IMG/VR virus record: IMGVR_UViG_3300006754_000075 | Coordinates: 1 to 31,686 of that record | Source: a virus | Strand: one strand, 5' to 3' | Length of the DNA stretch: 31,686 bases | In this document: one piece after another, positions 1 through 31,686 of the stretch | How the letters are laid out: each line of letters opens with the position of its first letter | How positions within the stretch are numbered: position 1 is the stretch's first letter | Made by a program: the position numbers and the translations under genes | Notes under the pieces: model-generated | Told to the model about the DNA's origin: nothing | Databases searched by the model: none | What the model saw: the letters and a program-made list of their open reading frames with translations, nothing else

Positions 1-33
1 CTTGACAAACCCAAAAACAACAGGATCAAAAAC

Positions 34-540
34 ATGATAAGCAACAAAGACGATTTTGCGCACCCCAGCGCGGGCTACTGGCAAAACCTGGGATCCCGCG
101 CGGCGCGGTGCTCCTGGTTCAGGTGGCGGCCTGGAATGCTCGCTACGCTATGGTGCGCCTCGGGACAGTTCGATCACATGCTGCGCGTTGGCTCTTCCAT
201 AGATGGAAAGCGGGAGGTGTGGTGGCCGATTGTGGGCGAGCACGGGGAGGAATACACCCCCGACCTATCAGACACGCAAACGCAAGGCGCGATATTTGCC
301 CAAATAATGAAAGCGTTTGGCGGGCGCGAAATTAATGTTGGCCGGTACGGAGGCGAAGCATATCCGGGCGGCCGGTGGTATCTCTCAATTGATGGGGCGC
401 TTGATGAGGAGATCGAGGTATTGCGCCCATCTAGGAGGTATAATTGGGAATCCGGGGAATACGGGGAATTGTTAGTGCTGGCGCTTGAGGCCCTCGACGG
501 GGGCGAGCTTGGGAAATATGGGCTGGAGATTGTACCTTGA
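34..540 (+). CDS. Hypothetical protein (pre-terminase gene)
   Basis: 168-aa soluble protein that I do not recognise. It is rich in Gly, Trp and acidic residues, with no membrane segment or clear motif. The ATG at 34 is preceded by a usable ribosome site (CAGGA, nine bases upstream). Its TGA is shared with a TTG start of the next gene (TTGA overlap), so the two are translationally coupled. Position upstream of the terminase suggests an early-late boundary or packaging-associated gene, but that is context only. Confidence 0.7.
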   Translation: MISNKDDFAHPSAGYWQNLGSRAARCSWFRWRPGMLATLWCASGQFDHMLRVGSSIDGKREVWWPIVGEHGEEYTPDLSDTQTQGAIFAQIMKAFGGREINVGRYGGEAYPGGRWYLSIDGALDEEIEVLRPSRRYNWESGEYGELLVLALEALDGGELGKYGLEIVP

Positions 541-932
541 CATCACCTAAAATCACCAAAGCTGAACAACAGGTAGCAAAAGAGCTCCTGAAAGCCGACG
601 ATCCGGCGGGCGCGCTTCTGATACAGGCGATCCTGTCTGCGGCGCCTGACAAGGTGAAGCGCAGATACAAGAAAATATTCGGCGGGCGCATGGAGACGAT
701 CAACCCGTCTGCGCTGGTCCACGTTGCAATCGCTCAATTGTTGATGTTGAGCCTAGACGGGGAGATCGAGGTCCGCGACAAGGTGAAACTTTCAACGGCT
801 TTGATTGAGTCTATCCGCAAGATAATCGAGCGCTTCGAGTTACAAAGCGCGGAGCCCGTTGCTATTTTCCTGGGTGAATTTACATCATCAACGGCGGCTG
901 AATATGAACAGGGGATTGAGTTTGGAGAGTAA
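537..932 (+). CDS. Hypothetical helical protein, candidate small terminase
   Basis: 131 aa, mostly helical and Lys/Glu rich, with no membrane segment. It starts at a TTG whose last two bases belong to the TGA of the preceding gene. The middle part (about residues 60-100, with the pattern LVHVAIAQLL...DGEIEVRDKVKLSTALI) looks like the multimerisation helices of small terminase-type proteins, and the gene lies two genes ahead of the large terminase. I see no clear N-terminal helix-turn-helix, so the small-terminase role is a possibility only. Confidence 0.65.
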   Translation: MTSPKITKAEQQVAKELLKADDPAGALLIQAILSAAPDKVKRRYKKIFGGRMETINPSALVHVAIAQLLMLSLDGEIEVRDKVKLSTALIESIRKIIERFELQSAEPVAIFLGEFTSSTAAEYEQGIEFGE

Positions 933-1443
933 AAAATCAAGACATTTGCATAGCTTTGATGAGGTCAGGTGTTCACCGAACGAAGCCTTACAGCTCGGGC
1001 CAGACCAAGTTTCTGGCAGGCTTGACCGCTGCCTTTTTCGATTAAGCGCGGAGTATACGTCCTACGAAAACCACGGATCAGGCTATAAGCATTATTACAG
1101 AAAAGAAGAGACGCTCGAAGAATTGGCGCGTGTTTCTGGCGCTCGAATTATAGGCTGCAAGGGATTGGGCGCTGGATGTGCGCGCGAGCTGTTGTCTTTA
1201 ATGAAAAAAAACGGGGTTTTTCCAGAGTGGGAAATGGAGGTCGCGCGATTTTATAAGCTAAACGTGCCTGAGCTTGTTGACGACCGAGAAACATACGAAG
1301 AGGCGCAGGCCCGCGCGGACTGGGCTGATATTGGAAGCGCAACCGGACTCTCACAGGAGCAAATAAGACACCTTCACGCGCTCGCGATTGGCTATGAGTT
1401 TTGCCCAACACTAGAAAGCGCGGAACATGAAAAAAGTCACTAG
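904..1443 (+). CDS. Hypothetical protein directly upstream of terminase, candidate small terminase
   Basis: The ATG at 904 is preferred over an upstream one at 859, which would deepen the overlap with the previous gene; the product is then 179 aa. Two sub-regions stand out: a helix-hairpin-helix-like segment (RIIGCKGLGAGCARELLSLM, about residues 80-100 from this start) resembling DNA-binding tails of the RpoA type, and a C-terminal helix-turn-helix-like stretch (ADIGSATGLSQEQIRHLHAL). Both would suit DNA recognition. It overlaps the large terminase by 17 bp, so a small-terminase role is plausible, but no family signature settles this. Confidence 0.6.
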   Translation: MNRGLSLESKKSRHLHSFDEVRCSPNEALQLGPDQVSGRLDRCLFRLSAEYTSYENHGSGYKHYYRKEETLEELARVSGARIIGCKGLGAGCARELLSLMKKNGVFPEWEMEVARFYKLNVPELVDDRETYEEAQARADWADIGSATGLSQEQIRHLHALAIGYEFCPTLESAEHEKSH

Positions 1444-2824
1444 TTTCAAGGACTTGTGGGGCCTAGAACCTTACGGAAAACAAACCGCTTTCCTACGCAC
1501 ACCTAAGACCCGCTCTCTTTTTATCGGGGGTTTTGGCGCTGGCAAAAGTTGCGTAAATGCAATGAGAATTGTTCTCGCCGTCCTCGAGTCAGCAAGCTAC
1601 GCCAAAGCCACAGGTCAAAGCGGGGTTTCGGATGGGCTTGTGGTCTGCCCCACATATCAATTGGCGCTCGATGTCATGGTGAAGGCGATCCAGGAGATCG
1701 ACGACAACATGAAAGCCCGCCACGGAAAAGGCATCATCCAAGCGTTTAACAAATCCCGTATGGAGTTGATCACAAACTGGGGATCCAAGATCCTGCTAAG
1801 GAGCGCGACACGTTGTCAGAATCTCGTTGGCTTGAACCTCGGCTGGGCTTCGATGGACGAAGTGACCACAATGCCGCGCCAGGAAGAGGTCTTCGATCTG
1901 TTGCAAGCTCGCCTTCGGTGCCCAAAAACCCCGAGCCATCGCCGATGTTTATGGGCCACAACAACCCCCGCAGGCTATACCGGGGTCATTCGCAGACTTT
2001 CGGAATTGCGAAAAGCCGATCCCGAGTCAGTCTGTATAATCCGCGCGGGGTCTATGGATAATCCTCACCTTGATCCCGCATTCATTGAGAGCCTGAAAAA
2101 GAGCTATTCAAAATCCCGTTGGCGCGCTGAGGTGCTCGGAGAGGTAATGGCGCCACAAACGGCGATATTTCCTGAGTTTTCAGCTAAACACGTTATCCCC
2201 TGGACGCGCCAAGAGGGCAATTGGATCGGCGGGGCTGACTGGGGCTTGACCCGTCACCACTTCTTAGAGCTGGACGCGGTTGAGCTAACACCAGGCGTTA
2301 GAACGTATGTGATCGTGGGCGAGCATTTTACACCCAATCAATCCATCGACCATCAAAACCAATGGTGGCACGACCTAAAAAAGCGCAGGCACCGTGCGCC
2401 TCTTGCGGTAGGGATAGATCGCGCGGACAATTGGCGCCAAGGTAAGATGCTTAGATCCTGGGGATGGCGAACAAAGACAAACGAAGACAGCGATGGGCAG
2501 GCGGCGCGGGTGCTTCCAGGCATCGAGCTTATCCGCGATTTATTGGATCCCGCAGATGGGGGCCGCCCACGGCTCTATATATCCGAGCAGGTGGTTAGAG
2601 AGGGCCGCCAAGATCGGTGGTCTATCTTCTATTGCTTGCAGAATTACAGCTGGATGTTGCACAACGGGGTACCCATAGACGCCATCGATAAAAAAAAGGG
2701 ATGGGATCATGGTATAGACGGCTTGCGCTATGCTATCTTGTCAATGGAGCGCTACAAGACAACTCGCGGTTATTACGCGCTGGACACTAAACCCAGAGAA
2801 AACAATGCTTTCCGTATCGTATGA
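1427..2824 (+). CDS. terL: Terminase large subunit
   Basis: 465-aa packaging motor: an N-terminal ATPase pumps DNA through the portal and a C-terminal RNase H-like nuclease cuts the concatemer. Visible motifs are Walker A GGFGAGKS (34-41), Walker B with the catalytic pair DE (144-145, in LGWASMDE), coupling motif ATTTPAG (177-183), and nuclease acidic residues at D271 (GGADWG) and D331 (VGIDRAD), with a further Asp near the C-terminus in GWDHGIDGL. Length is normal for the family. The ATG at 1427 lies inside the previous gene. The packaging type (cos, pac or other) cannot be read from the sequence alone. Confidence 0.95.
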   Translation: MKKVTSFKDLWGLEPYGKQTAFLRTPKTRSLFIGGFGAGKSCVNAMRIVLAVLESASYAKATGQSGVSDGLVVCPTYQLALDVMVKAIQEIDDNMKARHGKGIIQAFNKSRMELITNWGSKILLRSATRCQNLVGLNLGWASMDEVTTMPRQEEVFDLLQARLRCPKTPSHRRCLWATTTPAGYTGVIRRLSELRKADPESVCIIRAGSMDNPHLDPAFIESLKKSYSKSRWRAEVLGEVMAPQTAIFPEFSAKHVIPWTRQEGNWIGGADWGLTRHHFLELDAVELTPGVRTYVIVGEHFTPNQSIDHQNQWWHDLKKRRHRAPLAVGIDRADNWRQGKMLRSWGWRTKTNEDSDGQAARVLPGIELIRDLLDPADGGRPRLYISEQVVREGRQDRWSIFYCLQNYSWMLHNGVPIDAIDKKKGWDHGIDGLRYAILSMERYKTTRGYYALDTKPRENNAFRIV

Positions 2825-4145
2825 AAACCTTGACGAGAACACCTACGACGCACAGTCGCAGGCGCTCGAGAAATTCCACAACAGGGATTATTCACCCGCG
2901 CTCGCTGAGCTTAAAAAGATGTTTCCGCAGAGCTGGAAAAATATCCAGCTTCGGACGATGCCTTTTATTTATTCGATTGCGCGTGAGCTTGGCGGCGCTC
3001 TCTATTCTGTTGAGCCCTCGCGAGCCTTCGAGGGCGTAAGGAGCCCAGAGATCGAAGCGGCGATCCGCAGAATCTACGAAGAGGCCGAGATTAGCTCCAG
3101 CCTTCGCTATGCTCATGAGGTGCTTTGTCTTCATGCTGGGGTTGCGCTCTTGTGTCTTCCAGATTCGGCGGGGTCTTCGCGGATCTCTGTTCATGTTCTC
3201 GCGCCTTGGCGCGTAAAGCCTGAGCGGGAATCGCCACTAGTGAAAGACGAGAGATCGATCAACAAATGGCGCGTAAGGCTTCCACGGCGCGAGACAGCAT
3301 ATGGGACGGTTCAGGAAGAAGATCTTATCCTGACACCCGAAACAATTACATGGGCAGACGGATCCCCGCTATACGAGACAGAAGAAAACCCAATCGGCGC
3401 GATCCCGCTTGTCACGCTTCGGGCCGGTGAGAGGTGCGGGGCTTTCTGGCCTGCGGTGAATTCTGACCTATTATCCTGCCAGATCAATTTGATTTTATCC
3501 TATTCTGATATCGGATCTATTATTCACCAACAGGGATGGGGCCAGCGGGTTTTGACGGGCGGGGGGATGGATGCAACAGAGATCCAGGTCGGCCCGGACA
3601 CGGTTTTAAACCTCGAAGAAAATCACGATTTCAAGATCGTGAGCGGCGCAAACGCTAACACCGTGGGAGGTTTTATAGAGTCAACGGAGAGTTTCCTTCG
3701 CCTGGTTTTGTCACAAAATAAGGTTGACCCCTCCGCGCTGATGTCCTCGGGCGCATACACCGCCGCCTCTCGACTGGTGGAGCAGGCAGATAGACAAACT
3801 GAGAAACTAATTCACCGCCGCGCCTTTGAGCGGGCAGAGAATAAACTCTTCAATATTCTAGCGCGCTGGACTAACGCGATCCGGGGCTTCGCTGTAATGC
3901 CCACGGGCGGGGTTAATGTGCGCCTTGAGTACCACGAATTCTCGCAACCATTCGATCCGCTTCATGAGTCGCAGGCTAGCGAGATCCGCGCGGCGTCTGG
4001 TCTTGAGTCTATCGTGGAGCAAATAGCGAAGGAGCGCGGGATCTCTAAAGCCGAAGCGTCTGCGGTGCTAGATGAAAACCTCGAGATCCAAAGGCGGATC
4101 AAGATGAGCGCAGAGCCACCGGCGACGCTCGAGGCTGTGCAATGA
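2805..4145 (+). CDS. Portal protein
   Basis: 446 aa from the ATG at 2805, which overlaps the end of the terminase by 20 bp; a longer frame reaching back to 2730 would lie deeper in the terminase gene and is unlikely. The portal forms the dodecameric vertex ring through which DNA enters and leaves. The assignment rests on position (immediately after the large terminase and before head genes), length, and an acidic/amphipathic make-up with a long helical region near the C-terminus (about 330-430), which fits the portal stem and crown. No short diagnostic motif exists for portals. It couples to the next gene by ATGA. Confidence 0.8.
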   Translation: MLSVSYENLDENTYDAQSQALEKFHNRDYSPALAELKKMFPQSWKNIQLRTMPFIYSIARELGGALYSVEPSRAFEGVRSPEIEAAIRRIYEEAEISSSLRYAHEVLCLHAGVALLCLPDSAGSSRISVHVLAPWRVKPERESPLVKDERSINKWRVRLPRRETAYGTVQEEDLILTPETITWADGSPLYETEENPIGAIPLVTLRAGERCGAFWPAVNSDLLSCQINLILSYSDIGSIIHQQGWGQRVLTGGGMDATEIQVGPDTVLNLEENHDFKIVSGANANTVGGFIESTESFLRLVLSQNKVDPSALMSSGAYTAASRLVEQADRQTEKLIHRRAFERAENKLFNILARWTNAIRGFAVMPTGGVNVRLEYHEFSQPFDPLHESQASEIRAASGLESIVEQIAKERGISKAEASAVLDENLEIQRRIKMSAEPPATLEAVQ

Positions 4146-4801
4146 TTGCAAAGGTTGACGTCGAATACCACAGCGGGCTTTCTGTATCTTCTCGCAAGAT
4201 GCTGAGGCCCGTGGTCCGCATGTTTACAGCCTACGCGGGGAAGGTGAAGTACAGGATCCAGACAAAAAAGAGACTCGGCAGCGGGCGGCAAACGGGGCGT
4301 TATGTTCCGGTTAAAACTACGCTCAATAAAGCTGAAAAAAACCTAGCCATCGCGCGGAACCAGAAGAACAAAAAAGCGATCAGCCTCTGGCTTAATACAA
4401 TCGACAACATCAACGCGAACAGGGGAGGCAGGCGAAGGGGCTACAGATCAACGGGCGGAATGTGGCGCGGCTTCAAGGTCAAAGCTCAGCAGAGCGGGAA
4501 AACTATAACTGTGGGCTTTTTTGGTAAATCCAAAGCCCGCCCCGGTGGGAAAAAGACCGTAACAAACAGAGCAAAAGCCTGGTTTGCGTTCACAGACAGC
4601 GGCAAGCACAGGGAAGGCGAGCACATGTTAGCCCCGACCAAAGATGAATTCGACGCTCTAAAGGCGCATTATGCCCTAAACGTTACCGCCGGAATGTTGA
4701 CAGAAGTGAAAGAACGTCAAAAGATAGCCGCGATGATCAAGAAAGGAATGAAGCAAGATCCAAAGCTAAAAAGCATCCTGGATCAATACCTGAGCAAATA
4801 G
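4142..4801 (+). CDS. Phage virion morphogenesis protein (HK97 gp10 / Mu gpG-like)
   Basis: 219 aa, very basic (many Lys/Arg). The central-to-C-terminal pattern, a mutable loop followed by TVGFFGK, a Trp/Phe-rich stretch (AWFAFTDSGK) and then HMLAPTKDEF, resembles the gp10/gpG families, where a conserved beta strand precedes an aromatic 'fits-in' segment and an R/APF motif. These proteins sit at the neck or act in head completion. It lies between portal and scaffold, somewhat earlier than gp10-like genes usually do. The family call is tentative; the coding assignment is firm (ATGA overlap with the portal). Confidence 0.55.
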   Translation: MIAKVDVEYHSGLSVSSRKMLRPVVRMFTAYAGKVKYRIQTKKRLGSGRQTGRYVPVKTTLNKAEKNLAIARNQKNKKAISLWLNTIDNINANRGGRRRGYRSTGGMWRGFKVKAQQSGKTITVGFFGKSKARPGGKKTVTNRAKAWFAFTDSGKHREGEHMLAPTKDEFDALKAHYALNVTAGMLTEVKERQKIAAMIKKGMKQDPKLKSILDQYLSK

Positions 4802-4816
4802 ACGAAAGGGGCAAAC

Positions 4817-5401
4817 ATGGACGAACAGAAACAACCCGATCCGCCACCAAAGGCGGACACGCCACCACCACAGGCACAACCGGAGGCACACACAACCCCG
4901 GAAAAGCCCGCGCCCGATCTGGTATTGACGCCACCAAAGGCAGAAACGCCAATAGAACAGAAAGCCGAAGAGAAAAAAGCCGCCCCGAAAAAGCCAAAGA
5001 AAAAGCCAGAGAAAACAGACCAGATCGACCCGGCGGAGCTGGAGAGGTTAGCGAAAGAATACGAGAGCCTGAAGCAATCACACGAGAGCTTGACGGCTTC
5101 GCTACAGTCCGCGCAAAGTGACCGCCGGTTACAGGTTATGAGATCGGCAGGCGTGGAGGTGCTAGGCGATGAGGAGCTTTTGAAGCTCGCGCCACAGGTT
5201 GACCCAGACACAACAGAGGGCAGGCAGAAGATCAGCGAGTGGATAGAAAGCCACCAGGGCCTTGTTTCATCGCGCTTCAAGATTCAACCGAAGAGGGATG
5301 CGCAGATAGCTAGCTCGGCGATAGAAAACGCAGCGGTTAAAACCCTCTTCGGGAACGCTGAGACGGTACGCAAACGCATAAAAACGCTGATGGGAGAATA
5401 A
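4817..5401 (+). CDS. Scaffold-like protein
   Basis: 194 aa with two zones: a Pro/Ala/Lys/Glu-rich, disordered N-terminus (about residues 1-75, with repeated PPKA and KKP groups), then a Glu/Lys-rich coiled-coil region (76-110) and a helical C-terminus ending in RKRIKTLMGE. Composition, size and position two genes before the major capsid gene fit an internal scaffolding protein that shapes the procapsid and leaves before packaging. The ribosome site is AAAGGGGCA, six to seven bases before the ATG. No protease gene is visible nearby, so the scaffold would have to exit or be cut by another protein. Confidence 0.6.
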   Translation: MDEQKQPDPPPKADTPPPQAQPEAHTTPEKPAPDLVLTPPKAETPIEQKAEEKKAAPKKPKKKPEKTDQIDPAELERLAKEYESLKQSHESLTASLQSAQSDRRLQVMRSAGVEVLGDEELLKLAPQVDPDTTEGRQKISEWIESHQGLVSSRFKIQPKRDAQIASSAIENAAVKTLFGNAETVRKRIKTLMGE

Positions 5402-5402
5402 G

Positions 5403-5897
5403 ATGGGGCGAAGAAAACAAGAGCTAACCGGAGAAGAGCAGCGCGCGCAAAGATTGATCGGCGCAACGCAGATCATGGCAGGGCTTCAGAAGTCTAACCA
5501 GATGGGGATCACCAATGTTCCCGCGCACTGCCAAGCGGGAGCGCCTGACCCGTTTAACCCAGGGCAGAAACTCCCGCGCCCGTATCGTTATTATCGGGTC
5601 CACGATCCGCAGTCACCGGAAGGCAAGCGCACAATAGAGCTTCTTAGGCTCTACGGTTATGAGCCTGCGACGGATGGCGAGTCATTTCCGACAATGCCGG
5701 GTGGCGCGATCTATAAATGCCACCCCCTGCAACATGACCAGGCAAACCTCGCAATGAAGAAGATCGCGGTGCAGGAAACTACACAAGCGGGCGAGCGTGA
5801 GAGGCGCCGCGTACAAGAGGCCGCGCGCTATGCTTTCGGCTCGGCAGATGTTACCGCAGAGGTTGAGCGCAAAACCATTGACCCTAGAAATTTGTAA
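5403..5897 (+). CDS. Hypothetical head-region protein
   Basis: 164 aa, unrecognised. It begins one base after the scaffold-like gene stops. It is rich in Arg, Gln and Pro, with a Pro/Tyr-rich middle (PGQKLPRPYRYYRVHDPQ) and a helical, charged C-terminus. There is no membrane segment or nucleotide-binding motif. Lying between scaffold and capsid it could be a minor head component or an assembly factor; this is inferred from position only. Confidence 0.65.
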   Translation: MGRRKQELTGEEQRAQRLIGATQIMAGLQKSNQMGITNVPAHCQAGAPDPFNPGQKLPRPYRYYRVHDPQSPEGKRTIELLRLYGYEPATDGESFPTMPGGAIYKCHPLQHDQANLAMKKIAVQETTQAGERERRRVQEAARYAFGSADVTAEVERKTIDPRNL

Positions 5898-5967
5898 CCG
5901 AAAACGCCACAACCCGAAAATAATGTGTTACTAACTAGAAAGCATTTAAACATTTGGAGTTTCTAGC
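5898..5967 (+). promoter_or_regulatory. Leader region of the major capsid gene
   Basis: 70 bp gap, AT-rich for this genome. It ends in a ribosome site TTGGAG eight bases before the capsid ATG. It is one of the few real gaps in the structural operon and would suit separate high-level capsid expression. A -10-like TAATGT is present, but I cannot pair it with a convincing -35, so a promoter is possible, not shown. Confidence 0.3.
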
Positions 5968-6867
5968 ATGGCAACACAGACCGCATTTTCACAGGCCGCC
6001 TCTACGCAGGTCACCGAGGCATTTTTCAACGGCATCGGCGACGCTACGCGCGCTATGGCTCAAATGGAAAAGGTCGTCAAAGTTGACCGCGATGACGTAG
6101 CGAGCTTGAAAAAGGCAGCTATGCAAGGAATCACAACCGTGCAGGCTTGGGACGGTATCAGCGATCCCACGGGCGGCACGCTTGCGAGCGTATCCTCCTC
6201 ATACCAGCAGTCTATAAATTACAGCATGTTCATGCTGAACGTCCGCCTACCTAGTCACGAAATTCGTGATATTGGGAACCTAGTTTCTGAGTCCGCGCGT
6301 AAGCTCGGGTTTGCGGTTTCTAACTCTGTTGTAAGCCAGGGTTGGGGCCAGGTTGTCAAGGCGTGGACGCATGATGGCGCGGACGGAAAAAGTCCCATTG
6401 ATTCGGCGCATCCGATAAGCGGCGGAGTATTCGATAACAAAGAGACAACGACCCTCGACGCGGCCGCGCTTGCGGATGCTTTGACCCGTCTCCGACGCTT
6501 CAAGGATCTCGAAGGCGAAACCTATGACGCGGCGCTGGGCGAAATTGCGCTTGTATGTCCGCCGGAATTGGAAAAAACGGCGTTGGAACTCGTTGCACCC
6601 GCATTCTCTGGCTCGGATCTATCTGCGAACTTCTTCGCATCCTACAACATCACGGTTGTCTCAAGTCCATACCTGACAGATTCCAATAACTGGATGCTAG
6701 TGCCGGTCAACTCTACCCCGATCCGGCTGTGGCTTCGAGAGGCTCCGATTGTGACCCAGTACACCGATAACCCCACCAATTCTCTCAACTTGAGAGTTCA
6801 GTGCGCGATGGCGTCTTACTTCATGCCGCCTGGATATCAGAATCTTGTAGGCAACACCCCCGCATAG
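5968..6867 (+). CDS. Major capsid protein (HK97-fold, Mu gpT-like)
   Basis: 299 aa. It forms the icosahedral head shell. Features that fit Mu-type major head subunits are an Ala/Gln-rich N-arm, a mid-protein stretch of the type 'ALVCPPELEKTALELV' (about 188-204) followed by a Val/Ser-rich strand ending in SSPYLTDSNNWMLVP, and a late 'REAPIVTQYTDNPT' segment. Length and position (after a scaffold-like gene, before connectors) agree. It has its own strong ribosome site (TTGGAG). No cleavage site or protease is apparent. Confidence 0.85.
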   Translation: MATQTAFSQAASTQVTEAFFNGIGDATRAMAQMEKVVKVDRDDVASLKKAAMQGITTVQAWDGISDPTGGTLASVSSSYQQSINYSMFMLNVRLPSHEIRDIGNLVSESARKLGFAVSNSVVSQGWGQVVKAWTHDGADGKSPIDSAHPISGGVFDNKETTTLDAAALADALTRLRRFKDLEGETYDAALGEIALVCPPELEKTALELVAPAFSGSDLSANFFASYNITVVSSPYLTDSNNWMLVPVNSTPIRLWLREAPIVTQYTDNPTNSLNLRVQCAMASYFMPPGYQNLVGNTPA

Positions 6868-6885
6868 GGGATAGGGGCTTATCTT

Positions 6886-7782
6886 GTGGCATATCTTAGA
6901 CCTATTGAGGTTATACAGGACCAGGCCGGATCCGCGTCGATAATCGTTGACGAGGCCGCCACAAGTGCGACGGCAACCCTTGAAAAGCTGAGCGGGTCCA
7001 CGGTGGAAACATTGACCGCCACCGTGGACACCTACAGCGCCACCATCGCCACGGTTACAAGTGACTCGGCGATAGTGTCTTCATCTTCTGATTCTGTAAC
7101 CGCAGGCGATCCGCTTCTGCATATCCCCGGCTCGGGGGTCGCCTCGCGGTTATGGGTCAGGGGCTACACGGGCCCCAGCGTGATCACCTTTGACGCTCCT
7201 CCGGTTTCATCGTTTGCGACTGGCGACACGATCAAAGGCTGCAAAATATCGGCAACGGTCCCAAGCTCGGCAACGACAGATCTCGGCGTCAACTATCGGA
7301 TCCGATGGGTTATTACCTATTCAGGCGGAGAGGTTAGAAGCTACGATCAACGGCTTCACGTTGTGCGGTCAGGCTTCCCGGCTACGCCTTCTGTTACAGA
7401 CACCGGGCGATTTGTGGCGGCCAACTTCCCCTCAGAATATGAATTGCAAGGCGGCGAGAAGCTACGGCGGATCGCGTTTGCGGCCCAAGATAAACTAAGA
7501 AACGAGCTATTAGGCCGGGGCCGCTACGCACACTTGACCGGCGCCGATTCTTCCACGTTTGCAGAGGCGGGGCTTTTAGCTCTTCAGTCTGTGCTCTTGA
7601 TGGAGGGGTTTTTTCATGCGGACACAGATCGCGTTAGCTATTCGGAATCGCTAAATAAGCGCTTTTTCGGCGCGGTAATGTCTGGTCTTCGATCCTTGTC
7701 CCATTATGACAACGACGGCGATGGGGTGATTAGCTCGGGCGAGTCCACCAAGTGGGGCGGAATACCAGCGGTGCGTTACTAA
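6886..7782 (+). CDS. Head-tail connector-region protein with EF-hand-type loop
   Basis: 298 aa starting at a GTG preceded by TAGGGGC. The N-terminal half is Thr/Ser/Ala/Val-rich and beta-like (surface or Ig-like character). The second half is helical with Arg, Leu and Tyr (about 170-270) and resembles head-tail adaptor proteins, which also lie directly after the capsid gene. Residues 275-286 are DNDGDGVISSGE, with D, D, D at positions 1, 3, 5, G at 6, I at 8 and E at 12, the canonical Ca2+-binding EF-hand loop. A connector/adaptor role is inferred from position; ion binding is predicted from the loop. Confidence 0.6.
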   Translation: MAYLRPIEVIQDQAGSASIIVDEAATSATATLEKLSGSTVETLTATVDTYSATIATVTSDSAIVSSSSDSVTAGDPLLHIPGSGVASRLWVRGYTGPSVITFDAPPVSSFATGDTIKGCKISATVPSSATTDLGVNYRIRWVITYSGGEVRSYDQRLHVVRSGFPATPSVTDTGRFVAANFPSEYELQGGEKLRRIAFAAQDKLRNELLGRGRYAHLTGADSSTFAEAGLLALQSVLLMEGFFHADTDRVSYSESLNKRFFGAVMSGLRSLSHYDNDGDGVISSGESTKWGGIPAVRY

Positions 7783-8222
7783 TGGCGACGAGGGCGCACA
7801 CGCTGATCGCTGGAATCATCACAAAGATCGAAGCGATAACCCCTGATGAGCAATCCGGCGCGGCTGACAAGTTTAGGCATAACCCTGGGCTCGATGTTTC
7901 AGAGGCGGCGATCAGTCGTGACCGGGCATTTGCAATCGCGCCCTCTGGTCCGGTTAGCAGGGATCTCCGGTATATATCGAGCACACAGCCCGCCGTTGTA
8001 AACGCTGAGTTTGATCTAGCCGTCGCATACCAGGCAACCCGCAACGCTAGAGATCGGATCTTGAAAGATTCCGAGCGGTTGCTTGTGGCTCTTGAAGAGT
8101 TCCAGGGCGAAAACTCGAGCGATGTTTTAGAGGTTACAGTCACGAGCGGGACAATTACTCCACTAGACCGCACAGTATTGACGGAATTTGTGGTATTAGT
8201 TACCTACCAATTAGATATATAA
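7782..8222 (+). CDS. Tail terminator / head-tail joining protein (putative)
   Basis: 146 aa from the ATG at 7782, sharing one base with the preceding TAA; a frame extending back to 7752 is less likely. The protein mixes helices with a beta-rich C-terminus ending VVLVTYQLDI, as in gpU-like tail terminators, whose fold ends in strands. It lies just before the tail tube gene, the usual place for a tail terminator or completion protein. The family assignment is by synteny and general shape, not by a motif. Confidence 0.5.
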   Translation: MATRAHTLIAGIITKIEAITPDEQSGAADKFRHNPGLDVSEAAISRDRAFAIAPSGPVSRDLRYISSTQPAVVNAEFDLAVAYQATRNARDRILKDSERLLVALEEFQGENSSDVLEVTVTSGTITPLDRTVLTEFVVLVTYQLDI

Positions 8223-8234
8223 GAGGGAATCCAG

Positions 8235-9479
8235 ATGCCAACTTACGCAAGTTCAAAGATCGCGCGCCTCCAGGTCAAAGCCCAGGGCGCATGGGGTACG
8301 GCCGACACCTCGAGCATGACAACGATCCAATGCGAGGCGCCTAGCTTTGATTTCCCCAATGAGGTGCTCGAGGTTGATTCGATCCGGTCTGGTTTCTTTT
8401 CTCCCACCCCGATAGCGGGAGCGAGAAGCGGCGGCACGTTGACCTTTAAAATGCGCGCCCATGGTTGGTCATCTGCGGGCGCATCTGGTATTAGCGCAGT
8501 TCCAACAGAACACGCAGACGCGGAACTTCTAAAATACGCGCTCGGGGCTAGTTTGATTGATAACTACACAACCGAGCTCGGAACAGGCTCGACGACAACT
8601 AACGTCAAGGTTGGCGATGGAACGACCGCGAGCCTTTCCGCCGGGGCTGGGATCATTGTACCCTCAACGACCTCTGGAGAATACAACCTGGGGATGATCA
8701 AGTCTGGCGACGGCGACCCGGATCCAGAGGAGTTGACCTTGGCCTACCCGCTATCTGATGCGGTCGCTTCATCTGGGACGCTTTACGGAACAAATACCGT
8801 TTATCTCTCCACAGCTATCACGCCTTTGACCTTTTTGTGGCAGGGGCAAAACACAGATCAACACTATACACTCTCAGATTGTGTAATTGAGAGCGCAACC
8901 ATTAGCTGTAGTCCAGCCGGTTTTCTCGAGGTGGATTTCTCGTGTCGTGTTGGAACCTGGCTACAAACCCCCGCTGGAGGCGGCACGGCGGCCTATTCTG
9001 TGACAGACCCCTATCTTCCCGTAGCAATCGGCAGATCGGGAGGTTCGCTTTGTACCACTACAGGCAGCGCAAACACAGAGCTCCCAATTGGCGACCTGTC
9101 GATCACGATTACAAACACGCTCACCGAAGCGCGCCAGTTTTCCGCATCTGAAGGAATCGCACAATATATCCTCACAGATCGCAACGTCTCGCTTTCAATG
9201 TCTATCCCATCCACGGACGCTTTAACCGCGTCGGCCTGGGCTGATCTTGTAGGAACAACCGGAGACGCGATTCGATATGAGCTTGGCAACGAGCCTGGCA
9301 AAATGCTGGGGATCTACATACCGGCGCCGTTTTACAAGTCCGTGGCAGCAGAGGATCAAGGCGGGCTTCATGGCTTGTCAGTAGAGTTCGGAGTTGGTAA
9401 CTATACGGGAGATACAGCAATACAGGCTCCCACGGCAGAAGCCACAGCGGATACTGACTTCAGGATCTCCTTCGGGTAA
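8235..9479 (+). CDS. Major tail tube protein
   Basis: 414 aa, highly Thr/Ser/Gly-rich and beta-rich, with almost no charged helical stretch. It is preceded by GAGGGAA and followed by the assembly-chaperone pair and tape measure, the standard order for a tail tube subunit. The N-terminus (SKIARLQVKAQGAWG followed by 'TIQCEAPSFDFPN' and 'GTLTFKMRAHG') matches the pattern of long siphophage tube proteins. About residues 115-175 (TGSTTTNVKVGDGT...) look like an inserted Ig-like or decoration domain, which would explain the length compared with about 150-250 aa for simple tube proteins. Confidence 0.75.
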   Translation: MPTYASSKIARLQVKAQGAWGTADTSSMTTIQCEAPSFDFPNEVLEVDSIRSGFFSPTPIAGARSGGTLTFKMRAHGWSSAGASGISAVPTEHADAELLKYALGASLIDNYTTELGTGSTTTNVKVGDGTTASLSAGAGIIVPSTTSGEYNLGMIKSGDGDPDPEELTLAYPLSDAVASSGTLYGTNTVYLSTAITPLTFLWQGQNTDQHYTLSDCVIESATISCSPAGFLEVDFSCRVGTWLQTPAGGGTAAYSVTDPYLPVAIGRSGGSLCTTTGSANTELPIGDLSITITNTLTEARQFSASEGIAQYILTDRNVSLSMSIPSTDALTASAWADLVGTTGDAIRYELGNEPGKMLGIYIPAPFYKSVAAEDQGGLHGLSVEFGVGNYTGDTAIQAPTAEATADTDFRISFG

Positions 9480-9482
9480 AGC

Positions 9483-9965
9483 ATGAAAAAAAACGGGCAA
9501 AACAAACCACAGAACGACCACCCCTGGTTCATTCGCGCGGACGATACGACGGCGCTGGTTTACCGCTACGATCCTGCGGTGAAGAAGTTCCCAGATCAGG
9601 ATCTAGACGTCGCGCCCGTCGCGTTGTGCAAGATAAAGCGCAACGCAACCCCGGCGCTATTTCGCGTTAGACCGCTAACTAATCGGGAGCATATAGGACT
9701 CGCTTCTATATCGATCAAGGGGCTTAAAGATGACAGCTTGCAAGAGCAATACCTAGCGGCCGCCTTCGAGATCGCACAAATGTGCGTTACAGAGATCCAA
9801 AACCCTGACGGATCAACCTGGGACGATGACAAATGGAAAGCTGAGATCGAAAACGCCCATCCGGGGCTTGTGATCGGCTTGGGGCTGTGGGTGTTAACAG
9901 AGTCAACCTGGGACCCTACCAAAGCAAAAGAGCCGCCGTCACAACGGCAAACGTCAGCCAACTAA
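9483..9965 (+). CDS. Tail assembly chaperone (gpG-like, 0-frame product)
   Basis: 160 aa lying between tube protein and tape measure, the position of the chaperone that coats the tape measure while the tube polymerises. It is charged and helical with two conserved-looking helical blocks (about 60-95 and 120-140). The last codons overlap an open -1 frame that continues to 10249. A run GCAAAAG (9924-9930) followed four bases later by a GC hairpin lies just ahead of the stop, so a fraction of ribosomes probably makes a longer fusion of about 255 aa. Confidence 0.65.
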   Translation: MKKNGQNKPQNDHPWFIRADDTTALVYRYDPAVKKFPDQDLDVAPVALCKIKRNATPALFRVRPLTNREHIGLASISIKGLKDDSLQEQYLAAAFEIAQMCVTEIQNPDGSTWDDDKWKAEIENAHPGLVIGLGLWVLTESTWDPTKAKEPPSQRQTSAN

Positions 9966-10249
9966 GAAAGATCCACGGGATAACATGTGCATTTTCTGGA
10001 TGCGTTGGGAACTGTGAAGACCTCGCGGGCGAATACGGCGCATATGTTTTCGATGCGTGCCCGATTTCTGTGCTATCTTCTAGGCGTTGGACTGTAATCC
10101 TCGAACTATTCGGAGCGGCTAAGGTGTCACCCTTGAGCGAATGGCCTGAAGGCTGGGCACCTTGGATCGTGCGCGGGCTTTCTGATCTCAAATCAGCGAT
10201 AGACACAGCGACAGCTGAAGCACAAAAAGAGGCGTTTAAAAATGGCTAG
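9887..10249 (+). CDS. Tail assembly chaperone C-terminal part (gpT-like, -1 frame)
   Basis: The -1 frame relative to the upstream gene is open from 9845 to 10249, and the only usable start in the overlap is a GTG at 9887 with no convincing ribosome site, so I read it as the T part of a G/GT fusion. The unique part (about residues 25-120) has Cys, Trp and Pro (CAFSGCVGNC and WPEGWAPW) and ends KNG, with its TAG overlapping the tape-measure start by eight bases. If translated alone it would be 120 aa. Confidence 0.6.
   Translation: MGVNRVNLGPYQSKRAAVTTANVSQLRKIHGITCAFSGCVGNCEDLAGEYGAYVFDACPISVLSSRRWTVILELFGAAKVSPLSEWPEGWAPWIVRGLSDLKSAIDTATAEAQKEAFKNG
9924..9948 (+). promoter_or_regulatory. Candidate -1 ribosomal frameshift signal
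   Basis: GCAAAAG at 9924-9930 lets a P-site tRNA-Lys on AAA (9927-9929) re-pair with AAA one base back. It is followed by a four-base spacer and a perfect stem GCCGT / ACGGC (9935-9939 / 9944-9948) around a CACA loop. Slippage would join the frame of 9483 to the frame ending at 10249. It is not a textbook X XXY YYZ heptamer because only the second tRNA can re-pair fully, so efficiency may be modest. Confidence 0.55.
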
Positions 10250-12773
10250 CGTCGGAAGATATGAGATGACCTTCAAGCTCCTGGGACATGACCAGGCGTC
10301 TAAGGTAATAGAGAAGGTTGACGGCAAGTTCAAAAAAACAGCGGCGCAGGCAGATAAGACAGGCGCTAAATTTAGCAAAGCCGGAAAAGACATGGGAGGG
10401 CTTACCGGCGCAATTGGTAAGTTTATCCCAGGCGGCGACGGAGTGATCAAGGCGCTCGGTGGTATGGGCGCGGGAGCAGGCGGCGCGGGGCTGGGCTTCA
10501 TGGGGCTAGCCGGGGGCGTTATGGCTGCGGTTGCGGCGCTTTTCGCGTTTAGGGGTCAAGCTGAGGAGGCGGCGGCGTTGACGTTTCGCTTGTCTAGGCT
10601 CGGGGATGGCTTCGGGGAAACCACAATCGCAATTAGAAAACTAAAGCGCGAGGCCGGTGGCGTATATTCCACAAAACAGCTTGTGGATTTTATGACGGTT
10701 CAAAAAGAGATGAACGTGGATCTCGGGATCACGGCGGAAAACCTGCAAAAGTTAGATCTCAGATTTACCGCGCTCGGGCTTGACGTGGGATCAGGTCTTC
10801 GGCAGATGACGGAAGCGATCAAGACCGGACGTCAAATGTACCTCCAGAAATTGGGGTTAGTAGACAACCTGACAGAGGCTTGGAAAAAAGAGTCGGACGC
10901 TATCGGGCACGTTCTATCTCAAGAGGAGAAGATGGCGGTCACGATTCGCGAAGTTAGAAAGGGAATGGAGGGTATTGAAGTCGGGGGATCTGGTGGACCT
11001 ATCACAGCATTTGAGCGAATAACCGCCACCTTCTCCGATTTCGGGGTTTCAATGGGTGAGCTTTTCAACCCCATATTTGAGGCCTTAGCGCCGTTTGTGG
11101 AGGCGATTCAGGCGCTGGTGGAGTCCCTTGTGCCCGCAGCCTCTATTATTATGCGCCCGTTCCAGGCTGGATTCCAGGTTATCGGTGAGCTATTGCGCGG
11201 TGTGTTGGATGTTGTCGCGTCGTTCCTTGTGCCGATCATGAAAACGTTAGATCGGATATTGAGCGATCAAATAACGGAAGCCGTGGAAGGAATCAGGTCA
11301 GGTTTTGTCGCGCTGGCAGGCATAGCCGAAGAAATAGCCGGAAAGGTGATGAAGTGGGTGGGGGGAATTGGCGGGCTGATCTCCTCAGTCGTCAACTTTA
11401 TAGCATCCGATCCTCTTGGGCTTCTGACAGAACAGGAAAAGAAACGCGCTGCCGAGGCGATGAAAAGCCAGGAGATAGCGGAGCAGCTGGCGCGCGATCT
11501 TGAGTGGCAAGCGGAGGTTTTGGAGAAGCAAAAATCCACGATGGCGGACCTTGATAAGTTTTGGAGCAAGACAGGAAAGGCCGTAAGCAAGAGCACTCAA
11601 TCTCTAGTGAAGGCGGAGTCTAACCTCCTGAAGATGAAAGATGCCGCCGGGACTATCACAGAGAGCGAACGGGATAGGCTCGCGGAGCTTGCTAAGATTC
11701 TGCGCGTGGAAACTGCAACCGGGGCGATCAAGGCGCAGATGGCGAGCAACGTAAAAACGCTTATCGACCTAGAAAAACAGCGCGCTAAAATACTCGAGGA
11801 TCCTCTCGGGGTTGACATCACAGAAATCCAGAAGCTCGGGGCAGCGCTTGCCAAGATGAACGAAGAACAGATCAGGCTTCAAGAGCTTGCATTCTTAGCA
11901 GGAGAGGCCGCGCTGGATGGTCCTGTGATGAAAAGAAAGGCACCGAAAACGAGAGCGAAGGCTAAAAAAGACTTTGACCTAAACGCGGAGCTCTCCTCTA
12001 TTCGGAATGTAGCGCGCGAAAACGAAAAATCGATCAAGATCCGGCGCATAAATATAGAGCTTAGGCAGACAGAGCTTGATTCTATTGGCGCGAAAACTGA
12101 GAGCGAGCAGATAGCATTGAGCCTGAAACAGGAGCTACTAAACGCGGACATTAAAGAGATCGAAGGGAAGCGCCTCATGGCCGATCACTTGCGCGAGGTT
12201 GCTCACGCTCGCTCACTTGCATCACAAGCCGCAAGAGAAGAGGCAGAGGCTACCAGAGATGTTAGCGCGGCGCTTTCTTCACTGGGCGCCATGTCCGGGC
12301 AGTTTGCAGGCAATGAGCTTGCGACCATGGGAACCGCGATGGCTGGCCTTGCGTCGATATCTTCAAAGCTCGAACAAAACCAGATCGGCGTTTCTGAAGC
12401 CATAGCAGGATCCGGCGGAGTAGTAGCGGCGGCGGCGGGCGAGTTTATAGACTCAAAGCGATCCATCGCGGCGATCATGGCGGTATTCGAGACGGCGGCG
12501 GCCTTCGCGGCGTTTCCCAATGTGGCAGCGATGGCGGCCCATGGATCGGCCGCTGCGCTTTATGGCGGAATAGCCGCAGGAGTTGGCTCTGTTGGCGGCG
12601 CAGGCGGCGCGGCTTCTCCGGGGCTCCAGGCCGTCTCAAAGGATATTGACAGAGAAAGGGACCGAGGAGATCGCCAGATCGTGATCAATATATCGGGGGT
12701 TGTGACAGATGCTCAGGGAATCGGGGCGCAAATAAAAACCGCGCTCGGCAGCATGGAGGGCACCGGGGTTTGA
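10242..12773 (+). CDS. Tape measure protein
   Basis: 843 aa, the longest-gene position after the chaperones. It sets tail length and is later ejected with the DNA. The protein is helical, Ala/Lys/Glu-rich, with Gly/Ala-rich hydrophobic segments (about 65-110, 265-330 and 700-790) and long coiled-coil-like stretches (about 400-690). Using about 0.15 nm per residue, a tail near 125 nm is expected. I see no transglycosylase or peptidase domain. The C-terminal part, after ERDRGDRQIVINISG, resembles the beta strand found at tape-measure ends. It overlaps the next gene by TTGA. Confidence 0.85.
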   Translation: MASVGRYEMTFKLLGHDQASKVIEKVDGKFKKTAAQADKTGAKFSKAGKDMGGLTGAIGKFIPGGDGVIKALGGMGAGAGGAGLGFMGLAGGVMAAVAALFAFRGQAEEAAALTFRLSRLGDGFGETTIAIRKLKREAGGVYSTKQLVDFMTVQKEMNVDLGITAENLQKLDLRFTALGLDVGSGLRQMTEAIKTGRQMYLQKLGLVDNLTEAWKKESDAIGHVLSQEEKMAVTIREVRKGMEGIEVGGSGGPITAFERITATFSDFGVSMGELFNPIFEALAPFVEAIQALVESLVPAASIIMRPFQAGFQVIGELLRGVLDVVASFLVPIMKTLDRILSDQITEAVEGIRSGFVALAGIAEEIAGKVMKWVGGIGGLISSVVNFIASDPLGLLTEQEKKRAAEAMKSQEIAEQLARDLEWQAEVLEKQKSTMADLDKFWSKTGKAVSKSTQSLVKAESNLLKMKDAAGTITESERDRLAELAKILRVETATGAIKAQMASNVKTLIDLEKQRAKILEDPLGVDITEIQKLGAALAKMNEEQIRLQELAFLAGEAALDGPVMKRKAPKTRAKAKKDFDLNAELSSIRNVARENEKSIKIRRINIELRQTELDSIGAKTESEQIALSLKQELLNADIKEIEGKRLMADHLREVAHARSLASQAAREEAEATRDVSAALSSLGAMSGQFAGNELATMGTAMAGLASISSKLEQNQIGVSEAIAGSGGVVAAAAGEFIDSKRSIAAIMAVFETAAAFAAFPNVAAMAAHGSAAALYGGIAAGVGSVGGAGGAASPGLQAVSKDIDRERDRGDRQIVINISGVVTDAQGIGAQIKTALGSMEGTGV

Positions 12774-13387
12774 GCCTTTTCCTCGCAATATCCACAACCA
12801 CATTTAACGGCTCGGATTCTGTAACCCTCAGAGATAAAACAGACCCAAGCTATCCCGAAGACTTTAAGATTTACCCCAAGGGGAGATCAGCCCCTATCGC
12901 ATCGTGGGCCATCTTGTCCCAAATCGCAACAGGCGCGAATTTTACGATCAACAGCGATAAGAAATTAACCGTTTGGAACTATGCCAATTTTGACGTGATA
13001 TTCTCATCATCTGCGCTAGCTGCCGCATTTGGCTTTTCAGCTACAACCACAAGCGGATCGGGCGGCTCAACACTAACAGCAAACACGGCGATTACGGCTT
13101 ACCCTGTTCTATTAGCTAGCGCGGATCTTAGCCATACGGGCAACCATAAAACAGGACACGGGAGCGGCGCAGGCGGCGCGCAAGGGCGAGGGATCAAGCT
13201 CGAGGCCGTGGCGACCAGGGCAAACGCGGCGAGCATCACAACAGAGATAGAGCAAAACGGTTATTTGACATTGGCTGACACTGTATCGGGTGGTAATTGT
13301 TGGACGATGCGAATCAAGGATTATAAATATTTTTCGGCGGGGCTGGATAAAGCGCGGCTTGTTTTCAGTGGGTTTACGGAGCTTTAA
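12770..13387 (+). CDS. Distal tail / tail tip protein 1
   Basis: 205 aa starting at the TTG that shares bases with the tape-measure TGA. It is beta-rich and Ser/Thr/Ala-rich with a Gly-rich loop (HGSGAGGAQGRG, about 125-137) and a C-terminus of strands. It shows a weak likeness in layout to the next gene (hydrophobic block, then 'FGF'/'FFGF', a loop of Thr/Gly/Ala, then an internal Asp-containing block), as if the two were ancient duplicates. Its place after the tape measure fits a distal-tail or baseplate-hub protein. Confidence 0.6.
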   Translation: MSLFLAISTTTFNGSDSVTLRDKTDPSYPEDFKIYPKGRSAPIASWAILSQIATGANFTINSDKKLTVWNYANFDVIFSSSALAAAFGFSATTTSGSGGSTLTANTAITAYPVLLASADLSHTGNHKTGHGSGAGGAQGRGIKLEAVATRANAASITTEIEQNGYLTLADTVSGGNCWTMRIKDYKYFSAGLDKARLVFSGFTEL

Positions 13388-13389
13388 TC

Positions 13390-14091
13390 ATGCCGTTTGT
13401 ATATGGATCCTTGCCCATCGGCTTTAGCACTTTAAAGTCCCTTTACCTTGTCCATCCCGATTACAACAGCGGGACACCGAGCGCCCTTGCGTTTTCGGCG
13501 GCTGGAGACTATCTGGGTTTTGAGGCTTGCGTTACCGCGCTCAACTCTGCGCTCGCGACGGCAACAGGATCCGATCTTTCGATAGCTTGGAGCGAATCAA
13601 ACAAGGTTTGTCAGATATCGTCGGCGGCTGATAAAACCTGGTTTATTCCATGGTGGCCCGCGCGGGGGTTTTTTGGTTTCGAGTACCCCGTTGATAAATG
13701 GCGGCCCACCGGCACAGCCCCAGCGGGCGCGCTTTATTTTGACGGCTTATCGGTTGAGTCGATAGACGCTTCGACCGCTCACGATGGCAGGGAGAAAAGC
13801 GGCGATGGGTACAGCCTCATCAAGGGGCAGGTTTTGAACCTGAAGGGATACACACAGCTTGGAAACATAAGAACCTCTCAAAACATAGCAGGAGGCGCGG
13901 GGTCTGTGCTGGACTGGATGGCCTACAAAGGCCGTATAAGCTGTCAACCTACCGCAGACGCTGGCGCGTTTAGCCTTTCAAACCTCGACGGGAAATTAAC
14001 TGACGTTGAGCTGATAGGCTACAGCTCCAGCGGTAAAGAGGCGTTTATGGGCGCAGAGGTTTGGACTGTTGATTTAAAGGTTCAGATATGA
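13390..14091 (+). CDS. Distal tail / tail tip protein 2
   Basis: 233 aa, beta-rich with Trp/Phe/Tyr clusters (TWFIPWWPARGFFGFEYP, about 82-99) and a C-terminal acidic strand region. It starts at the ATG two bases after the previous stop and overlaps the next gene by ATGA. No catalytic motif is seen. Order and composition place it in the tail tip (Dit-like or minor tail protein); the exact role is not recognisable. Confidence 0.6.
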   Translation: MPFVYGSLPIGFSTLKSLYLVHPDYNSGTPSALAFSAAGDYLGFEACVTALNSALATATGSDLSIAWSESNKVCQISSAADKTWFIPWWPARGFFGFEYPVDKWRPTGTAPAGALYFDGLSVESIDASTAHDGREKSGDGYSLIKGQVLNLKGYTQLGNIRTSQNIAGGAGSVLDWMAYKGRISCQPTADAGAFSLSNLDGKLTDVELIGYSSSGKEAFMGAEVWTVDLKVQI

Positions 14092-16619
14092 GCGACCCTA
14101 GTTTAGCCTTTCGCCACCGTTTACCACTCCATTATTATGTACGGTTTCAAGGCTTGCCCGGAGTCTGTTTTGGCGATGGTCCCGATCCTGGTTTGTCTGG
14201 GGTAACTTACGCGCCATCGCTAAGAATAGCCGATCAAATTATCAGCACAGAGATCAAGACGGGGGAGGCAATAGGATCCGGGCGCGCTCTCGATATTGTT
14301 CTGGATGCTGACACGTTGAGCGCATCTGGGGTCTATTCGTCGCATTTTGCAAACCCCACAAAGATCACTTCACTAATAGCGGCGCTACCAATAGCAGACA
14401 CAACGATCCCCACTAGCGGAACAAGTGAATTCCCATCAAGCGGATCTTTTTATTGGGGTCACGAGAAGATCGCATACTCGGGCAAAACATCCGTGAATTT
14501 CACGGGATGCACACGCGGCGCGGGGGTTACCTCTACCGGGATCAATTACGCCACAGCGGCTCCCCACGGGGTATCAGGGGCCTGGTCGCTAATAACGGAT
14601 CGCCCGGTATTATGGCGGGGGAGGCTGGTTGAGGTTTGGGCGGTAGCCGCAACCCCCGAGGGAGATCTGCTTGGCGCCCCGTTCACGGTTTCAGATGCCT
14701 CGTTTCGCATATGGATCGGACACGTTGACGGCCAGCCCCAAATAATCCCAACAGGGATAAGCGTTCGAGCCCTCCCGGCAGAGCGGGCAGCTGATAAAAA
14801 ATACGGATGGGGCCAAGCGTGGAAAATTGCGAGCGAGGGGCGCTGGTATGACCGGACCATATATTGGCCCTCAGGCGGCAAGATAAGGGTTGAAGATGTA
14901 GAAGAGACGGGTGGCGCGTTTTCTTTTGAAACGTTCACGGTTGAGCCCCTGTCCGGGGTTGCGGTCGATCACCTTTCGCGGGTGTTGTCGGTCTTTGACT
15001 TGTGGGTTTTAGTTGCGGCCAAGCTTCAGGCGTTGGGCGGAATCACAACATGCCGAGCCCTCAAAAACGAAGAGGCAGGAAAAATATGCCTGGAGATCAA
15101 GCCAAACGGAAAAGATCTAAAAGGTGCGCAGTTCATGCCAGAGGGATCCGCCTCGCGAATGTGGCCAGCTATCGGCGGGTCAACTAACTGGTACGCAGAG
15201 GGAGCGGGGGAGATCCCAATTGTAAACATTGAGCCGTTCGAGGATCACCCGTCGCCGATAGCGAGGGGCGGGTTTTTAGTCACTCAACCGGAGGAAGGGT
15301 CCGATCAGATTTACGCAGGGGCGCCAATCGCGGGCCAGATGGTAACATATAAGCGGGGAGACGTTCAGTTTGTAGCGGGGGTTTTGCGGGTTATGCCGCT
15401 TGCGTCTCAGTGGTCCAGCTCTGATTATTTCGTTGTTTTGGGGGATCTCTTATACGGGGAAGCAAGCTCTAACACCTCAGAAGTAAAAGAGGTTAATGAG
15501 TGCTTATTTGTTAGCGGTCAAAATACCCTGGGCGACGTATGGTCAAAGCTCTTACAGACCAGCGGCGGCGCGGTTCTAAGCTCGGCGACGGCGGGCGCTT
15601 TCGGGTCTTCGGATCTATTGCCCATCGGCTGGGGTGCTCGGATTCCTTCTGACTGGATTGAGGCCACGTTTGCCAGCTCTAATCTAGAGAAGGCCGTCTC
15701 ACCTTTCGTGGCGTTTGATATGGACGCAAACTCGCTATTCATTGACGCGATTGCGCTCAAGATTGCGGTTACTCAAAGATTTGAAAGCGGCACTACAAAG
15801 ATCAGCGCGCAACCCGTGTTTTCTCCACAAGAGGCTGACACGTCAAACGAGATCGCAACATCTAAACTTCTTACAACCCCGATCAGGATCGGACCGCGCG
15901 CAAAGCCTCCAAACGTGATCGAGGTAGAGTTCTTTAGCGAGTCAAAACCGAAGCTAACGATCCGCAACCAGCTAAGAATCCAAGCGGAAGGGGGCATTAA
16001 AAAACAGTCGTTCAAGGTGCCCGATCACTGGCAAGGACCGCGCCTGGCCTCGCTGGTTCAAGCGATAACAACGCCTGACCAGATATTATCCAACGTTTAT
16101 ATATACGATCTTGCGCTCGGGCCTGAGTCCGTTTGGAATCTCAACCCAGGCGATAAACTAAAGATCACCGGCACGCATTACGCATTCGCGGATTTCACAA
16201 CGGGCGGCCACCGTGGATCGAGCGTTAGCGGGCGGGTTTTGGGGGTTACGCGCAACCTTGACGGCTCAGGGGGTACTGTGCGCCTCGCGGTCTGGGCTGC
16301 AATTGTCGCCGATTATTATTGTCCCGATTCCGAGATCTCCAGCATCAACGCGGGAACAAAAACGATCACGCTTCCATCAGGCCGCGCCGAGTGGTTTTGG
16401 GTTGGAGATACGTCAAAGGTTTTGCTGTACGATCCAGGAAACGAAAACACCCGCGCCGAAACAAATAGGATGGCCAGCAGCACCGGGAACGATATAACAT
16501 TTCTTGCGCCCCTACCGTCATGGCTAACCACAAGCCACCGGATCACGTTCGCGGCTACAGCAGACGCGCCAGACAGACAGAAGCTATGGGCGCACACAGA
16601 CGACGGGGGATCGCTTTGA
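14088..16619 (+). CDS. Large baseplate / tail hub protein
   Basis: 843 aa. It is beta-rich with Gly/Pro/Thr, several Cys, and short segments such as 'TGCTRGAGVTSTG' (about 145-157) and 'IYWPSGGKIRVEDVEETGG' (about 262-280), consistent with the multi-domain hub protein (Tal/gpJ-like) that follows the Dit gene and links tube to fibres. The last third, with 'DLALGPESVWNLNPGDKLKITG', has the OB/Ig-like strand pattern common in such hubs. I cannot find a peptidase motif. Assigned by size and synteny; its stop overlaps the TTG start of the next gene. Confidence 0.65.
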   Translation: MSDPSLAFRHRLPLHYYVRFQGLPGVCFGDGPDPGLSGVTYAPSLRIADQIISTEIKTGEAIGSGRALDIVLDADTLSASGVYSSHFANPTKITSLIAALPIADTTIPTSGTSEFPSSGSFYWGHEKIAYSGKTSVNFTGCTRGAGVTSTGINYATAAPHGVSGAWSLITDRPVLWRGRLVEVWAVAATPEGDLLGAPFTVSDASFRIWIGHVDGQPQIIPTGISVRALPAERAADKKYGWGQAWKIASEGRWYDRTIYWPSGGKIRVEDVEETGGAFSFETFTVEPLSGVAVDHLSRVLSVFDLWVLVAAKLQALGGITTCRALKNEEAGKICLEIKPNGKDLKGAQFMPEGSASRMWPAIGGSTNWYAEGAGEIPIVNIEPFEDHPSPIARGGFLVTQPEEGSDQIYAGAPIAGQMVTYKRGDVQFVAGVLRVMPLASQWSSSDYFVVLGDLLYGEASSNTSEVKEVNECLFVSGQNTLGDVWSKLLQTSGGAVLSSATAGAFGSSDLLPIGWGARIPSDWIEATFASSNLEKAVSPFVAFDMDANSLFIDAIALKIAVTQRFESGTTKISAQPVFSPQEADTSNEIATSKLLTTPIRIGPRAKPPNVIEVEFFSESKPKLTIRNQLRIQAEGGIKKQSFKVPDHWQGPRLASLVQAITTPDQILSNVYIYDLALGPESVWNLNPGDKLKITGTHYAFADFTTGGHRGSSVSGRVLGVTRNLDGSGGTVRLAVWAAIVADYYCPDSEISSINAGTKTITLPSGRAEWFWVGDTSKVLLYDPGNENTRAETNRMASSTGNDITFLAPLPSWLTTSHRITFAATADAPDRQKLWAHTDDGGSL

Positions 16620-17473
16620 CCTGGGTTAAAAGAAAACTCGACGCGGGAACGCTGAGAAGCGCGGGTCTTTATTCTGATCTCACGCAGAGATCAGATCATA
16701 TAATGTCGAATTACCGGCCGATCCTCGGCGGGGTTAGCCCTCTGAGCTACAAGTCAACCACGTCAGGCACATTGCAACTTTTCATCAATACCGTTTTATC
16801 TCCCTGCTCTTGCGCGTTCGAGCTTCACATTGTCTACAAGGTGACCGGGGCGGGTGCTAACGGAACAATCAGCTTTGACTATGACGGATCGAGTTATTCC
16901 ACGGCGTCTCTAGCATCAACGACACCGGCAATTGCCACGATAACCGGCGCGACTGGAACAGGCGACCCAGAAAAGGCCGCGATCAAGTGCTCAGCGCAAA
17001 GCGGAACGATTGAGGTTTATGGCGGCTATTTTGTGCCCGCTGCAAACGACGCAAACGGAATAACAGAGCTGCCCCCCGATCCTGATGCCCTGGCTTCTGG
17101 GATGCCTATCGGGACGGACGCGATCCGCAGGCTTATAGCGGCGCCCAGGTATATACTTGATTCGCGGCGCGCGGCGCTCGCTTATTTCTCTCACGAGCTG
17201 ATGCGCGACGGAACAGACACGATCGAGATCGCGCCACAGATTGACCTGTCGAGGTCTTTTAGGGTTACGAGCTACGATACAACCCCATCTTTTAAAATGT
17301 CGTTTCTTGCCACCTCTGGCACGTCGGGATCTCTTTATGGTGATGGCGGATCCTCAACGGTATCATCTAGCAGCGCCACCACCCTCTACACAACAAGCGC
17401 CGTAACCACAACGGAGCACCTGTCCATTGCCTTCTCCGGGCCTGTTGAAAGCTATGTCGTTTACGAGGTCTGA
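16616..17473 (+). CDS. Minor tail / fibre-associated protein
   Basis: 285 aa from the TTG at 16616, which shares TGA with the previous gene; an upstream ATG at 16520 would run 100 bp into the hub gene and give an unnaturally Arg-rich start, so I reject it. The protein is Thr/Ser/Gly-rich and beta-like (about 40-130), then helical (140-200), with a Ser/Thr-rich linker near the end (GGSSTVSSSSATTLYTTSA). Typical of distal tail decorations; specific function unknown. Confidence 0.6.
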   Translation: MTWVKRKLDAGTLRSAGLYSDLTQRSDHIMSNYRPILGGVSPLSYKSTTSGTLQLFINTVLSPCSCAFELHIVYKVTGAGANGTISFDYDGSSYSTASLASTTPAIATITGATGTGDPEKAAIKCSAQSGTIEVYGGYFVPAANDANGITELPPDPDALASGMPIGTDAIRRLIAAPRYILDSRRAALAYFSHELMRDGTDTIEIAPQIDLSRSFRVTSYDTTPSFKMSFLATSGTSGSLYGDGGSSTVSSSSATTLYTTSAVTTTEHLSIAFSGPVESYVVYEV

Positions 17474-17475
17474 AC

Positions 17476-17991
17476 GTGCCCAACCTAATTTACACAGACA
17501 GCCCCAACATATATCCGGCCGGTATCCTTGCGGCCTATGTTGACACCCCCCCCGAGGGGATTAACGTTAAAATCAGCCCAGCCCACCATGTTGAGGCCTT
17601 ATATCGCCAAAGGCTATGTTATCGCGGTTATCCTTCGACCCAGGCGACGACTTGCGGTGAGATGAACACAGCGAGCCAGTACGGGTTATTTCAAGCGCCG
17701 CCCAACGCGGAAAGCGTAACCGTGTTTTTTCTGGTCAAGGCGGGCGCGATAACGACCGATAGGACGTTTACGGTTATATATAACTCACAAACAAAAACCG
17801 CCTCCGTTGATGGTAGCACGGCATCGGAAGGTGGCAACCCTTACCCCGGTTATTTAAAGTTCAAGCTCGGGCCGTGGCCCCTAGCATCGCCAGGCGGAGA
17901 CACTGTAACGGATCTTGTTTTTGAGCTATCCTGCACAGTCATCACCGAGGTTTTTGGCCTATCCGTAGAATTCAGCAAAAAATCAGCATAA
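17476..17991 (+). CDS. Minor tail protein
   Basis: 171 aa beginning with a GTG two bases after the previous stop. It has several Cys (LCYRGY, TTCGE, ELSCTV), aromatic and Pro-rich turns, and mostly strands. I do not recognise it. The neighbouring genes and the lack of helical or catalytic motifs point to a small tail-tip or fibre component. Confidence 0.6.
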   Translation: MPNLIYTDSPNIYPAGILAAYVDTPPEGINVKISPAHHVEALYRQRLCYRGYPSTQATTCGEMNTASQYGLFQAPPNAESVTVFFLVKAGAITTDRTFTVIYNSQTKTASVDGSTASEGGNPYPGYLKFKLGPWPLASPGGDTVTDLVFELSCTVITEVFGLSVEFSKKSA

Positions 17992-18045
17992 CCCACAAAG
18001 CGCCCCAGATTATGCTATGAACAACAAACAACAGGAGCTAAAACC

Positions 18046-18342
18046 ATGCCTCAAAAAATGACCTACTCTCAGACAGGCGGCGCGGGATCTTATATTGATC
18101 TCGATGCTTCCTATATGGGCAACTACACAACCCATCAATTACAGGTAACAGGGGTCACAACCTCTGCTAGCGTTTCCGCCAAGGGGCCAGCGGATCAATA
18201 TACGACCGTGAAGACCCTATCGAATAACGATATCTTCCAGCTTGAAGGGGTCTATGAGGCTTTGCGGGTTTACTGGTCAGATGCCAGCGGCGGAAGCGTA
18301 ACGATTAGAAGTTACAACCTTGACGAGATCGACGGGGGTTAG
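18046..18342 (+). CDS. Small beta-rich tail protein
   Basis: 98 aa, Ser/Thr/Tyr-rich, all-strand character (KMTYSQTGGAGSYIDLDASY and so on). It is preceded by the best-spaced leader in the tail operon: an A/C-rich stretch and CAGGAG eight bases before the ATG. Its stop lies two bases before the next ATG. Probably a small fibre or receptor-binding accessory protein; it could be a fibre-collar protein. Confidence 0.6.
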   Translation: MPQKMTYSQTGGAGSYIDLDASYMGNYTTHQLQVTGVTTSASVSAKGPADQYTTVKTLSNNDIFQLEGVYEALRVYWSDASGGSVTIRSYNLDEIDGG

Positions 18343-18344
18343 AG

Positions 18345-19697
18345 ATGGGCCTGTTTTATAGCAACGCTAATGTTTTATCGCAGGCGATCCCCTCATATGG
18401 GATCGGGTTGTCTTTTCGTTATGCGATGGATGACAACTATTTAACCTCAAACAAGGTGATGCTGTACTCGAGCGATATAACGGGATCTTGTTTTGTGCCG
18501 GTTACAAATGGCGCGGGCGATAGCCTGACGCTTGAATTTGCTCCCGGCGGTTCAGGGATGACCCTTGACCTTACAGGGACCGGGGCGGGCAAGCTCGACA
18601 CGGGGGCGGTCGCGGCTGGTACGTTCTACGACGTGAGAATCATAAGCAAGCGAGACGGAAGCGCGGCTTTGCTGGCGCATACCTCTGGCAAGCTCGAGCC
18701 AGGCGTTACAGGAATCGGCGGGTCTTTTTCGCTTCCGGCAGGCTATTCCCATTATTCGGATGTTGTTTGGGGCTTTAGCTATACAGCTCCAGCGGTCGCG
18801 ACTTTCACGCTAACAGGAGTCCCGGCTGACGCATCCACGATCACGCTGATAGATAACTACACAACCGGATCGGCAGTTACTAAGGTTTTCGAGATTGACG
18901 CAGACTCCTCGATCACGGGCGGAAATGTAGCCGTTGACACGAGTGCAGCATCATCCGGCTCGGACGTTGCAACCGCGCTGGTTTCAGCGATAAACGGACT
19001 AGGGCCAAGCGTCTTCGGTGTGACCGCTGCGCATTATGGAGGGGGCAAGGTTGTCATGTGGCAAATGACGGGATCGGCTTATGCTAGCTCCAACGGTGGA
19101 AACACGGCGATCTCGGTCAATAACGCAACCCACTGGGGGACGGTTACATCGGTTGTTGTTCCCTCTGCCTTTTCCCTCGGCGGGGTTGTAGCGTTTCGGC
19201 AGACCGCCCCCGGACGTTGCATGTATTTGACAGGGGGCGGCGGCAACGTCGGCCAGGGTGGGTTGAACGTGCTTTACGCGGGCGCGCAGCATTCAGACTC
19301 CGCCGCAATTGACGTGTCAAGGTGCGCACCTTCTCCCGTGGCCGGTACGGCATACGAGAACAGAGGGACCGCGTTTATAAAGGCATCTTCTTCCTGTACG
19401 GGGGCCTCGTCTCGGAGTTGTTATTGGCTGTATTCCTACGATGGACGCACAACCGCAGATGGCAATTATGAGGATTCTCTGGAATTAATACACCAGGCAT
19501 ACGATCTTGATAATGCGGCTGCGGGAGGGGGCAAACAGGAGGAGTCAACCATTGATCTACCCCTGTCTGCCACGGCTACCAGCGCGGGCTATGTTGCAAG
19601 CTCTACGGGAACGCTGGCAAATATTCTCCAATATTATTTCAACGCATCCGGCACGGGTATCGGCGCATATGCTTATGTTCGCGGATGGAAGCTCTAG
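18345..19697 (+). CDS. Tail fibre / receptor-binding protein (putative)
   Basis: 450 aa, the last large tail gene. It is Gly/Ser/Thr/Ala-rich and beta-dominated. About residues 150-275 form a domain with the pattern FTLTGVPADASTITLIDNYT...VTKVFEIDADSS...NVAVDT...DVATALVSAINGL, well known from phage tail and adhesin proteins as a repeated Ig-like/beta-sandwich unit; only one copy is present here. A Cys-bearing segment (SSSCTGASSRSCYW, about 345-360) follows. The C-terminus ends in AYVRGWKL. Placement just before the lysis genes is typical of receptor-binding proteins. The receptor cannot be guessed. Confidence 0.65.
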   Translation: MGLFYSNANVLSQAIPSYGIGLSFRYAMDDNYLTSNKVMLYSSDITGSCFVPVTNGAGDSLTLEFAPGGSGMTLDLTGTGAGKLDTGAVAAGTFYDVRIISKRDGSAALLAHTSGKLEPGVTGIGGSFSLPAGYSHYSDVVWGFSYTAPAVATFTLTGVPADASTITLIDNYTTGSAVTKVFEIDADSSITGGNVAVDTSAASSGSDVATALVSAINGLGPSVFGVTAAHYGGGKVVMWQMTGSAYASSNGGNTAISVNNATHWGTVTSVVVPSAFSLGGVVAFRQTAPGRCMYLTGGGGNVGQGGLNVLYAGAQHSDSAAIDVSRCAPSPVAGTAYENRGTAFIKASSSCTGASSRSCYWLYSYDGRTTADGNYEDSLELIHQAYDLDNAAAGGGKQEESTIDLPLSATATSAGYVASSTGTLANILQYYFNASGTGIGAYAYVRGWKL

Positions 19698-19700
19698 CCC

Positions 19701-19991
19701 GTGGATGACCTTATCAATATCGGCCAGGCCATAGCGGGGGCGGGTTGTTTCCTGTTGCCGCTTCTTTGGCGTCTCGCGTCACGCCTTCAAAAAATGGAAA
19801 GCGATCAAGGATCGCGCGCAGATGATGTTAAAGAAAAGCTCGAAGGTATCGAGGCTGATTTAACAGCGATCAGAGACTCACAAAACAAGGCTGGAGATAT
19901 TGAGCGCGGGGGTAGAAAAGAGTTGTGGGTTGAGGTGTCGGCGCTACGTGAGCGGCTCGTGAAAATAGAAACCAAAATGACAGGGGCTTAG
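19701..19991 (+). CDS. Membrane protein with coiled coil (lysis region, holin-like or accessory)
   Basis: 96 aa from a GTG three bases after the fibre gene. A single hydrophobic segment (about residues 5-24: INIGQAIAGAGCFLLPLLWRL) is followed by a charged coiled-coil tail (30-96). It lies at the head of the lysis block and is followed three bases later by a small holin-like gene. It could be a holin, an antiholin or a DUF2730-type phage protein; only the membrane topology (N-in or N-out) is clear from the sequence. Confidence 0.6.
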   Translation: MDDLINIGQAIAGAGCFLLPLLWRLASRLQKMESDQGSRADDVKEKLEGIEADLTAIRDSQNKAGDIERGGRKELWVEVSALRERLVKIETKMTGA

Positions 19992-19994
19992 GCC

Positions 19995-20165
19995 ATGATG
20001 AAGGAATTCCTAAATAAATTACTCTCGCGCAAGCTGCTAGCTGTGCTGGTCGCGGGGGCTGCCGCTTTTCTCGGCGTTATCTCGGGCGGCGAGTTCGAGT
20101 CTGTATTGATGGCCTATCTAGGCGCACAGGGAATCACAGACGCGGCCGCAAAGTTTAAATCGTGA
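19995..20165 (+). CDS. Small holin-like membrane protein
   Basis: 56-aa protein starting at ATG 19995 (start Met-Met-Lys-Glu-Phe, ending Lys-Phe-Lys-Ser). It has one hydrophobic segment (about residues 13-31, LLAVLVAGAAAFLGVIS) flanked by Lys/Arg, then a short acidic and Ala-rich end with LGAQGITDAAAKF. This resembles many small phage holin-type proteins of the 'SRK-(TM)-(E)-YLGAQG' pattern. Three bases separate it from the previous stop. A short protein with one membrane helix suits a pinholin or holin partner. Confidence 0.65.
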   Translation: MMKEFLNKLLSRKLLAVLVAGAAAFLGVISGGEFESVLMAYLGAQGITDAAAKFKS

Positions 20166-20175
20166 TTTGCGTTCT

Positions 20176-20249
20176 GTGATCCCGGTTTGGTTTGTTTTCT
20201 GGGATCACCGATCCGGGCGGTGGTATGGTTTGCCCACCTACCACCGCCC
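20176..20249 (+). terminator. Pair of strong hairpins in the lysis cassette (possible terminators or operators)
   Basis: Hairpin 1: GTGATCCC (20176-20183) / GGGATCAC (20201-20208), perfect, 17-nt loop. Hairpin 2: GGGCGGTGGTA (20215-20225) / TACCACCGCCC (20239-20249), perfect 11 bp, 13-nt loop that can extend inward by GGT/ACC. Neither has a clean downstream U run, so they may be transcription brakes, RNA-processing structures, or translational switches. The second arm of hairpin 2 reaches to six bases before the next ATG (20255), where no ordinary ribosome site is visible. Confidence 0.5.
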
Positions 20250-20254
20250 CTAAT

Positions 20255-20590
20255 ATGCTCTTTTATGTAAAGCGAAAGCTCAAAAAATACGCGGGCTGGA
20301 TTGTCGGCCTGGGCGCGGTTTTGATCGGCCTGGCCGTTTACCTTGCCCGGAGAGCTCGTGAGGAAAAAAGGCGCGTTTCTGTAGCTGTGAGTCGCGCCCG
20401 GGTTGAGGTCGCTTTGTTCAGCGCGCGCCAGGATGCTAAAAACGGAGCCGAAGAGGCTTTAGAGGCTATCGAGGCAGAGCACAAAGACAAGATCGCGGCG
20501 ATAGATAAAACGGCGGCGGCCATCGAGACAGCGGCGGGCGACTCTCGGGCAGCATTGGCGGCGCTAATCAATAGGAGCTTTCGGCGATGA
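20255..20590 (+). CDS. Inner-membrane spanin-like protein
   Basis: 111 aa from the ATG at 20255. Upstream in-frame starts (TTG 20192, ATG 20225) would place the coding sequence over the two hairpins, so I take the first ATG after them, although its ribosome site is weak. A basic N-terminus and a hydrophobic helix (about residues 11-29: YAGWIVGLGAVLIGLAVYLAR) are followed by a long Ala/Glu/Lys coiled coil, the layout of i-spanins (Rz). It overlaps the next gene by ATGA, as Rz/Rz1 pairs do. If so it bridges the inner membrane to its partner at lysis. Confidence 0.6.
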   Translation: MLFYVKRKLKKYAGWIVGLGAVLIGLAVYLARRAREEKRRVSVAVSRARVEVALFSARQDAKNGAEEALEAIEAEHKDKIAAIDKTAAAIETAAGDSRAALAALINRSFRR

Positions 20591-20961
20591 CCGGCGCGAT
20601 CTTGATCCTTCTGTTGTCCGGGGCCGTCTGCGATGGCGCGATCCCTGTTGAGTCTGGAGAGGTTACAGCATGCTCGGGGGTTTTGATTCCTGACGCATGG
20701 GCGCGAGACTTTATCAAAGCGCGAGACGTGGACCTCCCAAGGTGCGAGGCAGAAAAGGAGACGCAGACGAAGCGGGCAGGGGTAGACCTGAAGCTTTGCC
20801 AGGATGAGCGGGCGGCCCTTGCTACGGCGCTAAGAGATACAGATCGCGAGCTTGTGAAGGTGGAGCAGGTAAAGCCGGATCCCTGGTACAGAAAACCAGA
20901 GCTGTGGTTCGCGGTCGGGGTTGCGCTTGGCGCGGCTTCCGTGGGCGCTGCGGGGCGATAG
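20587..20961 (+). CDS. Periplasmic lysis-associated protein (spanin partner-like)
   Basis: 124 aa, ATGA overlap with the i-spanin-like gene. It has an N-terminal signal-like hydrophobic stretch (about 1-15, MTGAILILLLSGAVC), then 'PVESGEVTACSGVLIPDAWA' (a pattern 'xPVxxGExxxCxGVLxP' seen in small phage lysis-region proteins), a charged middle with coiled-coil character, and a hydrophobic C-terminus (about 105-122, PELWFAVGVALGAASVGAAG). The Cys at 15 lacks a good lipobox, so it is not a classical lipoprotein o-spanin. A two-membrane or C-anchored spanin partner is the best guess. Confidence 0.55.
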   Translation: MTGAILILLLSGAVCDGAIPVESGEVTACSGVLIPDAWARDFIKARDVDLPRCEAEKETQTKRAGVDLKLCQDERAALATALRDTDRELVKVEQVKPDPWYRKPELWFAVGVALGAASVGAAGR

Positions 20962-21155
20962 CACACAAGATCGCCTATCGTTACCCCCTGATCACACTTC
21001 AGGGATTAAAGCTTCTGAAGAAAACACGGGAAAAACTGAAAATGTTTCAGATGACATACAGGTATCGACGTGCCCGGACCAACTAACCGAGCCAATAAAC
21101 GCAAGAAATAACAGGCAGGGCCGCGCTTTATTGTGAAAAAAAGTGCAAATAAGGC
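20962..21155 (+). other. Intergenic region at the late/early boundary
   Basis: No credible gene. It holds a perfect small hairpin CCCTGA / TCAGGG (20986-20991 / 20999-21004), which may end the late transcript but has no U run, a second short CTTC / GAAG hairpin (about 21012-21020), and an A/C-rich stretch. A GTGAAAAAAAG tract (21133-21143) lies 12 bases upstream of the promoter described next. Confidence 0.45.
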
Positions 21156-21184
21156 TTGACTGGTTTGTTGATATCGGCTATTTG
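21156..21184 (+). promoter_or_regulatory. Sigma70-type promoter P1 (early block)
   Basis: -35 TTGACT (21156-21161), 17-bp spacer, -10 TATTTG (21179-21184). The A-rich GTGAAAAAAAG tract upstream could act as an UP element. The predicted start of transcription falls on ATG at 21191. It is nearly duplicated at 22625 with the same spacing, which strengthens the call. Confidence 0.65.
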
Positions 21185-21190
21185 TTGAGT

Positions 21191-21223
21191 ATGAGCAACG
21201 CAAAAACAAACCGAGGGCAGAGA
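21191..21223 (+). promoter_or_regulatory. Conserved leader module 1
   Basis: Begins ATGAGCAACGCAAAAAC and continues A/C-rich to CCGAGGGCAGAGA, ending just before ATG 21224. The first 22 nt match leader module 2 (22660) exactly and the rest differs at three positions. It carries the ribosome site GAGGGCA. It starts at the predicted +1, so either it is a 5' UTR with an incidental AUG, or AUG +1 is used as a leaderless start giving MSNAKTNRGQRM at the N-terminus of the following protein. Confidence 0.6.
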
Positions 21224-21469
21224 ATGGAAGCTAGGACATACAAAACAACAGGGCAGAAAAGTAACGCAGCGGCGTGTAGGGCACTGACCAAGATGACCAG
21301 TGAATGGAACAGGTTTGGCCGGTACCATAACGCGCCAGACTCGCTCCCAATGGCAACAACATTAAACCGGCGTCTTGATATTGAGCCCCGCGAAGATGGC
21401 TTGTTTTATGGGTCTGTTACGCTTACGGGTCAAGCTCGCAAGTGGGTTGATCTCTACTTTTACTCTTGA
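21224..21469 (+). CDS. Hypothetical early protein
   Basis: 81 aa from ATG 21224, which has GAGGGCA at a good distance; an in-frame ATG at 21191 would add the conserved leader as coding sequence. The protein is small, basic at the N-terminus, with an Arg/Asp/Glu turn region and a C-terminus of strands (GLFYGSVTLTGQARKWVDLYFYS). I do not recognise it. Confidence 0.6.
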   Translation: MEARTYKTTGQKSNAAACRALTKMTSEWNRFGRYHNAPDSLPMATTLNRRLDIEPREDGLFYGSVTLTGQARKWVDLYFYS

Positions 21470-21481
21470 TTTGTCTTAGAT

Positions 21482-21505
21482 CCTGGGCACGCTTCAAACT
21501 GCCCG
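21482..21505 (+). repeat. 24-bp repeat copy 1 (hairpin in 5' UTR)
   Basis: Identical to 21875-21898. It forms GGGCA (21485-21489) / TGCCC (21500-21504) around the loop CGCTTCAAAC. It lies 28 bases before the ribosome site of the next gene. Confidence 0.75.
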
Positions 21506-21532
21506 CAAACAACCAACCATCGAGGGCAGAAC

Positions 21533-21865
21533 ATGAACGAAGCAACAACAGAACAAGCAATCAGCAACCTAACCCCTGCAACCCTTTCTACTTTGAAAAA
21601 ATACGCGGATCATTCTCTTGATTGGTCGGGTTGGGCGTGTGATGCGTGGGTAAGCTGTGGGAACATAAGACCCACTAAACAGATGCGCGGAAATCTGAGC
21701 GACTTAGTAAAAAAAGGGATAATCAGGATAAGGGACATTGAAGCCTACACCGTTGCGAAAAACCGGCCGCGAGATATGGTTTACCGTTTCACGGATCTTG
21801 GGCTGGAAATATGCAAGCACTTAGCCGCAAAGGGCGAGATTCTACAAGACAGCCAGCACGCATAA
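21533..21865 (+). CDS. Winged-helix-like DNA-binding protein (putative)
   Basis: 110 aa. Residues about 15-100 show a helix - helix - recognition region - wing layout: LSTLKKYA, then NLSDLVKKGIIRI (recognition-helix-like) and YRFTDLGLEICKHL at the end, typical of winged-helix regulators. It has an excellent leader (GAGGGCAGAACATG) and a 24-nt hairpin repeat in its 5' UTR. It may regulate the early operon; no family is certain. Confidence 0.55.
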   Translation: MNEATTEQAISNLTPATLSTLKKYADHSLDWSGWACDAWVSCGNIRPTKQMRGNLSDLVKKGIIRIRDIEAYTVAKNRPRDMVYRFTDLGLEICKHLAAKGEILQDSQHA

Positions 21866-21874
21866 ACCCCCAAG

Positions 21875-21898
21875 CCTGGGCACGCTTCAAACTGCCCG
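21875..21898 (+). repeat. 24-bp repeat copy 2 (hairpin in 5' UTR)
   Basis: Identical to 21482-21505. The stem GGGCA (21878-21882) / TGCCC (21893-21897) surrounds the same 10-nt loop. It lies 34 bases before the ATG of the next gene. Confidence 0.75.
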
Positions 21899-21932
21899 AA
21901 ACCACCAACCAGCCTCAACCAAGGATACGAAA

Positions 21933-22166
21933 ATGAACGCACCAACAGAAACGATTCAAAGGGTGGCAGGCACCACCCACATCAACACAATAAACGGATA
22001 CCATGAACACATGGGAGGCGCGGGATATGTTTTTGTGACACCCGAAATGGCGGACGCTGAGCGCAGCGCGAGCAGAGCCGATCACTACCCCCGCAAAATG
22101 TACCGCAGATCGATCAAGGTGGGCGGGGTGACATTCCCTCTATTCTTTGTGGTGGAGCTGCACTGA
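21933..22166 (+). CDS. Hypothetical small protein
   Basis: 77 aa, unrecognised. The leader is A/C-rich and ends AAGGATACGAAAATG rather than the usual GAGGGCA. His-rich N-terminal part (TTHINTINGYHEHMGG), charged middle, and a hydrophobic C-terminus (VTFPLFFVVELH). Confidence 0.55.
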   Translation: MNAPTETIQRVAGTTHINTINGYHEHMGGAGYVFVTPEMADAERSASRADHYPRKMYRRSIKVGGVTFPLFFVVELH

Positions 22167-22192
22167 ACAACCCAAACCAGCGAGGGCAGAAC

Positions 22193-22357
22193 ATGAGCGA
22201 AACAAACCACCAGGCAAACAAAGACGCTGAAAAAATCGCCCGATTAGAACAGGAAAACGCGCGCCTCATAGAAGAAATAGACACACTAAAAGCAAAATAC
22301 CTTCCTGAAAAATTTTTTTGGAAGTGGATGAATGAAGACAAAGAGGGCACCCCATGA
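22193..22357 (+). CDS. Small coiled-coil protein
   Basis: 54 aa. It starts MSETNHQANKDAEK, continues as a heptad coiled coil (RLEQENARLIEEIDTLKAKY, about residues 17-36) and ends FFWKWMNEDKEGTP. It has the GAGGGCAGAACATG leader and overlaps the next gene by ATGA. Function unknown; a coiled-coil pairing with the next protein is plausible. Confidence 0.65.
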   Translation: MSETNHQANKDAEKIARLEQENARLIEEIDTLKAKYLPEKFFWKWMNEDKEGTP

Positions 22358-22593
22358 GCAAAACAAACAAACAAGAAAAGACCACAGAAGAGCATCCAGA
22401 GGCGCGCAGATGGCGCTTGCAGCTATGCGCGGAGCAGGGCCGCCGCTTCAGGCTCGAGCGGGAAAACAAAGCCCTGCGGGCCACCTTAGCTGACACCCTA
22501 AAACGGTTGCAGGATCTAGAATATGAGATCGAAGAGCATCGCGCAGATCACTGTAGCGCCGACGTGTGTTGTTGTGATTTTCTCGGGGCGTGA
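22354..22593 (+). CDS. Small coiled-coil, Cys-rich-tail protein
   Basis: 79 aa with a Lys/Glu/Arg coiled coil (about 15-65) and a Cys cluster near the C-terminus (DHCSADVCCCD, five Cys/His ligands), which could bind a metal. ATGA overlap with the preceding coiled-coil gene suggests a heteromer. No family recognised. Confidence 0.55.
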   Translation: MSKTNKQEKTTEEHPEARRWRLQLCAEQGRRFRLERENKALRATLADTLKRLQDLEYEIEEHRADHCSADVCCCDFLGA

Positions 22594-22624
22594 GAGTAAA
22601 AGCGCAATAAAGTGAAAAAAAGAC

Positions 22625-22653
22625 TTGCAAAGCGCGAAACCGGCATGTACTAT
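22625..22653 (+). promoter_or_regulatory. Sigma70-type promoter P2
   Basis: -35 TTGCAA (22625-22630), 17-bp spacer, -10 TACTAT (22648-22653). It shares the A-tract GTGAAAAAAAG upstream (22612-22622) and the leader with P1. Predicted +1 is at ATG 22660. Confidence 0.6.
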
Positions 22654-22659
22654 CTGAAT

Positions 22660-22692
22660 ATGAGCAACGCAAAAACAAACCAGGGGCAGAAA
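22660..22692 (+). promoter_or_regulatory. Conserved leader module 2
   Basis: Second copy of the leader found at 21191 (first 22 nt identical). It ends AGGGGCAGAAA before ATG 22693. The possible leaderless product would begin MSNAKTNQGQKM. Confidence 0.6.
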
Positions 22693-22902
22693 ATGGACGC
22701 AGACACTACAGCCATGAACGAAGCAATGGCCACGGCCGCCGCCGCGACACGTAACAACTTGAACCGACTGCTTGACGCTCTGTCATCCCGTGAGAGCAAG
22801 CCTAACCAGTCATGGACGGGCGTTGCTACGCTCCAGCGGCAGAACGTTGAGCTTCAAGAGCTTGTTGACCGTGCATATGGAGAAGGTGAATACGCAGACT
22901 AA
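22693..22902 (+). CDS. Hypothetical early protein
   Basis: 69 aa from ATG 22693 (or 80 aa if the leader AUG at 22660 is used). Ala/Asn-rich N-terminus, then a helical, charged middle (LQRQNVELQELVDRAYG) suggesting a coiled coil. The ribosome site is GGGGCA. No recognised family. Confidence 0.55.
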   Translation: MDADTTAMNEAMATAAAATRNNLNRLLDALSSRESKPNQSWTGVATLQRQNVELQELVDRAYGEGEYAD

Positions 22903-22943
22903 ACGATCCGACTGGGACGCAAACAACAGACCGAGGGCAGACG

Positions 22944-23273
22944 ATGACAGAAACAGACCTACTAAGAGATCGGATTGCATCTGTATCTCAAAAAATCATA
23001 CGCCTATGGGGCGAGCCTGCGCAACTTGGGATGATGGTTGAGGAGTGCGGCGAATTGATTGTCGCAATACACCATTACTCGCGCGGTAAATGCTCCAAGG
23101 GCGATGTGCTATCAGAGATCGCCGACGTTATGATCGTCGCGGGGCAACTATCAGAAACATTCGGAGAAGATGGCGAGGTTGAGGCGCTTATCGCGCAGAA
23201 ATTGAACAGGCTAGATCATAGAATTAAACATTCAGACGGGGCAGAACAATGGGCGCATATAAAGACTTCCTAG
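22944..23273 (+). CDS. MazG-like nucleotide pyrophosphohydrolase
   Basis: 109 aa all-alpha NTP-PPase. It hydrolyses NTP or dNTP to the monophosphate and pyrophosphate, cleaning the nucleotide pool or lowering (p)ppGpp-type signals during infection. The metal-binding pattern is clear: EECGE (33-37) and E58-x-x-D61 (SEIADVM), in the context GMMVEECGELIVAI and ADVMIVAGQLSETFG. The leader is GAGGGCAGACGATG. It overlaps the following helicase gene by 25 bp. Confidence 0.8.
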   Translation: MTETDLLRDRIASVSQKIIRLWGEPAQLGMMVEECGELIVAIHHYSRGKCSKGDVLSEIADVMIVAGQLSETFGEDGEVEALIAQKLNRLDHRIKHSDGAEQWAHIKTS

Positions 23274-25432
23274 ACAGAAAAGCAATCGCAGCGCCAGCGC
23301 GCGGGATCACAAGGATCGAGGGGCTATCTTCTGAGCTATTCGATTTCCAGAAGAGGATTGTAGACTGGGCACTATCTAAGGGCCGCGCCGCTATATTTGC
23401 GGACTGCGGACTCGGCAAAACATTCATGCAACTAGAATGGGCGCGACATGTGCCTGGAGACGTCCTAATCCTGACACCGTTAGCAGTTGCGCAGCAGACA
23501 GCATCGGAGGCTCGGCGGTTTGGAATAAGCGCAGCCGTTAGTCGGGACGGTAAGAAGGCGGCGCCGATTACGATTACGAATTACCAACAGCTTCACAAAT
23601 TCGACCTTTCAGAATATAGCGGGATCGTATTGGACGAGAGCAGCATTCTGAAGAGTTACGACGGAAAGACCAGAACAGCGATAATAGAGGCGTCTTTGGC
23701 GCTTCCTTTTCGGCTTGCATGTACCGCAACCCCAGCCCCAAACGATCACATGGAGCTTGGAAACCATGCGGAGTTTCTTGGAGCGATGAGCCGCGCGGAA
23801 ATGCTCGCAACATTCTTTGTTCACGATGGCGGCGAGACTTCAAAATGGAGGCTAAAGGGACATGCCGAGGATGACTTCTGGAAATGGGTATCAACGTGGG
23901 GGGTCGCGATAAAGACGCCAGCCGATCTTGGATTTCCTGCGCAAGGCTTCGACTTGCCAGAATGTAATATCATCGAGCATATCGCGGAGAGCTCTTTTGA
24001 ACAGGATGGCGTGCTTTTCCCGACAGCCCTATCCTTGACGGATCTCCGAGCGGCGAGAAAAGCCAGCCTTGAGAGCCGCGCTCAGATAATATCTGACCTT
24101 GTAAATGACAGCGATGAACAATGGCTGGTTTGGTGCGATCTGAATGCCGAGGGCGACGCGCTATCCACGTTCATCCATGGCGCAGTACAGGTGAGCGGGA
24201 GCGATAAGGACGACGTGAAGGCAGAGAGGATGATGGCGTTTTCACGTGGAGAGATCCGCGTTCTAGTTACGAAGCCACAGATCGCCGGATTTGGAATGAA
24301 CTGGCAGAACTGCCACAACATGGCATTTGCTGGGCTCACTCATTCATATGAGAGATTCTATCAGGCCGTTCGCAGGTGTTGGCGCTTCGGGCAGGATAGA
24401 TCGGTAAATGTGCATATTGCGCTTTCTGAACAAGAGTTACCTGTATTGGCGAGCATTCGCAGAAAGGAAAGAGACGCGGAGATCATGGCGTCATCAATGG
24501 TTGAATATATGTGCTCCATGGATGATTGGGGCGGACTATCAAGAACAAAGGAAACTTACATGGAAGATAGAGAGATCGGACAAAATTGGGCGATGTATAA
24601 CGGAGATTGCGTTGAGGGCGTATCAAAGATGGATGATGATTCTGTTCATTATACCGTCTTCTCTCCTCCATTCTCATCGCTATACACCTACTCAGCGAGC
24701 ACCAGAGACATGGGGAATTGCAGAAATCACGCGGAATTCTTCGAGCAGTTTGGGTTTCTGGTTTCGGAGTTGCTTCGAGTTACAATGCCTGGCCGCCTGT
24801 TGTCTTTTCACTGCATGAACATACCCACGTCGAAGGCGAAGGACGGTGTAATAGGTCTATCCGATTTTCGAGGGGATCTCATTCGCGAGTTCATGGAGGC
24901 TGGGTGGATATATCATTCTGAGGTTTGCATCTGGAAAGATCCCGTAACTCAAATGCAAAGAACAAAGGCGCTCGGCTTACTCCACAAACAGATAAAAAAA
25001 GACTCTTGCATGAATCGCCAGGGGCTCGCTGATTACCTCGTCACAATGAGAAAGCCAGGAGACAACCCCGAGCGAGTTGAGCACACAAACGAGACATTCC
25101 CAGTAGGGCTTTGGCAGCGGTACGCCTCGCCTGTATGGGATGACATAAACCCAAGCAACACTCTACAATTCAGGTCTGCCAGAAGTGAAAAGGACGAGCG
25201 CCACATATGCCCGCTACAACTCCAGGTTATACGGAGAGCCCTAAAACTCTGGAGCAACCCCGGCGATCTGGTTCTATCTCCATTCGCAGGGATAGGGTCT
25301 GAGGGTTATGTTGCGCTTGAAGAGGGCCGCCAGTTTGTGGGCTTCGAGTTGAAGCGTGAATATTACGATCAAGCGTGCAGAAACCTTGCAGAGGCAGAGT
25401 CTGAAGATATGCAAGATGATTTGTTCGCATAG
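23249..25432 (+). CDS. SF2 helicase fused to DNA amino-methyltransferase
   Basis: 727 aa. N-terminal half: SNF2/DEAH-type translocase with Walker A GLGKT (54-58), Walker B LDESS (128-132; D129, E130), motif III-like TATP (159-162) and motif VI QAVRRCWRFGQDR (372-384). C-terminal part (about 440-727): Rossmann methyltransferase with motif IV SPPF (472-475) and, further on, motif I SPFAGIGSEG (677-686), so a motif IV - I order as in the beta class. SPPF favours N4-cytosine or N6-adenine transfer. No nuclease domain is visible. It probably modifies phage DNA against restriction, with the translocase assisting; a role in replication is possible. Confidence 0.85.
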   Translation: MGAYKDFLDRKAIAAPARGITRIEGLSSELFDFQKRIVDWALSKGRAAIFADCGLGKTFMQLEWARHVPGDVLILTPLAVAQQTASEARRFGISAAVSRDGKKAAPITITNYQQLHKFDLSEYSGIVLDESSILKSYDGKTRTAIIEASLALPFRLACTATPAPNDHMELGNHAEFLGAMSRAEMLATFFVHDGGETSKWRLKGHAEDDFWKWVSTWGVAIKTPADLGFPAQGFDLPECNIIEHIAESSFEQDGVLFPTALSLTDLRAARKASLESRAQIISDLVNDSDEQWLVWCDLNAEGDALSTFIHGAVQVSGSDKDDVKAERMMAFSRGEIRVLVTKPQIAGFGMNWQNCHNMAFAGLTHSYERFYQAVRRCWRFGQDRSVNVHIALSEQELPVLASIRRKERDAEIMASSMVEYMCSMDDWGGLSRTKETYMEDREIGQNWAMYNGDCVEGVSKMDDDSVHYTVFSPPFSSLYTYSASTRDMGNCRNHAEFFEQFGFLVSELLRVTMPGRLLSFHCMNIPTSKAKDGVIGLSDFRGDLIREFMEAGWIYHSEVCIWKDPVTQMQRTKALGLLHKQIKKDSCMNRQGLADYLVTMRKPGDNPERVEHTNETFPVGLWQRYASPVWDDINPSNTLQFRSARSEKDERHICPLQLQVIRRALKLWSNPGDLVLSPFAGIGSEGYVALEEGRQFVGFELKREYYDQACRNLAEAESEDMQDDLFA

Positions 25433-25540
25433 CGATCTATAAGACGTGCGGGCGCATCCTGTTTTTATCAGGTGTTTTCCAAGCGCGCGGGTTGCGCCCG
25501 CACAATAAACAACAAACCAACAAATGACGGAGGGCAACCC
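25433..25540 (+). promoter_or_regulatory. Structured leader / intergenic element
   Basis: Perfect 11-bp inverted repeat GTGCGGGCGCA (25446-25456) / TGCGCCCGCAC (25493-25503). Between the arms is an inner hairpin CCTG - TTTTTAT - CAGG (25458-25472), and there is an alternative pairing GCGGG - TTGCG - CCCGC. The competing structures with a T run suggest an attenuator-like or terminator/antiterminator element. It ends in the GGAGGGCA ribosome site of the next gene. Confidence 0.5.
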
Positions 25541-25798
25541 ATGAACCTACCAACAATCCCAGAACTACCAGCCTACATTAGGAGGCAGAAATTGAAGACC
25601 ACAGAAAAACAGCCCGAGGCGTACACCGTCGCGCAGGTAGCCGAGATCCTGAGCATGGGGACGCGCACGATAAAAAGCCACCTTTACAGCGGCGAGATCA
25701 AAGGCGTGAAAATCGGCGGACACTGGCGGATAACCAGGCGCGAGATTGACCGGCTCTTAGGGCATAGCGAGACGCAAGTGGATGGGGGACAACAGTGA
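25541..25798 (+). CDS. Excisionase / MerR-type helix-turn-helix protein
   Basis: 85 aa from the ATG with GGAGGGCAACCC. A short N-terminal tail is followed by 'YTVAQVAEILSMGTRTIKSHLYSGEIKGVKIGG...RITRREIDRLL', the HTH_17/excisionase family pattern: a MerR-like winged helix where the helix-turn-helix and the 'GGxWRIxRxEID' wing contact DNA. With no integrase in the window, a general transcription-control role is as likely as excision. It ends on GTGA with the next gene. Confidence 0.75.
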   Translation: MNLPTIPELPAYIRRQKLKTTEKQPEAYTVAQVAEILSMGTRTIKSHLYSGEIKGVKIGGHWRITRREIDRLLGHSETQVDGGQQ

Positions 25799-25992
25799 TT
25801 TATTTAGTGATAAGTTATGATGGAGATTCCTATGTAGCACACTGGACAGCTACTAAGAAAGGGGCTTTGAAGGAGATGAAAAGGGCAAAAATGGAGTGTC
25901 CTGAAGAAGAGCCTTGTTTTTATCCATACGAAACTCCCCGCACTAAAATGGGATGGCTGCATTTGCTGAACAGTTATCAAAACATGAACTAA
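25795..25992 (+). CDS. Small AT-rich hypothetical protein
   Basis: 65 aa from a GTG overlapping the previous stop. Codon use and composition differ from neighbours (many AT-ending codons such as tta, ata, gat), which suggests recent acquisition. The sequence has Tyr/Lys/Glu (YLVISYDGDSYVAHWTATKKGALKEMK) and a C-terminus MGWLHLLNSYQNMN. No family recognised. Confidence 0.5.
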   Translation: MIYLVISYDGDSYVAHWTATKKGALKEMKRAKMECPEEEPCFYPYETPRTKMGWLHLLNSYQNMN

Positions 25993-26032
25993 CGAGCAGC
26001 ACTCACAATCAGAACAAAAAAAAGGGCAACCA

Positions 26033-27046
26033 ATGAACCTTGACGATCACATATTCGACTTCGACACCTTCGACAGGGCGTCAGGACTGGGCGGAACCGA
26101 CGCGGCTGCTATCATGGGGCTTCACCCGTACAAGACCGCGCTAGACGTCTACCTGAATAAGCACGGCGAAGGAGCGCCGTTTAAGATGAATGACGCGGTT
26201 ATGATGGGGAACAAGCTCGAGCCTATTGTGGCGGATCTCTATTATGAGCGCAGGGGGCTAGCCTCAGACGCGCGCGGGCTGAAGATGTACACCCCCGGCA
26301 CAATCCGCCATCCTGATCACCCTTGGGCGTATGGCAGCCCAGACCGGATCCTATTCGACCAGAAAGAGGGCCGCTGGTTCTGGGGTCTCGAGGTCAAAAC
26401 AACCGGCATTAGAAGTGAGCACAGATGGGGCGAAACTGAATCAAACAAATATCCACAAGAGCACCTCCTCCAGTGCGTATGGTACATGTGGATCACGCGC
26501 GCTATGTGCAAGCTCCAGGGATTCGACCCGATCCAGCATTGGGATCTTTGCGTGCTCATAACCGGGCAGGAGTTTCGCCATTATCGAATCCACCACGATC
26601 AAGAGATAGAAGATCAGCTCGTGGAAGCGGCGCGCGAGTTTTGGCACGATTCGATCAAGGGCAACAGCCCGCCCGATCCCGTGTCTCGCGACTCTTCAAA
26701 CCTTGTCCGCCTATGGCCCAAAGATGAAGGCTATATGCTCGAAGCTAACGAGGACCAGCAAAAACTGATTAGGCAATATCAAGTTATTGATTCGCAGATC
26801 AAAGAGCTAGAAACCCAGCGCGACGAAGTGAAGACGGCGATCAAGTGTATCATTGGAGATGCGTCAGGAATCGAGGCGGATTGGTTTTCGATTACCTGGA
26901 AGGCGCGAAAGCAATCAAGGCGCACCGACTATAAGGGGCTGATCAAAGCCATAAACCCAGCTCTCGAGCTGATTGATCAATACACTAAACTTAACGCGGC
27001 GCAACGCCCGTTCTTAGCTAAATTCAAAGGGGCAGACAATGAGTGA
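26033..27046 (+). CDS. YqaJ-like 5'-3' exonuclease
   Basis: 337 aa. In YqaJ-type (lambda exonuclease-fold) enzymes the 5' strand of dsDNA ends is resected to give ssDNA for an annealing protein. Seen here: GGTDAAAIMGL (about 20-30), GNKLEPIV (59-66), GSPDRILFD (101-109; D104) and GLEVKTT (118-124; E120, K122), the PD-(D/E)xK core, followed by QEHLLQCVWYMW. It is paired with a RecT gene eight bases into its end. A charged coiled coil lies near the C-terminus (about 235-270). The leader AAAGGGCAACCAATG is of the shared type. Confidence 0.85.
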   Translation: MNLDDHIFDFDTFDRASGLGGTDAAAIMGLHPYKTALDVYLNKHGEGAPFKMNDAVMMGNKLEPIVADLYYERRGLASDARGLKMYTPGTIRHPDHPWAYGSPDRILFDQKEGRWFWGLEVKTTGIRSEHRWGETESNKYPQEHLLQCVWYMWITRAMCKLQGFDPIQHWDLCVLITGQEFRHYRIHHDQEIEDQLVEAAREFWHDSIKGNSPPDPVSRDSSNLVRLWPKDEGYMLEANEDQQKLIRQYQVIDSQIKELETQRDEVKTAIKCIIGDASGIEADWFSITWKARKQSRRTDYKGLIKAINPALELIDQYTKLNAAQRPFLAKFKGADNE

Positions 27047-27920
27047 AATTGTGAAATACCTACAAGGCAAACAGACGGCAATTGCAGCGATGGCGAAGCG
27101 GCTAACCGCGCGCCAGATGATCCAGGCGACCTCAATCGCCATCCACCAAAACGCGGCGCTGGCTAAATGCTCGAAGGAGTCTATATACGAGGCCGTGCTA
27201 CAAGCGGCGCGGATGGGGCTGGATTGCTCGGGGTTGCACGGTCATGGCTATCTTGTCCCATACGGGCGTAAGTGTACCTTTGTGCCAGGCTGGCGCGGGC
27301 TTATATCAATCGCCATAAGGTCAGGAACGGCGAAGACGATCAAGGCAAACGTGGTATTCAAAAACGATGCCTTTGACTGGGACGAAGGGCTAACCCCAAA
27401 CCTTATTCACAAGCCAAAGATTGACGGGCCGCGCGGGGAGCTGATTTGCGCTTACGCCATCGCGTACTTTGAAAGCGCCGATCCTCAGTTCGAGGTTATG
27501 ACCCGCGAGGACATCGACAAGATCGCGAAGGATAGCCGGTCAGACTCATGGCGCAACCACTTCGCGGCGATGGCTCGCAAGTCTGCAGTTCGTCGCCTGT
27601 GCTCGATGTTGCCGCGCTCGCTTGAGCTTGATGACGCCTTAGACCTGGAGATCGCTGGTGAGGTCGGGCGGTCACCTTCTGAGCTTCTCAGGATTGAAGA
27701 GCCCGAGGCGTTGACGGCTAACCCGGTCAACACCGTTGACGACGTGAAGAAGAAGATCAGGAAGAAACGCGCGCCTAAGAAAAAGAAATTCGAGATCACA
27801 GAAGAGCCCCCAGCGGCGGAGCCTGATGCTAATCTTGGAGACGTGATCGCGCAAAACAACGCGGCGCTAATCGAGATGATTCCAGAAGATCCATTCACTG
27901 AAGATGACGTGCCATTCTAA
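27039..27920 (+). CDS. recT: RecT single-strand annealing protein with SSB-like C-terminal tip
   Basis: 293 aa. It anneals complementary ssDNA produced by the exonuclease. RecT hallmarks: 'LQAARMGLDCSGLHGHGYLVPYG', 'FVPGWRGLISIAIRSG' and 'SWRNHFAAMARKSAVRRL' (about 54-186). Residues 237-250 form a Lys/Arg-rich linker, followed by an acidic, Pro-rich tail ending EDPFTEDDVPF (283-293), which closely matches the acidic tip of bacterial SSB (DDDIPF type). No separate SSB gene is visible in the window. The tail may recruit the SSB-binding partners of the host. Confidence 0.9.
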   Translation: MSEIVKYLQGKQTAIAAMAKRLTARQMIQATSIAIHQNAALAKCSKESIYEAVLQAARMGLDCSGLHGHGYLVPYGRKCTFVPGWRGLISIAIRSGTAKTIKANVVFKNDAFDWDEGLTPNLIHKPKIDGPRGELICAYAIAYFESADPQFEVMTREDIDKIAKDSRSDSWRNHFAAMARKSAVRRLCSMLPRSLELDDALDLEIAGEVGRSPSELLRIEEPEALTANPVNTVDDVKKKIRKKRAPKKKKFEITEEPPAAEPDANLGDVIAQNNAALIEMIPEDPFTEDDVPF

Positions 27921-27931
27921 GGGGGGCTGAC

Positions 27932-28168
27932 ATGGTAATACTTGAACCTAAAAACAACGGCCTAACGTGGCCAGAGGCGCGATTTTTATATTCGGCACAA
28001 GGCGACTGGCATCCCACATTGCGCGCAGTGAAAACAGGCTTTTTCTATCGCGTAAACGGTCAAGAGGTCTTCGAGTTTGTGGCCGTCTCCGAGATCGATT
28101 GGGTTGAGGAGCGCGGATCTTGGGGCATCGTAAGAACAAAACCAACCGGTTGGAGGTGGTTTGAATGA
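27932..28168 (+). CDS. Hypothetical small protein
   Basis: 78 aa, Trp-rich (five Trp) and charged, with an ATG after GGGGGGC. Unrecognised. It couples to the M15 peptidase by ATGA, so it could be a lysis accessory or an unrelated passenger. Confidence 0.55.
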   Translation: MVILEPKNNGLTWPEARFLYSAQGDWHPTLRAVKTGFFYRVNGQEVFEFVAVSEIDWVEERGSWGIVRTKPTGWRWFE

Positions 28169-28542
28169 AGTTGACAGATAATTTTACCCTTGAAGAGTTT
28201 CAAACGGGGGGCACGGTGCCTTCTCACTTGATGGATAACGTGCGCGCGCTCGCTCATAACGTGCAACGCATACGAGACGAGATCGGAAAGCCGATCCGCA
28301 TTCACTCAGGCTTCAGACTCCCGGCGAATAATTCCGGCGTCCCAAAGTCTCAACACCTCCTCGCGAAAGCGGCTGACCTGAAAGTGCGCGGGATGACTTC
28401 GGAGGATTTGCACGCTGTGATCTTGAAGCTAATCAGGGACGGGAAGATCGCCCAAGGCGGGGTTGGCCTCTACCCTGGGCGCTTCGTCCATTATGATATC
28501 AGGCAGGGCCGCGCTGCGCGATGGAGGGCAAAGAAACGATGA
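28165..28542 (+). CDS. M15-family peptidoglycan peptidase (endolysin)
   Basis: 125 aa, a minimal zinc peptidase of the M15_3 (D-Ala-D-Ala carboxypeptidase/endopeptidase) type that cuts cell-wall cross-bridges. Zinc ligands fit H64 (SQHLLAKAAD), D71 and H109 (FVHYDIR), with the substrate-region motif SGFR (48-51). No signal peptide, so release by a holin is needed. It is separated by more than 7 kb from the holin and spanin genes, and followed by a second muralytic gene. Confidence 0.85.
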   Translation: MKLTDNFTLEEFQTGGTVPSHLMDNVRALAHNVQRIRDEIGKPIRIHSGFRLPANNSGVPKSQHLLAKAADLKVRGMTSEDLHAVILKLIRDGKIAQGGVGLYPGRFVHYDIRQGRAARWRAKKR

Positions 28543-28937
28543 GCGCTCTATTATGCTCCCTGGTGATGCTTCTCCCTGTTCGCGGGGGTTACGATCAAGC
28601 CTTCGCGGTTTGTGCCGATATAGGCACCAGGGCAGAGGCTCAGGGGTTAGATCCCGCTGTGCTGATTGCAGTAGGTTATTATGAGAGTAGGTTTGATCCC
28701 GGTGCGGTTTCACATTGTGGGGCTGTGGGCGCGCTCCAGGCCATCCCGCGCTTCTGGCCGGGCGATCCCATTGACGCGGGGATCCGCGCCTTCACGCATT
28801 ACACCAGGAAAGCCCGCGATCTTCGGTTGGGCCTCGCTATGTATAACGCAGGAAAAAGGCCAGGCCCGCGCGCGTTTCGTTACGCTGATCGCGTTTTAGC
28901 GTTGGCCGAACGTCTTCGCATGTGGGGCGGGGGTTGA
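28539..28937 (+). CDS. Lytic transglycosylase (SLT type)
   Basis: 132 aa from ATG 28539 (ATGA overlap; an ATG at 28521 adds six residues). A short hydrophobic N-terminus may be a signal peptide. The SLT motifs are clear: YYESRFDPGA with catalytic Glu (E49), GAVGALQAIP (61-70) and MYNAGK (101-106). It cuts the glycan strand of peptidoglycan and may act in lysis or during DNA entry. Confidence 0.85.
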   Translation: MSALLCSLVMLLPVRGGYDQAFAVCADIGTRAEAQGLDPAVLIAVGYYESRFDPGAVSHCGAVGALQAIPRFWPGDPIDAGIRAFTHYTRKARDLRLGLAMYNAGKRPGPRAFRYADRVLALAERLRMWGGG

Positions 28938-28964
28938 CGGTGACAATATTTAAAGGCTTATTTT
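28934..28964 (+). promoter_or_regulatory. Putative promoter upstream of the iterons
   Basis: -35 TTGACG (28934-28939) with an AT-rich downstream region. Possible -10 elements are TATTTT (28959-28964, 19-bp spacing) or TTATTT (18 bp). The elements are suboptimal, but the site is the only long gap in this half of the genome and leads into the iteron region. Confidence 0.4.
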
Positions 28965-28970
28965 AGCTAT

Positions 28971-29045
28971 CATGTTAACAAACTAACAAAATTAACATGT
29001 TAACAAACTAACAAAATTAACATGTTAACAAACTAGCAAACTAAC
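28971..29045 (+). repeat. Iteron-like direct repeats (period 25), replication origin region
   Basis: Two identical 25-bp units (28971-28995, 28996-29020) beginning CATGTTAACAAACTAACAAA, plus a third diverged unit (29021-29045). Each unit carries GTTAAC, and at the unit junctions TTAACATGTTAA is a perfect 12-bp palindrome (28992-29003, 29017-29028). AT-rich in a GC-rich genome. Likely binding sites for the initiator whose start lies at 29063. Confidence 0.8.
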
Positions 29046-29062
29046 AAAGGCAAAAACAGACG

Positions 29063-29776
29063 ATGAAGAAGACGATAGCAGCGCGGGTTGACGCGGATCT
29101 CTGGGGCGCTTTCAAGCTGGAGGCCATAAGGCAGGGATCAAGCGTGCAGGCTTTCTTAGCGGACGCTCTCGAAGAGAAGATCGCGAGCGCCGGAAATAAG
29201 CGCAAAAATAAGAAAAGCGAGCCAATAAACAAGAAACCCGAAAACCCGGAATCCTCGCGCGCGCCCGTTAACACAATTAACAAACATTTTAATTCAACAG
29301 TAATTAACAAAACAATTAACAAATTAACACATAACAACAACAAGGTGGGTTTAGTGGCTGAGAAGCCTAAAAACGCCTATCTAAGCGTGCAAGCGGCTTA
29401 TAATAGCATCACAGAAAACGAGAGCAGGGCTGACCACCTTCCCGGCTTCAAGCTATGTAAACGCATCGGCAAAAACCGCAAGACCGGCATTGATCGCCTG
29501 CTCAAAGAGCTAGCTGGCACAGGCATTACACCTACGGACTATTTCTCTTTATGCTGCCTCAACCGTCATTGGCGAGGCGACAACGACCGAAGATGGCGCG
29601 CTGATTTGGAATTCCTAACCAGAGATGAAAATATATCCAAGGCGCTAGAGCTTGAACAAACCGACAACGAAGCAAACAAACCGATCACCTCGGCAGACTT
29701 TTTCCCAGATGAACCAACCATAATAGACGTTACAACAGACCAAAGGGGGCAACCTTGGCAACACATAAAGCACTAA
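29063..29776 (+). CDS. Replication initiator (ribbon-helix-helix plus lambda-O-like C-terminus)
   Basis: 237 aa. Residues 1-43 look like a ribbon-helix-helix DNA-binding domain (KKTIAARVDADLWGAFKLEA...SSVQAFLADALEEKIA). Residues 44-95 form an Asn/Lys linker; its part 69-92 is encoded by iteron-like DNA (see repeat at 29267). Residues 130-196 contain 'W..RADLEFLTRDENISKALE', typical of the C-terminal part of phage replication initiators and replisome organisers. It is followed by a helicase-loader-like gene. A start at 29063 has GGCAAAAACAGACG upstream. Confidence 0.7.
   Translation: MKKTIAARVDADLWGAFKLEAIRQGSSVQAFLADALEEKIASAGNKRKNKKSEPINKKPENPESSRAPVNTINKHFNSTVINKTINKLTHNNNKVGLVAEKPKNAYLSVQAAYNSITENESRADHLPGFKLCKRIGKNRKTGIDRLLKELAGTGITPTDYFSLCCLNRHWRGDNDRRWRADLEFLTRDENISKALELEQTDNEANKPITSADFFPDEPTIIDVTTDQRGQPWQHIKH
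29267..29329 (+). repeat. Iteron-like repeats inside the initiator gene (candidate origin core)
   Basis: GTTAAC (29267-29272) and four copies of AATTAACA (starting 29275, 29302, 29314, 29322) inside the initiator coding sequence, the same octamer as in the upstream units (28990, 29015). This AT-rich stretch would serve as an origin with a duplex-unwinding character and at the same time encode the linker of the protein, similar in logic to lambda ori inside gene O. Confidence 0.7.
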
Positions 29777-30327
29777 AAAACGGACTTCAGGCGCTACTCG
29801 ACAATGGCCACAGAATACCAGAAGGGACGACCGCTCAACGCATTGGCAAACATTGGGAAGCGTACCTTGAGCCCTTCACAGATGAAGAGATTGAGACGGC
29901 GATCCACAAGGTGATACTAACCCGGCTGACCTCGGCATGGCCGCCCATCGCGGTTATTGTCTCGAGCGTTCCACGGGTGGAGAATAAAAAGCGGCTTGAC
30001 TCCCTCGAAGACGCGGACGAGGTATTTGGGGAGGTGCTCGATCTTGTGGCCGCTCGGGGCTCGTATAGCCCGCCAACAGATCTCGAATACGACATGGATC
30101 CGATCCGCTCCAGGGCCATCGCTTCAGGCGTCAGGGCTGCGGGTGGCTGGAAGTCTCTTTGTCGGGGCACTGAGCGCGAGCTAGCAAGCCAGCGCGCATC
30201 ATTCCGCGCAGCGTTCAAGAGCAACAGCGCCAAAGCAAAGATCAACGGGCAATGGGATCCTTCTCGCGCATTGTCGGCAGGCGTTGATATCTCGGGGATC
30301 CTCGAACACATGGAGATCGGCAATTGA
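29755..30327 (+). CDS. Replicative helicase loader-like protein (G39P/P-like)
   Basis: 190 aa from a TTG that overlaps the initiator end by 22 bp and has GGGGGCA upstream. The N-terminal part (about 25-75: HWEAYLEPFTDEEIETAIHKVIL...SAWPPIAVIV) fits the G39P-like loader family; the middle (about 88-155: FGEVLDLVAARGSYSPP...RAAGGWKSLCRGTERELASQRASFRAAF) also matches the extended phage form. It would bring the host DnaB-type helicase to the initiator. No helicase or primase gene of its own is visible in the window. Confidence 0.7.
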   Translation: MATHKALKNGLQALLDNGHRIPEGTTAQRIGKHWEAYLEPFTDEEIETAIHKVILTRLTSAWPPIAVIVSSVPRVENKKRLDSLEDADEVFGEVLDLVAARGSYSPPTDLEYDMDPIRSRAIASGVRAAGGWKSLCRGTERELASQRASFRAAFKSNSAKAKINGQWDPSRALSAGVDISGILEHMEIGN

Positions 30328-30767
30328 ACTTCAGCGCATCGATAACGATACCAATCCCGCCACAACCGAAGAGGCGCGTTAGAGCCGCTGTAATGAGCGG
30401 AAAGGTTAGAACCTACCAAGACCCCAAGACGAAGCGCTACGAGCAATCCTGCGCTATTTACTTGCGCCAGGGCGCACCTTTAAGGCCGGTCGATGGTCCC
30501 GTTGCGCTTGATATTCGGTTTTTTCACGATAGGCCGAAGAGGCTACAGCAAAAGACCCACAAAGGGATCCCGGTATCTGATCACCCTATCCGCAAGGCAA
30601 CCAGGCCAGACCTGGACAACTTGTGCAAAGCCATCGCCGATAGCCTACAGATCGCGGGATTCTATCGCGATGACGGGCAGCTCGTCAGGCTTACCGCGTT
30701 TGACTATTACGTTGAGCGCGGAGGTGAAGCCAGGACGCATGTTATTTTTTCCGAATTGGGGGCGTAG
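30324..30767 (+). CDS. rusA: RusA-type Holliday junction resolvase
   Basis: 147 aa starting at a TTG in a TTGA overlap with the loader gene. It resolves four-way junctions made during recombination-dependent replication, helping give packageable DNA. The RusA catalytic pattern is complete: D96 and D98 (RPDLDNLCK), K102 and D117 (FYRDDGQL) match RusA D70, D72, K76 and D91, including the 21-residue spacing. N-terminal strand region IPIPPQPKRRVRA is typical too. Confidence 0.9.
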   Translation: MNFSASITIPIPPQPKRRVRAAVMSGKVRTYQDPKTKRYEQSCAIYLRQGAPLRPVDGPVALDIRFFHDRPKRLQQKTHKGIPVSDHPIRKATRPDLDNLCKAIADSLQIAGFYRDDGQLVRLTAFDYYVERGGEARTHVIFSELGA

Positions 30768-30903
30768 GAGGATGAGCATGAAGATTCAACAGCTTCTCAC
30801 GCAATCCCATCTCAACCGGGGCGGGCTCGGCGGCCTTCGCAGGCTTGGCGGATTTCTTAGCTGGCGTTTTCTTTGCTGGCGCTTTCTTATTAGGTGTAGC
30901 CAT
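30742..30903 (-). CDS. Histone-H1-like small basic protein (minus strand)
   Basis: 53 aa on the minus strand. It begins MATPNKKAPAKKTPAKKSAK, continues with Lys/Ala/Pro repeats typical of histone-H1-like bacterial and phage proteins, and has a C-terminal part EMGLREKLLNLHAHPP and an end rich in Pro and Lys. A ribosome site GAGGAT lies seven bases ahead of the start on that strand. It is the only minus-strand gene I accept. Its start overlaps the start of the next + strand gene at CATG, and its end overlaps the RusA gene by 26 bp. No promoter is evident. The composition is the main support. Confidence 0.55.
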   Translation of the reverse strand: MATPNKKAPAKKTPAKKSAKPAKAAEPAPVEMGLREKLLNLHAHPPTPPIRKK

Positions 30904-31165
30904 GATCGATCCTCACGAGTTGAATCCAACAGATACCACAAAAAACGAGGGCCTTGGGGAATTCTTGCACGTCTGGATCGCCTATTGCGCCATTGTGATC
31001 CTGATCCCGGGAGTTTTCTGTCTCGCCGTATGCGCTGCGGCGGGGGCGATCTTCGCTATGATTATCGACCCATGGCGGGCCGGGGTCTATCTCGGGGCGT
31101 TCATTCAGGGAATAAAGAAGACATTGCAAGGTTGCGCGATGGGGGTGCTAGATGACGGAGCATAA
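30902..31165 (+). CDS. Small two-helix membrane protein
   Basis: 87 aa from ATG 30902, with AGGTG five to seven bases upstream. Two hydrophobic segments (about 24-50: VWIAYCAIVILIPGVFCLAVCAAAGAIFAMI, and a weaker one at about 55-68) with an acidic N-terminus, Cys-rich. It could be a holin-like or superinfection-exclusion protein; no family recognised. It overlaps the next gene by 14 bp. Confidence 0.55.
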   Translation: MIDPHELNPTDTTKNEGLGEFLHVWIAYCAIVILIPGVFCLAVCAAAGAIFAMIIDPWRAGVYLGAFIQGIKKTLQGCAMGVLDDGA

Positions 31166-31586
31166 GAAGCTAGGCTGTAACGGCAACTATAAGCGAGCAA
31201 AGCATTACTTCAAGGCCGTAAGGTTCAGCGAGCCAGGGCAACGCGGCGCCGCAGACTTGATCGAGGGGCTAGCAGATCTCGGAGCTCCATGTTCAACGAT
31301 TGCGGCTTACCTGGATATCCACGCGGAGACGGTGCGAGACTGGCACGATCTAGATGTTGAGCTGCCCGTGCTGGTCTGGGATATGCTTCTCGATCTTGGG
31401 GTGATTCTTATCGAAGAGGGCGAGTTTAGAAACGAGCGCCGGGAACCTCTCGCAGCTTGCACGTGTCCAGCTTGCAGCAGGCGCCGTAAAGGCAAGCCAC
31501 AACCTACACTTCGAGACGTGTTCAAGGATATCGTTGGGATAGCGTCTAAGTCGGTGAATCCACAAGATAACAGGGTGAACACCTAA
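31152..31586 (+). CDS. HTH-like / Cys-cluster protein, possible late regulator
   Basis: 144 aa. A helix-turn-helix-like stretch (LGAPCSTIAAYLDIHAETVRDW, about 43-64) is followed by an acidic helical region and a Cys cluster (CTCPACSRRRKGK, about 103-115). The layout (DNA-binding segment plus small metal-binding knot) and terminal position next to the structural genes (if the genome is circular) resemble late-gene activators or antiterminators; this is a guess from layout. Confidence 0.55.
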   Translation: MTEHKKLGCNGNYKRAKHYFKAVRFSEPGQRGAADLIEGLADLGAPCSTIAAYLDIHAETVRDWHDLDVELPVLVWDMLLDLGVILIEEGEFRNERREPLAACTCPACSRRRKGKPQPTLRDVFKDIVGIASKSVNPQDNRVNT

Positions 31587-31686
31587 TGTGCTCGCTTTAT
31601 GGTTTAGCACAATTACCTAATGATTGTGGGCGGTTACCCCCCCCACCCCTAAAGGGGGCGGAGCAGAAGAACGTCGCCCAAGACAC
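31587..31686 (+). other. Terminal non-coding region with C-run and small hairpin
   Basis: 100 bp without a gene. It contains a run of eight C (31637-31644), then a small hairpin CCCCT - AA - AGGGG (31646-31657). If the genome is circular or concatemeric, this joins the first bases of the window, which contain TTGACA (2-7). No cos or pac site can be recognised by eye. Confidence 0.4.

Follow-up and report, generated by a model that had tools for sequence, protein, structure and literature searches.

The window, a viral DNA record of 31,686 nucleotides (IMG/VR IMGVR_UViG_3300006754_000075) analysed over its whole length, encodes on its plus strand a RecT-family single-strand annealing protein of 293 amino acids (27039..27920). 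The assignment relies on profile matches to PF03837 (RecT; 128.5 bits for a curated cut-off of 24, E 3e-37), to phrog_148, the PHROG entry for RecT-like annealing proteins (E 2e-60), and to LiRecT of Listeria phage A118 (7ub2, E 2e-34). An AF2 model with a mean pLDDT of 87, whose top PDB matches are LiRecT 7ub2 (E 2e-9) and 7ubb (E 1e-4), predicts a RecT/RAD52-like fold. Judged from its sequence, the protein is a RecT devoid of an OB-fold SSB domain and is otherwise ordinary, with a C-terminal SSB-type tip that is unusual and conserved.

A gene for a YqaJ/RecE-type exonuclease (26033..27046, plus strand; PF09588, E 3e-24; phrog_434, E 1e-68) lies directly upstream of recT in the window and in two related contigs described below, L003 and L030. 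Its product is presumed to be the partner of RecT. LiRecT and the E. coli Rac RecT share with the window RecT the PF03837 domain, the predicted fold and an adjoining RecE/YqaJ exonuclease. In contrast, their tails (...EVQGSMI and ...VIDNSEE, respectively) carry no SSB-like tip. The window also encodes, at 23249-25432, a 727-residue fusion of an SNF2/DEAD-type helicase and an N6/N4 DNA methyltransferase; its nearest proteins, at 57%, come from a Methanosarcinales virus and a cyanophage, and it ends in DDLFA, an end also found in L003. Terminase and helicase matches were too distant and too mixed to assign a host to the phage. Finally, the earlier note had seen no SSB gene in the window, and the scans agree with it. 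PF00436 (SSB) gives no match at E ≤ 1 in the window record, L003 or L030, all of which may be partial contigs, and none of the early genes is named as an SSB in PHROG scans.

The C-terminal tail of the window RecT

Beyond the annealing core, the tail is made up of three successive elements, all on the plus strand. The first is a Lys/Arg-rich patch recognized by its composition, KKKIRKKRAPKKKK (residues 237-250, 27747..27788), and a basic patch occupies the equivalent place in the RecTs of L003 and L030. It is followed by an uncharged or acidic linker (residues 251-282, 27789..27884), which is variable according to codon comparison and contains a predicted short helix at residues 266-280 (pLDDT 55-85 over the linker). 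The tail then closes with the acidic tip EDPFTEDDVPF (residues 283-293, 27885..27917). The TAA stop codon comes straight after Phe293 (27918-27920), and the tip has a free C-terminus. The earlier note had described precisely this end behind the Lys/Arg stretch, and that observation is correct. Altogether, residues 251-293 contain 12 Asp or Glu and no Lys or Arg. In the AF2 model, pLDDT values are 55-64 at residues 221-260, 74-85 in helix 266-280 and about 58-71 at the tip, whose docking is not resolved there. A compact C-terminal domain like that of Red-beta, which is helical and binds SSB and the exonuclease, is not predicted in this model, which shows only helices 222-226, 233-242 and 266-280 past the core.

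The end EDDVPF-COOH fits the SSB-Ct pattern, in which acidic and hydrophobic residues precede a Pro-Phe pair located exactly at the C-terminus. Bacterial SSBs, which end in DDDIPF in E. coli and in DDDLPF in Bacillus and Staphylococcus, likewise present an acidic run, a hydrophobic residue and a free Pro-Phe end after a linker, which is flexible in SSB and may be so in the window RecT. Unlike theirs, the window tip is borne by a RecT-fold annealing protein and not by an OB-fold SSB. A PDB search with the tip peptide doubled in tandem, an artificial query, returned no match. Among the 43 proteins called in the window (10,013 amino acids), the pattern [DE][DE][ILVM]PF occurs once, at the C-terminus of RecT. 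The probability of such a C-terminus arising by chance is 4.4e-6 per protein and 1.9e-4 per window; on this value, together with the conservation of the tip, a chance origin is rejected.

Conservation of the tip in the window clade

Scans of 2.9 million viral contigs returned L002, a 100% copy, and two true clade members, L003 and L030. Together with the window, these two make up a single clade with an SH-aLRT support of 97. Conservation within this clade is read from only three independent contigs. Searches for further members with an exact-tip DNA pattern, a clade RecT profile and a RecE profile gave the same three contigs and distant RecT/RecE relatives.

The RecT of L003 is 90% identical to that of the window in the alignment, and its tip is identical. 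Over the last 10 codons, the two genes differ by three synonymous and no non-synonymous changes, whereas in the linker 10 of the 30 aligned codons differ non-synonymously and indels are also present. The RecT of L030 is 58% identical to the window protein, with a linker about 35 residues longer, and ends in ADFTDEEIPF, where EEIPF again consists of an acidic run, an aliphatic residue, Pro and Phe. P292 and F293 are kept in both relatives while the remaining tail drifts. Since the same end is found in the independent contigs L003 and L030, as well as in L002, a sequencing or frame artefact is excluded as the source of the tip.

A constraint acting on the nucleotides was also considered, namely an overlap of the acidic codons with the Shine-Dalgarno sequence of the next gene. 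The GAGGAG of the L030 tip resembles a Shine-Dalgarno sequence and stands about 8 nt from a TTG start, which makes this cause possible there. No such resemblance exists for the corresponding codons of the window (GAA GAT GAC) and L003 (GAA GAC GAT), where the Shine-Dalgarno-like AAGGGGG sits at and beyond the stop codon; the overlap is rejected for these two.

SSB-like ends in other RecTs

Conservation of the tip among RecT relatives, on which the earlier note had dwelt, is found at the level of the clade (DDVPF in L003, EEIPF in L030) but not at that of the family. RecTs at or below about 40% identity mostly have other tails, so that the tip is rejected as a general RecT-family motif. As most RecTs lack the tip, annealing can do without it.

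RecTs were counted across viral contigs and genomes in a census of 394 open frames, 385 of them complete with a full enough domain, grouped in 44 clusters at 50% identity; Bacillaceae are over-sampled in it and some of the scans were seeded with tip-bearing RecTs. An acidic-PF end occurs in at least 5 of the 44 RecT clusters. Of the 1685 control-gene clusters, 12 have such an end, and SSBs account for several of these 12; the comparison ignores relatedness. The clearest independent tips are those of the window clade (DDVPF/EEIPF), of Bacillaceae (NEEPPF, SEEPPF) and of an actinobacterial Bet-like group (SEYDIPF, PEDIPF), and the SSBs of the actinobacterial host end in YDDDIPF. L203 (ENDPF) and L155 (AELPF) are weak cases. 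On a tree of 128 RecT cores, the tip-bearers are well separated and at least six changes of tip label are required on strongly supported branches. Thus, acidic-x-PF tails appear to have arisen repeatedly in separate RecT clades, most clearly in Bacillaceae and actinobacteria. An ssb gene is adjacent to 1 of the 60 RecTs with such tails, compared with 20 of 135 (p 0.005, uncorrected for relatedness and from a partly tip-seeded sample); this rarity is as expected if the tip replaces a phage SSB.

Other endings were met during the survey. A second, non-acidic RecT ending, GPxF or GPxW, is found in four RecT clusters and in none of the 1685 control clusters (L232, L254, L256, L258, L273, L278, L279, L291 and several of L410-L429). 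In phage loci, SSB-like tips also end frames that do not look like SSBs: frames of about 300 residues in L170 and L424 (DDSDLPF), minus-strand frames of 110-166 residues in L183 and L074 (DEDDLPF/SDEDLPF), and 89-residue frames in L271 and L272 (NNEDVPF/NKEDVPF). L438 (1171-2640) shows the customary arrangement, in which a separate protein bears the tip: after a distant relative of RecE come a frame resembling Rad52/22-type annealing proteins and then a 168-residue frame ending in DDIPF that resembles, by eye, a DUF669-like phage SSB.

In Bacillus phages, as in the window, the RecT body is followed by an SSB-tail-like end (for example in L235 and L243). RecTs of two types, YqaK-like and LiRecT-like, carry the tail DPFDGKPVDISDDDLPF plus one residue, a near-copy of the host SSB tail DPFANDGKPIDISDDDLPF. 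Compared with the window, the likeness to the host protein is far longer, the RecT tails DPFDGKPVDISDDDLPFD matching the host tail well past the generic tip, but the Pro-Phe pair is not terminal. Indeed, the host SSB ends in NDDPFANDGKPIDISDDDLPF, whereas the two RecT types end in ADPFDGKPVDISDDDLPFD, with one extra residue, D, past PF, replaced by N or DD in other RecTs. The tail is missing from Listeria RecTs, such as that of A118, which share about 64% identity with the LiRecT-like type of Bacillus. At the 3' end of recT in L128 (6890-6940) and L046, the SSB-like tail runs into extra residues (LPFPLRSASPSVTSG; DDDLPGLRLVRISGMTALCKRK), apparently through frame changes joining a conserved downstream reading frame.

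A further difference from the window is that the Bacillus tail is common to unrelated bodies through DNA exchange. The cores of the two types have only 62 of 274 aligned positions in common (23% identity). Nevertheless, the last 78 nt of the L235 and L243 prophage genes are identical at 77 positions, within a shared block that starts about 80 nt before the stop codon, which is the start of the tail, and extends at least 400 bp downstream at 92%. L107 and L359 repeat this pattern at 95%. Similarly, the Bet-type RecTs of L249 and L250 and the unrelated L252-type RecTs (L252, L405) have DNA in common from 36-42 nt before the stop; this DNA encodes ALxEEPPF and continues through at least the next 600 bp at 88-92%. 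Since the shared DNA begins just upstream of the tail, RecT bodies have been exchanged with a junction right before the SSB-like tail. This exchange may reflect selection on the tail or the linkage of the tail to the downstream genes. Direct capture of host ssb tail DNA is unsupported, because the block is identical to a host ssb at only 31-32 of 42 nt, which suggests either mimicry or an old capture.

Possible roles of the tip

The conserved tip set against a drifting linker, the recurring tails and the Bacillus near-copies of the host SSB tail point to docking of SSB partners. They support in part the suggestion of the earlier note that the tip could recruit host RecO, PriA, ExoI or others. 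The most likely reading, with chances that we consider about even, is that the window RecT carries a putative SSB-Ct-like docking peptide for SSB-interacting proteins. From the tip, its conservation in the clade and its recurrence in other RecTs, we infer binding, partners and benefit as follows. RecE would resect the DNA, and the exposed strand would then be coated by RecT instead of SSB. Along the RecT filament, numerous and presumably flexible tips would go on presenting the signal normally presented by SSB. Readers of the SSB tip, from the host or from the phage, could thereby still be brought to DNA that RecT has coated or annealed, or be kept there. Their tasks might include the priming or restart of replication, or the completion of recombination.

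Phage annealing via an SSB C-terminal tip has precedents. Sak4 of phage HK620 requires the NDYPPF tip of the phage's own SSB (PMC5928155), and Sak of phage 80alpha and its SSB cooperate through both C-termini, the SSB tip being needed (PMC11846896). In these two systems, the tip belongs to a separate phage SSB and is read by the annealing protein, whereas in the window it belongs to RecT itself and no ssb gene was found. The C-terminal residues 225-271 of LiRecT, unresolved in its structure, have been suggested to touch partner proteins, SSB among them (PMC9772228); in the window RecT, this region bears the SSB-like tip. In the open-licence literature, an annealing protein with such a tail was found in DdrB of Deinococcus radiodurans alone, a protein whose fold is unrelated to that of the window RecT.

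Several observations speak against docking. In the Bacillus tails, PF is followed by one or two further residues and Phe is not the last, whereas PriA recognizes the terminal carboxyl, an Arg of PriA adjoining the alpha-carboxyl of the last residue (PMC5531588). Radioresistance was found not to depend on the SSB-like motif at the C-terminus of DdrB (PMC3834827). The GAG GAG tip codons of L030 may be a Shine-Dalgarno sequence, the tip is absent from most RecTs, and the window clade is known from three independent contigs. More tentatively, and less likely than not, the docking reading could be widened to a whole class of phage annealing proteins, both recurrent and exchangeable, with host-matched SSB tails, whose filament would pass as SSB to the host interactome. 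The window RecT would be one independent origin of this class, with the exact tip, and in Bacillus the tail would stay while unrelated bodies are swapped.

As known annealing proteins bind the SSB tip, a serious alternative, which the earlier note did not consider, is that RecT has an SSB-tip site of its own and that its tip occupies this site within one subunit or on a neighbouring one. RecT would thereby be kept closed off DNA, or its subunits tied together, until SSB tips compete the RecT tip off, with loading only where SSB sits. Red-beta, which reads the SSB tip whereas the window RecT carries one, binds the 9-residue tip at about 10 uM (PMC7496540), and the requirement of Sak and Sak4 for an SSB tip goes in the same direction. 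So does herpes ICP8, in which subunits contact one another through a flexible C-terminal tail bearing an FNF motif (PMC12409425). In addition, the basic patch beside the acidic tail within one protein permits an intramolecular contact. Against this, the presence of the same Bacillus tail on bodies only 23% identical favours a partner outside the RecT body, and neither a separate Red-beta-like C-terminal domain nor a docked tip is evident in the model. We judge such self-binding unlikely, although it survives better than the readings that follow.

It is improbable that charge alone matters, with the tail acting as a DNA mimic on the Lys/Arg patch or in the DNA groove, so as to tune single-stranded DNA binding or protein turnover, and with PF being incidental. 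The accumulation of acidic residues directly after a 14-residue basic patch would suit this role, many tip-less RecT tails are likewise acidic, and acidic C-termini autoregulate other nucleic-acid-binding proteins, for example that of Hfq (PMC5606850). However, charge does not account for the retention of P292 and F293 in L003 and L030, nor for the strong enrichment of PF and GPxF/W ends in RecTs over control genes. Least probable of all is a tip of little or no function, like the DdrB motif, or one set by the Shine-Dalgarno sequence of the next gene: the DdrB precedent, the codons of L030 and the small number of relatives would fit, but the tip codons of the window and L003 are not of this kind, they have changed only synonymously, and tips have arisen repeatedly in other clades.

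Annealing proteins are the workhorses of recombineering. Their poor portability across species was reportedly tied by Filsinger et al. in 2021 to recognition of the host SSB tail. If the docking of SSB partners by RecT tips is true, some annealing proteins would also address the host machinery as SSB does, and these tips may account for host range and help in choosing recombineering proteins that are portable. The main interest lies in the repeated origin of SSB-like tails among RecTs and in the way these tails behave as modules in Bacillus phages.

Follow-up and report, generated by a model that had tools for sequence, protein, structure and literature searches.

In bacteriophage lambda, the origin of replication (ori-lambda) lies within the initiator gene O, and its iterons are palindromic and longer than the units considered here. 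The lambda origin melts in its AT-rich part (PMC7466680). The origin of the RepA_N plasmid pSK41 is likewise situated inside its initiator gene, where the origin DNA encodes a linker of the Rep protein (PMC5703833). Tandem arrays of short sites are the targets of ribbon-helix-helix (RHH) proteins, among which omega and ParG occupy such arrays in centromeres as well as in promoters (PMC9499535, PMC7308502). Omega recognises 7 bp repeats in direct and inverted order (PMC9499535), ParG arrays consist of tetramer boxes with AT-rich spacers (PMC7308502), and the target of MetJ is a tandemly repeated 8 bp palindrome (title cited in PMC3274233).

The DNA analysed here (the window), 31,686 bp long, makes up an entire IMG/VR virus record, classified as linear and possibly a fragment. 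Its principal genes are carried on the plus strand. Tailed-phage genes for the large terminase and the portal protein are located at the left end, and the right-hand part is a recombination and replication block with a helicase-methylase fusion, a RecE-like exonuclease, RecT, two lysis-type genes, the initiator and RusA. In the fusion, a SNF2-type helicase part and an N6/N4 DNA methylase domain share a single ORF (23249-25432). Comparisons with annotated phages at the DNA level and with plasmids at the protein level found no similarity. The locus around 29063-29776 is probably a cassette for replication initiation in a small tailed phage, and the explanation that we favour with reasonable confidence is a lambda-type in-gene origin, whose RHH initiator would also bind an upstream autoregulatory or origin array. 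The features of the locus are as follows (window coordinates).

28958..29017, no strand: AT-rich island 1, 20% GC, the second-lowest 60 bp segment of the contig; coincides with the upstream array
28968..29050, plus strand: upstream array of degenerate YTARCANN units, putative operator or iterons of the RHH initiator (TRF periods 8 and 25; homologous array in contig L003)
29063..29776, plus strand: initiator gene, 237 aa, with an RHH-like N-terminus, a linker and a lambda-O-like C-terminal domain (PHROG 345)
29063..29191, plus strand: predicted RHH-like DNA-binding domain, codons 1-43 (profile of four N-termini against the PDB; AF2 and Foldseek)
29168..29314, plus strand: stretch encoding linker codons 36-84, synonymously more conserved against L003 than expected
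29268..29327, no strand: AT-rich island 2, candidate DNA-unwinding element, 16.7% GC, the lowest 60 bp segment of the contig; coincides with the in-gene block
29268..29329, plus strand: in-gene repeat block with five TTAACA, putative initiator-binding part of the origin
29375..29665, plus strand: O-like C-terminal domain, about codons 105-201, motif NRHWRGDNDRRWRADLEFLTR (profile and sequence matches)
29755..30327, plus strand: next gene, 190 aa, starting with TTG within the end of the initiator gene; its position alone makes it a candidate helicase loader (synteny)
30324..30767, plus strand: RusA Holliday-junction resolvase (Pfam RusA, E 2e-23), completing the replication cassette

Scans of viral contigs retrieved an identical sequence (L002) and then L003, L010 and L011, whose proteins share the RHH-O architecture, which gives a family of four distinct members (the window, L003, L010 and L011). 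The closest relative is L003, with 67% protein identity. Further viral-contig scans with a two-member alignment, two next-gene queries, an O-core alignment and the L010/L011 pair yielded no additional RHH-O proteins. The initial annotation had described the initiator as an RHH-type N-terminus joined to a lambda-O-like C-terminus. The second part of this description holds: residues 44-203 match PHROG 345 ('replication initiation O-like') with an E-value of 1.1e-10, and the C-termini of the other three members match it as well (L003, 6e-12; L010, 3e-10; L011, 1e-9). The match starts at profile position 131 of 297, and the O head, i.e., the first 130 positions, is unmatched in the initiator. The closest annotated relatives of the C-terminal domain are replication protein O of Pseudomonas phages HU1, BUCT566, PSA04 and Haboob. 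A Pseudomonas phage tblastn alignment over residues 5-196 was rejected in its N-terminal part, which looks spurious, the N-terminus of BUCT566 being longer and different.

For the RHH part of the description, the matches are weak and concordant. Residues 1-43 produced sub-threshold matches to several RHH families, below the curated cut-offs. A profile of the four N-termini compared with the PDB, with matches considered up to E 5, retrieved the omega repressor (2bnw, 0.025; 1irq, 0.088) and AvtR (1.0), all of which are RHH proteins, and nothing else. The AF2 model of the N-terminal 45 residues (pLDDT 89) is a monomer of two helices with no beta strand, and Foldseek matched it mainly to RHH proteins (Arc, AvtR, CopG, FitA, AtaR and MatP; best E 1.4). 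The whole-protein AF2 model was of low confidence (pLDDT 55), so its viral fold matches were excluded from the evidence. The agreement of many weak matches makes an RHH domain in residues 1-43 likely, if not proven. The protein looks like a lambda-O-type initiator in which an RHH head takes the place of the usual DNA-binding head. We know of no RHH-headed phage initiator, and a search limited to one library of open-access papers found none. The N-terminus of protein P0007 of L010 (L010:560-1354) also resembles the slr0373 blue-light stress family of NCBIfam; the match (E 2.3e-5) falls far short of the curated cut-off, and this family may be where the RHH-like head came from.

The window contains six copies of the octamer AATTAACA, always on the plus strand (28990, 29015, 29275, 29302, 29314 and 29322), which confirms the copies listed in the initial annotation. 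The computed expectation is 0.75 copies in 31.7 kb, and six or more were reached in none of 100 shuffles. The TTAACA hexamer is similarly concentrated, with 13 of the window's 18 copies within 28973-29329. The upstream array, situated in the gap that separates the preceding gene from the initiator's start codon, is the top-scoring tandem array of the contig (2.8 copies of a 25 bp unit at 28971-29040, score 133), and the second-best score, 65, is this array again, read at period 8. The repetition previously described as three GTTAAC-bearing 25 bp units is real, but is better parsed as a degenerate 8 bp tandem, for which TRF gives 8.9 copies of period 8 (28976-29048) and the 8 bp autocorrelation gives z = 6.0 against shuffles. 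The 25 bp unit itself reads TTAACATG-TTAACAAA-CTAACAAA-A, i.e., three degenerate 8 bp units YTARCANN. The hexamers start at 28975, 28983, 28992, 29000, 29008, 29017, 29025, 29033 and 29041, and the 25 bp period arises because one of every three 8 bp steps is lengthened to 9 bp. The palindrome reported at the unit junctions, TTAACATGTTAA, is present exactly at 28992 and 29017; it arises there from a hexamer standing opposite its own inverse.

A homologous position in L003, the intergenic region ahead of the initiator gene, harbours a perfect 8 bp array of 6.8 copies of CTAGCATT (L003:4315-4368). Its unit (CTAGCA) differs from the TTAACA type of the window, yet fits YTARCA. Arrays of this kind are compatible with a centromere-like or purely regulatory RHH site, the protein being no initiator, as omega and ParG bind tandem arrays in both settings (PMC9499535, PMC7308502). 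We consider this highly improbable: profile searches class the C-terminus of each of the four members as O-like, the gene is embedded in a cassette with RecE, RecT and RusA, and no ParA-like gene was found among the scanned ORFs, which represent part of the window's ORFs.

Inside the initiator gene, TTAACA occurs five times (29268, 29277, 29304, 29316 and 29324; codons 69-89), four times within AATTAACA. These four octamers occupy codons 71-89 of the ORF, and the earlier assignment of the downstream copies to the linker-coding part of the initiator gene is correct. Three of them are in frame with one another and read INK; the fourth, at 29322, falls in another frame and is therefore not expected from an amino-acid repeat. 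When the gene was resampled synonymously for the same protein, at least four octamers appeared in 0 of 20,000 draws with phage codon usage and in 3 of 20,000 with the gene's own codon usage; permutation of the linker codons reached this number in 0 of 20,000. According to these results, the in-gene repeats are no by-product of protein sequence or codon use.

Comparison with L003 adds a second line of evidence. In codons 36-84, a segment delimited post hoc after the conservation profile had been viewed, 33 of 38 codons at conserved residues are identical, against 23.2 expected from the other genes shared by the pair (P 0.0005). The corresponding value for codons 85-237 is 49 of 96, below the expected 58.4, and the repeat-bearing codons 69-84 taken alone show no significant excess (P 0.16). 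The excess synonymous conservation of the linker codons is support for, not proof of, a constraint at the DNA level. Neutral origin of the repeats, with a slippage-made tandem upstream and an Asn/Lys-rich disordered linker in the gene, seems unlikely to us. The perfect L003 array could be a recent expansion, and the shared INK frame of three of the four in-gene octamers also fits such an origin; the codon-resampling tests and the linker conservation do not. Moreover, the arrays of the window and L003 are found at the same place with different units and a common YTARCA consensus, and both clusters of the window coincide with AT minima.

The mean GC-content is 53%, as against 16.7% and 20% in the two islands, and island 2 overlaps the in-gene repeats rather than lying beside them. 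The sign change of GC skew that had been predicted for this site was not observed. Cumulative skew rises up to about 28.9 kb, flattens until about 30.5 kb and reaches its maximum at 31633 without ever reversing, although this test is weak because the principal genes all lie on one strand. A single exact DnaA box, TTATNCACA, was found in the window, at 27403, away from the repeats. The promoter scan gave a single minus-strand match, on par with shuffles.

The product of the next gene had been proposed to be a G39P-like helicase loader. Profile searches of Pfam, PHROG, NCBIfam and the PDB returned no significant family match for it, G39P included, and the G39P identity was ruled unsupported on these grounds, very divergent homology being possible. 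The gene lies between the initiator and RusA in L010 and L011, where this gene order is kept, and is adjacent in L003.

The two more distant members differ from the window at the DNA level. The upstream 8 bp array is absent in L010 and L011, and their linker-coding DNA features paired G-runs exactly 12 bp apart (L010:726-783 and L011:925-943), which could be another initiator-binding motif. Similar G-runs are seen ahead of the neighbouring Dam methylase gene (L010:6-20 and L011:11-29). The linker residues track the DNA motif, with Asn/Lys accompanying TTAACA and Gly accompanying GGGGG. With four distinct members in the family, a joint variation of head, repeats and linker is suggestive only.

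The absence of the upstream array from L010 and L011, with linker motifs kept, bears on how the two clusters share their work. The upstream array might be only an autoregulatory RHH operator, with the origin confined to the in-gene block, or, in reverse, it might be the whole origin and the in-gene block minor. Such a division of roles has a chance that we put a little under one half. The 8 bp periodicity is strong upstream (z 6.0 in the window and 9.5 in L003) and weak in the gene (z 1.4 in the window; none clear in L003, whose in-gene block contains two TTAACA), and the upstream CTAGCA of L003 differs from its in-gene TTAACA. On the other hand, the same octamer is present in both clusters of the window, and both are AT minima of the contig.

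Other O-like proteins, whose N-terminal type was judged by reading the sequences, have longer N-termini that do not look like RHH, save a few that are truncated at contig ends or very short. A simple k-mer test revealed short repeats in the linker DNA of O-like genes without the RHH head in L005, L013, L015 and L030, and none in several other O-like genes. By this test, in-gene repeats are a recurring, not universal, trait of O-type genes. The repeats are AACGGACGT in L015:2314-3117, ACCAGCA in L013:2467-3234 and TTCTTCG in L005:1913-2626. In the O-like initiator L030:2179-3126, the linker is encoded by some six to seven copies of a 15 bp repeat of the AAGCCTAA type, which translates into repeated PNQEK; this is another candidate in-gene origin.

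In the favoured explanation, a lambda-type in-gene origin with an additional upstream array, RHH dimers would bind the 8 bp-spaced YTARCA sites cooperatively, and initiator dimers would coat both arrays. The upstream cluster (28968-29050) probably serves autoregulation and supplies extra origin sites; binding there, ahead of the start codon, would limit the initiator's own expression. For the in-gene cluster (29268-29329) the likely role, by comparison with ori-lambda in gene O, is that of origin core and melting site; it may open like the AT-rich segment of the lambda origin (PMC7466680). Bringing in the host replicative helicase would then probably fall, on the model of lambda O and P, to the C-terminal domain together with the product of the next gene. 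Recruitment from the host is proposed because no phage DnaB-type helicase was found among the scanned ORFs, a part of the window's ORFs.

A bolder version, which we hold tentatively as somewhat closer to doubtful than to probable, is that an RHH repressor-type domain replaced the O head, with a single protein now acting as repressor at its own promoter and triggering the origin through MetJ-like 8 bp boxes. Since the binding sites are partly written into linker codons, head, sites and linker amino acids would evolve as one unit. If this is true, TTAACA sites would result in the Asn/Lys linkers of the window and G-runs in the Gly-containing linkers of L010 and L011, the linker codons would record head specificity, and copy control and initiation would be coupled in one protein. 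The RHH head would also widen the range of initiators to a domain familiar chiefly as part of repressors, antitoxins and partition proteins. In their build, phage initiators appear modular, with a common O-like C-terminus and varied N-terminal heads.

Among the described systems, lambda O and ori-lambda resemble the locus in the O-like C-terminal domain, in repeats within the linker-coding DNA between the DNA-binding and C-terminal domains, in the AT-rich stretch at the repeats and in the next gene, which takes the position of P. Unlike lambda, the window has units of the 8 bp type instead of longer palindromic iterons, a second array upstream of the initiator gene and a next gene without detectable similarity to P, and its N-terminus looks like RHH, whereas that of O proteins is longer and different. 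Short repeats also occur in the linker DNA of phage HU1, but the N-termini of HU1 and BUCT566 are longer and not RHH-like. As in pSK41 Rep, the linker is encoded by putative origin DNA; however, Rep belongs to a plasmid, not a phage, and has a RepA_N DNA-binding domain and another C-terminus. The predicted RHH-like domain and the contiguous 7-8 bp repeats are shared with RHH array binders (MetJ with its met boxes, omega/ParB of pSM19035 and ParG), and the units of the window array are in direct and inverted orientations, as in omega arrays. Tandem short operator-type repeats near the protein's own gene are present in the window and L003, but not in L010 and L011. MetJ, omega and ParG, in contrast to the window protein, are repressors or partition proteins without an O-like C-terminal domain. 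What is unusual in the locus, as read from its sequence, is the predicted RHH head together with the upstream 8 bp RHH-style array.
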